A stretch of 64,000 nucleotides of DNA from Nguyenibacter vanlangensis (GTDB taxonomy: Bacteria > Pseudomonadota > Alphaproteobacteria > Acetobacterales > Acetobacteraceae), in contig NZ_CP152276.1 in NCBI RefSeq assembly GCF_038719015.1, forward strand, positions 2,151,501 through 2,215,500. Direction: 5' to 3'. The stretch's first letter is position 1. Each line of letters begins with the position of its first letter. Position numbers and translations under genes: made by a program. Positions 1-64,000 of this stretch are shown here, piece after piece. The notes beneath the pieces were generated by a model. That model saw nothing but the letters and a program-made list of their open reading frames with translations, had not been told where the DNA came from and did no database searches.

Positions 1-86
1 ATCCGGTATCGAAACATAGGGAAGTCATGCGACACCCCTGGCCAGCCTGTCTTCATACGTAAAAACCCCATAGAGAGGAACGTACC

Positions 87-197
87 ATGTCGAATATGCA
101 CCATTTTCGGGATACAGACGACAGGACATTCAAGGCGTTTCCGGGTGGCAATTTCTTCAAGGCGAACGCCTCGAACGTTTCAAACGAAATCGTTTGA
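87..197 (+). CDS. possible 36-residue small protein
   Basis: A short frame starts at ATG 87 behind a good ribosome binding site (AGAGGAA about 7 bases upstream) and ends at TGA 195-197. The predicted peptide is hydrophilic, with no signal peptide, membrane segment or recognisable family. Its stop codon falls inside the right arm of a palindrome (180-197) that belongs to a dispersed repeat, so the repeat may have truncated an older gene. No function can be given. The binding site is the only positive evidence. Confidence 0.35.
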   Translation: MSNMHHFRDTDDRTFKAFPGGNFFKANASNVSNEIV

Positions 198-250
198 ACG
201 GATGAAGGTGCTCGCCTAAATAATAGTTTAGAGCATTTTCACTGAAACAA
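180..250. repeat. dispersed intergenic repeat, copy 1
   Basis: A palindrome with arms TCAAACGA/TCGTTTGA (180-187 and 190-197) is followed by a core that reads GATGAAGGTGCTCG, then TAAATAATA, then GAGC. The same order and near-identical words recur at 6602-6699 and 47935-48029. The copy lies in the leader of the exporter gene at 276 and overlaps the end of the small frame at 87-197. Confidence 0.6.
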
Positions 251-275
251 TACTATCGTGATCCAGAGGGTAACC

Positions 276-1229
276 ATGACGGGAACAGGCGACGGAAATG
301 ACCTGACATTGAGAGGCGTCTGCATTCTGGTTCTTGTATCATTCATCTGGGGCCTGAACTTTGTCGTCATTCATCTTGGCTTGAGGCATTTTCCACCGCT
401 GTTGTTTTCCGCGCTTCGTTTTTTGTTTTGCGCGCTGCCATGGATTTTTATTGTTCCGAAGCCAAAGATATCGCTGCGATCTCTACTTTCTCTCGGAATT
501 GTTCTTGGAATACTTGTATTCGTGGGACTTTTCGTGGGAATGCATGAAGGCGTCCCAGCAGGAATTGCGTCATTAACGATGCAGGCTCAGGTCTTTTTCA
601 CCGTAATTCTCGGGAAATTCTTTCTATCTGAAAAACCCGGACCACTACAGATCCTGTCAGTGTTTATCGGCATGTTCGCCATCTTCGCGATGATCGTTAT
701 CCAGGGGACTGTCGGGACCTATGACGGGATAGTTCTGGTACTCGGTGGCGCTTTGTCATGGGGCGTGGCCAACATCATGATGAAGAAACTTCCCCGGGTG
801 AATATGCTCGGTCTGATGGTATGGATCAGCCTGATCCCGCCCGTTCCCTTGTTTCTGATGTCGATCGCCGTCGACGGATGGCCGACGGTTGCGGCCTCAC
901 TGAGAGCTTTTGACGCATCCGGCTTCATGGCAGTCGCCTATACCGGCCTGCTATCCACGATATTTGCATATGGAATGTGGGGAAGCATGCTGCAGCGTTT
1001 TCCGACCACGTCTGTTGCTCCCTTCGCGCTCCTCGTGCCTGTTTTTGCACTTCTGACAGCCTATCTGTTCCTGGGTGAACATTATACGGCAGTACAACTC
1101 TGCGCATCTGCCGTGATCATCGGTGCGCTTGCAGCGAACATCTGGCACAAGAAAATTGAGAAAGCTATTTTAAATAAAAAATTTCCAAAAAATATCATAG
1201 ATACTGAAACGGCGGGTCATGTAAAATAG
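276..1229 (+). CDS. EamA/DMT-superfamily exporter
   Basis: A predicted inner-membrane protein of about 317 residues with ten hydrophobic segments arranged as two EamA repeats, the family's usual length and layout. It resembles O-acetylserine/cysteine and amino-acid exporters of the RhaT/EamA type; the N-terminal SFIWGLNFVVIHLGL stretch is typical. The substrate cannot be read from the sequence. A GTG at 258 is in frame, but ATG 276 has an AGAGGG site at 265-270, so it is preferred. The 3' end is AT-rich and encodes a lysine-rich tail. The outer-membrane gene at 1243 follows after 13 bases and is probably co-transcribed. Confidence 0.85.
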   Translation: MTGTGDGNDLTLRGVCILVLVSFIWGLNFVVIHLGLRHFPPLLFSALRFLFCALPWIFIVPKPKISLRSLLSLGIVLGILVFVGLFVGMHEGVPAGIASLTMQAQVFFTVILGKFFLSEKPGPLQILSVFIGMFAIFAMIVIQGTVGTYDGIVLVLGGALSWGVANIMMKKLPRVNMLGLMVWISLIPPVPLFLMSIAVDGWPTVAASLRAFDASGFMAVAYTGLLSTIFAYGMWGSMLQRFPTTSVAPFALLVPVFALLTAYLFLGEHYTAVQLCASAVIIGALAANIWHKKIEKAILNKKFPKNIIDTETAGHVK

Positions 1230-1242
1230 ATAAAAATCATAC

Positions 1243-2196
1243 ATGCGGAATTATATTTCGTTCATCGCTATATCAAGTTTCTTCGTTTGTGGATTTTTTA
1301 ATCCTGCGCATGGAGGTTCTTGGGATCAATGGTATACAGGATCGTTATTGTCGCCGTCCGGAGCCCTGTTTCATAAAGGTGACATAGCGATAGAGCCGTA
1401 TTTTTCTATCCAATTGTCAAGCGTATATTTTGACAATACAGGCGGAAGACAAAATGCTGGCAGCCATTCCCAACGTATCTTAAACAATACGCTCTACAAA
1501 TACGCCATTACCGACAACCTGAGTATACAGACCATACCAGAAATCGCGCTCCGGCAGTCAGACGGAACGCACCGTCATACTGGTTTGTCCCTGGGGGATA
1601 TGCCTGTCGACGCAGTTTTGAGGTTTCTCGATATCAGGCATGGGATTCTGCATCCGGCTTTCAATCTTTTTATGGGAGTCGGTTTTCCAACGGGACAATA
1701 TGACAGATTGCGCTCCGCGAGCTTCGCGACCGGGAGCGGAACCTATGTTGCGCGTTTCGCCTTGACGGAACAATCGGCTTATCGCCTGACCGCCAGGCAC
1801 GAATTACGCATCAGAATGTGGTTGAACCTGCGCCAGCCGCTTGATCGCGTACGGACCAATGATCTGTCCTCTTATGGATCACAGTCCAGTCATGTTATTG
1901 TCGGCATGACGGCCGAAGCCGGCGTGTCAGGAGAATTGGCCTTGACGCGACAGTTCGTTCTTGCGTTCGATATCGCTCGTGATTTCTCGGCATCGTCGGT
2001 CGTTTGCGCCGACACAACCGATTTTCAGAATCCTGCGCGGCGTCTTCCCCCATCGGTATCGTGGAATATCGCGCCCGCCATTGAATATAACTGGTCATCC
2101 CGCTTTGGGATCATCATGGGGTTTTCCGCCACCGTGGCTGGCCGTAATGCCGCCGCGACGATGGTTCCTCAGTTCGCCTTCAACGCTTTCTTTTGA
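1243..2196 (+). CDS. outer-membrane beta-barrel protein, unknown substrate
   Basis: A 317-residue protein with an N-terminal signal peptide (hydrophobic stretch about residues 5-22, cleavage near AHG) and alternating amphipathic strands through to a C-terminal phenylalanine, the usual outer-membrane barrel signature. The body resembles the MetA-pathway/phenol-degradation type barrels, but that is a weak impression. The gene sits 13 bases after an EamA exporter on the same strand. The two may form an export pair across both membranes, which is inference. Base composition in the first 300 bases is lower in GC than most of the window. Confidence 0.7.
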   Translation: MRNYISFIAISSFFVCGFFNPAHGGSWDQWYTGSLLSPSGALFHKGDIAIEPYFSIQLSSVYFDNTGGRQNAGSHSQRILNNTLYKYAITDNLSIQTIPEIALRQSDGTHRHTGLSLGDMPVDAVLRFLDIRHGILHPAFNLFMGVGFPTGQYDRLRSASFATGSGTYVARFALTEQSAYRLTARHELRIRMWLNLRQPLDRVRTNDLSSYGSQSSHVIVGMTAEAGVSGELALTRQFVLAFDIARDFSASSVVCADTTDFQNPARRLPPSVSWNIAPAIEYNWSSRFGIIMGFSATVAGRNAAATMVPQFAFNAFF

Positions 2197-2271
2197 CGCT
2201 ACGGCCTTTTGCCGGGTTCGGCATTCCTCGACCAGAAGCGGAAGGCGGTCCCTCCTGTCTATACCGGACTC

Positions 2272-2664
2272 TCATTCGGTGCATGATCGCACATAGCTTA
2301 TAAGCTCCCCCGTTATCTGGTCCCAGTCAAGCGCCTCGCCCGTCCAGACATGGAAGGTTGGACGGATCGTGTTCGGGTTATCCAAGCTCACCGTCATGAC
2401 GTCGAGTTCGCCAGGGGTATCGTCCCGGCGATAGGTCAAAGGGGACCCGCACCGGCCGCAGAAGCTGCGGGTAACGCCGGGTGACGATATATAGTCGATT
2501 GGTGCGCCGCTTGTGTAGCGAAAGCCGGCGGACGGGACGCTGACGAAGGGAAGCCGGGGTGCCGACGCGGCACGCCGGCAGGTCTCGCAATGGCAGATGC
2601 CGCTGCTGAGCGGTTCACCCTCAGCGATATAGCGTACGGCTCCGCAAAGACATCCACCCTTCAT
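2272..2664 (-). CDS. GFA-family (CENP-V/GFA domain) protein
   Basis: A 130-residue cytoplasmic protein with the GFA zinc-binding cysteine pattern: GGCLCGAVRY near the N-terminus, then CHCETCRR, then FCGRCGSPL. The family includes glutathione-dependent formaldehyde-activating enzymes, but most members, this one included, have no proven substrate. Start 2664 is chosen because a strong AGGAGGG site lies just upstream on the minus strand; the frame is open further upstream (to 2727) without such a site. It converges with the outer-membrane gene at 1243-2196. Confidence 0.88.
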   Translation of the reverse strand: MKGGCLCGAVRYIAEGEPLSSGICHCETCRRAASAPRLPFVSVPSAGFRYTSGAPIDYISSPGVTRSFCGRCGSPLTYRRDDTPGELDVMTVSLDNPNTIRPTFHVWTGEALDWDQITGELISYVRSCTE

Positions 2665-2935
2665 CTGTCCCTCCTGCGCTGACCAGTTCGCCCATTCGTG
2701 CGATCGACCTTTGTCATCGATGAGCATGAATCGTTACAGCCGAAACCGCCACCTCAATTTCCAAGCGGACTCTCCGTCGGGCTATGGGCTCGGGCCGAGT
2801 GCCCCGTTCGCACGTGGCTATCCGGCCGAGATCAACCTTGAAAATCGCTTGGCCGGCGGCCGCAACCAGGTGGTTTGCGGCGCCGCGGCATCGGCGAGCG
2901 CGTCCTGCGCGCGCGGCTGACGCCGGCCCGGACAC

Positions 2936-3502
2936 CTATTGCGCGTCCAGGGCCTGGGTCAGGTATTGCTCGACCTGGCGCGTCGCGCCTGGACTGGCGA
3001 TTTCCAGGAATGTCACGCCCTCGATAATGGACAGCAATGCCGCCGGCCGTTCCGGATGGGCGGGATCGGGGACCAGGCGTGACTCGATCCAGGTCAGCCA
3101 GTCCGAGACCGCCTTCTGCGCGATCGTACCGTACGGCGCCTCGCCGGCCGCCGTGCGGGCGATCAGTTCGGTCCAGACGCGCATATAGGGGGCGACCGCC
3201 GGATCGCGTCCCATCGCCAGCACCTGCGCGACGAAACGTCCCGGCGGCAGGCGCGGGCCGTCGCTATATCTGCCCAGCAAGGATCGGAATTTTTCTCCGA
3301 CCCTGGCCAGGGTCTCGATGACCAGCGCCTCCTTGGTCCCGAAATAATAGAGCAGCATGCGGTCGCTGGTCTGCAACTGCCTGGCCAGGCCGCGCAGGCC
3401 CATATTGCCCAGCCCGTTCTGCAAAATCAGTTCGGCTGCCTGGCCAGCCAATGTCGCGCGCCGCGACGCCTTGTCGCCAGGGGCCGCATCATCCGTCATC
3501 AA
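2936..3502 (-). CDS. TetR/AcrR-family repressor
   Basis: A 188-residue regulator. The N-terminal helix-turn-helix spans about residues 15-60 (LAGQAAELILQNGLGNMGLRG... LLYYFGTKEALV), and a variable ligand-binding C-terminal domain follows. It is divergent from the membrane gene at 3591, with an 88-base intergenic region that contains two identical 17-bp direct repeats, so it very likely controls that gene and itself. The ligand is unknown. Confidence 0.9.
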   Translation of the reverse strand: MMTDDAAPGDKASRRATLAGQAAELILQNGLGNMGLRGLARQLQTSDRMLLYYFGTKEALVIETLARVGEKFRSLLGRYSDGPRLPPGRFVAQVLAMGRDPAVAPYMRVWTELIARTAAGEAPYGTIAQKAVSDWLTWIESRLVPDPAHPERPAALLSIIEGVTFLEIASPGATRQVEQYLTQALDAQ

Positions 3503-3531
3503 AATCTGTTGAATCCTCGCCGCAAGGAGAT

Positions 3532-3573
3532 TGTAGCACCCGCTTCATTTCGATAATGTAGCACCCGCTTCAT
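3532..3573. promoter_or_regulatory. tandem operator-like 17-bp repeats between TetR and DUF5367 genes
   Basis: The word TGTAGCACCCGCTTCAT occurs twice (3532-3548 and 3557-3573), giving a 25-bp period, about two and a half helical turns. The second copy ends 17 bases before the ATG at 3591. The repeats sit exactly between a TetR gene and its divergent partner, as expected for repressor binding sites. Confidence 0.65.
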
Positions 3574-3590
3574 ACGGAAGGAAAACAAGG

Positions 3591-3983
3591 ATGCTACGCT
3601 TTAGCCAGCTTATCACATGTTCCCTGGTGGCTTTCCTTTTCTGGGCCCTGGCAGCCTGGTACGTGCATGCCGTTCCCCGCAGCCTGACGGGCCTGCGCGG
3701 CGATATCGGCTTCCTGACCAGCATTCCGGTCGCGCTGTGCTGTGTCTGGCTGATCTGTCGCCTGGCGCGTCTTCAGGGCAATCAGATCCTGGCCGGCTGC
3801 GTCGTGGTGATGGCCGATGCCATGCTGTATGATGCGATCGCCCTGCGGTGGTTTCCCTTCATCTATGCCAGCAGCGACCAGGCCTGCCGTCTCGCTTCCG
3901 CATGGCTGCTCTGGGGATACGGCATCAGCGCATGGGGTGCCCTGCTGTTCGCAAACCGCTTCGGCACAATATCCAGGGCGTGA
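3591..3983 (+). CDS. DUF5367-like small membrane protein
   Basis: A 130-residue protein with four predicted membrane helices (about residues 7-27, 42-60, 67-85 and 103-122) and little else. It resembles the DUF5367 family, commonly found beside TetR regulators; the function of that family is not known. A ribosome binding site (AAGGAAAACAAGG) precedes ATG 3591. Divergent from the TetR gene at 2936-3502 and probably repressed by it through the repeats at 3532-3573. A role in stress or drug response would be inference. Confidence 0.75.
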   Translation: MLRFSQLITCSLVAFLFWALAAWYVHAVPRSLTGLRGDIGFLTSIPVALCCVWLICRLARLQGNQILAGCVVVMADAMLYDAIALRWFPFIYASSDQACRLASAWLLWGYGISAWGALLFANRFGTISRA

Positions 3984-4048
3984 CGCCCGCCTGCTCGCCC
4001 CGGTTATCGGCGGCCGGGGCCGGCCTGCGGTGCCCTGTTGTTTCTTAC

Positions 4049-4064
4049 TGTCCGGTTCCGGACA
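4049..4064. repeat. 16-bp palindrome TGTCCGG-TT-CCGGACA
   Basis: A perfect 7-bp inverted repeat with a two-base centre lies in the 183-bp gap upstream of the ABC permease gene at 4167. No T-tract follows, so it looks more like an operator than a terminator. The related word TCCGGA recurs at about 4120-4155. Confidence 0.4.
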
Positions 4065-4166
4065 GCGCGATGAGTAATTTCCATAAAATTCTTTCCATAA
4101 CAACACGTTAGAAAATTTCTGTCCGGATGTTACACTCGTCGCAAGGTCATCCGGAAAGGATCTGCG

Positions 4167-6596
4167 ATGTTCGCGAACATGCTGCTGACGTTCGGGCGCC
4201 AGTTGCAGCGTCACCGGCTCTATACCGTGCTCAATGTGCTGGGACTGGCCTGCGGCATCGCGACGTTCCTGACGCTGGCCCTGATCGTCCGGTACGAAAC
4301 ATCCTTCGATACCGCCCTTCCCGATGCGCGGCATCTCTACCGGCTGGACATGTCCTGGCACCCCGCCGGTCGTGCGCCGTCCGAAAATCCGGGCAGCAGC
4401 TTTGTGCCCTATCCGTTTCTGCAGCAGGATTTTCCCGCCATCGCGCACGCGGTCCGCGTGCTTTCCGCGTCCATGCCCGTCCGGGTCGGGCAGCAACTGG
4501 CGGCCGAAACCGTCACCATGACCGATCCGGATTTCTTCTCGGTCTTCGCGCTGCCGATCGTTGCCGGGCCGGCCCGCGGCCGGCATCTGGACGGCCCGAG
4601 CATGATCGTCATTCCGGCGCGGATCGCGCGCCGATATTTCGGCACCGTCCAGGCCGTCGGCCGGCAGATGCAGATCGACAACGACCATACGCCCTCGACC
4701 GTCACCGCGGTCTATGCCGACCCGCCCCCGAACAGCAGCGTCGATTTCGGCATCCTGACCGTCTTTCCGTCGCAGCAGTACGCAACGCTGCCCTTTACCA
4801 ACTGGGGCAGCCAGTGGGGCGCGATCTGGATCAGGGTCGACGATCCCGCCGCCGTCGCCGCCATCGGCGTGGGCCTGCATGACTATGTCGCCCGCCACCC
4901 GGTCCATCTGCCCGCGACGGCCCTGGCGCAGGATTTCGCGGGGGCGGGCCTGACGCTGGTCGGCCTGCCGGACGTCCATTTTCATGACGCCGCGATCACC
5001 GGCAGCGGGACCAGCCGCCAGCTTGTCACCATTCTCGAACTGGTGGGCATCGCGGCGCTTGCGACCGCCATCGTGAATTACGTCAACCTGGCGACCGCCC
5101 GCGCCGGCATGCGGGCGCGCGAGGTCGCGATCCGCAAGGTCATGGGCGCGTCACGCGGCGCGCTGGTCCTGCAATTCATGGGCGAGGCCCTGGCCCTGGT
5201 CGCGTGTTCCGCCCTCGTCGGGCTGGCCATGGTCGAGGTCGGCCTTGCCTGGATCGACACGCTCAGCGGCTGGACGGTGGCGTTGGACATGTCCTTCGTG
5301 CTGCCGCTGATCGTCCTGATCGTTCTGGCGGTGGGGCTGGTGGCCGGTCTCTATCCCGCGCTGGTCCTGGCCGCGTTCCGCCCTGCCCCGGTCCTGGCCG
5401 CCAGCCGCACGCCGGCCGGCGGCCGGCGTGCGGCCCTTGTCCGGAACATGCTGGTGGTGCTGCAATTCAGTTTCGCGATCGTCCTGGCGATCTGCACCCT
5501 TGTCATGACCCGCCAGGCCGCCTTCGTGCGCGATGCCCAGCGCGGCCTGCGCCAGGAGGGCGTCATCGTCATTCCAGCCCTGGACGACGACAGCCTGCGC
5601 CAGCGGCAGGCCGACATCGTCGACCGGCTGCGCCAGGTGCCGGGCGTGGTCTCGGCCACGCGGTCGGACATGTTTCCGCACCATCTGTCCGATTCCGACA
5701 ATTGGTACCGCGATGGATCGGCCAGCCGCTTTTCGGCGAACTGGGGGTATGCCACGCCCGATTATTTCGCGACCTATCATATGCGCCTGCTGGCCGGCCG
5801 TCTGTTCGACGCGGCCCATGGCGACGATTACCCGGACACGGGCAAGAGCGGCGATGCGATCCGCAATATCGTCATCAGCCGCCTGGCCGCGCATGATTTC
5901 GGCTTCGCCACGCCGGATCAGGCCATCGGCCGGCTGGTGCGCGAGGAAGGGACGGGCCGTCCGTACCGGGTCATCGGCGTGATCGACGATGTACGCTTCA
6001 ACGACATGCACAGCCCGGTCGAGGCGCTGATCTTCATTGGTACGCGCCGGCCGATCGATTATGTGGCGGCCAGCATCCGCTATGCCGGCATGCCCCAGCC
6101 CGTCGCGATGCGGCGGCTGCGCGCCGCCTGGCGGGCGATCGCGCCCGATGTCCCGTTCGACGGCACCGGCGTCCCGGATATTTTCGCCGCCGATTACCGG
6201 GCGGACCTGAATCACGGCAGGCTGTTCGCGATCGGCGCCGCCATCGCGATCCTGATCGCCTGTCTGGGACTTTACGGATTGTCGGCGTTCACCCTGTCGC
6301 GCCGGAGGCATGAAATCGCCATCCGCAAGGTCATGGGCGCCCGCGCGCGCGACATCCTGCTGCTGCTGAGCGGGCAATTCATCCGGCCGGTCCTGCTGGC
6401 CAACCTGATCGCATGGCCCATCGCCTGGGTGCTGATGCGCGTCTGGCTGGCCGGGTTCGATCAGCGGATCGCACTGGCGCCCGGATTCTTCATAGCCGTC
6501 GGCCTGGCCGCCGCGGCAATGGCCCTCATCACCGTGATCGGCCAAACCTTGCGCGTGGCCGGCGCCGAGCCCGCGCGGGCCCTTCGGCAGAATTAG
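4167..6596 (+). CDS. FtsX/MacB-type ABC transporter permease
   Basis: An 809-residue inner-membrane protein with two FtsX domains. It has an N-terminal membrane helix (about 20-40), a large periplasmic MacB-like core, a first FtsX block near residues 285-415 (AREVAIRKVMGASRGALVLQ), a second core, and a second FtsX block near 685-805 (RHEIAIRKVMGARARDILLL). Such proteins work as mechanotransmission permeases with an LolD/MacB-type ATPase for lipoprotein, peptide or antibiotic export. No ATPase gene is adjacent, so the partner must be elsewhere. Start ATG 4167 has GGAAAGGA upstream. Confidence 0.88.
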   Translation: MFANMLLTFGRQLQRHRLYTVLNVLGLACGIATFLTLALIVRYETSFDTALPDARHLYRLDMSWHPAGRAPSENPGSSFVPYPFLQQDFPAIAHAVRVLSASMPVRVGQQLAAETVTMTDPDFFSVFALPIVAGPARGRHLDGPSMIVIPARIARRYFGTVQAVGRQMQIDNDHTPSTVTAVYADPPPNSSVDFGILTVFPSQQYATLPFTNWGSQWGAIWIRVDDPAAVAAIGVGLHDYVARHPVHLPATALAQDFAGAGLTLVGLPDVHFHDAAITGSGTSRQLVTILELVGIAALATAIVNYVNLATARAGMRAREVAIRKVMGASRGALVLQFMGEALALVACSALVGLAMVEVGLAWIDTLSGWTVALDMSFVLPLIVLIVLAVGLVAGLYPALVLAAFRPAPVLAASRTPAGGRRAALVRNMLVVLQFSFAIVLAICTLVMTRQAAFVRDAQRGLRQEGVIVIPALDDDSLRQRQADIVDRLRQVPGVVSATRSDMFPHHLSDSDNWYRDGSASRFSANWGYATPDYFATYHMRLLAGRLFDAAHGDDYPDTGKSGDAIRNIVISRLAAHDFGFATPDQAIGRLVREEGTGRPYRVIGVIDDVRFNDMHSPVEALIFIGTRRPIDYVAASIRYAGMPQPVAMRRLRAAWRAIAPDVPFDGTGVPDIFAADYRADLNHGRLFAIGAAIAILIACLGLYGLSAFTLSRRRHEIAIRKVMGARARDILLLLSGQFIRPVLLANLIAWPIAWVLMRVWLAGFDQRIALAPGFFIAVGLAAAAMALITVIGQTLRVAGAEPARALRQN

Positions 6597-6601
6597 AGCG
6601 G

Positions 6602-6699
6602 ATTCCGTTCGAACGGACTCGTTCGAGCGGTGAAGAGGCTCGATCAAACAATAACCTGGAGCGTTCCACCGAACCGATGTTCGGTGGAACGCTCCAGGT
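6602..6699. repeat. dispersed intergenic repeat copy 2, ending in a long hairpin
   Basis: A CCGTTCGAACGG palindrome (6605-6616) is followed by the core TGAAGAGGCTCG...AAACAATA...GAGC shared with copies near 200 and 47940. The right part forms a perfect 21-bp inverted repeat (6654-6674 and 6679-6699) around CGAT. It lies between two convergent genes and includes the first base of the stop codon of the gene at 6699. It may act as a bidirectional terminator, although no T-run follows. Confidence 0.65.
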
Positions 6700-7697
6700 C
6701 AGATCGCCGGCAGGCGCGCGTCCATCGCCGGGTTGAAGGAGAAATCGCAGGCGCGGGTCCAGTCCGCGTCCGGCGGCAGCAGGCCGGCGGCGACCAGGAA
6801 GTCGCGCACCGCGCGGCAGCGGGCCGGCGCCATCGGGCCGATCGGCGTGCCGGCGGCGCCGAAGACCCCCAGCGACAGGAAGATCCCGCGCGACCACAGG
6901 ATCTGCGCCTCGGACATCATCGGGTTGGCCTTGCGGATCGCGTCATTGGCGGGCGACGGATCATGGGCCAGCCAGTCGGCCCAGCCGCGCATGCTGGCGC
7001 GCAGGAACCGGGCGATCGCATCGCGCCTGGTCCCCAGCACCGCCTCGGTGGTCACCAGCGCGTTGCCGTAATTTTCGACGGTGTAATCGGCCAGCATGAA
7101 GAATTTATACGGGATGCCCTTCTGCTGCACCGCATAGGGTTCCGAGGTGGCGAAAGCCTGGATCGCCACCCCCGGGTCCAGCACGAAGGGCCGGATGTCA
7201 TAGGCGTAGGGCCGCACCTGCCCGTCATCGAACCCGAAGCGCCGGCGCAGATAGGGCCATACCGCGGCGCGTACCTCGGTGCTGAGCAGGATCGTGTGGC
7301 CGCGCAGGTCCTCCAGCCGGCCGATATCGGCGTGGGCCAGCAGCCCGCCCAGCGATTTCTGGAAGGTCGTGGCGACGGCGGTCATCGGCATGCCGCGGCT
7401 GCGCGCGGTCATCGCCTCGTCCGCGCCGCCGATGATCATGTCGTAATGCCCGGCCAGCAGCAATTGCGCGCCGTTGACCTGCGGGCCGCCGGCCTCCATC
7501 GTCACGTCCAGCCCCTCGGCGGCGTAGAACCCCTTGGCCGCCGCCTGGTAGAACCCCGCATGTTCGGCCTGCGCGTACCAGTTCGTCAGGAACCGGAACG
7601 GCTGGGCCGCCGCGCGGGCCCGTCCGCCCAGCAGGCCGGCGGCGCCGATGCCGGCCATCATGTCCCTGCGCCCGATCCAGCCGCCTGCCATCGTCAT
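6699..7697 (-). CDS. NMT1/THI5-like ABC substrate-binding protein
   Basis: A 332-residue periplasmic binding protein with a twin-arginine-like signal (GRRDMMAGIGAAGLLGG, residues 9-25). The mature domain has the NMT1/THI5 fold seen in nitrate, sulfonate, taurine and pyrimidine/thiamine-precursor uptake (FLTNWYAQAEHAGFYQAAAKG; AGHYDMIIGGADE). No SsuB/SsuC-type ATPase or permease is adjacent; it follows OppF after 71 bases on the same strand. Either it uses a distant transporter or it supplies the upstream importer. The start is ATG 7697, with a second ATG at 7691. Confidence 0.82.
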   Translation of the reverse strand: MTMAGGWIGRRDMMAGIGAAGLLGGRARAAAQPFRFLTNWYAQAEHAGFYQAAAKGFYAAEGLDVTMEAGGPQVNGAQLLLAGHYDMIIGGADEAMTARSRGMPMTAVATTFQKSLGGLLAHADIGRLEDLRGHTILLSTEVRAAVWPYLRRRFGFDDGQVRPYAYDIRPFVLDPGVAIQAFATSEPYAVQQKGIPYKFFMLADYTVENYGNALVTTEAVLGTRRDAIARFLRASMRGWADWLAHDPSPANDAIRKANPMMSEAQILWSRGIFLSLGVFGAAGTPIGPMAPARCRAVRDFLVAAGLLPPDADWTRACDFSFNPAMDARLPAI

Positions 7698-7768
7698 GCC
7701 TCCACCCGCCCGGCGGATCGTAACGTATTGGCAACAGCATGCAAGCGCATCCTCGGGGCCGGCCGGTT

Positions 7769-8782
7769 TCAGCCGCCCAGCGGGAAATGGCAGGCGACCG
7801 ACCGGCCGGCGACCGTGCGCAGGGCCGGCGGTTCCGTCCGGCAGCGATCCTGCGCGATCGGGCAGCGCGTGTTGAAGCGGCAGCCGGGCGGCGGCGACAC
7901 CGGGCTGGGCACGTCGCCGCGCAGGGGCGGCGCGTGGCCGCCCGCGCGTGTCGTTGCCCCAGGGGACGCTTCAGGGAACGCCACCATGGGAACCGCCGCC
8001 AGCAGGGCCGCCGTGTAGGGATGCGCCGGCGTGTGAAGCACCGTGTCGGCAGGACCGATTTCGACGATCGCCCCCAGATACATCACCGCGACGCGGGTCG
8101 AGATCTGCCGCACCACCGCCAGGTCATGCGCGATGAAGACGTAGGTCAGGCCCAGCCGGTCGCGCAGGTCGGCGAACAAATTGACGATCTGCGCCTGGAT
8201 CGACACGTCCAGGGCCGAAACGGGCTCGTCCGCCACCACCAGCCGGGGGGACAGCGCCAGGGCGCGGGCGATATTGATGCGCTGCCGCTGGCCGCCCGAG
8301 AATTCGTGCGGATAGCGGGCCAGCGCCGCCTGCGGCAGGCCCACCAGCTCCATCAGCTCGGCCAGCCGGGCGGCGATTTCGGCCGCGCCGCGCCGGCGTC
8401 CGTCGGGCGTGCGGTGCACGCGCAGCGGCTCGGCGATCAGGTCGCCCGCGCGCCGGCGCGGGTTGAGCGCGGCCTGGGAATCCTGGAACACCATCTGCAT
8501 GCCCTGCCGCAGCGGGCGCAGCGCGCGCTCGGGCAGGGCCGTGATGTCGGTGCCGTCGAACAGGACCTGCCCCGCCGTGGGGCGCGCCAGCCGCAGCAGG
8601 CACCGCCCCAGCGTCGATTTGCCGCAGCCGGATTCGCCGACCAGCCCCAGCACCTCGCCGGGCTGTACCGCCAGCGACACCCCATCCAACGCGCGCAGCA
8701 TCTGCCCGCGCCCGACGCGATAGGCCATGTGCAGGCCGCGCGCCGCGATCAGCGGGGCCGTGGCCGGTGGAACGGCCGTCAT
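7769..8782 (-). CDS. peptide-type ABC importer ATPase, OppF/DppF-like
   Basis: A 337-residue ATPase. Walker A is GESGCGKST, the signature is FSGGQRQR, Walker B is LVVADEP, and the C-terminal oligopeptide/dipeptide extension carries the cysteine-containing GCRFNTRCPIAQDRC motif seen in this subfamily. It energises uptake of peptides, nickel or related solutes together with OppD (8779), OppB (9839) and OppC (10813). The start overlaps the OppD stop by 4 bases (ATGA), so the pair is translationally coupled. Confidence 0.93.
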   Translation of the reverse strand: MTAVPPATAPLIAARGLHMAYRVGRGQMLRALDGVSLAVQPGEVLGLVGESGCGKSTLGRCLLRLARPTAGQVLFDGTDITALPERALRPLRQGMQMVFQDSQAALNPRRRAGDLIAEPLRVHRTPDGRRRGAAEIAARLAELMELVGLPQAALARYPHEFSGGQRQRINIARALALSPRLVVADEPVSALDVSIQAQIVNLFADLRDRLGLTYVFIAHDLAVVRQISTRVAVMYLGAIVEIGPADTVLHTPAHPYTAALLAAVPMVAFPEASPGATTRAGGHAPPLRGDVPSPVSPPPGCRFNTRCPIAQDRCRTEPPALRTVAGRSVACHFPLGG

Positions 8783-9849
8783 GCGTGCGCCTCCATGACC
8801 GGCCGTGGCGGCAGGGGACGGCCTTCGGCCGGCAGCACGCAGGCCACGTCCTGCATGCCGCAGGCCGCCAGCGGGGGGCGGACGGCGCAGGCGGCATGGG
8901 CATGGGAACAGCGCGGCGCGAAGGCGCAGCCGGCCGGCCGGTCGGCGGGCACAGGCGGCGCCCCCTGGATCGAGGGCAGGCGCGGCGGGCGCGGGCCGTG
9001 CAGCGGCGGGATCGAATCCAGCAATGCCGCGGTATAAGGGTGGCCGGGTCGGGCGAGGACCGCATCGGTCGGCCCACGCTCGGCGACCCTGCCGGCATAC
9101 ATCACCATCATGCGGTCGCAGGTTTCGGCCACCACGCCCATGTCGTGGGTGATCAGCAGCACCGACGAGCCGTATTCCCGCCGCAGGGTGCGCAGCAGGT
9201 CGAGGATCTGCGCCTGCACCGTCACGTCCAGCGCGGTGGTCGGTTCGTCGGCGATCAGCAGCGCCGGGTTGCAGGACAGCGCCATGGCGATCATCGCCCG
9301 CTGGCGCAGGCCGCCCGACAATTGGTGCGGATAGCGCCCGGCCACCCGTTCCGGGTCCGGCACGCCCATGTCGCCCAGCAGGCGGATGGTGCGCGCCCGG
9401 GCCGCGTGCCGGCCGATCCGCTGGTGGGCGCGGATCTGCTCGTCGATCTGCCAGCCGACGGTATAGACGGGGGTGAAGGCCGTCATCGGGTCCTGGAAGA
9501 TCATTGCGATGTCGCGGCCGCGCAGGGCGCGGAAGGCGCGCTGCGGCAGGCCCACCAGTTCGCGGCCCTTGAAGCGCGCCGAGCCGGTAACACGCGCGCC
9601 CGGCGCGTCGATCAGGCCCATCAGCGCCAGCGCGGTCATGCTCTTGCCCGATCCGGACTCGCCGACGATGCCCAATATTTCCCGCGCGCCCAGCGTGAAC
9701 GACACGGAATCGATCACGTCGACCATGCGCCCGCCGACGGGCAGCGCCACCGTCAGGTCGCGGACCGACAGCAGAATGTCGGGATCGGCGTCCATCGCGC
9801 GCTCTCGCGCGTCAGTGTCCATCGCGCGCCCTCGCGCGTCAGTAACCAT
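8779..9849 (-). CDS. peptide-type ABC importer ATPase, OppD/DppD-like
   Basis: A 356-residue ATPase with Walker [10 protein letters not shown], signature [10 protein letters not shown], Walker [13 protein letters not shown] and the subfamily C-terminal motif [15 protein letters not shown]. It is the second ATPase of the importer. The start is uncertain: the first 27 residues are a nine-residue repeat ([18 protein letters not shown], then MDADPD) encoded by a 27-bp tandem repeat, so ATG 9849, 9822 and 9795 are all candidates. ATG 9849 overlaps the OppB coding end by 11 bases; conserved sequence begins after the repeat. Confidence 0.92.
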
Positions 9850-9862
9850 CACGCACCCTCGG
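9790..9862. repeat. 27-bp tandem repeat across the oppB stop and oppD start
   Basis: Two near-identical 27-bp units (9790-9816 and 9817-9843) and a partial third (9844-9862) span the oppB/oppD junction. Each carries an in-frame ATG for oppD, and the TGA of oppB falls between the second and third units. It is likely a slippage product that duplicated the translation start region. Confidence 0.7.
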
Positions 9863-10813
9863 GTCCAGCAGCAGATAGAGCAGATCGACCACCGCGTTGG
9901 CGATGACGACGAACACCGCCGAATACATCACCGTCGCCATGATCAGCGGCAGGTCCAGGTTGGCCAGCGCCTGATAGGTCAGCCGCCCGACCCCCTGCAG
10001 GCCGAACACCACTTCGGTCAGCAGGGCGCCGCCGCCGACCAGTTGCGCGAAATCCAGCCCGAACAGGGACACGAAGCTGATCATCGACGTCCGCAGCCCG
10101 TGCGCCAGCAGGACCCGCGCCGGCGACAGGCCCTTGGCGCGCGCGGTGCGCATGAAATCCTCGGCCTGCGTCGCGACCAGGTCGGCGCGCAGCACGCGGC
10201 TGTAGAGGCCGACGAACAGCACCGCCAGGGTGATCCATGGCAGCACCAGCGCGCGGAACCAGCCCAGCGGATCCTGGCTGAACGGCACGTAGCCCAGCCC
10301 CGGCACCCAGGAGAACAGCCAGGTTTCGTGATAGCGGCTCTGGGTGACCAGGTTCACCACCTGCCCCAGCCAGAAGACCGGGATCGAGATCCCCACCAGC
10401 CCCAGCATCATCAGGCCGCGATCGACCCAGCCGCCGCGCAGGGCGGCCGCGAGCGTGCCCATCGCCACCGACGCCGCCACCCAGATCACCGCGGCGCCCG
10501 AGACCAGCGACAGGGTCACAGGCGCGGCCTGCAGCACTTCCGGCACCACTTTCTCGCCCCGGTTGACGTAGGAGGTCAGGTCGCGGGTGACGAACAGTTT
10601 TTCCATCATCCGCCAGTACTGGACGGGCAAGGGCCGGTCGAAGCCGTATTCGACGCGCACCCGCGCCATCGTTTCGGGCGATGCGTTGCGCCCGGCGATG
10701 CGCGCCGTGGGGTCCGACCCCGGGGTGGCGAAGAAGACCAGGAAGATCAGCACGGAAATGCCGAACAGCACGAACAGCGTCTGGCCCAGCCGCCGTACGA
10801 TCGCCATCGCCAT
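9839..10813 (-). CDS. peptide-type ABC importer permease, OppB/DppB-like
   Basis: A 324-residue inner-membrane permease with six predicted helices and the binding-protein-dependent transport EAA-type loop (MRTARAKGLSPARVLLAHGLR). It opens with the usual LGQTLFVLFGISVLIFLVFF helix. It pairs with OppC. The start ATG 10813 overlaps the stop of oppC (TGATG); a second ATG lies at 10807. The frame remains open far upstream, but only as a shadow of oppC. Confidence 0.92.
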   Translation of the reverse strand: MAMAIVRRLGQTLFVLFGISVLIFLVFFATPGSDPTARIAGRNASPETMARVRVEYGFDRPLPVQYWRMMEKLFVTRDLTSYVNRGEKVVPEVLQAAPVTLSLVSGAAVIWVAASVAMGTLAAALRGGWVDRGLMMLGLVGISIPVFWLGQVVNLVTQSRYHETWLFSWVPGLGYVPFSQDPLGWFRALVLPWITLAVLFVGLYSRVLRADLVATQAEDFMRTARAKGLSPARVLLAHGLRTSMISFVSLFGLDFAQLVGGGALLTEVVFGLQGVGRLTYQALANLDLPLIMATVMYSAVFVVIANAVVDLLYLLLDPRVRDGY

Positions 10814-11877
10814 CAGCCGCCCCCCCGGCCGGCATCGCGGACGTCCAGCGCATCGCGCATGCCGTCGCCCAGGACGTTCAGCGCCAGCACCACGGCGACG
10901 ATCGCCAACCCCGGCGCGACGGCCACCATCGGGCGGGTGTAGATCAGCCCCTCGCCGTCCTGGATGATCGTCCCCCACGACGCCGCCGGCGCCTGCACCC
11001 CGATCGACAGGAAGGACAGGGCCGATTCCGCCATCAGCGCCAGCGCCATCACCAGCGGCGCCAGCACCACCAGCGTGCCGGCGACGTTGGGCAGGATGTC
11101 GCGCAGCACGATGCGATGGGCCGGCACCCCCAGCCCCCGCGCGGCGGTCACGAATTCCGCGCGGCGCAGCGCCATCACCCGCCCGCGCACCGGCCGCGCG
11201 ACATAGGGCACGTAGACCAGTGCGATGATGCAGATGGGAATCAGCACGTTGTCGCTGGCGATCGTCACCGGCCCCAGGCGCAGCCCCTGGCTGACGGTGA
11301 CGATGGAGAGCGAGATGGCGAACAGATAGACCGGCACCGCCCACATGATGTCCATCAGGCGCGACAGCACCGCATCGACCACCCCGCCGGCATAGCCCGC
11401 GACGATGCCCACCGCCGCCGCCAGCCCGATGCACAGCATGGCGGCGCAGAGGGAGATCAGCAGCGAATTGCGTCCGCCATAGAGCAGCCGCGCCGCCACG
11501 TCGCGCCCCTGGCTGTCGGCCCCCAGCAGGTCGGCCGACATGCGCCAGGTCGGGCCGATCGGCGACAGGCCCAGATGCAGCGGGTTGTCGTTGGGCTGCA
11601 TGATGTCGACCTGCCGCCCGTCCAGCAGCAGCGTGCCGGCGACGTTGGAGGTGAACGGATCGGTGTGCGCCAGGTAGCGGGCGTAGAGCGGTGCGGCCAG
11701 GCAGGCCAGGCCGATCGCCAGCAGCACCGCCAGCGAGAGCATCGCCGCGCGGTTGCGCGCCAGGGCGCGCCCCGCCCGCCGCCACGGGCCCGAGGAGCGT
11801 GCGGCGAAAGGCTCCGGGAATTGCTGGGGGAATTGCTCCGCGAATGGCGCCGGGGCGTGCTTTGGCGCGTCGTTCAT
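10813..11877 (-). CDS. peptide-type ABC importer permease, OppC/DppC-like
   Basis: A 354-residue permease. A cytoplasmic N-terminal tail, then a helix near residues 45-65, the OppC_N-type segment (YARYLAHTDPF...LLGADSQGRDVAARLLYGGR), five further helices, and the EAA-like loop EFVTAARGLGVPAHRIVLRDILP. Start 11877 is chosen because its ATG overlaps the TGA of the binding-protein gene (ATGA). The reading frame further upstream is only a shadow of that gene. Confidence 0.92.
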   Translation of the reverse strand: MNDAPKHAPAPFAEQFPQQFPEPFAARSSGPWRRAGRALARNRAAMLSLAVLLAIGLACLAAPLYARYLAHTDPFTSNVAGTLLLDGRQVDIMQPNDNPLHLGLSPIGPTWRMSADLLGADSQGRDVAARLLYGGRNSLLISLCAAMLCIGLAAAVGIVAGYAGGVVDAVLSRLMDIMWAVPVYLFAISLSIVTVSQGLRLGPVTIASDNVLIPICIIALVYVPYVARPVRGRVMALRRAEFVTAARGLGVPAHRIVLRDILPNVAGTLVVLAPLVMALALMAESALSFLSIGVQAPAASWGTIIQDGEGLIYTRPMVAVAPGLAIVAVVLALNVLGDGMRDALDVRDAGRGGG

Positions 11878-13598
11878 CGCACCCATACCCGTGAAAACAG
11901 AAGATGGTACAAGGTGGTATAGAAATATCCCCCGACACGCTTCGAGACAAGGTCGATATAGTTGATGCGGATGATCGGCGCCGCCGGCGCGTCCCGGTCG
12001 ACCAGGCGCCCGGCCTGTGTCCACAGGGCGGCGGCTTCGGCCGGGTCGGAGGTCTGTTTGGCCCGGTCCATCACCGCCTGCACCCGGGCATTGCAATAGC
12101 CCGCGATATTGATCGAATTGTCGCTGCCGGGATGGAAATTCTCGCAACCGAACAGGTCGTCGAGGAAATTCGAGGCCGAGGGATAATCCGCGAACCAGTC
12201 GGAGATGCTGATCTGCACGTGGTTGGCGGTGTTCTGGATGTAGCTGAACTGCATGCCGTGCGCCAATGTCTTGACGCTGGCGCGATAGCCGATGGATTGC
12301 AGCATGTTGCGCAGCCACACGCCCATGCTCATGTCGATCGCGGTGTTTTCCGCCACCACCGTGACGGCCTGGCCGGCCGTGCCGCTCTGCGCCACCAGGG
12401 CGCGGGCCCGCGCCAGGTCCGGCCCCCGCCAGGACGGGGCCGGATCGTCGGGGTCGGCCCCGGCGGTATAGGCGCAGTCGGACAGCGCGCCGGGAATGCC
12501 CGGCGGTACCATGCCGCAGAGCGGCCCGGCCACCGCCGCCCCGCCATACAGGATGGTCATGGCCCGCCGGTCCAGCGCGTAGGACACCGCCTGCCGTGCC
12601 AGGGGGTTGTCGAAGGGCGGGATGTTCACGTTCATGGGCGCGTAATAGATGCCGTAGAGCGGGCGGATATGGACCTGCGCCGTATGGCGCGCGCCCAGCT
12701 CGCCCAGCCGGTCCAGCGGCTTCATGTCGAACATCCAGTCATATTGGCCGTTTTCCACCGCCGTGACCTCGGCCTCGTCCGGCAGGCCGAAATCGTACTG
12801 GATCCGGTCGGCGAACCCGTCGGGCTGGGCGTCGGCGCTCCAGACCCGGAAATGGGGATTGCGCACCAGCACGGCGCCCCGGTCCGGGTCGTAGGACGCG
12901 AACATGTACGGGCCGGTGGTCGGGGCCGGCACATTGCCCAGATCATGGCCGGGGGTCGCGGCCGGCAGGATCACCGCGTGGGGAAAGGCCAGCTTCTGCA
13001 GGAATTCCGCGTCGGGCTGGCGCAGGTGGAAGACCACGCTGCGCGTCGCGTCATCGGTTTCGAGCCCGCCTTGCAAGGTGCAGTGCGCCGGATCGCGCAG
13101 ACACTGATCGCCGCCGATGATCGCGCCGTAGAACGCCCCCGCCGTCGGGCTGCCCACCCGGAACAGCCGGCGGAACGATGCCGCGACGTCCGCCACCGTG
13201 ATCGGCTGCCCGTCGGAGAAATGCAGGCCGGCCCGCAGGGTGAAGCGCCAGGTGCGACCGCCATCCTCGGGCGCCGGCACGCGCTCGGCCAGGTCGGCCA
13301 CCACCGTGTTGCCGGCTTCGCCATCCGCCTTGCGGAAGGTCAGCAGCCCGTCATACAGCACATAGAAAAGCTGTGCGTATTGCGACGTGTAGTTGATCTG
13401 CGGATCGACGGTGCCGCCCGAGGACGAGGCGGTCAGCCGCAGGGTGCCGCCCCGGTGCGGGCTGCCCAGGGTGATGCCGTCTCCGACGGTGGGGGGAGCC
13501 GTCTGGGCACGCGCCGCGCCGCACGCCGCCCCCGCCAGCAACGCCCCCACCAGCAACGCCCCGGCCGCGGCCAGGCACCGCGCGCGCGCGCCTGCCAC
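11874..13598 (-). CDS. family 5 extracellular solute-binding protein of the peptide ABC importer
   Basis: A 574-residue periplasmic protein with a signal peptide (AAAGALLVGALLAGAACGAARA, about residues 10-31) and the SBP_bac_5 fold: RGGTLRLTAS at the mature N-terminus, then LAERVPAPEDGGRTWRFTLR and GLHFSDGQPITVADVAASFRRL, the family signature. It delivers peptides or related ligands to OppBCDF, which follow in the same operon. The probable start is GTG 13598, just after the SCO stop (TAA 13601-13603); there is no good ATG before the signal peptide. The ligand is unknown. Confidence 0.88.
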   Translation of the reverse strand: MAGARARCLAAAGALLVGALLAGAACGAARAQTAPPTVGDGITLGSPHRGGTLRLTASSSGGTVDPQINYTSQYAQLFYVLYDGLLTFRKADGEAGNTVVADLAERVPAPEDGGRTWRFTLRAGLHFSDGQPITVADVAASFRRLFRVGSPTAGAFYGAIIGGDQCLRDPAHCTLQGGLETDDATRSVVFHLRQPDAEFLQKLAFPHAVILPAATPGHDLGNVPAPTTGPYMFASYDPDRGAVLVRNPHFRVWSADAQPDGFADRIQYDFGLPDEAEVTAVENGQYDWMFDMKPLDRLGELGARHTAQVHIRPLYGIYYAPMNVNIPPFDNPLARQAVSYALDRRAMTILYGGAAVAGPLCGMVPPGIPGALSDCAYTAGADPDDPAPSWRGPDLARARALVAQSGTAGQAVTVVAENTAIDMSMGVWLRNMLQSIGYRASVKTLAHGMQFSYIQNTANHVQISISDWFADYPSASNFLDDLFGCENFHPGSDNSINIAGYCNARVQAVMDRAKQTSDPAEAAALWTQAGRLVDRDAPAAPIIRINYIDLVSKRVGGYFYTTLYHLLFSRVWVR

Positions 13599-13600
13599 TC

Positions 13601-14212
13601 TTATTGCGTCGCCATCAGGCTGCGCAGGCGGTCGGCGATCTGGCCGGCGGTGGCCGTGGCCTCGACCGTCCCGGCATAGCGGCCCTCGGGCGACATGATG
13701 ACGATGCGCGGTGACGGCTCCATGGCGTAGTCGCCGTTGGTGCCTGGGTGCCGGACATAGGGGGCATGGTATTCGGCCGTCACGGCCTTGATCATGTTCG
13801 GCGCGCCGGTGAGCGCGATGATGTGCGGCCCGAAGCGCAGCGTGTAGGCCCGCAGCAGTTCGGCCGTATCGCGCATCGGATCGACCGAGATGAACAGCGG
13901 CGCCACCAGCCGCGCCTGCGCGCCCATCAGGTCCATCGCCCCGGCCATCGCGTGCAGCGTCGCCCCGCATTGCGTGTCCGGGCAATGGGTGTAGCCGAAA
14001 TAGACCAGCATCCAGCGGCCCAGGAAATCGGTATCCGCCACTTCGCCGTCGGCGGCGCTGATCAGACGGAACGACCCGCCGATCTCGTTGCCGTAGGTCG
14101 AGAGGATCGGGCCCATCCGGTCCATGATCCGAAAGGTGCCGTACCCGCCCACCACCGCGGCCAGCGCGATGACGCCCCCTATGATCAGCCGCCGCCTGTC
14201 CCTGTCCTGCAT
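13601..14212 (-). CDS. SCO1/SenC-family protein with altered metal-site motifs
   Basis: A 203-residue membrane-anchored thioredoxin-fold protein: one N-terminal helix (about residues 8-28), then the periplasmic SCO domain. SCO proteins normally deliver copper to cytochrome oxidase through CxxxC and a distal histidine. Here the cysteines read CPDTQC, with four residues between them, and the usual DHS histidine region reads NGDYAMEPSP with no histidine. Copper chaperone activity may therefore be lost or changed. The ATG at 14212 overlaps the polA stop (TGATG). The frame is open 6 codons further upstream, to 14230. Confidence 0.82.
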   Translation of the reverse strand: MQDRDRRRLIIGGVIALAAVVGGYGTFRIMDRMGPILSTYGNEIGGSFRLISAADGEVADTDFLGRWMLVYFGYTHCPDTQCGATLHAMAGAMDLMGAQARLVAPLFISVDPMRDTAELLRAYTLRFGPHIIALTGAPNMIKAVTAEYHAPYVRHPGTNGDYAMEPSPRIVIMSPEGRYAGTVEATATAGQIADRLRSLMATQ

Positions 14213-17037
14213 CAATGCGCGTCCGCCCAATTCGCTCCGGCCCCGGTCTCGACCACCAGCGGCACCGTCAGGCTGGCCGCCGATTCCATGACCTGTTTCA
14301 CCAGGGCGCCCAGCGTTTCCTGCTGGTCCGCCCGGACCTCGAACAGAAGTTCGTCATGGACCTGCAGCAGCAGCCGCCCGTCCAGGCTGGCCGCCGCCAG
14401 CGCCTGCGGCAGCCGGACCATCGCGCGCTTGATGATGTCGGCCGCCCCGCCCTGCAGCGGCGCGTTGATCGCCTGCCGCTCGGCATAGGCGCGGCGCGCC
14501 GCGTTCTTCTCGGCGATGCCCGGCACCCAGCAGCGCCGCCCGAACGGGGTGGTGACATAGCCCTGGCGCCGTGCCTCGTCCTTGATCCGTTCCATATAGT
14601 CGCGAATGCCCGGATAGCGCGCGAAATAGGCATCGATATAGGAGCGCGCCTCGCCCGGCGGAATACCGAGCTGCCGCCCCAGCCCGAACGCGCTGATGCC
14701 GTAGATGATGCCGAAATTGATCGCCTTGGCCCGGCGGCGGGTCAGGGGGTCCATGCCTTCGATCGGGATGCCGAACACCTCGGAGGCGGTGCGGGCATGG
14801 ATGTCCTGCCCCAGCGCGAAAGCCTCGCGCAACGCGGGGATGTTGGCCACGTGGGCCAGCAGCCGCAATTCGATCTGCGAATAATCGGCCGACAGCAGCA
14901 CCTGCCCCGGTCCGGCGACGAAGGCGCGGCGGATGCGGCCGCCTTCCTCGGTCCGGATGGGGATGTTCTGCAGGTTCGGCTCGTTGGATGAAAGCCGCCC
15001 GGTCGAGGTGATGGCCATCTGGAACGAGGTATGCACGCGCGCCGTCCCGGGGTCCGCCTGGCCCACCAGCGCGTCGGCATAGGTCGATTTCAGCTTGGCG
15101 AGCTGCCGCCAGGCCAGGATCCGCCCCGGCAGGTCGTGCCCCTGGTCGGACAGATCCTGCAGGACCGACGAATCGGTGCCCCAGGCGCCGGATTTCATCC
15201 GCTTGCCGCCCGGCAGTCCCATCTCGTCGAACAGGATCTCGCCGAGCTGCTTGGGCGAGCCGACATTGAACGGCCGGCCGGCCAGGCGGTGGATCTCGGT
15301 CTCCATCTCGGCCATGCGGGCGGCGAAATCGGCCGACAGGCGGCGCAGTTCGGCCACGTCGATGGCGATGCCGGTCCGTTCCATGTCCGCCAGCACCGCC
15401 ACCAGCGGCCGTTCCAGTGCCTCGTACAACGCCAGCGAGCGGTGGATGCGCAATTGCGGCCGCAGCGCCAGCCACAGGCGCAGGGTCACGTCCGCGTCCT
15501 CGGCGGCATAGGCGGTGGCCCGGGCCAGGTCGACCCGGGCGAAGGGGATGCGGTTGCGCCCGGTGCCCGTTACCGCGTCATAGGGGATCGGGGCGTGACC
15601 CAGGTACAGGCGCGACAATTCGTCCATGCCCTGGCCGTGCTTGCCGGCGAACTGGGCGTAGGCGATCAGCATCGTATCGTCGACCGGCGCCGGCTGCGGC
15701 GCGCCCGCGCGGGTCAGCACCAGCAGGTCGAACTTGGCGTTCTGGAAGATCTTGAGCACCGACGGGTCCGCCAGCAGCGGCCCCAGCAGCGCCAGCACCA
15801 GGCCGGCGGGCAACTGCACCGCCGCCGGGTCCTGCGCGCCGTCCTCGGGCAGCAATTGCGGCTCGGCCTGGTGCGCCAGGGGGATGTAGCAGGCGCGGCC
15901 GGGCGCCACCGCCAGCGAAATCCCCACCAGCCCGGCGCGCAGCGGGTCCAGCCCGTCGGTTTCGGTATCCAGCGCGCAGAAGCCGGCGGCGCGCGCCTCG
16001 GCCAGCCAGCGTTCCAGCGCCTCGGCGCTGGTCACCGTCTCGTACGGTCCATAGGGCGCCTGGTCGGGCGCCGCGTCCGCAGAGACAGGAGATGAAGCGG
16101 AAGAGGATGCCGGAGAAGAGACTAGACTGGGGGCGGGCGCCGGTATCGCCACGCCGACCGCGGCCGCCGAGTCCTTGACCCCCATCCGGTGCAGGATGGA
16201 GCGGAACCCCATCCTTTGCAGCCATTCCCCCAGCAGCGCCTCGTCCGGTTCGCGGCAGATCAGCGCGTCCAGCGGCAATGGGCAGGGCGCGTCGGCGCGC
16301 AGGGTCACCAGGTCGCGCGACAGCCGGGCCTTGTCGGCATATTCGATCAGGTTGTCGCGGCGCCTGGACGGCTTCATCGCCGCCGCCCCCGCCAGGATCG
16401 CGTCCAGCGAGCCATATTCCGCGATCAGCGCCGAGGCGGTCTTGGGCCCGATCCCCGGCACGCCCGGCACGTTGTCGACCGAATCGCCGATCAGCGCCTG
16501 CACGTCGATCACCTTGTCCGGGGTCACGCCGAACTTGGCCTCGACCTCCTTCAGCCCGATCGGTTTTTGGCGGATCGGGTCCATCATTTCCACCCCGGGG
16601 CGGATGAGCTGCATCAGGTCCTTGTCGGACGACACGACGGTGCAGCGTCCGCCGGCCTCGGTCACGTGCCGGGCATAGGCGGCGATCAGGTCGTCGGCCT
16701 CCCAGCCCGGTTCCTCGATCCCCGGCACGCCGAATGCCGCCGTCGCGGCGCGCACCAGGCCGAATTGCGGACGCAGATCCTCGGGCGGTTCGGGGCGGTG
16801 GGCCTTGTACTGGTCGTAGATTTCGTTGCGGAAGGTCTTCCGCCCCGCGTCGAAGATCACCGCCAGGTGCGTGCCCGCATGGTCGCGCAGCAGGCGCGCC
16901 AGCATGTTGGTGAAGCCGAACACCGCGTTGACGGGCGTGCCGTCGGGCGCGGTCATCGGCGGCAGGGCATGATAGGCGCGGAAGATGAACCCCGATCCGT
17001 CGACCAGGATCAGGTGAATCGGGGCGTTGTCGGACAT
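14212..17037 (-). CDS. polA: DNA polymerase I
   Basis: A 941-residue full-length family A polymerase. The 5'-3' exonuclease domain covers about residues 1-290 (LILVDGSGFIFRAYHAL; DSVDNVPGVPGIGPKTA). A serine/alanine-rich linker follows. The 3'-5' exonuclease domain keeps its first acidic motif (ALDTETDGL), so proofreading may be active, and the polymerase domain carries motif A (DYSQIELRLLAH), the O-helix (RRAKAINFGIIYGISAFG) and motif C (QVHDELLFEV). It acts in Okazaki maturation and repair. The zf-CHCC gene lies 10 bases upstream and the SCO gene overlaps downstream, placing polA early in a long operon. Confidence 0.98.
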   Translation of the reverse strand: MSDNAPIHLILVDGSGFIFRAYHALPPMTAPDGTPVNAVFGFTNMLARLLRDHAGTHLAVIFDAGRKTFRNEIYDQYKAHRPEPPEDLRPQFGLVRAATAAFGVPGIEEPGWEADDLIAAYARHVTEAGGRCTVVSSDKDLMQLIRPGVEMMDPIRQKPIGLKEVEAKFGVTPDKVIDVQALIGDSVDNVPGVPGIGPKTASALIAEYGSLDAILAGAAAMKPSRRRDNLIEYADKARLSRDLVTLRADAPCPLPLDALICREPDEALLGEWLQRMGFRSILHRMGVKDSAAAVGVAIPAPAPSLVSSPASSSASSPVSADAAPDQAPYGPYETVTSAEALERWLAEARAAGFCALDTETDGLDPLRAGLVGISLAVAPGRACYIPLAHQAEPQLLPEDGAQDPAAVQLPAGLVLALLGPLLADPSVLKIFQNAKFDLLVLTRAGAPQPAPVDDTMLIAYAQFAGKHGQGMDELSRLYLGHAPIPYDAVTGTGRNRIPFARVDLARATAYAAEDADVTLRLWLALRPQLRIHRSLALYEALERPLVAVLADMERTGIAIDVAELRRLSADFAARMAEMETEIHRLAGRPFNVGSPKQLGEILFDEMGLPGGKRMKSGAWGTDSSVLQDLSDQGHDLPGRILAWRQLAKLKSTYADALVGQADPGTARVHTSFQMAITSTGRLSSNEPNLQNIPIRTEEGGRIRRAFVAGPGQVLLSADYSQIELRLLAHVANIPALREAFALGQDIHARTASEVFGIPIEGMDPLTRRRAKAINFGIIYGISAFGLGRQLGIPPGEARSYIDAYFARYPGIRDYMERIKDEARRQGYVTTPFGRRCWVPGIAEKNAARRAYAERQAINAPLQGGAADIIKRAMVRLPQALAAASLDGRLLLQVHDELLFEVRADQQETLGALVKQVMESAASLTVPLVVETGAGANWADAH

Positions 17038-17047
17038 CGTCGTTCGA

Positions 17048-17263
17048 TCAGTGCGCGGCCTCGTCCACCGCGTCGGGATTCAGCACGAACAGGCGCGAGC
17101 AATAGGGGCAGAACGTCTGGTGGGCGGCGATGCGCAGCCACACGCGCGGATGGCCCAGCGCCCCCGCGCCCCCGTCGCAGGCCGGGGTGCGGGACTGCAC
17201 GATCACGGTTTCGACATGCCCCAGTTGGGGCGTCGGCGTCGGATACTGGGTCTGGACCTGCAT
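17048..17263 (-). CDS. zinc-finger (zf-CHCC, NDUFS6-like) protein
   Basis: A 71-residue protein with the zf-CHCC pattern ACDGGAGALGHPRVWLRI followed by CPYCSRLFVL: one cysteine, one histidine and a CPYC pair. The family resembles the zinc subunit NDUFS6 of respiratory complex I; bacterial copies are small free-standing proteins of unclear role. It precedes polA by 10 bases on the same strand and is divergent from the hydrolase at 17313. Confidence 0.9.
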   Translation of the reverse strand: MQVQTQYPTPTPQLGHVETVIVQSRTPACDGGAGALGHPRVWLRIAAHQTFCPYCSRLFVLNPDAVDEAAH

Positions 17264-17312
17264 GATGTTCGCTCCGCCTGTTCTCGTGGCCGATGGCCAG
17301 GATGGTCGGGGG

Positions 17313-18353
17313 ATGATACGCAGGATCGCCGTGCTTTCAAACCTCCGCCTGTCACCCCTGCTTCATGCGTCTTTCCGGCTCGGCCTTCTGGCCGCGGTCC
17401 TGGCCGGCTGCGCGCTGCGCGACCCGCCCACCCCGGTCCCGCCCGCGCGATGGGCGGCGGACGGGCGCCTGGTCCCGCCCGACCTTGTCCTGGTCCTGGC
17501 CGACGGGACGCGCGCGCCCACCCGGCTGTGGCGGGCGCGGGGCCCCGAGCGGGCGGTCGTTCTGGCGCTGCACGGATTCGATGACAGCCGCGACGCCTGG
17601 GAGCCGGCCGGACCGGCCCTCGCCGCGCGGGGCATCACCGTCTATGCCCCCGACCTGCGGGGTTTCGGCGGCATGCCCGATCGCGGCGCGTGGGCCGGCG
17701 CCGGGCAACTGGTCCGCGACGCGGCGGACGAGGCCCGCCTGGTCGCCGCCCGCCATCCGGGCGTGCCGCTCTATCTGATGGGCGAGAGCATGGGCGGCGC
17801 GGTGCTGGTGTGCCTGATGGCGCAGCCCGGCGCGCCGCATGTCGCCGGCACGATCCTGCTGGCCCCGGCGGTGTGGAGGCTGGGCATGGGGACCCGCGCC
17901 ACGCTGGATCTTTTCGCCGCCGTCGCGCCGTCCTGGCGGGTCACCGGGCATGAATTGCCGGTCCATGTGGTGGCGGGGGACGACATGGCGGCGATGCGCC
18001 GCCTGTATTTCGACCCGCTGACCCTGCGCGCGACGCGGATGCCGGCCCTGTCCGGCCTGGCGTCGCTGATGGACCGGGCCGCCGATGCGGCCCCCCGGCT
18101 GCGCGGGCCGGCGCTGCTGCTCTATGGCGGGCGCGACCAGTTGGTCCCGCCCGCCGCCATGGCGGCGCTGTGGCGCGGCCTGCCCGCCGCGGTCCGGCGC
18201 GACTACCTGCCCGGCGGCTATCACCTGCTGCTGCGCAGCCGCACGCGCGATGCCGCGCTGGCCGACATCGCGCAATGGATCGCCGATCCCGACCGATGGC
18301 TGCCCTCGGGCGGCGACGCGGCCCCCGGCCTGGCCGACCTGGCCGGGGAATAA
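17313..18353 (+). CDS. alpha/beta hydrolase lipoprotein, lysophospholipase-like
   Basis: A 346-residue hydrolase with a lipoprotein signal: hydrophobic stretch about residues 21-32 and lipobox LAGC (Cys33). The fold shows the oxyanion/HG motif LALHGFDDS, the nucleophile elbow GESMGG (Ser159), an acid region near LLYGGRDQLVP and a late histidine in LPGGYHLLLR. It resembles monoacylglycerol lipase/lysophospholipase (hydrolase_4). Start ATG 17313 has a GGGGG-containing site; open sequence upstream belongs to the antisense of the zf-CHCC gene. Likely anchored to the outer membrane. Confidence 0.88.
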   Translation: MIRRIAVLSNLRLSPLLHASFRLGLLAAVLAGCALRDPPTPVPPARWAADGRLVPPDLVLVLADGTRAPTRLWRARGPERAVVLALHGFDDSRDAWEPAGPALAARGITVYAPDLRGFGGMPDRGAWAGAGQLVRDAADEARLVAARHPGVPLYLMGESMGGAVLVCLMAQPGAPHVAGTILLAPAVWRLGMGTRATLDLFAAVAPSWRVTGHELPVHVVAGDDMAAMRRLYFDPLTLRATRMPALSGLASLMDRAADAAPRLRGPALLLYGGRDQLVPPAAMAALWRGLPAAVRRDYLPGGYHLLLRSRTRDAALADIAQWIADPDRWLPSGGDAAPGLADLAGE

Positions 18354-18420
18354 GCCTGGCGAAAATAAATCCCCGGCAGGTCTGGCGCCGGAAAACAACT
18401 CGGGCTATGGAGGCGTCTCT

Positions 18421-18497
18421 GGACTCGTAGCTCAGCTGGATAGAGCGTCGCCCTCCGAAGGCGAAGGTCGAAGGTTCGAATCCTTTCGAGTCCGCCA
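18421..18497 (+). tRNA. tRNA-Arg (anticodon CCG)
   Basis: The cloverleaf folds cleanly: acceptor GGACTCG pairing with CGAGTCC, D-arm GCTC...GAGC, anticodon stem TCGCC/GGCGA with loop CTCCGAA (anticodon CCG), T-arm GAAGG-TTCGAAT-CCTTT, discriminator G and an encoded CCA at 18495-18497. A decayed island of toxin-antitoxin genes follows directly, so its 3' end may be or have been an integration target, although no second copy of the tRNA end was seen in this window. Confidence 0.97.
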
Positions 18498-18533
18498 CAT
18501 ATCCTTAAAAAATAGCAGAAAACAGCCACTTTT

Positions 18534-18790
18534 TTAGAAGTGACGATTTCTTACCCATGACAAAACCCACGATAGCGCATGATACGCTGGGGGTGCTTCA
18601 GACTGGGTGAGAGACGATTCGCGCCATTCGCCATCGGGACGGCGGGCATCTGGCAGAAGGATCAGACGGGGTAGCAGCGCGTCGTGCAGCAGGACGCTGG
18701 GGTCGCGCAGTTCCAGAACGATATTCCGTTCCTGACTGGTCAGGGTCATGTCCTGCATCCGGTCGGGAACGCGCGCATCTGTTCGTTCAT
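18534..18790 (-). pseudogene. small hypothetical gene, apparently frameshifted
   Basis: ATG 18790 overlaps the stop of the small upstream gene (ATGA) and begins MNEQMRAFP, but this frame closes after 14 codons. A one-base shift near 18765 continues into a longer frame (MQDMTLTSQERNIVLELRDP...) that runs to 18534. The overlap and the continuity suggest one original gene that lost one base, probably a C in the run at about 18763-18765. The family is not recognised. Confidence 0.35.
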
Positions 18791-18915
18791 AACGCGCCCT
18801 CCCGCCGCTCCAGGCGGACGGTCAGCCGTCCGAGCCGGGCCGCCGCTCGGATTGCCCACGCAGACAGCGGGATCAAGACGAACAGGGCCGCATGGCGCAT
18901 GAGGCCGCGGATCAT
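18787..18915 (-). CDS. 42-residue single-helix membrane protein
   Basis: The frame starts at ATG 18915 with a GGAG site 7-8 bases upstream. It encodes one hydrophobic helix (ALFVLIPLSAWAIRAAARL) followed by a basic tail (RLTVRLERREGAL). No family is recognised. The stop overlaps the next small gene, which suggests a two-gene unit lying between tRNA-Arg and the HigBA pair. Confidence 0.4.
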   Translation of the reverse strand: MIRGLMRHAALFVLIPLSAWAIRAAARLGRLTVRLERREGAL

Positions 18916-19032
18916 GGCTTCGCTCCGGGGTGGGGGTGAGGAAGATCTTGTAACGCTTCGGGGCATGCCCAGACGCATAGAGACAGATCGATAAGGCTTG
19001 AATATGCCCTGGAGTGCATATATGTTCCCGCC

Positions 19033-19392
19033 ATGGTCTGGTTGGTCGAGCATACTGATGAGTTCGAAGATTGGTTTGCTTCTCTGACCGAGACTGAGCG
19101 CGAGGACGTATACGCGTCAGGGCTGCTTCTTGAGGAGCGAGGTCCGAGTCTGCGACATCCAATGTCGTCAGGTATCAGCGGGTCTCGTCATAGTCATATG
19201 CGTGAATTACGGATTCAGAGCGGTGGTAGGCCCATTCGGATATTCTATGCGTTCGATCCCCGCCGTGCCGCTATCCTTCTGATTGGAGGAGATAAAACTG
19301 GTGATGACCGCTTTTACGAGCGAATGACGCCAATAGCCGATGATCTATACGACACGCACCTTGCAACCCTCAGACAGGAGAAGCTGATATGA
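19033..19392 (+). CDS. higB: HigB-like (RelE/ParE superfamily) toxin
   Basis: A 119-residue protein with the Gp49/HigB fold: MVWLVEHTDEFEDWFASLT at the N-terminus, LRELRIQ-type central strand (HMRELRIQSGGRPIRIFYAFDP) and the ILLIGGDKTGDDRFYERM signature. Such toxins are ribosome-dependent mRNA interferases. The gene precedes and overlaps the antitoxin by 4 bases (ATGA), the toxin-first order typical of higBA. It appears intact. Confidence 0.9.
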   Translation: MVWLVEHTDEFEDWFASLTETEREDVYASGLLLEERGPSLRHPMSSGISGSRHSHMRELRIQSGGRPIRIFYAFDPRRAAILLIGGDKTGDDRFYERMTPIADDLYDTHLATLRQEKLI

Positions 19393-19730
19393 CAGATCGC
19401 AAAACACTGGCCTCTCTTGGGGCGAAGATGTCGCCGGCGTCTCGGGTACGGGCCGAAGTCAAGGCAAAGGCAATGTCCGATGCCATGGACCTTGCCGAAC
19501 TTCGGCGCGCTCATGTCATGTCACAAAAGCAGATCGCGGAGCTTCTGGGGGTCAACCAGGCATCTGTCGCCAAGATGGAAAAGCGCGCCGACATGTATAT
19601 CAGCACGCTGCGCAGCTATATCGAGGCGATGGGGGGTGAACTTCAAATCGTCGCAAGGTTTCCTGACCATGCGGTGCCGATCAAAAGCTTTGCGGAGATC
19701 GGCGCCGAGGCGGAGACGTGTCCCGCTTAA
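19389..19730 (+). CDS. higA: HigA-like XRE-family antitoxin
   Basis: A 113-residue antitoxin with an XRE helix-turn-helix in the C-terminal half (MSQKQIAELLGVNQASVAKMEKRADMYISTLRSYIEAMGG). It should bind the toxin at 19033 and repress the shared promoter. The start overlaps the toxin stop (ATGA). The pair sits in a decayed island next to tRNA-Arg, yet both frames are complete. Confidence 0.9.
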   Translation: MTDRKTLASLGAKMSPASRVRAEVKAKAMSDAMDLAELRRAHVMSQKQIAELLGVNQASVAKMEKRADMYISTLRSYIEAMGGELQIVARFPDHAVPIKSFAEIGAEAETCPA

Positions 19731-19800
19731 TCAACTGGACACCTCCAAAAAACCCGTTTTGTTTCTACGGAGGATGATAGATTCCGTCTGGGGCGCTTTG

Positions 19801-19829
19801 CCCATCCCGAATGGGTTGGATATTTTTTG
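19801..19829 (+). terminator. possible intrinsic terminator after higBA
   Basis: A short CCCAT-CCCGA-ATGGG hairpin (19801-19815) is followed by TTGGATATTTTTT. The stem is only five base pairs, so termination may be weak. It lies 70 bases after the antitoxin stop and before the transposase remnant. Confidence 0.45.
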
Positions 19830-19854
19830 ACGACTGGAGGCTGGCTGGGCTCTT

Positions 19855-20130
19855 TCAGGTTGTCAGGGCGCTTGTCCTGTGCAGCCAGACAGCGCGGTTC
19901 ATGTTGTAGACCAAGTTGACCATACCAATCTTCACCGTTGCCCAGGCGAGGTCGATCGTTCGCACGACGAGCCCCATCGGCCCTTTTTCAAAGGCGAAGG
20001 CATGCTCGACGCCAGAACGGACCTTCGACTTGCGGCCGTTGGCGCGAGCAATATGTCGCGGCAGGGCCTTCCCTGCCTGCCTTTTGCGGTGGATGCGCGA
20101 GCGCAGGCCAAGCGGGTATTTGCCTTTACA
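19855..20130 (-). mobile_element. IS5-family transposase remnant (C-terminal part)
   Basis: On the minus strand the frame ending at 19855 encodes about 90 residues typical of the C-terminus of IS5-type DDE transposases: GRKSKVRSGVEHAFAFEKGP, then MGLVVRTIDLAWATVKIGMV and NLVYNMNRAVWL. The N-terminal two thirds, including the first catalytic acidic residues, are missing; upstream sequence in the same frame is the antisense of the methyltransferase gene. No terminal inverted repeats were found, so the copy is dead. Confidence 0.8.
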
Positions 20131-20171
20131 GTGATTGAAGCGAAGAACTGCACATGCGGGCGATGACATCC

Positions 20172-20909
20172 ATGAGCCAGGCAACACGTCACTATGATGA
20201 GCTTCTGGCTCGGCATTATTCATGGATGAGCGGTCTGACCCTGAATGCAAAAATTGACGAACAGAAATTACTTCTCGCCGAAGCGGGGTTGGATGACGGT
20301 CCGAAGGACATAGCCGTCGATCTTGGATGCGGCCCTGGCTATCAATCATTCGCTCTCGCGCGCCTCGGCTACAAGACCGTCATTGCGGTCGATGCGAGCA
20401 ATGCCCTGCTGGCGGAACTGGAAGCGGCACGGGCCGATGAGCCTATTCGAACGGTTCTTGCCGATCTTCGTAATTTTCCAACGTGCGTTGAAAGCGGCTC
20501 TGTGAATGCCATCATTTGCATGGGCGATACTCTGACGCATCTGGATGAGCGGTCCGATGTGACGAAACTCTACCGGGACGCCTATGCGGCACTGGCACCC
20601 GGTGGGCGCTTCGTTCTGACCTTTCGTGATCTCTCGCATGAACGCGAAGGGCTCGATCGCTTTCTGCCTGTTCGGGCCGACGAGCGGCGCATCATGACAT
20701 GCTTTCTGGAATACGAAGCCGACCATGTCGTTGTGAACGACCTGATCCACGTTCGCGACGGCGAAGGATGGACCTTCGAAAAAAGCCGCTATCGGAAGTT
20801 GCGGCTTGCCCCGGCGGAGCAGGCTGCCGAACTGGAGCGAATTGGCTTTACGGTCGATTGCGACCGGCAGGCTGGCGGACTGCACATGATTTCTGCCCGA
20901 AAGCCATAA
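20172..20909 (+). CDS. class I SAM-dependent methyltransferase
   Basis: A 245-residue protein with the Rossmann methyltransferase motif I (AVDLGCGPGYQSFAL), the acidic ribose-binding residue (VIAVDASN), motif around DLRNF and a LAPGGRFVLTFRD strand. The substrate is unknown. Three in-frame starts exist (20154, 20163, 20172); the shortest is taken because the others lie next to the transposase remnant and have no clear binding site. Its GC content is lower than that of the chromosomal backbone and it lies within the tRNA-Arg island, so it is probably acquired. Confidence 0.85.
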   Translation: MSQATRHYDELLARHYSWMSGLTLNAKIDEQKLLLAEAGLDDGPKDIAVDLGCGPGYQSFALARLGYKTVIAVDASNALLAELEAARADEPIRTVLADLRNFPTCVESGSVNAIICMGDTLTHLDERSDVTKLYRDAYAALAPGGRFVLTFRDLSHEREGLDRFLPVRADERRIMTCFLEYEADHVVVNDLIHVRDGEGWTFEKSRYRKLRLAPAEQAAELERIGFTVDCDRQAGGLHMISARKP

Positions 20910-20967
20910 AGAGTTCCGGCTGGAACCCCAGTTTTCAGGCTGCCCATTATGTAGCCGTCCACCACGA

Positions 20968-21012
20968 CAGCACGATCATGGCTTCCTGAGCGACGAATTC
21001 TCGACGCTCTGA
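20968..21012 (+). pseudogene. ccdA-like antitoxin remnant (C-terminal end)
   Basis: Directly before the CcdB-like frame, one frame reads HDHGFLSDEFSTL and stops at TGA 21010-21012, like the tail of CcdA-type antitoxins. No start or N-terminal DNA-binding part can be found in the 60 bases upstream, so the antitoxin gene is truncated by the sequence after the methyltransferase. Confidence 0.4.
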
Positions 21013-21016
21013 TCCG

Positions 21017-21244
21017 ATGGCGCAATTTACGATCTACCGGAACCCCGGACGTAACCGGGACATCTCGTTCGTCGTCCAGATCCAGAGCACTCGCCTGGAC
21101 CGCAGCGTGGGCCGGGTCGTCATGCCACTCGTCAGACGGTCCGGCAGCGCGCCGCCGGACCGTCTTCTGCATGTCGAGGGAGAGGACATCTTCGCCAATC
21201 CGTTCGACCAAGGCCCGCTTCGAAGGTCGGAACGGGTTTTTTAG
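21017..21244 (+). pseudogene. truncated CcdB-like gyrase-poison toxin
   Basis: A 75-residue frame beginning MAQFTIYRNPGRNRDISFVV and VQIQSTRLDRSVGRVVMPLV matches the CcdB N-terminal half, and LHVEGEDIFANPFD matches the family's middle. Family members are about 95-105 residues; this one ends at LRRSERVF without the C-terminal helix needed to poison gyrase. With the antitoxin fragment just upstream this looks like a dead ccdAB module. Confidence 0.6.
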
Positions 21245-21271
21245 ATTAAGTCCCCGCATAGCAGATCCCTC

Positions 21272-21300
21272 TTGCAGGATATTAAGAAATTACGCATATT
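21272..21300 (+). promoter_or_regulatory. probable promoter for the Phd/PemK-like pair
   Basis: TTGCAG (21272-21277) and CATATT (21295-21300) are separated by 17 bases and lie about 30 bases before the antitoxin ATG at 21329. The region is clearly AT-richer than its surroundings. Confidence 0.4.
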
Positions 21301-21328
21301 ATGAATATTCTGATTACCGGAGGGGGTG

Positions 21329-21571
21329 ATGAGGGAGTTCACAGCAGGAGATCTCACGCGCAGCACGGGTGACCTGTTCGAAGCGGCGACGATCGCCCCA
21401 GTGGCGATTACCAAACATCGGAAGCCGCGCTATGTCATCATGTCGATGGAATGCTACAAGAGTCTGACGCAAGGCGTGAGCCGCCAAACTGCGCTGAGCG
21501 TAGCTGATATGCCGGACGATCTGGGTGCCCTTTGGGATAAGGGCGTCAAGGATCATTTTGATGGCCGGTGA
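21329..21571 (+). CDS. Phd/YefM-like antitoxin
   Basis: An 80-residue protein with the Phd/YefM N-terminal DNA-binding fold (FTAGDLTRSTGDLFEAATIAPV, then ITKHRKPRYVIMSMECYKSL) and a variable acidic C-terminus that should wrap the toxin. ATG 21329 is preferred over GTG 21326 because the GGAGGGG site needs some spacing. It overlaps the toxin start at 21561 by 11 bases. Confidence 0.75.
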   Translation: MREFTAGDLTRSTGDLFEAATIAPVAITKHRKPRYVIMSMECYKSLTQGVSRQTALSVADMPDDLGALWDKGVKDHFDGR

Positions 21572-21980
21572 TTTTCCAAAGTCCGGTCAAATCATCGATT
21601 ATCACTATCTTTGGCTATGGCAGGCCGACCGGGGCGAGACGGAAGGCCGGAAAAAGAGACCGAGTTGCGTGGTTCTGGTCGTCGCAGATCGGGATGGTAA
21701 TCACGTGCTGTTTATTGCACCGATTACCAGCAAGGAGCCTTCCCTGGAGCGGAAAGCTATCGCGATACCAGAAACCGAGGCACGTCGCGCTAATCTCGAT
21801 ACCCACATCCCCCTATGGGTCATGGTCGATGAGATGAATGCCGACGTGCAGGAATTTTCTTATACATTGGAAGATCGGACGCCCCGCGGGCAATTCAGTT
21901 CAGCGTTCACGGATCAAATTATTCGAGGTGTGCAAGCGGTGCGCGCTGGCGGGGGATTGCGCGTCTCAAAACGAACGTGA
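21561..21980 (+). CDS. PemK/MazF-fold toxin candidate
   Basis: A 139-residue protein with the PemK-like beginning PKSGQIIDYHYLWLWQAD, the conserved KKRPSCVVLVV strand and an APITSKEP motif, all typical of the MazF/PemK endoribonuclease fold. The start ATG 21561 lies inside the end of the antitoxin gene. Pairing a Phd-type antitoxin with a PemK-type toxin is less common than the classic combinations; both genes look complete. Confidence 0.7.
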   Translation: MAGDFPKSGQIIDYHYLWLWQADRGETEGRKKRPSCVVLVVADRDGNHVLFIAPITSKEPSLERKAIAIPETEARRANLDTHIPLWVMVDEMNADVQEFSYTLEDRTPRGQFSSAFTDQIIRGVQAVRAGGGLRVSKRT

Positions 21981-22001
21981 TCGCGCCGAAGCGCAACAAA
22001 G

Positions 22002-22294
22002 GTGAAGAAAAAGCCTATCGTTCTCCCCTTTGGCCCGAGTGACCCGGAAGATGGGGCTGTGGCCCTGGAGGGGATGGAGCGTGGCCAGCGCGCCCGGCTG
22101 ATCCGCATAACGCGGACTGGCCTGGGTCTGACGCAGGCCGCATTTGCCGAACGTTTCCGCGTGCCGGCGGACGCCCTGCGCGATTGGGAGCGGGCCCGAG
22201 CCACGCCTGCCGATTTCGCCATTGCCTATTCGCCATTGCCTATGTGCGGGTGATCGGACAGTTTCCGGATATCGTTGCGGAGGCGGTGGCCTGA
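22002..22294 (+). pseudogene. HTH antitoxin-like regulator broken by a 14-bp tandem duplication
   Basis: The frame from GTG 22002 encodes an XRE-like helix-turn-helix (LIRITRTGLGLTQAAFAERF...ALRDWERARATPADFAIAY) similar to antitoxins of BrnA/HigA type. A perfect 14-bp duplication (22216-22229 and 22230-22243) then shifts the frame, and it ends at 22253. Removing one copy restores FAIAYVRVIGQFPDIVAEAV with a stop at 22292-22294, the expected family ending. No toxin partner is adjacent. Confidence 0.65.
22216..22243 (+). repeat. 14-bp tandem duplication inside the HTH gene
   Basis: TCGCCATTGCCTAT occurs twice head to tail. Its length is not a multiple of three, so it breaks the reading frame of the host gene, a recent-looking slippage event. 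Confidence 0.85.
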
Positions 22295-22319
22295 TGCCAA
22301 GCCGGGGCCGGCGGGTGTG

Positions 22320-22574
22320 TCATGGCGGATCGGTCCGGCCGGGCAGGCGGCAGGTGGCGAAATAGCCGCGTTTCTCGTCGTCGCGATAGGCGGCCAGCAG
22401 GCAGCAGACGATCGACAGGCCCAGCGTCACGAAATAGGCGATCGAGCAGGGTACGCCCGGCAGCACCGGAGCGGGTGTGCCCAGCGACAGATAGACCGGC
22501 GGCAGCAGGGCGGCGGCGACGTTGCCGGCCATCCAGGCGACGATCGGCAGGGCGCGGGGGCGCGGCGGGGTCAT
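22320..22574 (-). CDS. DUF3311 small membrane subunit
   Basis: An 84-residue membrane protein with two predicted helices (VAWMAGNVAAALLPPVYL and YFVTLGLSIVCCLLAAYR). DUF3311 proteins are usually encoded next to sodium:solute symporters, as here, and probably form a small accessory subunit. The ATG at 22574 overlaps the symporter stop (ATGA). Confidence 0.75.
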   Translation of the reverse strand: MTPPRPRALPIVAWMAGNVAAALLPPVYLSLGTPAPVLPGVPCSIAYFVTLGLSIVCCLLAAYRDDEKRGYFATCRLPGRTDPP

Positions 22575-24118
22575 GAGGCGTCTCCATGGGCCAGGGTGGC
22601 GGGCGCGGCCTGGCCGGGGGCGGCGTCCGCATCCGCCCGCGGCTGGCCGGTGCCGGCGAACAGCAGGGCGACGCGGCGGGTTTCGGCCGTCCGCTGCGGG
22701 ACCAGCAGCGACAGGGCGGCATAGGTGGCGGCATTGACCGCAAGGCCGATCACGCCGGAACTCAGTCCCCAGAACCAGCCGGTGGCCGCATGGAGCACCG
22801 TTTCCAGCAGGATGGCGGTCAGAAAGCCCGCGATCATTCCGGCGATGCCGGCGGCGGCGGTGCCGCGCCGCCAGAACAGGCCGCCATATTGCGCCACCGC
22901 GACCTGGATGATGCCCTGATAGGACAGCAGCGCCAGCACCGACAGGTGCGCGATGGGCAGGCAGGCGATGCCCGCCGCCAGCGCGGTGGCGACGACCATG
23001 GTCCCCTTGGCCGTCAGGATCGACGTTCGGTAGGGCAAGACGCGGCCCGCGCCGACGATGTCGTTGGCCACCTGGGTGCCCATCGCCTGGATGATCGCAT
23101 CCACCCCGCCCATCGTCGCCGCCAGCATCACCGTGCCGGCCAGGCCCAGCCCGACCGGCCCGGCCGCAAGGCCGGCAACCGTGAACCAGGCCATGTCCGG
23201 ATCGGCATGCAGCGCCGGCAACCCGGCCGCCATCAGCCCCAGCACCACGAGCGCCATCGAGAACAGCAGCGACAGCGGCGCGCTGAACACGCCCGCGCGC
23301 AGCATGCTGCGCACGCTGTCGGCGGTGTAGAGCCGCACGAAGATCGGCGGCCAGCACCAGCCGCCGATCGAGCCGGTCAGGATCATCGAAAACAGCGTCA
23401 GTGGACCGCCGACCGCCCCCGTACCCATGCTCGTGCTCGTGCCCGGCACGCCGAGCAGCCGGGCGGGCAGGTGGCCGGGAGAGACCCCCTGCCCGGCCAG
23501 CCAGGCGATCAGCCCCAGGATCAGCGCGGTGCCGCCGACATAGGCGACCAGCCCCTGATACATGTCGGAAATGACCAGCCCGCGCATGCCCATGCGGATG
23601 GTCCAGACCTGCCGCACCAGGATCAGCGCCACGCCGCAGGCCACGGACTGGCCGGGCGTCAGCGCGCCCAGGGACAGGGCGGCGAACATCGCCCCCAGGC
23701 TTTTGAAGCCCAGCACCAGCCAGGGCAGGATCGAGATGACGCTGATGACCGACGACGTCACCGCCAGCGCCGTGGAATCATAGCGCAGCCGCAGCAGGTC
23801 GGCCTGGGTCTTCAGGTCGTTCGCCGCCCCCCACAGCCAGACCCGCCGTGCCATCACATACATCAGCATCACGGTCAGCAGGCTGTAGATCGGCATGTAG
23901 AAGGCCACCACCCCGCTGCCCAGCGCCATGCCGGTCAGCGACAGCAGCAGGCCGCCGGGCCACCAACTGTTCAGAAAGGACATGGATTGCAGCCACGCAC
24001 CGTAGGACCGGCCGCCCACCGCGTAGTCCGAGAACGACCGGTCCCTGCGGAAGCTGGCCTGCAGCAGCACCACCAGCCCGGCGCAGAACAGCCCGACGAT
24101 TCCGAACGCGATTCCCAT
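22571..24118 (-). CDS. sodium:solute symporter (SSS family)
   Basis: A 515-residue inner-membrane transporter with about 13 hydrophobic segments. It has the SSS pattern: an N-terminal DRSFSDYAVGGRS segment, LTGMALGSGVVAFYMP, and the YQGLVAYVGGTALIL region. It uses the sodium gradient to import an unknown organic solute. It is the fourth gene of an operon with a TonB receptor, aminotransferase and amidase, so an amide or amino-acid-like substrate is plausible but inferred. Confidence 0.9.
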   Translation of the reverse strand: MGIAFGIVGLFCAGLVVLLQASFRRDRSFSDYAVGGRSYGAWLQSMSFLNSWWPGGLLLSLTGMALGSGVVAFYMPIYSLLTVMLMYVMARRVWLWGAANDLKTQADLLRLRYDSTALAVTSSVISVISILPWLVLGFKSLGAMFAALSLGALTPGQSVACGVALILVRQVWTIRMGMRGLVISDMYQGLVAYVGGTALILGLIAWLAGQGVSPGHLPARLLGVPGTSTSMGTGAVGGPLTLFSMILTGSIGGWCWPPIFVRLYTADSVRSMLRAGVFSAPLSLLFSMALVVLGLMAAGLPALHADPDMAWFTVAGLAAGPVGLGLAGTVMLAATMGGVDAIIQAMGTQVANDIVGAGRVLPYRTSILTAKGTMVVATALAAGIACLPIAHLSVLALLSYQGIIQVAVAQYGGLFWRRGTAAAGIAGMIAGFLTAILLETVLHAATGWFWGLSSGVIGLAVNAATYAALSLLVPQRTAETRRVALLFAGTGQPRADADAAPGQAAPATLAHGDAS

Positions 24119-24164
24119 CCGCCTTTCTCCCTATCTTGCGCGGTCTGTCTTGCGCGATCCCCTG

Positions 24165-25592
24165 TCAGGCCGCCAGGCGTTCGACGATCCGCGAGGGTGT
24201 GCTGCGTCCCGCGACCAGCAGCGCCTCGAGGGTTTGGCAGACGCGCATGACCGTCACGTCGTCCTGCCAGCGGCCGGCGACCTGCAGGCCGATCGGCAGG
24301 CCCGTGGCCGAGAAGCCGGCGGGGATCGAGGCCGCCGGCTGGCCGGTCATGTTATAGAGGAAGGCGAACCCGCCCCATTCCAGCCAGTCGGGCCACGAGG
24401 CGTCGGGCACGGTCCGGCCGGCGGCGAAGGGCAGCACCGACACGCTGGGCGACAGCACCACGTCCACCGCACCATGGACGCGCGCGGCGTCCTGCCGGTA
24501 GGCGATGCGGCGCATCTGCGCGTCGATCAGCGTGCCGGTCGGGATTTCCGCGCCCTTGAAGGCCTCGGCGCGGAATTCGGGATCGACCAGTTCCAGCCGT
24601 TCGGGCGGCAGGCGGCGCAGCGCCTGCCAGGCGCCGGCCTGCCACAGCGTGCGGTAGGTGGGGCGCCAATCCTCGAAATCCGGCACCGGCACCAGGGTCG
24701 CGCCCGCTTGTTCGGCCAGGACGGCCGCGGCGCGGAAGGTCGCGCGGATTTCGGGATCGACGGGCAGGCAGCCGAAATCCTCGGCCACGCCGATGCGCAG
24801 GCCGGACAGCGGCAGCGGACCGGCCGCGAAGGCGCCGGGCGGGGCCGGCGGGAAGCTGTACGGGTCCTTGGGATCGTAGCCTTCGATCACCGACAGCATC
24901 AGGGCCGCGTCGGCGACCGAGCGCGCCATCGGTCCGTAATGCGCCATGTCGGAATAATGCGGCGCAATGGGCCATTGCGGCACCCGGCCGAAGGTCGCCT
25001 TCAGGCCGAAGACGCCGCTGAAGCTGGCGGGGACGCGCACCGACCCGCCGCCGTCGCTGCCCAGCGCCAGCGGCCCGCAGCCCGACGCCAGGGCCGCACC
25101 GGCCCCGCCGCTGCTGCCGCCGGGGGTGACCGCCGGATCGTGGGCATTGCGGGTAATGCCGGTCAGCGGGCTGTCGGTCACGGCCTTCCACCCGCCCTCG
25201 CACGTCGTGGTGCAGGCATAGATCACCGCGCCCGCCGCCCGCAGCCGCGCCACCGACGGCGCGTCCTCCTGCGCCGCCTGCTGGCCGATCGACAGGCGCG
25301 AACCGCGCCCCAGCACCCAGCCGCGCGTCATCGCGGTGTCCTTGATCGACACCGGCACGCCCTCCAGCGGCCGGGGCGGCAGGCCGGCGCGCCAGGCCCG
25401 TTCCGAGACCGCGGCGGCCGCCAGGGCGGCATCGGCGTCGATGCGCACGAAGGGGTTGAGCACGCCCTGCATGGCGGCGGCGCGATCCAGCACCGCGCGC
25501 GTGACCTCGACCGGCGAGAGCGTGCCGGCCGCATACAGCGCAAGGAGGTCGGTGGCGGTGAGATCGCAGAGATCGGCCGTCATGTCGGTCAT
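24165..25592 (-). CDS. amidase (amidase signature family)
   Basis: A 475-residue enzyme with the Ser-Ser-Lys catalytic set: Lys84 in VSIKD, the PGGSSGGAGAALASG signature (Ser160/Ser161) and the nucleophile region GSDGGGSVRVPAS (Ser184). It hydrolyses an amide bond; the exact substrate (aryl or aliphatic amide, carbamate or similar) is not readable. ATG 25592 overlaps the aminotransferase stop (ATGA). A second ATG lies at 25583. It acts in the cytoplasm within a putative uptake-and-degradation operon. Confidence 0.93.
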   Translation of the reverse strand: MTDMTADLCDLTATDLLALYAAGTLSPVEVTRAVLDRAAAMQGVLNPFVRIDADAALAAAAVSERAWRAGLPPRPLEGVPVSIKDTAMTRGWVLGRGSRLSIGQQAAQEDAPSVARLRAAGAVIYACTTTCEGGWKAVTDSPLTGITRNAHDPAVTPGGSSGGAGAALASGCGPLALGSDGGGSVRVPASFSGVFGLKATFGRVPQWPIAPHYSDMAHYGPMARSVADAALMLSVIEGYDPKDPYSFPPAPPGAFAAGPLPLSGLRIGVAEDFGCLPVDPEIRATFRAAAVLAEQAGATLVPVPDFEDWRPTYRTLWQAGAWQALRRLPPERLELVDPEFRAEAFKGAEIPTGTLIDAQMRRIAYRQDAARVHGAVDVVLSPSVSVLPFAAGRTVPDASWPDWLEWGGFAFLYNMTGQPAASIPAGFSATGLPIGLQVAGRWQDDVTVMRVCQTLEALLVAGRSTPSRIVERLAA

Positions 25593-26959
25593 CGTGCCAT
25601 TTCCTTGAGGCAGGCATCCAGTGCGATGCGCAGTGCGGCGACGATGGCGTCGACCCCGTCGCGGTCGATGATCATCGGCGGACAGAAAGCCAGCGCGTCG
25701 CCCATGGCGCGGGAGATCACGCCCGCCTGCTGCAGGTGCAGCACGGCACGGCGGCCCAGCGCGCCGGGCGGCCACGCGCCGTCGCCCGCGACGCGCGCGG
25801 GCGTCAGTTCCACCGCGGCGATCAGCCCCACGCCCCGGACCTCGTCCACCAGCGGGTGGCCGGCCAGGCCGGCCAGGCGGTCCTGCATCCAGGCGCCGAC
25901 CTCGGCGGCATGGGCCACCAGGCCGCGTTCCTGGATGATGCGCAGCGTCTCGATCGCCACGGCGGCGGCGACGGGGTGGCCGCCGCCGGTGAAGCCGTGG
26001 CCGAACGTGCCGATGGCGTGCGTCTGGTCGGCGATCGGCTCGAACACCCGCTCGTTCAGCAGGATGGCGGAAATCGGCAGGTAGGACGACGAAAGCTGCT
26101 TGGACAGCACCATCACGTCCGGACGGATGTCGTACGTCTCGCAGCCGAACATCCGGCCGGTGCGGCCGAAGCCGCAGATGACCTCGTCGGCCACCAGCAG
26201 GATGTCGTGGCGCGCCAGCACGGCCTGGATCTTCTGCCAATAGGTGCGGGGCGGCACGAGGACGCCGCCGGCGCCCATCACCGGTTCGCCGAAGAAGGCG
26301 GCGATCGTCTCGGGCCCCTCGCGCAGGATCAGATCCTCGAGTTCCTGCGCCAGCCGGGTGGCGAAATCCTCCTCGCTTTCGCCCGGCCGGGCGTTGCGGC
26401 GGTAATGCGGCGCGGTCAGGTGCAGGAAGCCGGGCAGCGGCAGGTCGAAGGCGGTGTGGTTGGCGGGGATGCCGGTGAGGCTGCCGGCGGCGACGGTGAT
26501 GCCGTGATAGGCGCGGTGGCGGCTGATGATCTTCTTGCGCCGGGTCTGGCCCAGCGCGTTGGCGCGATACCACAGCATCTTGATGACGGTGTCGTTGGCC
26601 TCGGATCCCGAATTGGTGAAGAACGCCTTGCTCATCGGCACGGGCGCCATCGTCACCAGGCGCTCCGCCAGATCGACCATCGGGCCGTGCCCCTTCTGGC
26701 CGAAGGGATGGTAGTAGGGCAGACGCGCCATCTGCCGGGTCGCGGCCTCGACCAGGCGCGGCTCGCTGAAGCCCAGCCCGACGCTCCACAGTCCGGCCAT
26801 CGCCTCGATATAGCGGTTGCCGGCCAGGTCATAGACATGGATGCCCTCGCCCCGGTCGATGATGAGCGAGCCGCTTTGCAGATTCGCGCGGGCGTCCGTC
26901 AGCGGATGCATGACGTAGCGCGCGTCGCGCATTTCAGTTGTCGTGAAATCCTGTGTCAT
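25589..26959 (-). CDS. class III (omega) aminotransferase
   Basis: A 456-residue PLP enzyme. FFTNSGSEANDTVIKML binds the phosphate, LLVADEVICGFGRTG holds the pyridine-binding Asp258, and Lys287 (VLSKQLSSSYLP) forms the Schiff base. It resembles amine:pyruvate and beta-alanine/putrescine:pyruvate transaminases, including the HAIGTFGHGFTGGGHPVA loop. It lies 24 bases after the TonB receptor gene and overlaps the amidase, suggesting that an imported amino compound is deaminated and an amide cleaved. Confidence 0.93.
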   Translation of the reverse strand: MTQDFTTTEMRDARYVMHPLTDARANLQSGSLIIDRGEGIHVYDLAGNRYIEAMAGLWSVGLGFSEPRLVEAATRQMARLPYYHPFGQKGHGPMVDLAERLVTMAPVPMSKAFFTNSGSEANDTVIKMLWYRANALGQTRRKKIISRHRAYHGITVAAGSLTGIPANHTAFDLPLPGFLHLTAPHYRRNARPGESEEDFATRLAQELEDLILREGPETIAAFFGEPVMGAGGVLVPPRTYWQKIQAVLARHDILLVADEVICGFGRTGRMFGCETYDIRPDVMVLSKQLSSSYLPISAILLNERVFEPIADQTHAIGTFGHGFTGGGHPVAAAVAIETLRIIQERGLVAHAAEVGAWMQDRLAGLAGHPLVDEVRGVGLIAAVELTPARVAGDGAWPPGALGRRAVLHLQQAGVISRAMGDALAFCPPMIIDRDGVDAIVAALRIALDACLKEMAR

Positions 26960-26983
26960 GGAGAGGATACTTCCTGATTTTTT

Positions 26984-29437
26984 TCAGAACCCGATGGTGA
27001 CGGCGCCGGCGATCGCGAAGCCGCCGCCGATCTGGTAGGTCGGGCTCTTGCCCGCGATGGTGGTGCCGTACAGCCCTTTCATGGTGCGGGCGTTGGAGGT
27101 CAGGCCGGCCGCCTGGGCATAATAGATGTTGTTGCCGATATTCATCAGATTGAGCTGGATCTGCGGCCGGTACAACGCGGTATGGGCGACATGCAGGGTG
27201 GGCATCCGGTAGCCGAGCGTGATGTCGGAGGTCAGATAGCCCGGCATGCTCTCGTCATTCATGAAGGTGCTGTAGCGGCGGCCGATATAGTTCAGGTTGA
27301 AATTCCCGAAATACGTTCCGTCGTCGTAGGCCAGCCCGATCGCGCCGGTGAAGCTGGGCGTGTTCACCGCCGTCTTGCCCGCCGTGGGCAGCAGGTCGTT
27401 GCCGACCCTGAAATCATTGTCGGTCGTGGCATGGACGTACGAGCCCGAGGCATAGGGGCTGAAAAAATGCCACGGACGCAGCCCGACTTCGAGCTGCGCG
27501 CCGCGGATCGTCTGGCCGCCCAGGATGATCGGCGCCGTCACCAGCGACCCGCCGACGAAGGCCGTCGACAGCACGTCGTGATTGACCATGTTGTAGTTGA
27601 ACAGCGCCGCCGACAGATGGACCAGCCCGTTATGGCGGTAGCCCAGTTCCTCGCCGATCGCGTATTCAGATTTCATGTTCTGCGGATGGCCCTGGATCGG
27701 GATGGGCGAGGCCGCGTCGTAGATGTCGATATAGGCTTCGCTGCGGTCGGGCGCCTTGAAGCTGGTGGTGCCGTTGACGTAGATCTGGTCGTCGGGCGTG
27801 ATGTCGAAGCTGGCCGAGAGCTGGGGCAGCGGTTCGACATAGTTCGCGCCGTTCTTGTAGGTCGCGGCGCCCGGGATCAGGTTGCTGACCCAGCGCTGGA
27901 TCATCACCGCCTTGAAGCCCGCGTTCATCTTCAGCCGGCCGCCCAGGGCATTGTAGGCGTCTTCGAGGAACAGGGCGTTGGTCTGCTGGCGGAACACGAT
28001 GTCCCAGCCCGACATCACCTGGCCGTCGGCGGTGGTGACGCCGTAGCGCCCCCAGGCATTGGCCGGCAGGCCCTGCGCGCTGGTCGCGGCGTAGTTGGCG
28101 CGCTCGGGCATGTCCAGATAGGCGTACCAGTAGCCGGCGCGCAGCGTGTTGTGGCCGTGCGTCCAGGCCAGGTCGGTCATCAGGCTGAGCGTGCGCTGGT
28201 GCTGCGGGTCGACGACCTCGACCGTCTGCCGGCCGTTGGCGGCGACGTCGGGCAGGCTGAGCGGCCCCGCCAGTCGCGTGCCGTAATAGCTGTGATCCTG
28301 GCTGATGGTCTCGCCATAGTTGGTCCATTTGTCCCAACTGATGAAATAGGGCGTGACCGACAATTTCAGCCCGCTGCCCAAATTGAGACGGACCGGGGCG
28401 ACGATGGCCAGCACATCGTTGCGCAGCCGCGACAACTGCCAGTAGCTGCCGACGCCGGGCGTGTAGTCGGCATTGTAGTAGAGTGCGGAGGTGCCCAGCT
28501 TCTCGAACGCCGCCTTGGTGGGGGTGGCCGCGCCGTTGGCGTTGATGCCGCCGGCGATGTAATGGCCCCACAGGAAAGTCAGGCCGGCGCTGTTGCCGTC
28601 GCCCCATTCCTTGATCGCCTTGGCGTCCACATGGTGGCGGGTCAGCGATCCGGGCGTCTGCCAGAACCGGTTGTAGCTCCAGGAATAGGACATGAAGGCG
28701 CGGATGCCGGTATGGCCGATCTCGCCGGTGTCGATGCGGGCGAATTCCTTCTTCATGTTCCAGGTGCCGTAGCTGGATTCCAGCAGGCCGCCGAATTTCC
28801 GTGCCGGGTCGCGCAGGGTGGTGCGGATCTCGGCGCCCACGGAATAATAGGCCGGACTGCTGATGTCGGGCGATCCCTGGGTCAGGGCCACCGACGACAC
28901 GTTTTCCATGTCCGGGCTGCCGCCGATCGCGTCGGGGCTGAGATAGACGCCGTCGGTCAGGGGAATGCCTTCCACCAGATAGCCGACCTGCGTGTAGTTC
29001 AGGCCGCGCACGACGATCCCGCGCGAAATCTGGCCGTACGGATCGGACCGCGCGTAGGACACGCCCGGCATGCTGGCCAGCATCGCCTGGACGGTGGTGT
29101 TGGCCGGTTTCTTGGCGATGAAGTCGCGCGTGACCTCGCTGCGGGATTTCGGCGCGGTCTGCACCGGCATCATGCCGCCGCCCGGCGTGGTGTTGCGCAC
29201 GCCGGTGGGGGTGGTGATGCCGCCGGTGACGGAAATGCTCTCGCCAGCCGGGACGGGGCGGGCGGCGGGATGAGTGGCTGGATGGGCGGGCGGCGCGGCG
29301 TGGTGCGCCTGCGGCGTCGTCGAGGTCGGGGGCGGGGTCGCGGCCCGGCCATCCGGCGCGGGCGACCAGGCGCCGGCACAGGCGATGAAGGTTCCGGAAA
29401 TCAGCGCTCGTCGTCGTGGAATGGTCGGCAATCGCAT
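26984..29437 (-). CDS. TonB-dependent outer-membrane receptor
   Basis: An 817-residue receptor: signal region, an unusual proline/histidine/alanine-rich linker (about residues 38-70), a plug domain (ANTTVQAMLASMPGV; ISRGIVVRGLNYTQVGYLVEGIPL), and a long barrel ending in phenylalanine (AGAVTIGF). ATG 29437 has a GGAGG site; the frame is open to 29473. It probably imports a scarce ligand for the operon it leads. No iron-siderophore genes are near. Confidence 0.92.
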   Translation of the reverse strand: MRLPTIPRRRALISGTFIACAGAWSPAPDGRAATPPPTSTTPQAHHAAPPAHPATHPAARPVPAGESISVTGGITTPTGVRNTTPGGGMMPVQTAPKSRSEVTRDFIAKKPANTTVQAMLASMPGVSYARSDPYGQISRGIVVRGLNYTQVGYLVEGIPLTDGVYLSPDAIGGSPDMENVSSVALTQGSPDISSPAYYSVGAEIRTTLRDPARKFGGLLESSYGTWNMKKEFARIDTGEIGHTGIRAFMSYSWSYNRFWQTPGSLTRHHVDAKAIKEWGDGNSAGLTFLWGHYIAGGINANGAATPTKAAFEKLGTSALYYNADYTPGVGSYWQLSRLRNDVLAIVAPVRLNLGSGLKLSVTPYFISWDKWTNYGETISQDHSYYGTRLAGPLSLPDVAANGRQTVEVVDPQHQRTLSLMTDLAWTHGHNTLRAGYWYAYLDMPERANYAATSAQGLPANAWGRYGVTTADGQVMSGWDIVFRQQTNALFLEDAYNALGGRLKMNAGFKAVMIQRWVSNLIPGAATYKNGANYVEPLPQLSASFDITPDDQIYVNGTTSFKAPDRSEAYIDIYDAASPIPIQGHPQNMKSEYAIGEELGYRHNGLVHLSAALFNYNMVNHDVLSTAFVGGSLVTAPIILGGQTIRGAQLEVGLRPWHFFSPYASGSYVHATTDNDFRVGNDLLPTAGKTAVNTPSFTGAIGLAYDDGTYFGNFNLNYIGRRYSTFMNDESMPGYLTSDITLGYRMPTLHVAHTALYRPQIQLNLMNIGNNIYYAQAAGLTSNARTMKGLYGTTIAGKSPTYQIGGGFAIAGAVTIGF

Positions 29438-29743
29438 GATGGTGACCTCCGGTGGCGAAATGTCCGGCCACATGTCCGGCCTGGACTGGGGATATTTCAG
29501 GATATATTTGATAAATGTATTTAAATTTACATTATTGCGTAAATTTATCGGTAAATTCAGGCGACGAATGAGTTTTTTACTTCATTACGATGAACGATAT
29601 CACCCTACCGAAACGTTCCGGAAGCGACTTTTTCTTCGCGTGTGGAAACCTGAAGTTTCCACACGCGGTGCAGGGCTGCCCGGCCTGTTTTTTTTCGAGG
29701 CCGGTTCGGTCGCGCCGGGTGGGATCGACGGTCAGGCGCGTGT
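29438..29743. other. AT-richer leader with a 13-bp inverted repeat
   Basis: The 306-bp gap between the aldolase stop and the TonB receptor start is AT-richer than its flanks. It holds a perfect inverted repeat CGCGTGTGGAAAC/GTTTCCACACGCG (29637-29649 and 29655-29667) with a five-base loop. No T-run follows on either side, so it may be an operator rather than a terminator. A run of eight T lies at about 29688-29695. Confidence 0.55.
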
Positions 29744-30469
29744 TCAGTCGCGGTAATCGGGCTGGTCGCGGTCCAGCTTGCGCCGCAGCGCCGTCCAGAC
29801 CAGTTGTCCCTTGTCGGCCTCGTTCGCGAACTGGGCGTAGGTGCGGGCCAGCGTCGCGGGGCTGGGCAGGCTGAGCGGCGCGCCGGTCGATTGCGCGGCG
29901 ATCTGGATGCGGCAGGCCTGTTCCAGATAGTACATGCGATAGAATGCCTCGGCCACCGTACTGCCGATGGTCAGCAGCCCGTGGCTTCCCAGGATCATCG
30001 CCGTGTGGTGGCCCAGGTCGCGGACCAGCCGCTCGCGCTCGCTGAGATTGTCGTCGGCGGCGATGCCTTCGTAGGCATGGAAGGCGACATGGCCGGTGAA
30101 TTCCATGCTGATCTGGTTCAGCGGCAGGATGCCCTGGGTCTGCGCCGCGACCGCCATGCCGGCCAGGGTGTGGGTATGCATCACGCAGGCCGCATCGTGC
30201 CGCACGCGATGGATGGCGGAATGGATGACGAAGCCCGCCGGGTTGACGGAGCCGGCGGCCGGCTGGGTCGGATGGCCGTCGGCATCGACCTCGACCAGCG
30301 AACTGGCGGTGATCTCCTCGAAGAGATACCCGTACGGGTTGACCAGGAATCGGTTGCCCGCGCCCGGCAGGCGGACCGACAGGTGGGTGTAGATCAGGTC
30401 GCTCATGCCGAAGAGGGCGATCAGCCGGTAGGCCGCCGCCAGGTCTTCACGCAGATCTCGGTCGTTCAT
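29744..30469 (-). CDS. class II aldolase/adducin-family protein
   Basis: A 241-residue cytoplasmic protein of the class II aldolase fold, with the zinc-ligand segments CVMHTHT and LGSHGLL, and the IYTHLSVRLPG phosphate-loop region. Members act on fuculose-, ribulose- or related phosphates, or on other beta-hydroxy carbonyl compounds. ATG 30469 begins the conserved domain; the open frame to 30571 is not conserved. It is divergent from the LysR gene at 30635 and precedes the TonB receptor on the same strand. Confidence 0.87.
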   Translation of the reverse strand: MNDRDLREDLAAAYRLIALFGMSDLIYTHLSVRLPGAGNRFLVNPYGYLFEEITASSLVEVDADGHPTQPAAGSVNPAGFVIHSAIHRVRHDAACVMHTHTLAGMAVAAQTQGILPLNQISMEFTGHVAFHAYEGIAADDNLSERERLVRDLGHHTAMILGSHGLLTIGSTVAEAFYRMYYLEQACRIQIAAQSTGAPLSLPSPATLARTYAQFANEADKGQLVWTALRRKLDRDQPDYRD

Positions 30470-30634
30470 GGTGTGGTCTCGGTCCGCCGGAAGGGAAGCA
30501 GGGATGCCGGCCGGCAGCGTAACGGACGGATGGCGGGACGTGAAAGCGACTTCCTGTTCGCGGGTGGGCACCGTGGGTTTCCAATCGCTTTACAGGAGCC
30601 GGGCCGGCCCCGTAGGATTCCGCCAGGATGTCGG

Positions 30635-31585
30635 ATGGGTTTTATCGTGTCGATGAAGAAACGGCTCTCCCTTCCGCCCTTCGGGGCGCTGCGCGCCTTC
30701 GAGGCCTATGGCCGCGCCGGCGGCGTACGCAAGGCGGCCGAGCATCTGGGCGTCAGCCACACGATCGTCGGGCGGCATCTGCGCACGCTGGAGGATTGGG
30801 TCGGCGTGGCGCTGATCGACCGTGCCGGCGGCACGCTGACGCAAAAAGGCCATGCCTATCACAAGGACATCACCGACGCGCTGGACCGCCTGTCCAGGGC
30901 CACCGAGCGGCTGCGCCCGCGGATGGACGATGCGGTGCGCATCAGTTGCGTGTCGGGCTTCGCCTCGCTGTGGCTGGCGGCGCGGGTGGGGGCGTTCCGG
31001 CGCAGCGAACCGTCGGTCAACCTGATGGTGCGGCCCTTCGACCGTATTCCGGATTTCGACCGTGACGATCTGCATGCCGACATCCGCTATCTGCGCGACG
31101 AGGAGCTGGATGCGTTTCCCGCCGGTTGCAAGAAAATGCAACTGGCGCGGCCGCCGATGTTCCCGGTCGCCAGCCCCGCGCTGGCGGCCGAGGTGTCGGG
31201 CCGGGTGCGAAGCATCACCGACCTGCTGACCGAGCCGCTGATCGAGGCCGAAGACAGCCAGGAATGGCATCTGTTCCTGGCCGGCCACAAGGTCAGCCCG
31301 GCCTCGTTCGTCCCGTTCGGCCGGCTGGGCCATGCCAGCGTCACCCTGGCGGCCGCGCGCCACGGCCAGGGGATTTCCCTGGCCAACATCTTCCTGGCGT
31401 CCGACGATCTGGAACGCGGGACGCTGGTCCGGGTCACGGTGCCGGGACAGGCATTCGATCGGGTCTTCATCGGCGGCTATTACCTGATCGCGCCGGAAAA
31501 CAACTGGAACCGGCCCCAATTCGCCCGTTTCCGCAACTGGCTGACCGCCGAGGTCGCGTCGTTTCTGGACCGCCATGCGCCGTAG
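30635..31585 (+). CDS. LysR-family transcriptional regulator
   Basis: A 316-residue regulator: the winged helix-turn-helix covers about residues 10-68 (GALRAFEAYGRAGGVRKAAE...VSHTIVGRHLRTLE), and the substrate-binding domain follows (VRISCVSGFASLWLAARV). It resembles the GcvA branch. It is divergent from the class II aldolase, the classic arrangement for LysR control, so it probably regulates that gene and perhaps the TonB/amidase operon. Starts at 30635 and 30653 are both possible. Confidence 0.9.
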   Translation: MGFIVSMKKRLSLPPFGALRAFEAYGRAGGVRKAAEHLGVSHTIVGRHLRTLEDWVGVALIDRAGGTLTQKGHAYHKDITDALDRLSRATERLRPRMDDAVRISCVSGFASLWLAARVGAFRRSEPSVNLMVRPFDRIPDFDRDDLHADIRYLRDEELDAFPAGCKKMQLARPPMFPVASPALAAEVSGRVRSITDLLTEPLIEAEDSQEWHLFLAGHKVSPASFVPFGRLGHASVTLAAARHGQGISLANIFLASDDLERGTLVRVTVPGQAFDRVFIGGYYLIAPENNWNRPQFARFRNWLTAEVASFLDRHAP

Positions 31586-31657
31586 CGTCGGCAGGGCCGC
31601 CGCGCGCAATGAACCGCAGACCGGTCCGGAATCGACGCTCGCCACCTCCTCAACGCG

Positions 31658-33295
31658 ATGATGATCTCCGACATACCGAAAATATCGCTTTCGCTGCCGA
31701 CCCGTTGGCCGCGCGCCATGCGGCCGGGCGGGATCGTCGGCCCGACCGGCGGCGCGCTTGCCCTGCTGCTGGTCGCGCTTGTGCTTCGCTGGCCGACATT
31801 CGGGGATCCGATGCTGGGGTGGGACGAGGAATTCTACCTGTTCGTCGGCGGCAGGATGCTGCATGGCGACATCCCGTATGTCGATATCTGGGACAGGAAG
31901 CCCATCGGGCTCTTTGCCATCTACGCGTTCTTTCATCTGTTCGGGCCATGGCGGGTCTGGGCCTATCAGATCGGCGCGCTGCTGTGCGTCTGGCTGACCG
32001 CGATGCTGGTCACGCGCATGGCGCGCCATGTCGCCCCGCCGGCGGGCGCGTTCATCGCCGGGCTGCTCTATATCGCCTGGCTGAACCAGGCGGGGGGACA
32101 TGGCGGGCAGTCGTCGGTTTTCTACACGCCGCTGGTTGCCGCGGCCATGGCATGCATCCTGGACCGGCTGCCCAGGCTGGGCAGCGATGCGGCATTGCTG
32201 CGGCGCACCGGGGTGCAGGCCATGGGCCTGTTGGGGATGGCGATCCAGATCAAATATACGGTGATCGGAGAAGGCGTATTCGCCGGTCTTCTCCTTCTTG
32301 GCCAGAGTGGGCTCGGCCAGAGCGGGCTCGGCCAGAGCGGGCGGGACGTCCGGACCATCCTGAAAAACGGGTCGCTGTGGGTTTTTGTGGCGCTTTTCCC
32401 CACGCTGGCGGTCTTCGGCCTCTATGCCCTGGCGGGGCATGGGCGCGCATGGTGGTTCGCCAACATCGATTCCATCTTCCTTCGCGCCGCGCCGGATCCG
32501 CGCCGATATGTTCCGGAACTGGCCGGCACGATCGTCGTCCTGGCGCCGATTTTCCTGGCCTTCATGCTGGGCTGGCTGTCGGGCGTCGGCGCGATGAAGA
32601 ACCCGCGGGACATGGCGTTCCTGCGCCGATGGACCCTGGCCGCCCTTGCAAGTTTCCTTCTGTTCAAGGCGCGTTTCGTCCATTACAGCCTGCCCCTGTT
32701 CGCCCCGCTGGCCGTGGCGGCGGCGCCGTTGTGGTTCCGGCGATCGGGGCGGATCGCGCTGCTGCTGCTGCTTGGATGGGCCATCCTGCAGGGCGAGCGG
32801 ACCGTCTGGCTGAATTTCGGCCGGGTGGACGACGCCGCGCTCATGAACCGGATCATCGAGACGGTTTCCCATCCGGCGGGAGAATGCGTGTTCGTCTATC
32901 AGGGGCCGCAAGCCGTGTACGACCGGGTGCCCTGGTGCGGGCTGACCACCCATCCTTTCATGGGGCATCTGTCGGACATCGAGGAAGCGCATGCCACCGG
33001 CATCGACGTATCGTCGGAACTGCGGCGCATTCTGGCGGCGCGGCCGGGCTATATCCTGCTGATGCAACATGCGCCTGCCGGACGGATCCCGGAATCGGAA
33101 CGCATCGTCCATGACGCCCTCGGGGCGGGTTACGTTGCGGTCCGATATGTCCCGGCCGCGCGCGGCCTGGTGATTTTCGAGCGCAGGGATCTGCTTTCGG
33201 AGGGGGCGTCAATCCCGCGCGGCGCGATGCCGCCGGCGGAGAGAGGCGCCACTCTTCATGAGAACCGATCGGCGCAGCACGACAGGACAGAATAG
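31658..33295 (+). CDS. membrane glycosyltransferase, PMT/ArnT-like
   Basis: A 545-residue protein with about ten membrane segments and the GT-C-type motif in the first periplasmic loop (MLGWDEEFYLFVGGRMLHGD, then IPYVDIWDRKPIGLF), where the acidic residues are expected to be catalytic. It should transfer a sugar from a polyprenyl-phosphate donor onto an envelope acceptor. A GQSGL tandem repeat (15-bp DNA unit) inserts in a cytoplasmic loop. It follows the LysR gene after 72 bases on the same strand. Confidence 0.82.
   Translation: MMISDIPKISLSLPTRWPRAMRPGGIVGPTGGALALLLVALVLRWPTFGDPMLGWDEEFYLFVGGRMLHGDIPYVDIWDRKPIGLFAIYAFFHLFGPWRVWAYQIGALLCVWLTAMLVTRMARHVAPPAGAFIAGLLYIAWLNQAGGHGGQSSVFYTPLVAAAMACILDRLPRLGSDAALLRRTGVQAMGLLGMAIQIKYTVIGEGVFAGLLLLGQSGLGQSGLGQSGRDVRTILKNGSLWVFVALFPTLAVFGLYALAGHGRAWWFANIDSIFLRAAPDPRRYVPELAGTIVVLAPIFLAFMLGWLSGVGAMKNPRDMAFLRRWTLAALASFLLFKARFVHYSLPLFAPLAVAAAPLWFRRSGRIALLLLLGWAILQGERTVWLNFGRVDDAALMNRIIETVSHPAGECVFVYQGPQAVYDRVPWCGLTTHPFMGHLSDIEEAHATGIDVSSELRRILAARPGYILLMQHAPAGRIPESERIVHDALGAGYVAVRYVPAARGLVIFERRDLLSEGASIPRGAMPPAERGATLHENRSAQHDRTE
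32300..32341 (+). repeat. 15-bp tandem repeat inside the glycosyltransferase gene
   Basis: Two full units and a partial third (GGCCAGAGYGGGCTC) encode GQSGL repeated. The length is a multiple of three, so the frame is preserved; this may vary between strains. Confidence 0.7.
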
Positions 33296-33399
33296 GACTG
33301 GCGCAATCCGTCCGGCGGTTTTACGAAAATTCATCCTTCCACCCATGCCCGGCGGCCGGTCGCGGCGTTATCGTGCCGCACCCGGAGAGGACTCTGCCC

Positions 33400-33678
33400 A
33401 TGGATCGCCTGATCGCCCTGATCACCAGCCTGCTGCTGGGCCTGTTCGGCCTGATCGTCACCGCCATCGCGATGATCGAGCATGTGGTCCGCCAGATCCT
33501 GGCCGGCATGGGCATCTTGGGCGAGTTGCAGACGGCGTTGCTGGTGATCCTGCTGGTGGCGCTGATCGTCGGGGCGTTCCGCGTCTTCGGCGGTGTCTTC
33601 TCGATCCTGATCGGGACGGTCCTGGTCTTGATCCTGCTGCACGCGCTGCTGGGCGTCGCGGGCGTTCCGCTGCGCTGA
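33400..33678 (+). CDS. small membrane protein, 92 residues
   Basis: It starts at ATG 33400 with a GGAGAGG site about 14 bases upstream. The protein has two strongly hydrophobic segments separated by a short loop (LIALITSLLLGLFGLIVTAI, then LLVILLVALIVGAFRVFGG and a third stretch). It is a predicted inner-membrane protein; no family is recognised. Confidence 0.65.
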   Translation: MDRLIALITSLLLGLFGLIVTAIAMIEHVVRQILAGMGILGELQTALLVILLVALIVGAFRVFGGVFSILIGTVLVLILLHALLGVAGVPLR

Positions 33679-33724
33679 CGCCGGCGAAACCTCGCATCCG
33701 GGCTGCGGCCTTCGCGCGTGCGGC

Positions 33725-33997
33725 TCAACGCGGCCGGCGAAACGCCACAAGCCGGGACAATTCCTGGGACATGCCGCGGACCGAGGCCATGCAGCGCGGC
33801 CATGCCGGTCCCTTGCGCACCGGGCCCCGCGCCGGCCCGCCATGCGGCGTGATGCGCACCGGGCCGTTTCCCGCCAGGCCGCGTCTCTCCATGGCGCCGC
33901 CCAAGGTTCCCCCCTGGGCTCCCCCCTGGCGGGCCATCCGGTTCGCGCACCATTCATCGACCAGGATATGACCGATGATTTCCGCGGCGTGAGTCAT
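33725..33997 (-). CDS. possible basic 90-residue protein
   Basis: The frame from ATG 33997 has a GGGAGGG site about 9 bases upstream on the minus strand. The product starts MTHAAEIIGHILVDEWCANR and continues as a basic, glycine/arginine-rich tail. No family or domain is seen. It is 84 bases downstream of the SH3 gene on the same strand. High-GC antisense openness is common here, so confidence is limited. Confidence 0.35.
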   Translation of the reverse strand: MTHAAEIIGHILVDEWCANRMARQGGAQGGTLGGAMERRGLAGNGPVRITPHGGPARGPVRKGPAWPRCMASVRGMSQELSRLVAFRRPR

Positions 33998-34081
33998 TGG
34001 TTGCAGCCCTCCCTTGCCGGGGTACGGCGGAACAACCGTCAGGCAGGGGCACGGTTCCGCGGCCAGACGGGGAAAAACGCG

Positions 34082-34894
34082 CTATCCGTGATGCTCGCCA
34101 TGGCCGCCGCCCCCATGTTCGCCGCCGCCATGGCCGCCGCCGCCAGGCGGGCCCCCATGGAAACCGCCCGGCGGGGGACCGCCATGGAAACCGCCGCCCG
34201 GCGGCGGCCCACCGTGAAACGCACCCGGGGGCGGGCCGCCATGAAACGCGCCGGGAGGCGGTCCGCCGTGAAATCCGCCCTGCGGTCCCGGATGGGGGGC
34301 CGGTCCGTGGAATTCTGGTCCGTGGAATTCCGGGCCGCGCATTTCGGGTCGGTGCATTTCGGGCCCGCGTTCGGGCCCCCGCATTTCGGGCCCGTGCATC
34401 TCGGGACCGCGCATTTCGGGGCCCCGCATCTCGGGTCTGCGCATTTCGGGCCCGCGGAAGCCCGGACCGGGCGGGGGCCGTCCGCCGCCCCAGCGATCAT
34501 GGCCCCAGCGATCATGGTCCGAATACCAGGGGCGGCCGCGATAATGGGCGCCCCAATAGCTGCCGAACGCGAAACCGAACAGCGGCAGCCCCAGCATCGG
34601 GCCATAGGTCAGCAAGGGGCCGGGTGCGTTATTGTAGAGGATCTGCAACCGGCTGGCCGGCGCCCAGCCCCGATAGGGGCCTTCGGCGACGTCGCACCAG
34701 CCCCAATCCGGTTCGCAACCGTAGATCTCGACCGGCGCGCCGGGCGGCAACGACCCCACCAGCGGATAATCGGGGGACGGACCGGCGAAGATGTCGGTGC
34801 CGCCGACGACGACCCCGGGCGCCGCCTCGGCCGGGGCGGCCATGCAGGCCCCCACCGCCAGAACGGCCGCCACGATTTTCATGTGCTTGTTCAT
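34082..34894 (-). CDS. secreted SH3-like protein with long GPEM/HGGPPP repeat tail
   Basis: A 270-residue protein with a signal peptide (MKIVAAVLAVGACMAAPAEA) and a bacterial SH3-like domain (about residues 26-80: VVVGGTDIFAGPSPDYPLVG, WCDVAEGPYRGWAPASRLQI). The C-terminal half is repetitive: about ten RGPEM/GPEF units, then several HGGPPPGAF units and a glycine/histidine tail. The repeat half is rich in histidine and may bind metal or the cell wall (inference). Start 34894 precedes the signal peptide. Confidence 0.8.
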   Translation of the reverse strand: MNKHMKIVAAVLAVGACMAAPAEAAPGVVVGGTDIFAGPSPDYPLVGSLPPGAPVEIYGCEPDWGWCDVAEGPYRGWAPASRLQILYNNAPGPLLTYGPMLGLPLFGFAFGSYWGAHYRGRPWYSDHDRWGHDRWGGGRPPPGPGFRGPEMRRPEMRGPEMRGPEMHGPEMRGPERGPEMHRPEMRGPEFHGPEFHGPAPHPGPQGGFHGGPPPGAFHGGPPPGAFHGGPPPGGGFHGGPPPGGFHGGPPGGGGHGGGEHGGGGHGEHHG

Positions 34895-35186
34895 CCGAAC
34901 CCGCCGCCTCGTTCCCATCGATGTTCCAACGCCGTCCTTGTATCCCGCCGCAGGAATCCCGGAGAGCGGCAGGCCGTCAGGACAGTCTTTCAACCAGGAC
35001 ATTGTTTTATCTGGGCCGGCTATACGGAGAAAATATGGCCGACCGCGCCGCTTTCCAATGGCCGGGCCCGATTTTCCCGCCCGCGGCAAAGGGCCCGCCG
35101 CATCGTCCCTGCCCCGGCATCTTTACAGTGCCGGAAGCGCGATGATTAAGTGGGCGTATCCCTGACGCGAACGTGATGGAATCGCC

Positions 35187-36701
35187 ATGAAGCCCGCACG
35201 CCCCCCGCGCGCGCGACGCCGCCGCGCGCGCCTCGGCCTCGCCTGTGCCATCGGATGGGCCGGCCTGTCGCTTCCGCCGCCGTCCAGGGCGGCCGATGCG
35301 CGGCCGGCCGGCGTCTTCGTGCCCGGCGCGGCCGACCGCGCCTTCGTCGACGATCTGGAGCACCGGACATTCACCTGGTTCTGGGATGCCGCGGACCCGC
35401 AAAACGGGCTGATCCCGGATCATTATCCCTCGCCCGATCGCTTCGCCAGCATTGCCGCGGTCGGGTTTGGGCTGACGGCCTATGGAATCGGGGCCGAGCG
35501 CGGCTATGTCACCCGCGCGCAGGCGGTGGCGCGCACGCTGGCCACCCTGCGCTTCTTCGCCGCCGCGCCGCAGAACGCGACCGAGGATGGGGCCGCCGGC
35601 TATCGCGGCTTCTATTACCATTTCCTCGATCCGCGGCGGGGCGTGCGCTTTGCCCGCTGGTCGGAACTGTCCAGCGTGGACACCACGCTGCTGCTGGGCG
35701 GCGTGCTGTTCGCCCAGTCCTATTACGACCGCGACACGCCGCCCGAGCGCGCGATCCGGCGCCTGGCCGACCGGCTGTACCGGCGGGTGGACTGGGCCTG
35801 GATGCGCAGGCGCGCGCCCCTGCTGGCCATGGGCTGGACGCCGTCGGGCCGGTTCCTGCGCAATGACTGGGACGGCTATAACGAGGGCATGCTGATCTAT
35901 CTGCTGGCCCTGGCCTCGCCCACCCATCCGGTGCCAGCCGGCACGTGGCAGGCCTGGACCGGCACCTATGCGCGGCAATGGGGGCGTTTCCAGGGGCAGA
36001 CCCTGCTGAACTTCGCCCCGCTGTTCGGCCATCAATACAGCGAATCCTGGATCGATTTCCGCGGCATCCGCGATGGGTGGAGCCGCGACCACGATCTGGA
36101 TTATTTCGAGAACAGCCGCCGCGCGACCTATGCCCAGCGGGCCTATGCCCAGGCCAATCCCGGCGGCTGGCGCGATTACGGCCCCGACATCTGGGGGCTG
36201 ACCGCATGCAACGGGCCGGGCATCGCGACCCGGACGGTCGACGGGCGCAGCCGCAGCTTCCTGGCCTATAGCGCCCGGGGCGCCGGGCGGGACTATGTCT
36301 CGGACGACGGCACCATCGCCCCCACTGCGGCCGGCGGGTCGATCGCCTTCGCCCCGGAAATCGCCCTGCCGGCGCTGGAGGCGATGAAAGCGCGCTATGG
36401 CACGCGCGTCTATGACCGCTATGGCTTCGTCGACGCGTTCAATCCCAGCTTCGCCGGCGGCGCGCCGCACGGCGCATCGCCCGGCAGCGCATCTTTCTGG
36501 GCGGATACCGAACAATTCGGCATCGACCAGGGGCCCATCCTGCTGATGATCGAGAACTGGCGCAGCGGCCTGGTCTGGACCACGATGAAGAAGAACCCCT
36601 ATATCCGCGCCGGGCTGATCCGCGCGGGCTTTACCGGCGGCTGGCTGGACGGGTTGCAACGCCAGGCGCGCGGCGACGTGTCCGCCCATGGTCATGGTTA
36701 G
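35187..36701 (+). CDS. glycoamylase/GH144-like secreted glycoside hydrolase
   Basis: A 504-residue protein with a basic N-terminus and signal-like helix (LGLACAIGWAGLSLPPPSRA). The body matches the bacterial glycoamylase family (GH144-like, alpha/alpha toroid): DLEHRTFTWFWDAADPQNGL, VGFGLTAYGIGAERGYV, GYRGFYYHFLDPRRGVR and DWDGYNEGMLIYLLALASP. Related enzymes cleave beta-1,2-glucan; the substrate here is unproven. Its role could be turnover of periplasmic or external glucan. Confidence 0.85.
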   Translation: MKPARPPRARRRRARLGLACAIGWAGLSLPPPSRAADARPAGVFVPGAADRAFVDDLEHRTFTWFWDAADPQNGLIPDHYPSPDRFASIAAVGFGLTAYGIGAERGYVTRAQAVARTLATLRFFAAAPQNATEDGAAGYRGFYYHFLDPRRGVRFARWSELSSVDTTLLLGGVLFAQSYYDRDTPPERAIRRLADRLYRRVDWAWMRRRAPLLAMGWTPSGRFLRNDWDGYNEGMLIYLLALASPTHPVPAGTWQAWTGTYARQWGRFQGQTLLNFAPLFGHQYSESWIDFRGIRDGWSRDHDLDYFENSRRATYAQRAYAQANPGGWRDYGPDIWGLTACNGPGIATRTVDGRSRSFLAYSARGAGRDYVSDDGTIAPTAAGGSIAFAPEIALPALEAMKARYGTRVYDRYGFVDAFNPSFAGGAPHGASPGSASFWADTEQFGIDQGPILLMIENWRSGLVWTTMKKNPYIRAGLIRAGFTGGWLDGLQRQARGDVSAHGHG

Positions 36702-36730
36702 GATCGGACGCGCCGCCGACCGGCCGGAAT

Positions 36731-36874
36731 TCAGAACACGTGGTACAGGATCGCGACGCAGAGCGCATAGAGCAGCACCCAGGCGACGGCGGTCGAAAAC
36801 GCGACCACCCAGTAGAGCAGGTCGAAATCCTGACGGTGCCGGGGCCTGTGGCCAGGCATGGCGGCCTCCGACAT
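36731..36874 (-). CDS. 47-residue single-helix membrane protein
   Basis: It starts at ATG 36874, which overlaps the stop of the next gene upstream (TGATG), and ends at TGA 36731. The peptide begins MSEAAMPGHRPRHRQDFDLL and carries one hydrophobic helix (YWVVAFSTAVAWVLLYALCV). The family is unknown. Translational coupling with the neighbour supports both frames as real genes. Confidence 0.5.
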   Translation of the reverse strand: MSEAAMPGHRPRHRQDFDLLYWVVAFSTAVAWVLLYALCVAILYHVF

Positions 36875-37014
36875 CACCAAGCCTGTCCGAAAAGCAGGAC
36901 GGTGGCGTACAGGGCGAGAACGAGGGCGAGCCCCACGACCATCACGGTCCAGTATCCAAGATCATGGGCGGGACGCGCGGGCGGTTTCGGCCCATGGACA
37001 TTCAGGTGGAACAT
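36874..37014 (-). CDS. 46-residue single-helix membrane protein
   Basis: It starts at ATG 37014 and ends at TGA 36874-36876. The peptide has a hydrophilic N-terminus (MFHLNVHGPKPPARPAHDLG) and a hydrophobic helix (YWTVMVVGLALVLALYATVL). Both small proteins place an aromatic Tyr-Trp pair just before the helix, so they may be related subunits of a membrane complex, which is inference. Confidence 0.5.
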   Translation of the reverse strand: MFHLNVHGPKPPARPAHDLGYWTVMVVGLALVLALYATVLLFGQAW

Positions 37015-37198
37015 GGCTGCCTCCAGCTTCAGAAGGCCATGTCATGGAGATGGGTGCGGCGCATGGCCCGGCAATCGGGCGCCGCATCACATCCTGACGA
37101 TCCGCGCGGCGGGACGGCCGGCCGGCGCGACATCCCCTTGCCGGGGGCGGCCGCGGACTGGCATGGTCGGTCGTCAACACCGTAGAGGATTGTTCCAC

Positions 37199-37393
37199 AT
37201 GGGATTCCGTCCGTTCCTGGCCGCGCTTTCGGTCGCCGTCCTGATGGGCGCGGCGGCCGCACCCGTCTCGGCCGCCACGCCCTGCCGCGACGCGAAGGGC
37301 AAGTTCATCACCTGTCCCAAGCCTAAGCCCGAGAAATGCCGCGATGCCAAGGGCAAGTTCACGAAATGCCCGCCCCCCGCCGCCACGCATTGA
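37199..37393 (+). CDS. secreted 64-residue protein with duplicated CRDAKGKF motif
   Basis: It starts at ATG 37199 (GAGGA about 10 bases upstream), with a signal peptide (FLAALSVAVLMGAAAAPVSA). The mature part contains the unit CRDAKGKFxxCP twice, separated by KPKPEK. Each unit has two cysteines, so disulfide loops or metal binding are possible. No family is recognised. Confidence 0.6.
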   Translation: MGFRPFLAALSVAVLMGAAAAPVSAATPCRDAKGKFITCPKPKPEKCRDAKGKFTKCPPPAATH

Positions 37394-37452
37394 CACGAGC
37401 CGCCTGACGGACGGATGGCCCGGGCCGCGCGCCCGCCGCGATCCGTCCGTCC

Positions 37453-37710
37453 CTATCGGGATCGCATGCCGGGACGGGGCGCGCCCGGAGCCAAACCGAC
37501 GGCCCGGGTGACGCCGTTGGCGATTACCCCGGATTCCAGATAGAGGCGGCGGTAGGACGCCCCGGCATGGGGATGGACTGCCCGCCAGACGCCCAGCAGA
37601 TCCACCATCCCGCACGCCAGCGCCACCAGCGCCAGCCCACCCAGGCGCCCGCGCGCGGCACGCGCCGTGCCTGCCGGCGGCGGGATCGGCATCCCGGAAT
37701 TTTCAGACAA
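37453..37710 (-). CDS. small membrane protein coupled to the PIG-V-like glycosyltransferase
   Basis: An 85-residue protein with one hydrophobic segment (LGGLALVALACGMVDLLGVW) and a hydrophilic C-terminal part. Its start (ATG 37710) lies 8 bases inside the end of the glycosyltransferase gene, suggesting coupled expression. No family is recognised. Confidence 0.55.
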   Translation of the reverse strand: MSENSGMPIPPPAGTARAARGRLGGLALVALACGMVDLLGVWRAVHPHAGASYRRLYLESGVIANGVTRAVGLAPGAPRPGMRSR

Positions 37711-38875
37711 GCAGGTGCCCCCCTTGCAGCCAGTTCTCGGCCAGGGCGGCGTCCAGGATCAGGCACAGCAGGATCAGCGGCCGGCGCCAGCGGGGCGGGG
37801 CGGCGCAGGCCAGGCGCACCAGCAGGATCATGGCGAACGGATTGGCCAGGACGATGCGATGGATCGACATGATGCTGCCGCTGCATGCCAGCAGGAAGGT
37901 CGCCAGCACGATCGCGGCCTCCATCCGCCAGCGGATGCGAAATCCCCAGATGATCAGGGCGATTTCCAGCAATGCGGCGATGGCAAGATGCACCCAGCGC
38001 CCGCGGGTAAATCCCTTCCAGATCCACAGGACCGGCAGGCGCCATTGATGCCCCCACGCCGCCTGCACATGCGCGAATGCCAGCCCGTCGCCCAGCATCC
38101 GGTCCAGGAACAGGATATAGAGCGCCAGCCCGGCCCCGCCCGCCGCGACCACCGCCGCGCCTTCCAGCAGCCGCACCGGCCGGGCGGCCGGCGCGCCGCC
38201 GGGAATGGGCGTGCGGGCCAGGCCGTGAAACAGGCCGGCGATCAGCACGCAGATCACCCCGGTCGGGCGGGTCAGGCACAGCGCCGCCGCCAGCAGGGCC
38301 GCGCCCAGGCACCATCCCCGCGCCAGCGCCATCACGCACCCCAGCAGCAGGACGGCATAGAGACATTCGGTATAAGGCAGCCGGAACCACAGCCCCGTCG
38401 GCAGGACCATCAGCATCGCGATCCGGAATGCCCGGTCGGCCCGGTCGCCGCCGCAGCGCTGGCGCAGATAGGCGGCGGCCAGGGCGACCAGGACCGGAAA
38501 CAGCGCGGCATTGATGGCGACCCCGGCCGCATGCGCCCCCAGCCCGCTTGCATCCATGACCGCGCGCAGCAGCAGGGGGTAGAGCGGAAAGAAGGCCCAG
38601 GCCGCCTGTCCGAGATCCGCCGCGTCCGTGCGGGGCGCGACGCCATAGCCGCGGGTCGCGATCTGTTCGTACCACAGGCAATCCCAATGACACAGGCCGC
38701 CTGCCAGCCCGCCCAGCGGCCAGGCCAGTATCGCGAGCGCCAGCAGCAGCATGCCATGCTGCGCCATGATGCCGGCGAACTCGCGCTGCGGCACTCCGAC
38801 CGCAGGCATGCGCGGCCGTCCGATGACCTCTTCCGTCACATCCTCTTCCCTGCAATCCGGTATCGTGGGCATCAT
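37703..38875 (-). CDS. PIG-V/GT-C-like integral membrane mannosyltransferase
   Basis: A 390-residue protein with about nine membrane helices. The first periplasmic loop contains HWDCLWYEQIATRGYG, the WD/WYxxIAxxGY pattern typical of PIG-V-like GT-C glycosyltransferases, and later FFPLYPLLLRA and FRLPYTECLYAVLL fit that family. It likely adds a hexose to an envelope lipid or glycan. The start could be 38875 or the second ATG at 38872. Confidence 0.78.
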   Translation of the reverse strand: MMPTIPDCREEDVTEEVIGRPRMPAVGVPQREFAGIMAQHGMLLLALAILAWPLGGLAGGLCHWDCLWYEQIATRGYGVAPRTDAADLGQAAWAFFPLYPLLLRAVMDASGLGAHAAGVAINAALFPVLVALAAAYLRQRCGGDRADRAFRIAMLMVLPTGLWFRLPYTECLYAVLLLGCVMALARGWCLGAALLAAALCLTRPTGVICVLIAGLFHGLARTPIPGGAPAARPVRLLEGAAVVAAGGAGLALYILFLDRMLGDGLAFAHVQAAWGHQWRLPVLWIWKGFTRGRWVHLAIAALLEIALIIWGFRIRWRMEAAIVLATFLLACSGSIMSIHRIVLANPFAMILLVRLACAAPPRWRRPLILLCLILDAALAENWLQGGHLLV

Positions 38876-38966
38876 CCGACGCCGCGCGCGTCACGTCCAG
38901 CCGCGGCGCCGGCTTTGCCGCGCTTCATAAAACCGTCGCATTTGCCGTCCATGGTGGTCAGGAACC

Positions 38967-39152
38967 ATGACGGAACGAAGGACAGACGCGATGCGGACCA
39001 TGCGGCACACCCCCCAGGATCACGCCCGGACGGCCGAAACGGGCGACGATGCGCAGTGCCAGGGCTATCCGCCGGTTGCGGATTCGCTGGGGTTCGAAAC
39101 CGTGCCGCTGGGCGATCCGACCCGCTTTTCCCATCGCCTGACGGAAGAATAA
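38967..39152 (+). CDS. possible 61-residue hydrophilic protein
   Basis: A hydrophilic frame starting MTERRTDAMRTMRHTPQDHA with an AGGAA element very close to the ATG. No domain, signal or membrane segment. It is listed because it fills an otherwise empty gap; it may be non-coding. Confidence 0.25.
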   Translation: MTERRTDAMRTMRHTPQDHARTAETGDDAQCQGYPPVADSLGFETVPLGDPTRFSHRLTEE

Positions 39153-39249
39153 GGAATCGGGCCGGGGATCATGGCGGGATCGTGATTCCGGGGATGCTGG
39201 ACGGCCGGGATGGCCGGCACCATGTGCATTGCGCAGCAAGGAGGGTGCC

Positions 39250-39426
39250 ATGTCATCCAAAGGCCATCCGCACAAACATGCTCCGGGCCGTCACAAGGCG
39301 CCGCATTACGGAGCCGCCCATTACACCAAGACCTCGTCCAAACCGGTCGCCGCCCGCATGCCGGACCAGCGCGAGCCCGCGCCCGCCGGACGCGGCGCCA
39401 AGCCGGGCCCCGAGCGCGGCCAGTGA
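39250..39426 (+). CDS. basic 58-residue protein, unknown
   Basis: ATG 39250 is preceded by an almost ideal AAGGAGGG site. The product is hydrophilic and rich in histidine, lysine and proline (MSSKGHPHKHAPGRHKAPHY). No family is recognised. The strong binding site is the main support. A frame opening at 39229 is in phase but unnecessary. Confidence 0.5.
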   Translation: MSSKGHPHKHAPGRHKAPHYGAAHYTKTSSKPVAARMPDQREPAPAGRGAKPGPERGQ

Positions 39427-39799
39427 TAATCAAGTGCCGGCGACAGAAGTGAGGGAGCGGCCCGTCATGTCATGACGGCGCCGCAACGTGGCGTCGGATC
39501 GGAGGGCGCGCCGCCTGCAGGACCAGTCACGGCGAACAGCGACTGCGACCGCGACAGGCTTGTGGGCATGGCAGGATTTGTGCAGCCAGGGCGGAAAAAC
39601 TGCCGCGGTGAATCTCGTGCATGCTCGCCGCCAGGACCCGGTTGACCGGACGGCGGCGATAGAGATCGGTGTTCGGCAGCGGGGGCGTCATGCTGCCTGC
39701 TCTGTCGCACGCGATATCGGGCCGGGCAGCAATCCGTTCGCGAAACGTGGCGGCAAGGACTAGCCGTTCAGCATCTCGTTCTTCGCCGCCGCGCTGGCC
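39427..39799. other. gap with no convincing gene
   Basis: About 370 bases between the small basic gene and the outer-membrane remnant. Short frames exist on both strands but lack binding sites and family features. On the minus strand a frame beginning near 39690 reads MTPPLPNTDLYRRRPVNRVL and stops after 54 codons. It may be the start of a broken gene. Confidence 0.4.
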
Positions 39800-40016
39800 G
39801 ACTGGATGAGATGAACGATTTCCAGCGATCCTTCGCGAGGCTATGCCGGCACGCTCGGCTGGGATGTCGACAAGAATACCAAGCTGTATCTGAGTGCATT
39901 CGATTCCGGTCCGGAATCGCCCGCGCTGTCCTATACGATGAATTATTCGCTGAAGAATTCGCCGCCAATTTCCAGGGGGCTCGGCCTATCTGTTCGGCCT
40001 GGACGTCACGCTGTAA
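39800..40016 (+). pseudogene. outer-membrane barrel C-terminal remnant with frameshift
   Basis: One frame reads GYAGTLGWDVDKNTKLYLSA then FDSGPESPALSYTMNYSLKN, typical of the last strands of a TonB-receptor-like barrel. Near 39966 the frame shifts, and the other frame finishes GGSAYLFGLDVTL at TAA 40014-40016, an ordinary barrel end. At least one indel is required, and no upstream part of the gene remains. Confidence 0.55.
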
Positions 40017-40138
40017 GCCTCTTCCGGCCGGGTTCGCCCGGCCGGACCCTCCGGCCCCGGGGCGAGGCGCGCCGGCGGCTGGGAAGCGGGCCGGGGATGG
40101 AGGGAAGAACGGCGTTTTTCCGCCGTCCGGATCAGTGT

Positions 40139-40675
40139 ATGAAGGGCCTTCCCTCGGCACTGCACCGGAACCCGGCCTTCATGCATCTTTTCAATCGTTC
40201 CCTCGGCGGCATCTATAAACTGTTCGACGGCTTCGAAATCTTCGTCAATCTGGTCCTGACCTTCCTGATCATCGTCATCACCTCGGCATCGCTGTACCAC
40301 CTGGTGATCGAGGTCTTCGTCCTGTTGTTCGGGCGGGCGGAGAATACGACGTCGATCGACCTGATCCAGGGCATATTCGGCATGTTCTTCACCGTGCTGA
40401 TCGCGATGGAATTCAAGCATTCCATCATCACCACGTCCGACCTGCACCCGGCCGGACCGGCCCGCATGCGCTCGGTGATCCTGATCGGCCTGCTGGCGAC
40501 GGTGCGCAAATTCATCGTCGCCGATCTGCAGCAGGTCAATGCGATGGACCTCTTCGCGCTTTCCGGCGCGGTGCTGTCGCTCGGCAGCGTCTATTACCTC
40601 ATCCGGCGCTCCGACACCCCGCCGCAAGGGGCGAAGCGGGCGATTCTTTCGCCCGATGCGGACCATGCCGCCTGA
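40139..40675 (+). CDS. PsiE-family phosphate-starvation-inducible membrane protein
   Basis: A 178-residue membrane protein with four hydrophobic segments (FVNLVLTFLIIVITSASLYH; IFGMFFTVLIAMEF; SVILIGLLATVRKF; FALSGAVLSLGSVYYLI) and the PsiE-type EFKHSIITTSDLH loop. In enterobacteria psiE is induced by phosphate starvation; the molecular function is unknown. Start 40139 or 40181 (MHLFNRS) is possible; neither has a strong binding site. Confidence 0.8.
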   Translation: MKGLPSALHRNPAFMHLFNRSLGGIYKLFDGFEIFVNLVLTFLIIVITSASLYHLVIEVFVLLFGRAENTTSIDLIQGIFGMFFTVLIAMEFKHSIITTSDLHPAGPARMRSVILIGLLATVRKFIVADLQQVNAMDLFALSGAVLSLGSVYYLIRRSDTPPQGAKRAILSPDADHAA

Positions 40676-40855
40676 CGGATTATCGGCGAACGCAATGCCC
40701 CCTCGGCCCCGTCACCGCAGTCCGGTCACCTCAGTCCGGCCGCCGCAGCCCGGTCACCGGGAGGGGGCATATCCGTCTCAACTCTGCGCGAGAGCATGGA
40801 CGCCGGCCGCCATGCTTCCCAAGTCGGCATCAGTTTCTCGATGTGGGAAGCATCC

Positions 40856-41047
40856 ATGCTCATCCATCAAAAGCCCGTCCCAGCAGAGGCGACCGAACTG
40901 GTGCGGCAGCACGGCAGCGAAGCCATCCTGCTGGCCAAGACCCATCTGATTGAAGCCGAGGAGATCGGAGACGACGAGCACGTGGCCTATTGGAAGAACG
41001 TGCTGGAAGCGATGCAGACGATCCTGGACGAACGCAAGCCCCATTAG
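40856..41047 (+). CDS. small acidic alpha-helical protein, unknown
   Basis: A frame of 63 residues from ATG 40856 (GGGAAG 8 bases upstream): MLIHQKPVPAEATELVRQHG and then helical, acidic sequence ending LDERKPH. An alternative ATG lies at 40841. The composition is that of a real compact helical protein, but no family is recognised. Confidence 0.55.
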   Translation: MLIHQKPVPAEATELVRQHGSEAILLAKTHLIEAEEIGDDEHVAYWKNVLEAMQTILDERKPH

Positions 41048-41094
41048 CCGCGGCCGCCGTTCCGGGCCTGATCATTTCCGGGTCTGGCTACTCT

Positions 41095-41124
41095 GGGCCT
41101 GTATTTTTCGGGCCTGTATTTTTC
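41095..41124 (+). repeat. 15-bp tandem repeat GGGCCTGTATTTTTC x2
   Basis: Two perfect units (41095-41109 and 41110-41124), with two degenerate units just upstream (from about 41063), lie between two small genes. The T-runs after GC-rich words could serve in termination. Confidence 0.6.
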
Positions 41125-41149
41125 GTTCCGCCGGCGCCAGAATGGCCGC

Positions 41150-41461
41150 ATGAGACGGAATGTCGATATTATTCCACAGGCTGGGGCCCCGCGAGGCTGG
41201 GCGGCCGGCCCGCGCCGCGCCACGCTGCTGCTTGGCGTCCTGCTCGCCATGCCGCTGGGCGCCTGCCAGCATGCGGGCCCGTCGCGCCATCGCCACCGCA
41301 TGATGGCCCACACCCGACCGGGTGCGGACGCCTGTGCCAGATCGGGGGGCCGGCTGGTCGTCCGCACCAGTCCGGGCCAGCAGACCGGTCTCTGCCGGCT
41401 GCCGGACGGCAGCACGACCGAGGAATGGGCCTATTTCCCGGGATCGGGCAGCATGCGGTAA
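41150..41461 (+). CDS. DUF333-family lipoprotein
   Basis: A 103-residue protein with a lipoprotein signal (LLLGVLLAMPLGAC) and a C-terminal DUF333 domain: DACARSGGRLVVRTSPGQQT followed by GLCRLPDGSTTEEWAYF. The family contains putative hemolysin-like E. coli YoaF-type lipoproteins of unknown role. Confidence 0.8.
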   Translation: MRRNVDIIPQAGAPRGWAAGPRRATLLLGVLLAMPLGACQHAGPSRHRHRMMAHTRPGADACARSGGRLVVRTSPGQQTGLCRLPDGSTTEEWAYFPGSGSMR

Positions 41462-41481
41462 CAGGGACGACGGCAGGATGG

Positions 41482-41511
41482 CCGGACGTGCGATGCCCGG
41501 ACGTGCGATGC
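41482..41511 (+). repeat. 15-bp tandem repeat CCGGACGTGCGATGC x2
   Basis: Two head-to-tail copies in the short gap between two convergent lipoprotein genes. No function is evident. Confidence 0.6.
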
Positions 41512-41519
41512 CTCTGCGC

Positions 41520-41768
41520 TCAACGCCCGTGCCAATGCGGGTCCCGCCAGCCGCGGGGGCCTTCGTCGTGCCAGCCGCCATGGCCATGCCAGCCCCGCCA
41601 GTAGCCGCGCTCGTCATACCAGCCGCGATGCCCGCCATAGGCGCCGTAATACCACCCCGAGTTCCATCCGGCGGGGCGATAACCGTAATCGCCGTCATCG
41701 CCATAGGTCACGCATCCCGCCATGGCCAGGACGGCCACCGCGGCAAGCGCCGTCCGCATCACCGACAT
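41520..41768 (-). CDS. small glycine/tryptophan/histidine-rich lipoprotein
   Basis: An 82-residue protein with lipobox MAGC (MRTALAAVAVLAMAGC) and a mature part of aromatic GW/GH repeats (YYGAYGGHRGWYDERGYWRG, WHGHGGWHDEGPRGWR). ATG 41768 has a GGGAG site; 41759 is also possible. It is likely outer-membrane attached. The histidine/aromatic repeats might bind metals (inference). Confidence 0.65.
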   Translation of the reverse strand: MSVMRTALAAVAVLAMAGCVTYGDDGDYGYRPAGWNSGWYYGAYGGHRGWYDERGYWRGWHGHGGWHDEGPRGWRDPHWHGR

Positions 41769-41863
41769 GCGCGTTCTCCCTTCGTCCGTGCGCAACGCCG
41801 CGTCGCCCATCGGGTTCGTGCCGCGGCCACGGACGAAACCCGGCCGATCCGGGGGGCCCGGGG

Positions 41864-42073
41864 TCAATCCACCCCGACCATGACGTCCGACGCCTTGACG
41901 ATGGCCGTTGCCGCCATCCCCATGCCGAGGCCGAGTTCGTCGACGGCCTCATTCGTGATCGACGCCATCACCACCGCGCCGCCGGGCAGCGCGATCGACA
42001 CATGGGCCGTCGTCGCCCCCTTGTGGATTTCGATGATCGTGCCTTTCAACTGGTTTCGCGCGCTGATTTTCAT
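41864..42073 (-). CDS. Mop/TOBE-domain molybdate-binding protein
   Basis: A 69-residue single TOBE (Mop) domain: MKISARNQLKGTIIEIHKGA, then ALPGGAVVMASITNEAVDEL and AIVKASDVMVG, the standard molbindin pattern. Molbindins store or buffer molybdate in the cytoplasm as hexamers. No modABC transporter is adjacent. Confidence 0.92.
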   Translation of the reverse strand: MKISARNQLKGTIIEIHKGATTAHVSIALPGGAVVMASITNEAVDELGLGMGMAATAIVKASDVMVGVD

Positions 42074-42127
42074 ACTGCCTCCATGATTTTTTTTGACCCC
42101 GGCCGCGCCGTGCGGACCGGCGGGGCA

Positions 42128-43246
42128 TCAGCGATCCCGGGCCGGCGGCATGAGCGGGGTACGCCGCCCCACCCAGCGCCAGACGGGCTGCCCCTTGCCC
42201 GGGGTCTTGAACAGATCGCTGACCGCCCAATAAAGACGCTGGCCATGGCGGCCGATGAACGGCAGGGCGAGCGGGTCGCCGCCGGCCCAGGGCAGAAACG
42301 GATTGGAGCGGCTATAGGCCCAGATCGAGACGCGCACGGTGCTGCGGTCGGTCGTGCTGCGGCGATGGATGCCGCTTGTATCCGCGACCACCAGCGTGTT
42401 CGCCGCGACGGGCAGTTTCCGTGCGTCCGGATATCCGAGCCTGCGAATTTCGGCTTCCGAAATGCGAAACGATCCTTCGGCCGTCAGCCGATCGCCGGCA
42501 TGGCGCGCCGTGCAGGACACGCGGCGTTCCCAGGCCAGCTTGCGCCGGTTGGCGCGATGCGAGCCCGGCACGTAGGCGAACGGCGCGGCGTCGTCATCCA
42601 CGTCCTGCAGGAAGAACCAGGACTTCACGGTGGGATGGAACGTGTCGGTATGAAAGAAGGACTGAACGTCCTGCGCGCCCCCCGGTGCGAACTGGCTGAA
42701 GACGCTCTGCACGTAGAGCGACGGGCGCCGGCGGAACGAGCCGACATAGTTGATCAGGCCGCGATAGGCGGAGCCCTGCAGGACGGCGCGGGCGACGGGC
42801 AGCCTGTCCAGGGTCGGGCCGTCGAGGGCAATCAGGCGGGTCAGGGTATCGCCATTCACCGACTCGCGCGCCGGGACGTCGAGCGCCATGATTTCGTTCC
42901 GCAAAGCCTGAAAGGTTGCGGGGTCGAGGAAATCCCGCTTCACGATAAAGCCGTCGCGTTCAAAGGCGGCGCGGTCCTCGTCGGACAGCAATCCGGCGAG
43001 GCTGCGGCGGCGCATCGCGCCCAGCCTGGCCGCGAGCATGCGACGTCCGATGTGCAGGCCGCGGCGGTTGAGGGTCCGGCTGCCGATGACCGGGTTGGTG
43101 TTGAAGGCTTTCGACGCGCTGAAGACGGCCAGCGCATGGAACGGCAGCAGCAGCCTGCCGGCCCAGGATGGCCGGGCATTCCGGACCGGCGATGCGGGCG
43201 CGGACTGTTCAGAACCGAAACGAAGAGCCGCTGCATTCTGGCCCAT
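42128..43246 (-). CDS. phytanoyl-CoA dioxygenase-family (Fe/2-oxoglutarate) enzyme
   Basis: A 372-residue protein. The conserved domain begins near residue 85 (LLSDEDRAAFERDGFIVKRD) and contains the iron-binding pattern FFHTDTFHPTVKSW (HxD) with a distal histidine in ADTSGIHRRS. These enzymes hydroxylate or demodify diverse substrates; this one is unassigned. ATG 43246 has a GGAGA site upstream. The N-terminal 80 residues are basic and helical, and absent from many homologues. Confidence 0.85.
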   Translation of the reverse strand: MGQNAAALRFGSEQSAPASPVRNARPSWAGRLLLPFHALAVFSASKAFNTNPVIGSRTLNRRGLHIGRRMLAARLGAMRRRSLAGLLSDEDRAAFERDGFIVKRDFLDPATFQALRNEIMALDVPARESVNGDTLTRLIALDGPTLDRLPVARAVLQGSAYRGLINYVGSFRRRPSLYVQSVFSQFAPGGAQDVQSFFHTDTFHPTVKSWFFLQDVDDDAAPFAYVPGSHRANRRKLAWERRVSCTARHAGDRLTAEGSFRISEAEIRRLGYPDARKLPVAANTLVVADTSGIHRRSTTDRSTVRVSIWAYSRSNPFLPWAGGDPLALPFIGRHGQRLYWAVSDLFKTPGKGQPVWRWVGRRTPLMPPARDR

Positions 43247-43474
43247 GCCCGCTTGTCTCCTTCAGCCATGACGGTCCTGATGCAACGGGATCAGCAAAGC
43301 CGATCGACGCAGGAGCGACAAGGCCTTCTGCCGCGCCGTACATCACAGGTTCGTTCTTCGCCGAAGATCGTGCCGTCCGGACCGCATGCGGCGGGCGCGA
43401 CGGACGCCGTCTGGCCAAGTTGTCCGACCGGATTTAGGGTGGGCCCGCCGGGGGTGAGGGAAGGACATTCCGAC

Positions 43475-43756
43475 GTGAAACGTGCTTCGTTCCTTGCGAT
43501 CGCCTTGCTGGCCGTGTCCGGCTGTTCTCATCCGATCGACCGGCGGGACGATCCGCGTGCCGCCCTGTTTCGGAACGTAGGCGTCCCCCCGTTTATGGGC
43601 GCGCCGGACGAAACGCCGAATGACGCCAGGATGCATGGGCAGATGACGATGGGCGTCACCTCAAGCCGAGGCCGTGGTGTCGTGCCGATGAGTTCGGCCA
43701 ACGTGACCAATGTGCTGCCGGGCGTAAGCATCGGTGGTGCGTCATGGGGGATGTAG
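43475..43756 (+). CDS. small lipoprotein, unknown
   Basis: A 93-residue frame beginning at GTG 43475 with GAAGGA upstream. It has a lipoprotein signal (RASFLAIALLAVSGC) and a hydrophilic mature part (RGRGVVPMSSANVTNVLPGV). No family is recognised. The long open frame upstream of the GTG is antisense to the dioxygenase gene. Confidence 0.55.
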   Translation: MKRASFLAIALLAVSGCSHPIDRRDDPRAALFRNVGVPPFMGAPDETPNDARMHGQMTMGVTSSRGRGVVPMSSANVTNVLPGVSIGGASWGM

Positions 43757-43938
43757 GACGCGAAAACGGCGACGGTGGGGACCCGTGAAGCCGGCGTACC
43801 GTCGTGCGACATGAACCGCCTTCGCGGCAGTCCCGCAGCCAGTCCGGGCATTTCGATCGCCGATGAAAAATAATACGAACACAGAATGAATTAATAAAAA
43901 TACAAATATTCCGATCGTATCAATGTCGTTAAAAATGA

Positions 43939-43980
43939 GTAATCTTCCGGTCGGGCAATCTCGCCCGAAGAAGAGATTAC
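43939..43980 (+). promoter_or_regulatory. nested hairpin directly before the gene at 43985
   Basis: Outer arms GTAATCT/AGATTAC (43939-43945 and 43974-43980) enclose an inner CGGGC...GCCCG stem (about 43952-43966). The structure ends 4 bases before the ATG and could occlude the ribosome binding site. The upstream 150 bases are AT-rich. Confidence 0.4.
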
Positions 43981-43984
43981 GCAA

Positions 43985-44719
43985 ATGTCAACAAAACTTC
44001 GTCCATTTCTGGATGCGATTGAAATAAATCATGGTCAAAAAATAGATATTGGCCGCTTCTTTCTAAAACTTTGCGAATCTGCACGTCAGTTGGGCATATC
44101 ATGGCATATGGGACGCGATTTCGATCGCATGGCAGAAGTCAATCGAATGCATCAGGATACATGGGAGCCGCTTTCACCCATTTATGATCCTGAACTATCC
44201 GATATCAATCCGGATAATGTCGTCTATATCGAGGGCCAAGCCGAGGGCGATCCGGTCGTGACGTTGATTCTGCGCCGCTATGATTGGCCAACGAGCACAT
44301 TGCGGGAGGAATGGGAATCGGGCCGCCTTGCCTATCGCGACCCGGGCACGCAGATGGGTCCGCATGAAAAATGGATCGCGGATGCGCCAATAGCTGCCGA
44401 AATTAGCGGGCGAGTCGTCTTCGCCGGTGGTCTTTGGTGTCACCCCAGCTTTCGCCGCAAGCGGCTTCCGGTTCTGACCATTGCCATGATGCGCAGTATT
44501 TCGCTTGCGGTTTGGAAGCCGGATTTTACCATCGGTATGGTAGAGCGCGGTCCATTGACACGCACCCTTCTGCCTTTATACGGCAACCCGGCCGTTCAAG
44601 GCGGTATGCAAATCATCGGCGCCTGGCGTACCTTCGACTGCAATCTGATCTGGGAAACACCAGATATATTGATCCGCCATATCCGGAATCACTCAATGCA
44701 TGCGAACCAGCCTGAGTAA
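43985..44719 (+). CDS. hypothetical protein, GNAT-like central segment
   Basis: A 244-residue protein with no clear family. A central stretch (VVFAGGLWCHPSFRRKRLPV) resembles the acetyl-CoA-binding loop of GNAT acyltransferases, with WCHPSFRRKR in place of the usual arginine-glycine motif; the fit is weak. The low GC content and the convergent overlap with the gene at 44693 suggest an acquired pair. Confidence 0.6.
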   Translation: MSTKLRPFLDAIEINHGQKIDIGRFFLKLCESARQLGISWHMGRDFDRMAEVNRMHQDTWEPLSPIYDPELSDINPDNVVYIEGQAEGDPVVTLILRRYDWPTSTLREEWESGRLAYRDPGTQMGPHEKWIADAPIAAEISGRVVFAGGLWCHPSFRRKRLPVLTIAMMRSISLAVWKPDFTIGMVERGPLTRTLLPLYGNPAVQGGMQIIGAWRTFDCNLIWETPDILIRHIRNHSMHANQPE

Positions 44720-45541
44720 TGGAACGGAACTGACGAAAATGTCAGATGCGCTCGTCCGCCACGGTAAGAGCAGCCGTTCGTAGCGGGACCAGAACCTGGA
44801 GCCATCGGGGTGTGTCACAAGTGCCTCGATGAGTTCCAGGCGAGGGGCCTGGCTGTGCGCCACACCGAAATAGCTGCGGGTGGCGGGAAGGATATATGCG
44901 CTGTCGGGCAGGTCCCGTACATCTCGGCCAAGCAGGCTTTCATAAGAAACTTCGCCATATTTCCCGTATGTCTGCGGCCATGCCTCAATCAGGCAGCGGT
45001 CTTGTCCCGGCATCCACGCAACTGCCCCGCTTCCGAACGCCGGGTTGGCGGCAATCCTGGAGATGCTCCGCGCGTTGGTATAACGCTTCGCCTCTTTCCA
45101 GATTGCAAATGCCGCCTGCATGCTTGCACGCTTCGAATCCCGGAGTCGGTCCAGGGATAGATTCACAATGGTAGGCGATCCGGGCGATTCCTCTTCATCA
45201 GGCGTTGCGATCTGGAGTGCCCGGAGGCGGGCGACGGCATCGTTGAGGTTGTGAAGAACTTCCAGCGGCGCGAATAACGTACCGGCGCGTTCGAGGACGA
45301 TGCGCGGCGGTGCGTGATAGAGGATAATCTCGAGTACGCGTTGCAGACAGGCTGCCGGGAACAACGCTGGCTGAAAGCGGATACGTGTATAACGTGCGAA
45401 TGTCGCTATGGCTGCGAATCCGAGATTCCGTATAGAATACGAAACCAGGTCACAATCGTGTCCAAAATACCCAAGGTATCCAAATAATTCATTGCTATTC
45501 GGATACCATATCCTTCCATCAGGGCCGATCAGAATTTCCAT
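44693..45541 (-). CDS. hypothetical protein with PAS_5-like C-terminus
   Basis: A 282-residue protein. The C-terminal part (LLGRDVRDLPDSAYILPATR, and SRFWSRYERLLLPWRTSASD) resembles the alphaproteobacterial PAS_5 domain end (YERLLLP...). The N-terminal region is unknown. It overlaps the end of the gene at 43985 by 27 bases on the opposite strand. The function is not known. Confidence 0.55.
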   Translation of the reverse strand: MEILIGPDGRIWYPNSNELFGYLGYFGHDCDLVSYSIRNLGFAAIATFARYTRIRFQPALFPAACLQRVLEIILYHAPPRIVLERAGTLFAPLEVLHNLNDAVARLRALQIATPDEEESPGSPTIVNLSLDRLRDSKRASMQAAFAIWKEAKRYTNARSISRIAANPAFGSGAVAWMPGQDRCLIEAWPQTYGKYGEVSYESLLGRDVRDLPDSAYILPATRSYFGVAHSQAPRLELIEALVTHPDGSRFWSRYERLLLPWRTSASDIFVSSVPLLRLVRMH

Positions 45542-45988
45542 ATTGCGTCACTTTTGCACTATACCAATTTTTAATATGACACACGCATTCCGTTTTTGGA
45601 AGTGATATCGTTCACATTTCACATTTCTCAATTTTCCATTACTTTCTGAACGTTGGCGGCAGGACGGGCATGAAGGCCGCCGAGGCTTTGCAGGGAGTAG
45701 ATGGCACACCAGGCTCCGTCGGCATTGACGGCGGGATTTCGTGCCGCGCGCCCTGACATCACCTTTCGCTATTGTGGCGGCACTGGAATGCGACTGCTTG
45801 ATCAGGTTCAATGCGGTCAATGCTGCGCGACAATCAGGATCGTTGCGCGCGGAAACGATGCCAACACGCGTCTCACGGCGGCTGTGGCCAGAAACAAGGC
45901 ATCTAAGGCGTTCGGCAGGCTTTACCGAGCGCCTAGTCTTCAGCGATGAAGCCGCTCGGTCCCGCGCGGTTTTCGCAGGAGCGCATTC
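45542..45988. other. 447-bp divergent gap with no recognised gene
   Basis: The first 120 bases next to the minus-strand gene are AT-rich and may hold its promoter. The rest contains open frames on both strands without binding sites or family features; a minus-strand frame spans it but shows no conserved motif. It may be decayed sequence at the edge of the oxidoreductase cluster. Confidence 0.45.
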
Positions 45989-46708
45989 ATGAAGCAACTC
46001 AAGGATTTGGCCATCGAAGCCCACGGGGGCCTCGATCGCTGGCGGCAATTCGAGCAGGTTTCCGCCGATCTCATACAAGGGGGCGCCCTATGGCCCTTGA
46101 AGGGTCAGGCGCTCACCCTCGAGCACACGAACGTCACAGTGGGTCTCGGGAGAGAGTGGGCATCGCATGCTCCGTTCGGCGCAGGCAACCGACGCTCCCG
46201 CTTTGAGCCGGGCCGCGTTGCCCTGGAAGCCGGGAACGGAACAGTGCTCGAAGAATTGCTTGAGCCGCGGGCAAGCTTCGCCGGCCATACACTGCAAACG
46301 CCGTGGACGGAGCTGCAACTCGCCTATTTTGCCGGCTGCGCCATGTGGACCTATCTGAACACGCCGTTCCTGCTCGCCTGGCCGGGCGTTGAGACGGAGG
46401 AACTGGAGCCCTGGCCCGCCGACGGTGGCGACTGGCGTCGCCTTGCGGTACGATTTCCCGCCGGAATCGCAACGCATAGCACTGTGCAGACACTCTACTT
46501 CGACGGCGAAGGGCTGCTGAAGCGCCACGATTACGACGTCGAGATTGCCGGCAACACGCCCGGCGCGCATCTCATCGAAAACTATACGGAAGTTTCCGGC
46601 ATCAAATTCCCGACGAAGCGCCGGATCTATGCCCGTCAGCCGGACGGCAGTTTCAGCGCCGAGCCGCTCGTCGTTTCGATCGATCTCTCCAATATCCGGC
46701 TCAGTTAG
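45989..46708 (+). CDS. hypothetical protein, 239 residues
   Basis: A soluble protein with no signal peptide. It begins MKQLKDLAIEAHGGLDRWRQ and ends in IKFPTKRRIYARQPDGS and VVSIDLSNIRLS. The pattern of a conserved HGG near the N-terminus and a late KFPTKRRIY strand is reminiscent of LolA-like lipid-binding sheets, but that is weak. It precedes the alcohol dehydrogenase gene at 46890 on the same strand. Confidence 0.7.
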   Translation: MKQLKDLAIEAHGGLDRWRQFEQVSADLIQGGALWPLKGQALTLEHTNVTVGLGREWASHAPFGAGNRRSRFEPGRVALEAGNGTVLEELLEPRASFAGHTLQTPWTELQLAYFAGCAMWTYLNTPFLLAWPGVETEELEPWPADGGDWRRLAVRFPAGIATHSTVQTLYFDGEGLLKRHDYDVEIAGNTPGAHLIENYTEVSGIKFPTKRRIYARQPDGSFSAEPLVVSIDLSNIRLS

Positions 46709-46804
46709 CCATTGGCCTTTCGAGACCGGACTCAATGGCGGGAGGCGGTCCGATGGGCCGATGGCGGACGGTTTTCGTGAGTCGCCCCCCTCATGCGGGC
46801 ATGC

Positions 46805-46826
46805 CATGGCCGGAATGACGGCATCT
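46805..46826 (+). repeat. 22-bp direct repeat, copy A
   Basis: The same 22 bases (beginning CATGGCCGGAATGACGG) recur at 49085-49106. Both copies lie 60-70 bases before zinc-dehydrogenase-family genes, so this is a duplicated control region or the scar of a segmental duplication. Confidence 0.7.
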
Positions 46827-46889
46827 CCGTTCTGCCAGATCCCGGTCCCCGCCCATGATCCATCTGTCTTCCTTCAGGAAAGTAACGTC

Positions 46890-47921
46890 ATGAAAGCTGT
46901 CGGCTTCCGCACCCCGCTTTCGATCGATGATCCGGCTTCGCTCTCCGATATCGATCTCCCTCGGCCGGAACCCACCGGGCGGGATATTCTGGTCAAGGCC
47001 GAAGCCGTCTCGGTGAATCCGGTCGACACCAAGGTCCGGATGCGAGCCCAGGCGGAACCCGGACCGTGGAAGGTGCTCGGCTGGGATGCCGCCGGCACAA
47101 TCGAGGCGGTGGGGTCCGAGGCGACCTTGTTCACGCCGGGGGATGCGGTGTTCTACGCCGGGGCGATCGGACGGCCGGGAACGAACGCGGAGTTTCACCT
47201 GGTCGATGAGCGCATCGTGGGCAGGAAGCCCGCGTCGCTTGGCCTCGCGGAAGCCGCGGCACTGCCGTTGACCGCCATCACGGCCTGGGAGGCCTTGTTC
47301 GATCGGCTCGATATTCGCAAAGCCGTAGCGGGCGCTGCGAATGCCCTTCTGATCATCGGTGGCGCCGGCGGCGTCGGGTCGATCGCGACGCAGTTCGCGC
47401 GCCAGCTCACCAACGTTACGGTGATCACAACAGCCTCGCGGCCGGAAACGGCCGAGTGGAGCCGCACTCTCGGCGCACACCATGTCGTCGATCATTCGAA
47501 GCCGCTCTCGGCGGAGATCGAGAGACTGGGAATCGGGCAGCCTGCCTTCGTATTCTCGACCACCAACACCGGCCAGCATCTCGCCGAGATCGCCAAGCTC
47601 ATCGCGCCGCAGGGCCGCTTCGCCCTCATCGACGATCCAGAGTCGGTCGAAGTGTCGCTCTTCAAGCCGAAGAGCGTGTCGACGCACTGGGAGTTCATGT
47701 TCACCCGCTCGATGTTTGGAACGGACGACATTGCGGAACAGGGAGCGCTCCTCAACGAAGTCGCGAGGCTGGTCGATGCCGGTACCCTGAAGACCACGCT
47801 GGCCGAGAGCTTCGGGGTCATTTCGGCCGAGAACCTTCGCCGCGCCCATGCGCTGATCGAGAGCGGACGCGCCAGGGGCAAGATCGTACTGGCGGGCTGG
47901 CCGCCCTCGCGTGAGTGCTGA
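46890..47921 (+). CDS. zinc-binding-type alcohol dehydrogenase family (quinone oxidoreductase-like)
   Basis: A 343-residue MDR-superfamily oxidoreductase: a GroES-like N-terminal half and a Rossmann half with LIIGGAGGVGSIATQFARQL for NADP(H). The zinc-ligand cysteines of true alcohol dehydrogenases are absent (AGTIEAVGSEATLFTPGDAV), as in the ZBADH1/QOR-like group, so it more likely reduces enones or quinones. ATG 46890 has AGGAAA upstream. Confidence 0.87.
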   Translation: MKAVGFRTPLSIDDPASLSDIDLPRPEPTGRDILVKAEAVSVNPVDTKVRMRAQAEPGPWKVLGWDAAGTIEAVGSEATLFTPGDAVFYAGAIGRPGTNAEFHLVDERIVGRKPASLGLAEAAALPLTAITAWEALFDRLDIRKAVAGAANALLIIGGAGGVGSIATQFARQLTNVTVITTASRPETAEWSRTLGAHHVVDHSKPLSAEIERLGIGQPAFVFSTTNTGQHLAEIAKLIAPQGRFALIDDPESVEVSLFKPKSVSTHWEFMFTRSMFGTDDIAEQGALLNEVARLVDAGTLKTTLAESFGVISAENLRRAHALIESGRARGKIVLAGWPPSREC

Positions 47922-47934
47922 AGAGAGAGCGTCA

Positions 47935-48029
47935 TCCGACCGGATGCACTCATTCGGTCGGATCAAGACGCTCGATGAAACAATGAGCCGGAGCCATATC
48001 CGTGAACCGGCGTGAACGGATATGGCTCC
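47935..48029. repeat. dispersed intergenic repeat, copy 3
   Basis: TCCGACCG/CGGTCGGA arms (47935-47942 and 47955-47962), then the core ATCAAGACGCTCG...AAACAAT...GGAGC, then a perfect 14-bp inverted repeat (47990-48003 and 48016-48029) with a 12-base loop. It shares its core with copies near 200 and 6620 and lies between two convergent genes. Confidence 0.65.
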
Positions 48030-48081
48030 AGAAGGCGGCACGAGGAGCGCGCTTCGAGATCGGTGCTTCTCCAGGCGCCGG

Positions 48082-49023
48082 CTAAAGCGTGGCGAGCGGT
48101 CCGGCGTCATTGCGGATGGCTCTCGGAACGTCCCCATGCACCCGGACGAATGCCAAGCGCATCCGCTCCCGGTTCGCAAATCCCACCTCGCGGGCGATGA
48201 CCTCGATCGGCAACCGGCTCTGTTCCAGCATCAACCGCGCAGCTTCGACCCGCAGCGCTTCGACCGCCTTCGCCGGCGTGGTGCCGGTTGCCGACCGAAA
48301 CAGCCGCGTGAACTGCCGGGGACTGAGGCACGCGGCCTCAGCGAGGTCGTCGATCGTCAGGCTCGCGGCCAGATTCTGACGGGCGTAGTTCAGCGCACGC
48401 TGGACTCTGTCCTCGTTGCCGCCGAGATCCAGCAAGGTGGAATGCTGCGACTGTCCGCCGGAGCGGCGATGGTACATGACCATGCCCTTCCCAACCGAAC
48501 GCGCGACATCGGGGCCATGGTCACGCTCGATCATGCCCACGACAAGGTCCGTTCCCGCCGACATGCCGGCCGATGTCCAGATCGGTCCGTCGGCGATAAA
48601 GATCTTGTCCATATCGACCTCGCAACTGGGGAAACGATCCTGCAGCGTCTGCGCGTAACGCCAATGGGTCGTGGCGCGCCGACCGTTCAGCAGACCGGCA
48701 TCGCCCAGAACGAACGAGCCCAGGCAGATGGCGGCAACCCGTCGCGCGTCGCGGGCGGCCGCGCGAAGCAGCCGCACCAGCCCCGGCGACGACGTCGGTA
48801 TCTCGAGGCCCGCGGCGACGATCAGCGTGTCATAGGGCGCATCGTCGAATGGCTCCGTCATGACCTGGATACCGAACGACGAGGCGATCACCCCCCCTTC
48901 TTCCGAGAGGACGCGCATGTCGTAGAGCCTTTCGCCGGCCTGCTTGTTGGCGACATCGAACGCCGCGACGGCGCCGAAGCAGACGGGTTGGAAACCCGGG
49001 CAAAGGACAAGGCCGATCTTCAT
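48082..49023 (-). CDS. GlxA-type AraC regulator with DJ-1/PfpI domain
   Basis: A 313-residue regulator: a DJ-1/PfpI-like N-terminal domain (about residues 1-180, with AAICLGSFVLGDAGLLNGRR holding the nucleophile-elbow-like Cys) and a C-terminal AraC helix-turn-helix pair (ARQNLAASLTIDDLAEAACL...FVRVHGDVPR). It is divergent from the dehydrogenase gene at 49173, so it probably regulates that gene and the hydrolase after it. The effector is unknown. Confidence 0.92.
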   Translation of the reverse strand: MKIGLVLCPGFQPVCFGAVAAFDVANKQAGERLYDMRVLSEEGGVIASSFGIQVMTEPFDDAPYDTLIVAAGLEIPTSSPGLVRLLRAAARDARRVAAICLGSFVLGDAGLLNGRRATTHWRYAQTLQDRFPSCEVDMDKIFIADGPIWTSAGMSAGTDLVVGMIERDHGPDVARSVGKGMVMYHRRSGGQSQHSTLLDLGGNEDRVQRALNYARQNLAASLTIDDLAEAACLSPRQFTRLFRSATGTTPAKAVEALRVEAARLMLEQSRLPIEVIAREVGFANRERMRLAFVRVHGDVPRAIRNDAGPLATL

Positions 49024-49084
49024 GCTTTCTCCGCGACGGCTGCTGCCCGTCCAAATAGGTGTTCGAACGGCGTTTCGCCATGTT

Positions 49085-49106
49085 CATGGCCGGAATGACG
49101 GCATCT
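49085..49106 (+). repeat. 22-bp direct repeat, copy B
   Basis: Identical to 46805-46826. It lies 67 bases before the dehydrogenase ATG in the divergent region after the GlxA-type regulator. Confidence 0.7.
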
Positions 49107-49172
49107 ACGTCCTGTCAGCCCCGGATAACCACTGATAGGGCTCTGACAGATTTTTCAGATGCCGGAGCTTTC

Positions 49173-50192
49173 ATGTCGAGCCACCCGATAACATACACCG
49201 CCGTTCAGGCCATCGCGCCCGGTCAGCTCGAATTGACCCAGAAGCCGATCAGCGCGCCCGGCACCGGACAAGTGCGCATCCGGGTGCAAGCCTGCGGGGT
49301 CTGCCATTCCGACGCGGCGACGGTCGAGGGAGCTTTCCCGATCGCATGGCCGCGCGTTCCGGGCCATGAGGCCGTGGGCGTCATCGATGCGATCGGCAGC
49401 AATGTCGAAGGTTGGGCGCCGGGGCAACGCGTCGGTGTCGGCTTTCTTGGCGGGAGCTGCGGCCATTGCGGCGAATGTCGCCGTGGCGACCTCGTCAATT
49501 GCCGAAACCAGGAGTTCACCGGCATCCACCATGACGGCGGCTACGCGCAATATATGATCGCGCGAGCCAGCGGATTGGTGTCGATCCCGGATAGCCTCTC
49601 ATCCGAGGAGGCTGCGCCGCTGCTCTGCGCCGGCCTCACCACCTTCAGTGCCTTGCGCAATTCTCAGGCGCGCGCGGGCGATCTCGTGGCCATAATCGGC
49701 ATAGGCGGACTGGGCCATCTCGCGGTGCAATTCGCCCGGCGGATGGGGTTCGAGGTGGTCGCCATTGGCCGCGGGCCGGACAAGGGCGGGCTCGCCACGA
49801 AGCTGGGCGCCCACCATTACATCGACAGCTCGGCGGTCGCGATCGCGACCGCGCTGCAGGAACTGGGAGGCGCCCATCTTGTCGTCGCGACGGCATCGGG
49901 CGGCACGGTGGTCGCGGAGGCCGTGAAGGGGCTTCGTCCGCGCGGCCGCATCATCGCGCTCGGCGCATCCTCCGAACCCGTACAGGTTGCGACCTCGGAC
50001 CTCCTGTTCGGGGGGCGGTCTATCGAAGGTGCGCTGACCGGCGATCCCGCGACGGCGGACACCACGTTGCGCTTCAGTTCGCTGGCTGGCGTAGCGGCCA
50101 TGATCGAGACGATCCCCTTGGAACGCGCGCCGGAGGCCTATCGCAGGATGATGGCGGGCGAAGCCCGTTTCCGTATCGTTCTCACCATGTAG
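49173..50192 (+). CDS. zinc-dependent alcohol dehydrogenase
   Basis: A 339-residue MDR alcohol dehydrogenase with both zinc sites: catalytic Cys44 (ACGVCHSD) and His65-Glu66 (GHEAVG), and four structural cysteines at 96, 99, 102 and 110 (SCGHCGECRRGDLVNC). The coenzyme fold has IIGIGGLGHLAVQFARRMGF. ATG 49173 has a GGAG site 8 bases upstream. It oxidises a primary or secondary alcohol with NAD(P)+; the substrate is not known. Next gene: hydrolase at 50255. Confidence 0.93.
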   Translation: MSSHPITYTAVQAIAPGQLELTQKPISAPGTGQVRIRVQACGVCHSDAATVEGAFPIAWPRVPGHEAVGVIDAIGSNVEGWAPGQRVGVGFLGGSCGHCGECRRGDLVNCRNQEFTGIHHDGGYAQYMIARASGLVSIPDSLSSEEAAPLLCAGLTTFSALRNSQARAGDLVAIIGIGGLGHLAVQFARRMGFEVVAIGRGPDKGGLATKLGAHHYIDSSAVAIATALQELGGAHLVVATASGGTVVAEAVKGLRPRGRIIALGASSEPVQVATSDLLFGGRSIEGALTGDPATADTTLRFSSLAGVAAMIETIPLERAPEAYRRMMAGEARFRIVLTM

Positions 50193-50254
50193 ATACGCCG
50201 CCGATCGGCCGGATCGACTCTGCATCGAGCGGTGCAGTTCACGAAGGAACAATC

Positions 50255-51079
50255 ATGTCGCTTGAAACCGCAAGAACAGAATATCTGGACGCCGACAATG
50301 TCCGCTTTGCCTTCCGCCGGCTCGGCCCGACGGCGGGGACACCGCTCGTCCTGCTGCAGCACTTCACCGGGACGATGGATGCCTGGGATCCGGCAGTGGT
50401 CAACAGCCTCGCGGAAACGCGGCCAGTCATTGTGTTCAACAATCTCGGCATTGGCACCTCGACCGGCCGGACACCCGACACTGTTGAACAGATGGCGGCG
50501 GATGCCGAGGCGTTCATCCGTGGCCTTGGCCTGCCTCTGGTCGACCTTCTCGGCTTTTCCCTCGGAGGCATGCTCGCCCAGGTCCTGGCCGCGCGGCATC
50601 CTGGCCTGATCCGCAGGATCATCATCGTCGGCGCGGCGCCGCGTGGCGGCGAGGAACATCTGCTCGCCGTGGTGGAGGATGCGTTCGCAAAGGCCGCGCC
50701 GGATGTGCGTTTGCCCCTGTTTTTCACGCCCACCGAAGAAAGCCAGCGCGCCGGCCGGGCGTTCGTGGCACGCGCCACGGCACGTTCGGAGGAGCGTGAT
50801 CCGGACAGCGGCGACGCTGTCAGCGCACCACAGGCCAAGGCGATCATCGGATGGTGTGCCCGCAAGGACGAGGGCGAGGCGACGCTTCGCGCCGTCGCGC
50901 AGCCCGCGCTGATCGTCCACGGCAGCGACGACACCATGTTTCCCAGCATCAACGCCTACAACATGTTCAAGGCGATGGGGAATGCGCAGCTCATCATCTA
51001 TCCGGACTCCGGCCACGGCGCCTTGTTCCGATATCCCGCGAGGTTCGTCGCCCATTGCCGAACTTTCCTGGACGAGTAA
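50255..51079 (+). CDS. alpha/beta hydrolase
   Basis: A 274-residue cytoplasmic hydrolase with nucleophile Ser102 (LLGFSLGGMLAQ), acid in HGSDDTMFPS and histidine in DSGHGALFRYP. The family includes haloperoxidase- and esterase-like enzymes. ATG 50255 has GAAGGA upstream. It follows the dehydrogenase after 62 bases and may share its transcript; the substrate is unknown. Confidence 0.9.
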   Translation: MSLETARTEYLDADNVRFAFRRLGPTAGTPLVLLQHFTGTMDAWDPAVVNSLAETRPVIVFNNLGIGTSTGRTPDTVEQMAADAEAFIRGLGLPLVDLLGFSLGGMLAQVLAARHPGLIRRIIIVGAAPRGGEEHLLAVVEDAFAKAAPDVRLPLFFTPTEESQRAGRAFVARATARSEERDPDSGDAVSAPQAKAIIGWCARKDEGEATLRAVAQPALIVHGSDDTMFPSINAYNMFKAMGNAQLIIYPDSGHGALFRYPARFVAHCRTFLDE

Positions 51080-51317
51080 GGGGAGCGCTGGCGGCGACTG
51101 AGGGTGACTTTTCCCGAGACGATCGTTGGTGTGGATCTCTCGGATTATCGCTTCGAATAACGCCCATTCGCAAAATGGACTGGTTCCAACGGCGGCGGCC
51201 TGGTCAAGACGAAATCCGCAGAACTTGTCCGGTGTATCAACCCTCTCGCGAAGCGCGGTCGTGATCGCGTTCCGGCGGCGGCGACAGCGCGGGAATGAAG
51301 CCTGTGAGGCAAGAACG

Positions 51318-52700
51318 ATGAGCGAACATTACGACCTGATCGTGATCGGCAGTGGGGAAGGCGGAAAATATCTCGCCTGGACCCTGGCTGGGCAGGGACA
51401 GAAAGTGGTCGTGGTTGAACGGCGGTGGATCGGCGGATCGTGCCCGAACACCAATTGCCTGCCCAGCAAGAATGAAATCTGGAGTGCGGAGACGGCGCAT
51501 AGCGTGCGCCATTCGGCGCAGATGGGCATAGGCGTGGAGTCGATGACGGTGGACATGCGCCGTGTTGTCGAACGGAAGCGCGAGATGGTTCGCGGCTTGA
51601 TCGACATGCATCTCGATCTCTTCCGGAGCAGCGGGGCCGAGCTGGCGATGGGGCACGCGCAGCTTACTGGTCCACGCCGGGTCCGCGTCGAATTGAATGA
51701 CGGCGGCAGGCGAGATCTGACGGCGGAGAAGATTGTGCTCAATCTCGGAACGAGCGCGGAAATTCCTGCCGTTCCGGGTCTCGCCGAAGCCATGCCCATG
51801 ACCCATGTGGAAATCCTCGAACTCGACGCCTTGCCCCGGCATCTCCTCATCATTGGCGCCGGGTATGTCGGGCTCGAGTTGGGCCAAGCCTATCGTCGTT
51901 TCGGCGCCGAGGTTACGCTGCTTGAGACGGGAAGCCAGATTGCGTCACGCGAGGATGCCGATGTGAGCGGCGAACTGCGTCGCCTGCTGGAGGCCGAGGG
52001 CATCATCATCCACACCGGCGTGAATATCCGCTCCGTCAGAGGGCGCTCAGGTGATGCCGTCGAGGTGAGCGTTGCGAATGAGGACGCGGAATGGTCGATC
52101 GGCGCTTCGCATATCCTGGTGGCCGCCGGGCGGCGCCCCAATACGCGCGGGATCGGTCTGGAAGAGGCTGGTGTCGCACTCACGCCGCGCGGCATGATCG
52201 CCGTTGATGAACGGCTGGAGACCACGACACCGGGCATTTGGGCCATCGGCGAATGCGCAGGCAGCCCAGCTTTCACCCATGCATCACTCGACGATTTTCG
52301 CATTATACGGGATAACCTCGCGGGAGGGAATCGATCCACACGCGATCGCCTCATGCCTTATTGCCTGTTCACCGATCCGCCGCTCGGCCGCACGGGACTG
52401 ACCGAAACGGAGGCAAAGGCACTAGGACATGATGTGCGTGTCGCGAAGTTGCCGATGGCGCGCGTGCTTCGTAGCCGCACCACGGGTCGCCGTGACGGCT
52501 TCATGAAGGCAATCATAGGCCCGGACGATCGCCTTCTCGGCTTCGCGATGCTCGGCGCCGAAGGTGGAGAAGTGATGGCAGCGGTTCATGTCGCAATGCT
52601 CGCTGGGCTACCCTACACGGCAATACGGGACGCGATTATCGCACACCCGACGAATGCCGAAGGACTTAACGCGCTCTTCAGTGCTGTTCCCAGGGCTTGA
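51318..52700 (+). CDS. mercuric-reductase-like FAD disulfide oxidoreductase
   Basis: A 460-residue flavoprotein: FAD motif DLIVIGSGEGGKYLAWTLAG, redox-active cysteines 42 and 47 (GGSCPNTNCLPSK), NAD(P)H motif LLIIGAGYVGLELGQAYRRF, and a C-terminal dimer domain with the catalytic His in AHPTNAEGLNALF. It lacks the C-terminal cysteine pair that binds mercury in MerA, so it is best called a MerA-like reductase of unknown substrate. Start 51318 precedes the FAD motif. The proximal motif is CPNTNC, where many family members have CVNVGC. Confidence 0.88.
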   Translation: MSEHYDLIVIGSGEGGKYLAWTLAGQGQKVVVVERRWIGGSCPNTNCLPSKNEIWSAETAHSVRHSAQMGIGVESMTVDMRRVVERKREMVRGLIDMHLDLFRSSGAELAMGHAQLTGPRRVRVELNDGGRRDLTAEKIVLNLGTSAEIPAVPGLAEAMPMTHVEILELDALPRHLLIIGAGYVGLELGQAYRRFGAEVTLLETGSQIASREDADVSGELRRLLEAEGIIIHTGVNIRSVRGRSGDAVEVSVANEDAEWSIGASHILVAAGRRPNTRGIGLEEAGVALTPRGMIAVDERLETTTPGIWAIGECAGSPAFTHASLDDFRIIRDNLAGGNRSTRDRLMPYCLFTDPPLGRTGLTETEAKALGHDVRVAKLPMARVLRSRTTGRRDGFMKAIIGPDDRLLGFAMLGAEGGEVMAAVHVAMLAGLPYTAIRDAIIAHPTNAEGLNALFSAVPRA

Positions 52701-52854
52701 GCAGTGGCGTACCGAGGCGCCGCGTCGGTGCGCCCGCGACGCGATGGGCGTCCTGATGACGCTGTGTAACGCAGTCGCCAAGGTGGGCAGTAAGAGGGGT
52801 GTCGATCGAGACAGATCGATAACCACTGATTTTATTGATGAGTTTTCTGAAAAT

Positions 52855-52912
52855 TGGTGGAAGGGGTTGGATTCGAACCAACGTAGGCGCACGCCAGCGG
52901 ATTTACAGTCCG
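52855..52912 (-). tRNA. 3' fragment of tRNA-Tyr, attachment site of an integrated element
   Basis: On the minus strand the sequence runs from the anticodon arm (GGACTGTAAATCC, anticodon GTA) through a long variable arm, the T-arm (GTTGG-TTCGAAT-CCAAC) and acceptor CCCTTCC with ACCA at 52855. The 5' half is missing: right of about 52912 no D-arm or acceptor partner is found. Integrases use such 3' halves as core sites; the acceptor end points left, so chromosome lies to the left and the element to the right. Confidence 0.85.
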
Positions 52913-53003
52913 AGCTTTTGGGGCGCAGAAAGCCGCCATTTTTATATTTCTAATTTTAAATCAATGACTTAAATTCGGCATGACTCGGCTTAATTCGGCA
53001 GAA

Positions 53004-53044
53004 ATTGGCACAAGCCGGGGGGCGATTGGCACAAATTGGCACAA
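53004..53044. promoter_or_regulatory. ATTGGCACAA direct repeats, candidate integrase arm sites
   Basis: Three exact copies (53004-53013, 53025-53034 and 53035-53044) and a partial fourth lie about 90-130 bases inside the element from the tRNA fragment. TTCGGCA words repeat just before. The 52913-53445 interval holds no convincing gene; a short frame at 52980 consists of these repeats. Confidence 0.55.
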
Positions 53045-53445
53045 AAAATGGCACCGGACGCCAGCGGACTTCGCCCAATTTTCACATTATCGTGAACGCC
53101 ATTTCAACAGGTATATCGACGGCATCCGGTCAGGTCAGTCCGATGTCGTCGGTTTAATTCCGCAAAAGGCGGCATTTCCCGTTGCCTTTCGTCTCGATGT
53201 GGGCTACTGAAATTATTGACGTTTAGGCCGTGCGAACGGTCCGACGCTTGAGCAAGACGTGAACAGGGAAAGCCGGGTGAAAACCCCCGTGCGAGCCCAT
53301 GTCCCCCTGGCAGACGGTATTGGGGGCTGGGAGTGGGATGGTGGCGACCGTCATGACCGGTCGATAACGCAGCCAGCATCGCCTATAGACTGAAGGCCGC
53401 TCAAGCCTCTCGGACACACCTTCTCTGAAAGGAGGGTGGTTCGCC

Positions 53446-53757
53446 ATGCGTATCACGACCACTCTTGACCCCATTGTTCTGACAGAACGTCAAGCCGCCG
53501 CCCGCTTGGGCTTAAGCGCGGATTATCTTTATCGACTCCGAGTCGATGGGCCACGCCGCCGTTCGTCCGCCGAACAGCCCCTTCCCCCTGGCCCGACATA
53601 TCTCCGAATCGGCAGACGAATCGTCTATCGCCCTGCCGACCTAGACGCGTGGTTGGCCGCTCTGGCGGACGGCTCAGTCTACGCGCGGCAGTCGCGCGGT
53701 CGAGGCAGGCCGAGGAAGTCCGAATTCGCCGCGCGCCAACAACAGGCGGAGGGCTGA
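53446..53757 (+). CDS. AlpA/excisionase-like helix-turn-helix protein
   Basis: A 103-residue DNA-binding protein of the MerR/AlpA-type winged helix fold: LTERQAAARLGLSADYLYRL followed by TYLRIGRRIVYRPADLDAWL, the usual pattern of excisionases and AlpA regulators. A near-perfect AGGAGGGTGG site precedes ATG 53446. As the first gene inside the attachment site it is the natural candidate for the element's recombination directionality factor. The basic tail (RQSRGRGRPRKSE) may contact DNA. Confidence 0.82.
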   Translation: MRITTTLDPIVLTERQAAARLGLSADYLYRLRVDGPRRRSSAEQPLPPGPTYLRIGRRIVYRPADLDAWLAALADGSVYARQSRGRGRPRKSEFAARQQQAEG

Positions 53758-53760
53758 ACG

Positions 53761-53937
53761 ATGGCACGCAACCTGCCGCGCACAAGCCCGCACCCATGCC
53801 GACAGAGGGCACCCCCCCCCCGAGGCCACAGGTCGCGATTACGTAATCGCGACCTGACGACAGGGCGGTCAATCGAACAGCAAATCAGCAATAAGCCCGC
53901 TGTCACCGGCAGCGGGCAACGGGAAAGGTGTATCTAG
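53761..53937 (+). CDS. possible 58-residue basic protein
   Basis: ATG 53761 follows the HTH stop by 3 bases, but the frame spans a nine-C run and the 28-bp palindrome, and its product (rich in arginine and proline) has no family. It may be translated through coupling or may be non-coding. Confidence 0.25.
   Translation: MARNLPRTSPHPCRQRAPPPRGHRSRLRNRDLTTGRSIEQQISNKPAVTGSGQRERCI
53829..53856. repeat. 28-bp perfect palindrome
   Basis: Arms CAGGTCGCGATTAC and GTAATCGCGACCTG meet with no spacer. It lies about 80 bases after the excisionase-like gene and 80 before the next membrane gene. A gap-free palindrome of this length suggests a dimer-bound operator, a replication/transfer site or a cruciform. 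Confidence 0.8.
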
Positions 53938-54254
53938 TGAGCAAGAATAGCTTTCGCATCATTCGAGCAATTGCACTCGATGTTGTTAACGCTGTTGTTA
54001 ACGTTGTCGTCGGCATCTGCGTCATGTGCGTTGTTCTTCCAATCCTGGCCTTAATCGGATGGTTGACTAAGGACTGGGCTCAACAGCACATGCCCACATC
54101 TGGACTGTTCAGTGTCCTGTTTAGGAACTTTCCGCCGGAAGCCTTTGTGCCGTTTCTAATCGTCGTGCTCGCATGCTGCATTTTTTCTTGTGCGAGCAAA
54201 TTGTTAAGGGCGCGCGTTTGCGCGCAATGCCCCAATCGAATCAGGGAGAACTGA
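53937..54254 (+). CDS. small membrane protein of the element
   Basis: About 105 residues with two hydrophobic segments (VNVVVGICVMCVVLPILALI and FVPFLIVVLACCIFSCASKL). The start is GTG 53937 or GTG 53928, both after GGGAAAGG. The C-terminal tail ends CAQCPNRIREN with a CxxC pair. No family is recognised. Confidence 0.6.
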   Translation: MSKNSFRIIRAIALDVVNAVVNVVVGICVMCVVLPILALIGWLTKDWAQQHMPTSGLFSVLFRNFPPEAFVPFLIVVLACCIFSCASKLLRARVCAQCPNRIREN

Positions 54255-54257
54255 ACC

Positions 54258-54701
54258 ATGGGTGCGCAACTGACAGCCGAAGAAATCCGTAGCGTCTCCG
54301 ACCGCCTGGCCGGAGCCCTGGACTACAGAATTGACATTCGGGACATCGTGCAGGACGACGGAACACCACTGCACGCAGCGGCGACGTTCCCTGTCGGCAC
54401 ACGCCACGAAGAAACATTCGCGTTCAGTGCGGCGGTCGGCGGCGTTCTGGTGAACGGAAGAATGCTCGCGAACGATACCGGCTTCGCTCTTCTTGATGGC
54501 GCATGGCGGGCGACGTGCGGCGGGAGAGAAGTCGAACAGAAGGTTGCAGGGACCGGAACAATTGAAGATGCCGAATGGGTGCCGGTGGACTTACACCACC
54601 TGCACGGACGGGCGGGCAAGGAGGTGCGGGAATGGCTGGTTTCCGAGGCCGTCAGGTATCTCATCGAGACGCTAGATGCGGAACTTGCCAACCTCGCCTG
54701 A
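54258..54701 (+). CDS. hypothetical protein, 147 residues
   Basis: A soluble acidic protein starting MGAQLTAEEIRSVSDRLAGA with an AGGGAGAA site. Central strands (YRIDIRDIVQDDGTPLHAAA) and an acidic C-terminal helix. It follows the membrane gene by 3 bases. No family is recognised. Confidence 0.65.
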   Translation: MGAQLTAEEIRSVSDRLAGALDYRIDIRDIVQDDGTPLHAAATFPVGTRHEETFAFSAAVGGVLVNGRMLANDTGFALLDGAWRATCGGREVEQKVAGTGTIEDAEWVPVDLHHLHGRAGKEVREWLVSEAVRYLIETLDAELANLA

Positions 54702-54813
54702 CACCCAGCAAGCTAGGGTTAAGCGCCCTGGCTAACCCTGCCAGTCAGAAATCATCACAGGAACAGCACGGGAACGTTGAAATCATGCATCCCATGACTG
54801 TTCAATATAGAGA

Positions 54814-54961
54814 AAGCCCGCCCTTCCGGTCATCGGTCCAGCAAGACCTACGGAAAGAGCGGGCTTCAAAGAAGCGCGACGACGACGACGCGATGAGCAG
54901 AAGATAACCCCGCCATCGGCCGGCTTTCAACACTCATCGCACCAACGATGGGTGTTTTTTT
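54814..54961 (+). promoter_or_regulatory. attenuator-like leader before the putative rep gene
   Basis: A first stem AAGCCCGC/GCGGGCTT (54814-54821 and 54859-54866), further paired by TTCCG and CGGAA words, is followed by a second stem ACACTCATCG/CGATGGGTGT (54929-54938 and 54945-54954) and seven T. The T-run touches the ATG of the next gene (54962). It can be read as an intrinsic terminator for the upstream operon or as an attenuator in a copy-control leader. Confidence 0.6.
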
Positions 54962-56920
54962 ATGGGTGCGGACAGACGGCAGTTTTGGGTCGATGCGGAG
55001 GACCGGCAGCGGTTCGCATCGACCCATGCCGTCCAGGCTCCTGAAATCGAGATTGCCGGCTTTGCTCACAGTCAGGAAAGCGCGACGACCCGCGACATTG
55101 ATTTGGCGAGACGCATCAAAGAGAAGACCGGCTTTTCATTATTCGCGAGCAACCCTGCCGCAGTTTTCGACGCGGCAAGCATATCGCCATCAAAAATACC
55201 GGTATCCGCGCTTCTCGTGCGAAGCCGACTTTTTGAGACGCAAGCGGTGCGCGAAGCGGCGGACTGGGGAAAATGGTTCTCGGCATACTGCTCCGGGAAC
55301 GAGCGAGCGCGCCGCAACATCAAGCACATTCAGATTCGCATGACGGCAGTTGACCATGCACGTCATTCGGATGGTGTGCATGAAGTCAGACGCTTGCGGG
55401 CAGAAGGAAATCGAAATTACGGCTGCATGAAGCAGGCGCTCGACGACATGCGCAGGAAGAGCAAGTTGCTGCATGGCATCGTGTTCCCGCAATATTGCGG
55501 GACACACGACGTTTTGGAAAAAGGCGGCTGGATTGTTAAGCGGCATTACCATATCGGCATCGATATCGACATGAGCGAATTGTATACGCCTGAAGATTTT
55601 CAATTCATTCTGAACAAAATCAATAAGTATTTGGCCGCCAGAGGTTTTGAAGTTTACGTCCCCGAAAGTGAAGAAGACGAAGAAGAACAGGATGACGGGC
55701 GCGCAGGAAAGTATGCCTCGCCGAAGGTGAAGAAATGCGAAGACCTGGACCCCGAAGCTCTTCTTATTTATCATCTGGAAACAAGACAATGTAAGAATCT
55801 ATACGTGCCAATCGGTGATTATAAGTGCTGGCGGGCAGAAATGAACGACGGCGGGTTTCGGCCAAAATATGGAAAGGGTGGCACCAGCATTGAAATGCAG
55901 CCATTGCAGACCCGCGCGCCGAAGACATCATGCCGCCAGCCCGCTGCCCGCGCACTTGTTCACTATCGCGGCGACGGGTCGGAGTTAAGAACGAATCTCA
56001 TCATCGCGAACAACGGCGGCGTCGGCCTGAACCCCGCCGCGATTGAGGGGTGCGACCTAGACGACGATATCAAGCGCGCCCGCCATCTCGCCGACCAGTC
56101 CGTGGGGACGGCAATCCGGCGGTCGGGCGACGATGCGAAGACCGCGCTGGCGGACTGGCTTCGGTCACGTCTACCCAAATCTTATAACAACTCAGGAAAT
56201 GGTAACGCATGCTGTCCTATCCGTGAAGCTGTCCGCTCCCGGCCTTATGACGTCGCGCAAGTCATGAATGAAGCCCATGGCTATCTACCCGGTATCGTTC
56301 GGGCCGTCTCGACCGGCCGCCCAGCAGACGTGAGGGAGCGGCTGGCGGAGGTCGTCCAGGCAGCGCGGCGACGCTGGGCCTTCATCTCATATGTGCGCGA
56401 ACTGGCGACCGGAGAGACAGAAAAAGAGGCGGTAGACTGCGGAATATCGAGAGAGACGGAGAACGAATGGAGGAAGCGGGCTGGGCAGGTGCTTGATGAA
56501 ATCATCAATCCGCCGGTCCCTGCCAAGGCCGCCCGGCCTGCTTGTCTGCGCCTGTCGCCCAGGACACCGGCAGACCAGCCGAGCGCAGCGATAAACGAAC
56601 GCGCCGCGAGCAGCCCGAACGCCGAAGGCGGCGGGAATGATGCAGGCACATGGGCGCGGGTAATCGCCGACCAGCGGGCCGAGCATTCCGCCACCATCGC
56701 CGCCCGCCCAGCACCAGCACCGACAGAACTAATCGCAGCATATCGCAAGATGGCGAGCAGGGATTGTCGGGTCGGGTCGAGCGATTGGATGCGCATGCTC
56801 TCAGAAGAGACGGAGGCGTTCGAACGAGCCGAAGCAGCATGCCGAGCAGCGAACGACGACGTGCTTTTGAGCGAACTCATGTTCGAGCGCCGGAAGAGCA
56901 AGCAAGCGCGACAAGGGTGA
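54962..56920 (+). CDS. putative HUH-type replication/mobilisation protein
   Basis: A 652-residue protein. Near residues 122-132 a strand (HIQIRMTAVD) and then RHYHIGIDID (His195-Tyr196-His197) give the histidine-hydrophobic-histidine pattern of HUH endonucleases, followed by a helix with a candidate catalytic tyrosine (NKINKYLAARGF, Tyr223). An acidic run (ESEEDEEEQDD) follows. Near residue 490 a segment with helix-turn-helix character (TEKEAVDCGISRETENEWRK) could bind DNA. The start is uncertain: ATG 54962 has no binding site and follows a terminator-like stem. The assignment to HUH is inference. Confidence 0.5.
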   Translation: MGADRRQFWVDAEDRQRFASTHAVQAPEIEIAGFAHSQESATTRDIDLARRIKEKTGFSLFASNPAAVFDAASISPSKIPVSALLVRSRLFETQAVREAADWGKWFSAYCSGNERARRNIKHIQIRMTAVDHARHSDGVHEVRRLRAEGNRNYGCMKQALDDMRRKSKLLHGIVFPQYCGTHDVLEKGGWIVKRHYHIGIDIDMSELYTPEDFQFILNKINKYLAARGFEVYVPESEEDEEEQDDGRAGKYASPKVKKCEDLDPEALLIYHLETRQCKNLYVPIGDYKCWRAEMNDGGFRPKYGKGGTSIEMQPLQTRAPKTSCRQPAARALVHYRGDGSELRTNLIIANNGGVGLNPAAIEGCDLDDDIKRARHLADQSVGTAIRRSGDDAKTALADWLRSRLPKSYNNSGNGNACCPIREAVRSRPYDVAQVMNEAHGYLPGIVRAVSTGRPADVRERLAEVVQAARRRWAFISYVRELATGETEKEAVDCGISRETENEWRKRAGQVLDEIINPPVPAKAARPACLRLSPRTPADQPSAAINERAASSPNAEGGGNDAGTWARVIADQRAEHSATIAARPAPAPTELIAAYRKMASRDCRVGSSDWMRMLSEETEAFERAEAACRAANDDVLLSELMFERRKSKQARQG

Positions 56921-57002
56921 TGATGAGCAGGAATTCATTTGCAAAGTACAAATAAAAATTCACCTATAAATTGATAAAATCGAGTTTACGCAAAGTTTGC
57001 TG

Positions 57003-57030
57003 TACCAAATTCTATAGAATTTGGTATAAT
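57003..57030 (+). promoter_or_regulatory. 24-bp perfect palindrome overlapping a TATAAT box
   Basis: TACCAAATTCTA/TAGAATTTGGTA is a gap-free palindrome (57003-57026), and its last two bases begin TATAAT (57025-57030). The gene at 57098 starts about 68 bases later. A repressor sitting here would block the promoter. No good -35 box is seen at the usual spacing. Confidence 0.6.
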
Positions 57031-57097
57031 GACATCAGGACAGGACGAACGGGACTTTCCTCGTATCGTTTTCTGTACCGTAACTTCGGGGGCAATT

Positions 57098-57754
57098 ATG
57101 ATGAGTGAAGCCGAGACTGGTGCGAGAATAAGGCATCACATCAATGAAGCCTGGGTGGTGCTGATGGGGAAAAAGAAGGTGGATTACGGCATGATGAATC
57201 ATCACGTGGAGCATCACAAGCAGATTGCGGGGGCAATCGCGAGGGACGCGCTGGTGTCGAAGATTGGTCCGGAACGCTTGCAAGAGTGGAAAGACGCGGG
57301 AATGGACGCTCTCTCTGCAAGAGAGGACATTGGCAGGACGGCGGACATTGAACAGGAGTTGATAGAAGATGACTGCCCCATGACCGGAGCGCAAAGGCGG
57401 GAATGGCGTGAGGATTTGAGAAAAGCGAGAGATGAATACGAGACAAAAAAAGAGCATCTTCGAAATTTGAGGCTAGGCGTGGAAGGTGCCTTCGCGGGAT
57501 ATGGGGTGGATATTGTGGGGTGGGGATTGGGATTCATGTTGAAAGTAGCGGAGGTTAAATTAGAAGAAACGGAGGTAAAAATACGCGTGCTTGCGAATGA
57601 GTTTTGTGGCAATCCAAAAGAAGAAGATTTGGACCCCCTCGTAAGTGAGTCTAATAGGAGGAAGGTTGAACTAGACGTTCTGAAAGAAATTGCAGACGAG
57701 CGCGAGGAATATTATTTCTTTCCGAATTTCAGGCCGCAGTATGATGAGGATTGA
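57098..57754 (+). CDS. hypothetical coiled-coil-rich protein of the element
   Basis: A 218-residue protein from ATG 57098 (GGGGG upstream; the earlier ATG at 57029 overlaps the promoter). It starts MMSEAETGARIRHHINEAWV, has a histidine cluster (MNHHVEHHKQI), a central long charged helix region (REWREDLRKARDEYETKKEHLR) and a glycine-rich hydrophobic stretch (GAFAGYGVDIVGWGLGFML). No family is recognised. It is followed after 1 base by the recombinase gene and shares its transcript. Confidence 0.65.
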   Translation: MMSEAETGARIRHHINEAWVVLMGKKKVDYGMMNHHVEHHKQIAGAIARDALVSKIGPERLQEWKDAGMDALSAREDIGRTADIEQELIEDDCPMTGAQRREWREDLRKARDEYETKKEHLRNLRLGVEGAFAGYGVDIVGWGLGFMLKVAEVKLEETEVKIRVLANEFCGNPKEEDLDPLVSESNRRKVELDVLKEIADEREEYYFFPNFRPQYDED

Positions 57755-57755
57755 C

Positions 57756-58460
57756 ATGACAACATACGGATATGCCCGCGTCAGCACGCCCCGTCAGAAC
57801 ATTACCCCGCAAGTAAAAGCCTTGCGGGCGGCTGGCATCCCGAAAGACCGCATCTTTCAAGACAAATCGACCGGACGCGTTGTGAACCGTCCGGGCCTGA
57901 ACGGGCTTCTTGCCGCCATTCAGCCGGGCGACATCGTGATGTGTTGGAAAGTGGACCGCCTCGGGCGCACATTCATCGAATGCGCCCAGGTTGCCGCCCG
58001 ACTGATGGAATGTAAGGTAAATATCAAGGCCCTGACCGGCGGTGCTGACTCAAGCACCCCGGAAGGCCGATTCATGCTGCATGCCCTGCTAGCCGTCGCC
58101 GAACTCGAAACAGAACTTCGGGCCGAACGCCAGGCCGCCGGGCTTGAAGACGCCCGCGAGAAGCGCGCAAAGGCAGGCCGTCAAGGCGTCGGGGGTGGCA
58201 GACGCCCGACGCTGACATCCCGCCAGCGACAGCATGCAATGCAGATGCGGGCGGAGGGCCGGTCTATCACCGAAATCCAGCGACTTTTCAATGTCAGCCG
58301 AGGCGTCGCCCAGCGTGCCGCAGCAGGCCGGGAAACGACGCTTGATGACGAGGACTTCAAGACGCCCGCAGACCGGGAGCGCCTGCGCCGGGCTAACGCG
58401 ATGCTCGACCGGCTGGAACCTCGGCAGATTGACATTGAAGATGCAATCCGGGCGGCATGA
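57756..58460 (+). CDS. serine recombinase (resolvase/invertase family)
   Basis: A 234-residue recombinase: catalytic Ser10 in YGYARVSTPRQ, conserved arginines in VDRLGRTF and the GRFMLHALLAVAELETELRA helix, and a C-terminal helix-turn-helix (SITEIQRLFNVSRGVAQRAA). It is a small resolvase rather than a large integrase, so it likely resolves element dimers or inverts a segment. ATG 57756 has GAGGA upstream; the frame before it belongs to the previous gene. Confidence 0.92.
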   Translation: MTTYGYARVSTPRQNITPQVKALRAAGIPKDRIFQDKSTGRVVNRPGLNGLLAAIQPGDIVMCWKVDRLGRTFIECAQVAARLMECKVNIKALTGGADSSTPEGRFMLHALLAVAELETELRAERQAAGLEDAREKRAKAGRQGVGGGRRPTLTSRQRQHAMQMRAEGRSITEIQRLFNVSRGVAQRAAAGRETTLDDEDFKTPADRERLRRANAMLDRLEPRQIDIEDAIRAA

Positions 58461-58468
58461 GAATCGGC

Positions 58469-58509
58469 TTGACTCTTTGTTTACGTACATTTACCGTATG
58501 TGTACGTAA
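58469..58509 (+). promoter_or_regulatory. promoter with inverted-repeat operator for the RHH-YfbU gene
   Basis: TTGACT (58469-58474) and TACCGT (58492-58497) are 17 bases apart. An inverted repeat TTACGTACA/TGTACGTAA (58481-58489 and 58501-58509, 11-base spacer) overlaps the -10 box. It lies 18 bases before the start codon of a protein with a ribbon-helix-helix domain, pointing to autoregulation. Confidence 0.65.
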
Positions 58510-58527
58510 CCAAAGCGCAGGTGTCCA

Positions 58528-59238
58528 ATGCCTCCAAAGTCAGAACGATTTGAACTCCGCCTAGATGAGTCATTCCTTGCACGGGTAGACGCCTGGCGGC
58601 TTTCCCGACCAAGCGAACCATCGAGAGCCGAAGCCGTGAGGTCTTTGGTTGAAATGGGTCTTCAATCATATTCTGCGGATAACATGAACTTTTCCAGTCC
58701 GGAAAAGCTAATGACCGTGATGTTGGCTGAAATTCACCGAGCGGTTGTGAAAAAACCCGAGATTGACCCTACCTTCATCATCGAAGCCTTGTGCGGCGCA
58801 GATTACTGGGCAATTCCTTTCAGGTATTCGGGGATTTTCCCACCGAATAGCTGCCCTCCGGAAGTCGTAAAGGAGGTCATCGACATTCTGGACATGTGTG
58901 ACTTTCTAGAGAGTAGCATCCAAAACCTTCCCGAAGGAGAGATGAGGCGTCTAGATGAGCATTTCTCTTATGACTTTGACAAGATATTCGTTGGTTTCGA
59001 CGGCAATAACGAACATTGGCATATGGGCGTCGTCAGAATGCTTACAGGCCAACTGGAGCGCTTTTCCCGTTTCAAAGACAGGGAACTCAATAGTCATTCT
59101 CCGATAACACTTGAAAGATATCGGCGCATGTTTTCGGTATTTGCCCCCCTGCGCCTCGAAAGTATGGGAAGACGGCTTTCTTTCCAGGCACTCGAACGTA
59201 TTCTAGAGGCTGGCTATGGCAGAACCGTCAAAGGTTGA
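58528..59238 (+). CDS. ribbon-helix-helix / YfbU fusion protein
   Basis: A 236-residue protein. The first 50 residues form a ribbon-helix-helix (KSERFELRLDESFLARVDAW...SRAEAVRSLVEMGLQ). The rest matches E. coli YfbU: PPEVVKEVIDILDMCDFLES, then FVGFDGNNEHWHMGVVRMLT and ERYRRMFSVFAPLRLESMG. YfbU has been linked to toxin-like or stress functions, but its role is not established. The fusion resembles a repressor joined to an effector. The inverted repeat upstream is its probable operator. Intact. Confidence 0.8.
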   Translation: MPPKSERFELRLDESFLARVDAWRLSRPSEPSRAEAVRSLVEMGLQSYSADNMNFSSPEKLMTVMLAEIHRAVVKKPEIDPTFIIEALCGADYWAIPFRYSGIFPPNSCPPEVVKEVIDILDMCDFLESSIQNLPEGEMRRLDEHFSYDFDKIFVGFDGNNEHWHMGVVRMLTGQLERFSRFKDRELNSHSPITLERYRRMFSVFAPLRLESMGRRLSFQALERILEAGYGRTVKG

Positions 59239-59259
59239 CCGCGTTACCCCCACATACCA

Positions 59260-59319
59260 CATATCCCCAGCGGCTCCCTTGGCTACGCTCAAAGACGCCC
59301 TTCCGCCGCTGGGGATATG
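59260..59319. repeat. 15-bp inverted repeat with 30-base loop
   Basis: CATATCCCCAGCGGC and GCCGCTGGGGATATG are perfect complements. It lies in the convergent gap after the RHH-YfbU gene. A second small palindrome, AGTCAGC-TT-GCTGACT on the minus strand (59416-59431), ends 14 bases before the next gene's stop. Either may terminate transcription; no T-runs are present. Confidence 0.65.
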
Positions 59320-59445
59320 CTCCGGCTACGCCTACGGCCCTGGCGGGCTGGAATGCGGGGACAACGCTACCCGCTATGTGCCGGGACAACGCAACGCATC
59401 CGCGATGCGAAAGGAAGTCAGCAAGCTGACTATTTATCATCGTCT

Positions 59446-59943
59446 TCACGAGCCGGGCCAGTGCCATTCCTTGCCTTTGCGAACGGTGATTTCCTTCAGC
59501 CTTTCGACGGTATCGCGTCCAGCGACGACATATGCTAGCCAGAGCATGTCGAACGCGGCCTCTGAATGTCGGCCAGCTTTTGAGTTCTTCTGTATACGCG
59601 ACATCAGTGCAGTCGTGTCGTCTGTTGCGACTTCACCCGTAATCACGGCCATGAACTCATCCGTTGCGTCAACTCCATTGTGAAACAGCCGCGTCCACGG
59701 TCCGTCAGGCGTCGGGATTACCACGCCATCTGCGCTCAAGCCGTAAACGATTGAGTCTGTATTTAAGCCGCCCGCTCTAATACTGACCGTGCGAAGTTCC
59801 CCTTTCTCGTGGACTTGCGGCCGGGAGAGCTTCGCGAATCTTATCCAGTCCAGCGCATCGACCCACTCGCCAGCACTATTCTTGAAGAACAGTGTCGGAA
59901 TGTCACCGTTCATCCCGCGCATTTCTTCTTTTGTCTCAATCAC
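59446..59943 (-). CDS. hypothetical protein of the element, 165 residues
   Basis: A soluble protein (MIETKEEMRGMNGDIPTLFF) with an NSAGEWVDALDWIRFAKLSR segment and DGVVIPTPDGPWTRLFHNGV. No family is recognised. Its start overlaps the stop of the next gene upstream by 4 bases (ATGA), so it is the third member of a tightly coupled cluster with the two paralogues at 59940 and 60490. Confidence 0.65.
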   Translation of the reverse strand: MIETKEEMRGMNGDIPTLFFKNSAGEWVDALDWIRFAKLSRPQVHEKGELRTVSIRAGGLNTDSIVYGLSADGVVIPTPDGPWTRLFHNGVDATDEFMAVITGEVATDDTTALMSRIQKNSKAGRHSEAAFDMLWLAYVVAGRDTVERLKEITVRKGKEWHWPGS

Positions 59944-60497
59944 GCTAAATCTCCCACATCCAGTTCCCCCCAGCCGCCCTCCGCAAAATCCGGCAAGTCC
60001 GGCCTGTCTTCCTCGCCAGCCACGTCCACCCCGCCTTCCCGCGCCACCGCATCGAGAGCCCGCAGCACATCCGCCATCACGTCCCCGGCGGTCCGCGCAA
60101 CCGACGCCCGCACCGCATCATCACACCGAAACCGCACCACGCCGCCCGCGCTGGCCGAGAACAGCGCGGGCAGAATCTCCGGGTCCGCCCCCGGCCAGCC
60201 CTTTCCCAGCACAATCGCGAACTCACGATGCGCACCGGCATACAGAACCCCGATTGCGTGCGGCCGGCACAGCGCGTCATCGGCCCATATTTCCAAGAAA
60301 ATGACGCCACCCGCACCCGGCGGCAGACGGAAATCATGGCGGGGGCGACGGGTTGCGCGCAGTCGTCCGACCGCCGCACTGTCGAACGTCAGCGTTTCCG
60401 ATGCCTGCCGGGCGGCCTGCTGGACGGCATCGACCAGACCGGTTGCGGCGCAGGGATACAGAAGCGGAGGCGGGCCGGACTTGAGAGAATCAAGCAT
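59940..60497 (-). CDS. hypothetical protein, paralogue of the gene at 60490
   Basis: A 185-residue protein sharing a core with its neighbour: RLRATRRPRHDFRLPPGAGG, VIFLEIWADDALCRPHAIGV and LGKGWPGADPEILPALFSAS align with the corresponding segments of the upstream protein. The start ATG 60497 lies 8 bases inside the upstream gene. Function unknown; a tandem duplication in a coupled operon. Confidence 0.7.
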   Translation of the reverse strand: MLDSLKSGPPPLLYPCAATGLVDAVQQAARQASETLTFDSAAVGRLRATRRPRHDFRLPPGAGGVIFLEIWADDALCRPHAIGVLYAGAHREFAIVLGKGWPGADPEILPALFSASAGGVVRFRCDDAVRASVARTAGDVMADVLRALDAVAREGGVDVAGEEDRPDLPDFAEGGWGELDVGDLA

Positions 60498-60993
60498 TCT
60501 GCTTCTCACGTGCAACCGCATCCAGCGCCCGCAGAGCGTCGCCCAGCAGGCCGCCGGCTTGTGTGAATGTTCGCCAATCGCCGCCCCTGTCCCTGTCTTC
60601 TGCAAGCCTCATTCCACCGGCGTGGTATTCGATGCGGAACAATGCAGGTAACAGATGTGGGTCGCGCCCTGGCCAGCCGCGACCTTCTGTGATGGAGAAC
60701 ATATTGTGGTTGCAATTATATAAAATCCCAACGGTCTCGAACGGGTGGCGTGCGTTGTTGCTCCAAATTTCCAAATAGATGATGGCTGCACCGGAAGGCA
60801 GGAGGAAATCCCGGCGTGGGCGGCGGACTGTGCGCAGTCGGCGGATTTTTCCCTCTCCGAACTCATGCGTTTCAGTCACCAGCCGGGCGGCCTTCGTTGT
60901 GCCATCTTGCAACAGCTCTTCCCAATGGGTGTGGGCGTGGGCGGGGTCAATCAGCGGCAATCGGCCTTTCTTGATTGTATCGAGCATTGTCAT
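60490..60993 (-). CDS. hypothetical protein, paralogue of the gene at 59940
   Basis: A 167-residue protein with the shared core RLRTVRRPRRDFLLPSGAAI, IYLEIWSNNARHPFETVGIL and EGRGWPGRDPHLLPALFRIE, and a C-terminal LGDALRALDAVAREKQ tail also present in its neighbour. Start ATG 60993. The 243-bp gap upstream, to the DotA/TraY gene, holds no clear frame. No family is recognised. Confidence 0.7.
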   Translation of the reverse strand: MTMLDTIKKGRLPLIDPAHAHTHWEELLQDGTTKAARLVTETHEFGEGKIRRLRTVRRPRRDFLLPSGAAIIYLEIWSNNARHPFETVGILYNCNHNMFSITEGRGWPGRDPHLLPALFRIEYHAGGMRLAEDRDRGGDWRTFTQAGGLLGDALRALDAVAREKQNA

Positions 60994-61236
60994 GCGCCGT
61001 CCCCTTCCTTGTCATTTCATGAATTATAGTACGCCCGACATGCCATCCGTATGAGAAATCGGCCACGCGCGCTATGCAATCGACCGGATATAGGCCGGCA
61101 ATTCCACGTTTCTCTATCGTATTTCATACCGGTATCATGCCGTCATCATCACGGCATGCTCACCGCCTGGGCTTGTCGCCCTGGCGGTTGCGCAAGGGCA
61201 CCCGGCAGGGCGGCGAACCGCCCCGCGTGGCGCGGG

Positions 61237-63561
61237 TCAGGACGACACTGGGCGTTCGGTCGTCGCCATCCCGCCGCCAGCCCCGCCAGCGCCTTGGCCG
61301 CCTTCTTCACTGCCACCCTTTCCGCCCGCACCTTTCTCGCCAACTTTCGCAATACCGTGCCCAGCGCCGCCAGCCGTCCGCCCCACGACCCCGCCGACAA
61401 AGTGAGAAGGACTTTCGGTGCGCAGGCTGTCAGAAGCCCATCCGATGATTTTTCCCGCCAGTTCCGGCATGCTGGTCATCAAGCGCAAGCTTGCGGTCGT
61501 AATTTTCCACGTCATCCATGCCTCCAAAACCAGCATTACGACCGCCCCGATAATGCCCGGTCCGCTGTCCGCAGTCCCCGCCAGCGCCGCCACGGAGAAC
61601 GAGCGAGACACCAGCCAGACGCCCGCGTTCATGACTTGCAGCGAGAGAATCAGGCCGAAAACGGTCAGGGGGATTCTCAAGAACAGCGATAGGAGCAGCA
61701 CATATCCGGACTTCTGCTGTTCGTTGATGAATTCCGACCCATCCATGCGAACGTGCATGAATGCCCAGACGGGTAACACCATGAACGCTTCAACGACGGT
61801 AATCAGAATACCGATTGATGCGAACGTAAACTCAACGAACGGCATCATGGGAATAATGTAGGCATGCTCAACACCGACCAGCAGCAGCATGCCGAGAACA
61901 ATGCCGACGAACGACAGCGGACCAGACGCGACCGCCCCCGCAAGCGCCCCCGCCCCAGCAGGCCCGCCGAGCATGGTGCCCGCCGCCAGCCCGCCCAGGA
62001 TGACGACCGAAATCGTGTTCAGCACCTCGTTTCCGAAGTCGGCAAGCTGCTGGATAGGCGAACCGTTAGCCGGGTTGATGCCAACTAAGTATTTGTTTCC
62101 TATACTAAAAATCTTGTCGAACAGCCATTTTTGGACCCCATGCAGGCTTGCCGTGCTGCCTTGGGTCGAGCCAGCCAGGGCGGCATTCCGCAGGTCCGCA
62201 GTGTCGTCGCTGGCGTTCCACTGAATCGTCAGGGGCTGCAAGATGGATTCACCGGCCCTCACGTAGTTCCCGGCATAACTCCATGTTTTCAGGTCGATAT
62301 GCTCCGACCTGTCAGTGTTCGACATTGGAGGAATGGACACTTGCGGAATATCCGACGCAAGCGAGTATGCGGCGGATTGAAGACGCGCGATGGACATATA
62401 GAACATGCCTGCCGTCAGCCACCCATATTTGTTGCCGTCATTCAGAAATGAAGAAACATTACTATTAGTTCCGCCCTGAACATCAATCAATACCTGTCCG
62501 TCCGCCTGAAATTCGGTATCAAGGGTGGACTTAGCATCGCTAATTGACTGTATGAAGGCCGTCCGGGCGACATCCGGTATTTGATTCGTCGGCATTTGGC
62601 CTTCGTAATTCGCGGGGTTTTTCTGATAGTCGATGAACTGTGCGATGCCCCGGCTGATAGCCGACCGCGCTTGTTCAATCGCGGCAAGCCGGGATTTATC
62701 GAACGCCGTAACCGTAGAATCGCCACCGCTGCCGACCGCGAACGTCCCCGAAATCGTGCCGCACACACCGTAATTCCATGTGATGAGATGCCGGTTTGAC
62801 TGCGCGGAAGACGTCAGATTACCGCCGGTAAACCGGGCGGCCATCGAGTTATACAGATTGCCCAGCGATACCTCGATATTTTCGCCTGTTGTGCCCCCGA
62901 CCGTCTCGCCCGGCATCGTGGTCGGCAGGTCGAACAGCGGGCCGGTCAGTGCGCCATCGGAAATCAGGGCTTGTCTGCATAGTTCTGCTTCCGTGAAATC
63001 GCGCACCAATGCCCCGGTAGCGGGCAGCGGAGGCGCATTCAGAGACGGAGCGACGAGGCCGGTTGAATACGTGGACCAGACGAGATTCCCCAGCGAGCCG
63101 CCGTAAAGAGCGACATAGATTACAAGGACTTGTGCGAGACAGACCCCCTTCGCAGCCGGTGCCAGCATCCCGAACCCGAAGCAGAGCCGCAACGGAGCCC
63201 ACACGGTATGCCAGTTCTGCCCGAGAATCGTGCCTTCATGAGCCGTTGCGACGGTGCCCGAGATGGCGTGCCAGGACAGCATCGCCACGGCGACCGCCGA
63301 CAGGACGGCGAGGAACCCGCCCGAGGCAGCAAACAACCCCTGCGCCGCCTGGCTTGCGTTGCCATTCAGCGGTCCGACGCCCGGGAAAATGGATTCCAAA
63401 CTTTGCCGCCACCAGTCGCTTGCGCATGGCGCGGTCAGGGCTTGCGTCAAAAGGGTCCCCGAGGCGCTGCATGTCGCCTCGTCTGCCGTAATCGACGCGG
63501 CCGCATGCGCCAGGGCCGGGAACGCGGCGAAAAGGATGGCGATGGAGACAAATTTTTTCAT
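61237..63561 (-). CDS. DotA/TraY-family conjugative transfer protein
   Basis: A 774-residue membrane protein of the type IVB (Dot/Icm, IncI Tra) secretion machinery. It has a signal peptide (KKFVSIAILFAAFPALAHA), a DotA-like N-terminal segment (SDWWRQSLESIFPG, then LSWHAISGTVATAHEGTILG and NWHTVWAPLRLCFGFGMLAP), several later membrane helices (SVVILGGLAAGTMLGGPAGA; ILITVVEAFMVLPVWAFMHV) and a glycine-rich tail. DotA/TraY is an inner-membrane component of the channel. It overlaps the small upstream gene by 4 bases. Confidence 0.88.
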   Translation of the reverse strand: MKKFVSIAILFAAFPALAHAAASITADEATCSASGTLLTQALTAPCASDWWRQSLESIFPGVGPLNGNASQAAQGLFAASGGFLAVLSAVAVAMLSWHAISGTVATAHEGTILGQNWHTVWAPLRLCFGFGMLAPAAKGVCLAQVLVIYVALYGGSLGNLVWSTYSTGLVAPSLNAPPLPATGALVRDFTEAELCRQALISDGALTGPLFDLPTTMPGETVGGTTGENIEVSLGNLYNSMAARFTGGNLTSSAQSNRHLITWNYGVCGTISGTFAVGSGGDSTVTAFDKSRLAAIEQARSAISRGIAQFIDYQKNPANYEGQMPTNQIPDVARTAFIQSISDAKSTLDTEFQADGQVLIDVQGGTNSNVSSFLNDGNKYGWLTAGMFYMSIARLQSAAYSLASDIPQVSIPPMSNTDRSEHIDLKTWSYAGNYVRAGESILQPLTIQWNASDDTADLRNAALAGSTQGSTASLHGVQKWLFDKIFSIGNKYLVGINPANGSPIQQLADFGNEVLNTISVVILGGLAAGTMLGGPAGAGALAGAVASGPLSFVGIVLGMLLLVGVEHAYIIPMMPFVEFTFASIGILITVVEAFMVLPVWAFMHVRMDGSEFINEQQKSGYVLLLSLFLRIPLTVFGLILSLQVMNAGVWLVSRSFSVAALAGTADSGPGIIGAVVMLVLEAWMTWKITTASLRLMTSMPELAGKIIGWASDSLRTESPSHFVGGVVGRTAGGAGHGIAKVGEKGAGGKGGSEEGGQGAGGAGGGMATTERPVSS

Positions 63562-63923
63562 GACTTATTGCTCCGAAATTTTGGCAGCATGTCGGTTCCT
63601 AGATACGACCGGAACGACATCAGCGAGCGCGTCCGAAACTGATAGTTTGCAAAGCCGCTTTTGAGCGCCTGGACAGAGCAATAAAGACAAGCCGAGGCCG
63701 CGATGATGGCGGTGCTGTAATCGCCGTCACCAGCGCGCGCGCCGCAAAGCCCGAGAAGCGGAAATACGGGCGCAGCAGATAGCCAGAACAGCCACGCCGA
63801 AACACGCGTTCTGCGCTCAATTTCGGGGGCACTAATAGCATAGACGCGCGCCGCAACTTTGAACCGTTCGGCAGGGTCATTTGATTCTGTCGGCAGGGTT
63901 TGAACCGGCTGCTTTTTGAACAT
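63558..63923 (-). CDS. small conjugation-associated membrane protein, possibly TraX-like
   Basis: 121 residues from ATG 63923: MFKKQPVQTLPTESNDPAER, then two hydrophobic segments (SAWLFWLSAAPVFPLLGLC and TAIIAASACLYCSVQALKSG), and FANYQFRTRSLMSFRSYLGT near the end. It overlaps the DotA/TraY start (ATGA). The same frame stays open to the right window edge (ADDILASAGAIKRQVVGPVL before the ATG), so the gene may be longer and only partly inside the window. The TraX-like label rests on position and topology only. Confidence 0.55.
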   Translation of the reverse strand: MFKKQPVQTLPTESNDPAERFKVAARVYAISAPEIERRTRVSAWLFWLSAAPVFPLLGLCGARAGDGDYSTAIIAASACLYCSVQALKSGFANYQFRTRSLMSFRSYLGTDMLPKFRSNKS

Positions 63924-64000
63924 GCTATTGAAGCGTAAAACGGGACCCACGACTTGTCTTTTTATCGCGCCCGCTGACGCAAGAATATCGTCCGCGCCCG

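What the first reader, a model, noticed from the sequence alone, without database searches (positions are those of the whole stretch)
52855..64000. Left end of an integrative conjugative element in tRNA-Tyr
A minus-strand 3' half of tRNA-Tyr (52855-52912) has no 5' half. Its acceptor end points left, so the element lies to the right. Inside it are repeats of arm-site type, an excisionase-like HTH, a candidate HUH protein, a resolvase and a DotA/TraY gene, a combination expected of an ICE with a type IVB-like transfer system. Type IVB ICEs in this group of bacteria appear sparsely described.
Basis: partly seen in the sequence, partly recalled or inferred. Interest (0 to 1): 0.8.

Follow-up and report, generated by a model that had tools for sequence, protein, structure and literature searches.

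The report
Conjugation hitchhiker carrying one channel gene
An 18-kb DNA passenger inserted in a tyrosine tRNA gene of an acetic acid bacterium lacks its own transfer machine but carries one or two parts of somebody else's, probably so that it can borrow and alter a helper's DNA-transfer channel.

Summary
The left end is real. The 58-bp tRNA-Tyr 3' fragment at 52855-52912 has an identical copy inside an intact tRNA-Tyr 17.8 kb to the right, next to a tyrosine integrase. The element is not an ICE. It encodes integrase, excisionase-like protein, candidate oriT, MOBQ-type relaxase and a probable HUH replicase. Of a type IVB system only DotA/TraY is recognised, preceded by a small IcmV/TraX-like protein. 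No DotI and no convincing DotB were found in the genome. It is an integrative mobilizable element (IME).

Sister elements with the same plan sit at tRNA-Tyr and tRNA-Glu of a Gluconobacter that also has a separate IVB system. TraY is the most constrained gene within both pairs compared (dN/dS 0.065-0.11). Lone TraY also occurs on small plasmids: 0 of 9 chosen had DotI or DotB, and two have an ExcA-like neighbour.

Best reading: an IVB counterpart of SGI1, whose own TraG remodels the helper's pore and defeats entry exclusion. IME identity is firm. The mechanism is inferred and the TraX assignment weak.

The parts
52855..52912 (-). attL: 58-bp copy of the 3' part of tRNA-Tyr
   Evidence: 100% identical to the 3' part of the intact tRNA-Tyr that lies beyond the window at L003:18194-18251
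53005..53045 (+). left arm-type repeats TTGGCACAA (53005, 53026, 53036)
53446..53757 (+). excisionase-like HTH protein (103 aa)
   Evidence: HTH_17 5.8e-8; TIGR01764 8.8e-4, below cut-off
53937..54254 (+). small protein with two predicted membrane helices (105 aa), unknown
   Evidence: hydropathy only
54962..56920 (+). probable HUH-type replication initiator (652 aa): HYH and YxxxK kept
   Evidence: alignment with two sister elements, 40-42%; no family match; AlphaFold model too poor to use
57101..57754 (+). unknown protein (217 aa)
   Evidence: no family match
57756..58460 (+). serine recombinase (resolvase/invertase type)
   Evidence: PF00239 2.9e-33
58528..59238 (+). YfbU-domain protein
   Evidence: PF03887 1e-15; relative in L071 (62%)
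59940..60605 (-). conserved gene downstream of traY (p221), no predicted membrane helix, unknown; paralogue at 60490-60993
   Evidence: 60-61% in sister elements; hydropathy
61237..63561 (-). DotA/TraY (774 aa), the only confident type IVB apparatus protein
   Evidence: TIGR04346 1.5e-82; DotA of the solved structure 9ngy, profile E 2.8e-29
63558..64000 (-). TraX/IcmV-like small membrane protein (155 aa), overlapping the traY start by 4 bp; the gene runs 25 bases beyond the window (L003:11058-11525)
   Evidence: sub-threshold IcmV 0.016, and 0.0077 for its second copy; position and size; weak

Best explanation
This is a 17.8-kb integrative mobilizable element of an Acetobacteraceae chromosome. 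Integrase and excisionase insert and excise it at the 3' end of tRNA-Tyr (the att repeats and genes are shown; excision is inferred). A MOBQ-type relaxase nicks an oriT beside its own gene (inferred; the oriT candidate is supported by covariation). A probable HUH protein lets the circle replicate (inferred). It has no mating channel; a resident or incoming conjugative element with a type IVB system must supply one (inferred). The element's own TraY, with its small TraX/IcmV-like partner, is inserted into that helper's inner-membrane complex. This gives the element an advantage over the helper and escape from the helper's entry exclusion, of which TraY is a part in IncI1 and IncM plasmids. SGI1 does the same to IncC plasmids with TraG/TraH/TraN (inferred by analogy).
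For: Two att copies and an intact tRNA-Tyr; integrase and relaxase; DotA/TraY. No DotI in the own genome, while the NF038072 model finds matches in 29 of 299 family genomes, none over its curated cut-off. Four elements in two genera share relaxase and p123-(TraX)-TraY, and no other IVB gene was recognised in the stretches held. TraY has the lowest dN/dS within both pairs compared: 0.112 and 0.065, against 0.23-0.24 for the relaxase. Gluconobacter sp. P1C6_b holds two such IMEs and, on other contigs, DotB, C, G, H, I, L and IcmB relatives with their own TraY, 24% identical to the IME's. Lone TraY also occurs on small plasmids: 0 of 9 with DotI or DotB. In two of those TraY is followed by an ExcA-like gene (NF033891 E 0.0012, below cut-off; 29% between the two). 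[quoted passage not shown] SGI1 precedent, with TraG only 37% identical to the helper's: PMC5389848 (passages). Amino-acid differences between the two TraY copies of this genome cluster at residues 304-363 (18 of 56; 0 of 5000 permutations).
Against: No experiment, expression or excision data. TraX is identified only by sub-threshold hits (E 0.008-0.16). A profile comparison with the X. fragariae TraX finds nothing, and its model is unusable. IME TraY is only about 24-25% identical to the conjugative TraY of the family that were compared and lies outside their main clade, so function in such a helper is not assured. No ExcA-like gene was recognised in the IME. The clustering of changes is not seen between the two Gluconobacter copies (1067 of 5000 permutations as high). 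No helper was found in this genome.
Confidence: 0.58

Rival explanations
1. It is a decayed ICE: traX-traY are leftovers of a lost type IVB system with no present role.
For: Only one or two of the roughly 20 genes of an IVB system are present. A truncated relative (78% over 250 aa) sits near tRNA-Glu in G025. The second copy in this genome has no integrase or Rep of this kind within the 60 kb searched.
Against: Four intact traY copies in two genera keep the same neighbours; TraY dN/dS 0.065-0.11, lower than the relaxase; the IME-type TraY form one branch.
Confidence: 0.1
2. The element's TraX-TraY act as a weapon or brake: mixed into a helper's channel they block its transfer, or protect the host against incoming IVB plasmids (fertility inhibition), without helping the element's own transfer.
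For: A divergent TraY could poison a foreign complex; this would also fit lone TraY on small plasmids.
Against: Low dN/dS and conservation next to the oriT/relaxase module suggest use in transfer; the SGI1 precedent is a working subunit.
Confidence: 0.2
3. It is a true ICE whose remaining transfer genes lie elsewhere or are too diverged to be recognised.
For: IVB systems of alphaproteobacteria are diverged (e.g. 25-28% for DotG/H/I of A. persici against Kozakia).
Against: The element is bounded at 17.8 kb by its att sites. Its main ORFs (about 16) were scanned with Pfam and ten proteins with NCBIfam; none is a DotI, DotB, DotO/VirB4 or coupling ATPase.
Confidence: 0.04
4. An ordinary IME; TraY serves some unrelated membrane function.
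For: No direct data on function.
Against: Match to conjugative TraY over positions 3-656 of 656 and to DotA of the solved structure in two stretches; found with relaxases on unrelated plasmids (pYL19, pPA2047).
Confidence: 0.08

Closest known systems
Salmonella genomic island 1 (SGI1) family (PMC5389848, passages; other papers by listing)
   Same: IME at a conserved chromosomal site; mobilised in trans; no full T4SS but carries homologues of a few channel subunits, including the one implicated in entry exclusion; own replication (listing)
   Different: SGI1 remodels the F-type T4SS of IncC (TraN/H/G) and sits at trmE; here the parts belong to a type IVB system (TraY, perhaps TraX), the site is tRNA-Tyr and the relaxase is MOBQ-type; helper and regulation unknown
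Type IVB conjugative systems (IncI1 R64/ColIb-P9, IncM pCTX-M3) and the Dot/Icm system
   Same: TraY/DotA family member; a small membrane protein gene just before TraY
   Different: all other IVB genes unrecognised in the element; TraY about 25% identical to the conjugative relatives compared in the same bacterial family
Small plasmids with a lone TraY (X. fragariae pYL19, P. aeruginosa pPA2047, A. hydrophila pGES5_045096, linear Klebsiella/Salmonella plasmids)
   Same: TraY without DotI/DotB
   Different: replicating plasmids rather than tRNA-integrated; TraY in other branches of the tree; some carry ExcA-like or pilin genes
MOBQ mobilizable elements
   Same: MobA/MobL relaxase next to a hairpin-bearing intergenic region
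   Different: added TraX-TraY operon; relaxase below the MobQ equivalog cut-off

Membership tests
Integrative conjugative element (type IVB) | site-specific integration with att repeats | tested here: met
   58-bp repeats, integrase
Integrative conjugative element (type IVB) | complete self-encoded T4SS (DotB/C/D/G/H/I/L/O homologues) | tested here: not met
   only TraY and a TraX-like gene recognised between the att sites; no DotI in the genome
Integrative mobilizable element | integrase plus relaxase/oriT, no T4SS | tested here: met
   oriT only a candidate
Integrative mobilizable element | excision and helper-dependent transfer | not testable with these tools
   needs circular-junction PCR and matings
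SGI1 family | integration at trmE (listing) and F-type TraN/H/G genes | tested here: not met
   integrates in tRNA-Tyr; no F-type TraN/H/G match among the proteins scanned
SGI1 family | (works like) own copies of helper channel subunits kept by selection | tested here: inconclusive
   TraY intact with dN/dS 0.065-0.11; that it works in a helper's channel is untested
DotA/TraY family (TIGR04346) | score above the curated cut-off (100 bits) | tested here: met
   278 bits, positions 3-656 of 656
IcmV / TraX | score above the curated cut-off (100 bits) | tested here: not met
   15-16 bits, E 0.016 and 0.0077; position and size only
MobQ relaxase (NF041496) | score above the curated cut-off (200 bits) | tested here: not met
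   105.7 bits, E 2.5e-30; passes Pfam MobA_MobL
HUH replication initiator | HUH motif and catalytic YxxxK in the HUH fold | tested here: inconclusive
   motifs invariant in 3 sequences; model pLDDT 36; no family hit. The motif definition is recalled

The most novel reading that the evidence does not exclude
There is a general class of conjugation satellites, spanning chromosomal IMEs in acetic acid bacteria, mobilizable plasmids of Xanthomonas and Pseudomonas, IncP-6-like plasmids and linear plasmids of Enterobacteriaceae. Each carries a private TraY (sometimes with a TraX-like, ExcA-like or pilin gene), which swaps into the type IVB channel of whatever helper is present, favours the satellite's DNA and blinds the helper's entry exclusion: the IVB equivalent of SGI1's TraG trick, evolved several times.
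Probability: 0.4. Interest if true: 0.8.

Novelty: new variant of a known kind. Interest (0 to 1): 0.6.

Why it matters
SGI1 is the worked-out case I know of in which a mobilizable island rebuilds its helper's mating channel. If TraX-TraY do this for type IVB systems, channel remodelling by satellites is a convergent strategy. Plasmids now typed as 'non-mobilizable' or merely 'mobilizable' could then carry an overlooked device for getting past entry exclusion. The Gluconobacter strain with two such elements and a separate IVB system makes this testable in a harmless host.

Tried and rejected
Rejected: ICE with a full IVB system (see membership test). LPD7 as a mark of lone-TraY elements: it is in the relaxases of all four elements, of pYL19 and of pPA2047, and in proteins without a relaxase match on three Klebsiella plasmids. 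It is also in an IncL/M relaxase (just under its cut-off), two other MOBP relaxases and a relaxase from G217, a genome without a TraY match as far as the list of matches shows, and it is absent from the one NikB tested. It proves nothing. A clean empty site was not shown: in the relatives the DNA behind tRNA-Tyr differs, and at most 31 bp of left flank match beside the tRNA.

Failed: genome-contig scan with two sequences (the second, worked); protein-database search with the Rep; AlphaFold models of TraX (pLDDT 35) and Rep (36), so no fold search was run; TraX profile comparison. The first hairpin register was miscounted and corrected. p68 was read one base off; its values there are void. It was read correctly. 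Not in print: searches (open-licence PMC only; listings, plus passages of some papers) showed no paper on lone DotA/TraY in mobilizable elements. PMC5487458 on an IncP-6 plasmid does not hold the words DotA or TraY (word search of the main text).
Full report
1. Observation. The minus-strand 58-bp tRNA-Tyr 3' fragment at 52855-52912 is real. In the window's own genome (G000, one contig of 4,751,768 bases) it has one other match, identical over 58 bp, at C1:2222194-2222251. That copy lies inside an intact tRNA-Tyr(gta) (L003:18194-18279; L003 + 52500 = window coordinate). The element therefore runs from 52855 to 70751, and an excised circle would be 17,839 bp. An rlmB-like gene follows on the far side of the tRNA (SpoU methylase). 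TTGGCACAA-type repeats lie inside both ends.

2. Content. Between the att sites: excisionase-like HTH, a 652-aa protein with HYH and YxxxK kept in two relatives, serine recombinase, YfbU-domain protein, several unknowns, DotA/TraY (774 aa), a 155-aa protein just upstream and overlapping it, p123, p68, a 1079-aa MobA/MobL relaxase with LPD7, p237, p111 and a 371-aa tyrosine integrase next to the tRNA. No secretion ATPase was found among the proteins scanned. TraY matches DotA of the solved structure 9ngy by profile (E 2.8e-29).

Parts beyond the window, in window coordinates extended to the right (L003 + 52500): p123 64044-64415(-); oriT candidate 64510-64611 with hairpins 64541-64559 and 64574-64592; p68 64611-64817(+), two predicted membrane helices; relaxase 64828-68067(+), PF03389 3e-25 and LPD7 2.3e-7, MobQ model 2.5e-30 but under its cut-off; p237 68090-68803(-); p111 69109-69444(+); integrase 69461-70576(-), PF00589 1.6e-14; right arm repeats 70567-70621; intact tRNA-Tyr 70694-70779(-), of which 70694-70751 is attR.

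3. No transfer system found in the genome. DotI: PF11393 none and NF038072 none, while NF038072 finds matches in 29 of 299 genomes of the family, none over its curated cut-off. DotB: only partial matches of at most 79 bits, with a model that also rings in 13 of 14 control genomes. DotA/TraY: two copies. The second, at C1:3678616-3680577, sits with a relaxase (81%), the 155-aa gene, p123 and a topoisomerase III. No integrase or Rep of this kind was found in the 60 kb around it. An unrelated integrase stands beside an intact tRNA-Glu about 18 kb away. It is a second, perhaps incomplete, element.

4. Sister elements. A scan with an alignment of nine TraY (A2) gave four loci. Two are in Gluconobacter sp. 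P1C6_b. L072 is inserted at tRNA-Tyr (a full tRNA, and a second stretch that matches its 3' part), with an integrase 69% identical. L071 lies behind tRNA-Glu; its other end was not located. Both carry relaxase, p123, the 155-aa gene (52-53%), TraY (77-78%), p221 and the Rep-like gene (40%). The first 341 aa of the relaxase find 3 of 395 genomes of the order at E <= 1e-30 (at most five candidates scored per genome). These are the own genome, G324 (two copies at 70-71%, apparently this same Gluconobacter by contig numbers and positions) and a distant 39-43% match in G217. In the genus, 14 genomes including the own had the rlmB-like gene. In 12 of the 13 others an intact tRNA-Tyr could be read beside it, and none of the 13 loci showed this integrase within the roughly 1.3 kb held, including one of the same species.

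5. oriT candidate. The stretch between p123 and p68 is conserved in the four elements. Two hairpins keep 14 of 14 pairs in 4 of 4 sequences, with 5 pairs changed on both sides. Covariation score and cells paired are not reached by any of 500 shuffles and collapse when the partner is slid. The number of pairs changed on both sides is reached by 19 of 500 shuffles, and the number of further pair types by 345 of 500. Only four sequences were used and the hairpins were picked from them, so this is support, not proof.

6. Selection. Nei-Gojobori dN/dS between the two copies in this genome: TraY 0.112, 155-aa gene 0.136, p237 0.193, relaxase 0.232, p123 0.352, p221 0.431. Between the Gluconobacter copies: TraY 0.065, p123 0.141, Rep 0.164, 155-aa gene 0.172, relaxase 0.237. 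Between genera, where synonymous sites are near saturation: integrase 0.097, TraY 0.103, 155-aa gene 0.238, relaxase 0.296. TraY is thus the most constrained gene compared within either pair; the integrase could not be compared within pairs. Amino-acid changes between the two TraY of this genome cluster in residues 304-363 (18 of 56, 0 of 5000 permutations) without an excess of synonymous change. The Gluconobacter pair shows no such cluster (1067 of 5000).

7. TraY tree. In 59 sequences ten IME-type TraY form one branch (SH-aLRT 100). The alphaproteobacterial group that holds 30 of the 32 rows I labelled conjugative is another (100). The IME branch joins Acetobacter, Azospirillum and Methylorubrum TraY. 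The label 'conjugative' was given to all family loci without checking each. On the IME side, the A. persici megaplasmid has DotG/H/I near its TraY, so IVB systems with the nearer type of TraY exist. The Azospirillum genome there has no DotI match and only a weak DotB match. Quick method and several long branches limit this tree; L074 was left out.

8. A candidate helper beside the elements. The Gluconobacter genome has DotI and DotB on contigs C14 (44.6 kb) and C9 (61 kb), with IcmB, DotC, DotD, DotG, DotH, DotL and TraW-like relatives and a third TraY, 24% identical to the IME's. That both contigs are one plasmid is assumed.

9. Lone TraY elsewhere. tblastn with the IME TraY finds 283 of 72,556 plasmid records. 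Of 60 rows spread down the list, 20 are under 50 kb. I fetched nine under 45 kb, chosen by hand: DotI in 0 of 9, DotB in 0 of 9. Among six larger records, also chosen by hand, DotI in 5 and DotB in 6. pYL19 has a TraX-like gene (NF033887 E 5.4e-15, below its cut-off), TraY and a 169-aa gene related (29% over 114 aa) to the gene behind TraY on a P. syringae plasmid, which itself resembles ExcA (E 0.0012, below its cut-off). In 398 Pseudomonadota genomes nine had a TraY match over at least 600 of 656 positions; four of these had DotI and five, this genome included, did not.

10. Mechanism. In IncI1 R64 and IncM pCTX-M3, TraY is needed for transfer and, with ExcA, makes up the entry-exclusion system (PMC6112013, PMC8125031, passages). 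SGI1 carries TraG/H/N that replace those of its IncC helper, raise its own transfer and defeat entry exclusion, although its TraG is only 37% identical to the helper's (PMC5389848, passages). The element here has the same logic with the IVB exclusion target, TraY. Shown: att sites, gene content, lack of a recognisable channel, conservation and selection. Inferred: helper dependence, insertion of TraY into a helper's channel, escape from exclusion. Not settled: whether the 155-aa protein is TraX/IcmV (E 0.008-0.16).

11. Verdict. 'ICE with a type IVB-like transfer system' should read 'IME carrying isolated type IVB subunits'. The host is a member of the Acetobacteraceae, inferred from its relatives (same family as a genome whose contig matches the Kozakia plasmid in length); the tools did not name it.

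Noticed in passing
L011:13482-15560 (G000:C1:3681482-3683560): The second element in the genome carries a DNA topoisomerase III directly after its p221 gene; none was seen in the first element.
   Followed up: partly
window 61309-61578 (traY residues 662-751): No synonymous and at most two amino-acid differences between the two traY copies of this genome here, although the rest differs: perhaps recent gene conversion.
   Followed up: no
L067, L068: Two Klebsiella plasmids with a lone TraY also carry two annotated type 4 pilus major pilin genes each, as if pilus and TraY were both supplied to a helper.
   Followed up: no
L065, L066: Plasmids pPA2047 and pGES5_045096 (rep_cluster_573; IncP-6 by recall), which carry Tn4401 or GES-5 cargo, have a 960-962-aa TraY and an M23 metallopeptidase but no DotI or DotB match.
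   Followed up: partly
L052 (G022:C3): A second, nearly identical (98%) Kozakia-type traY with three upstream IVB genes; the DotI match of that genome lies on another contig.
   Followed up: no
L054:9875-10690: A truncated IME-type TraY (78% over 250 aa) with an integrase-like ORF remains near tRNA-Glu in genome G025: a decayed relative.
   Followed up: partly
window 18421-18497: The window's only intact tRNA is tRNA-Arg(ccg); its surroundings were not examined.
   Followed up: no
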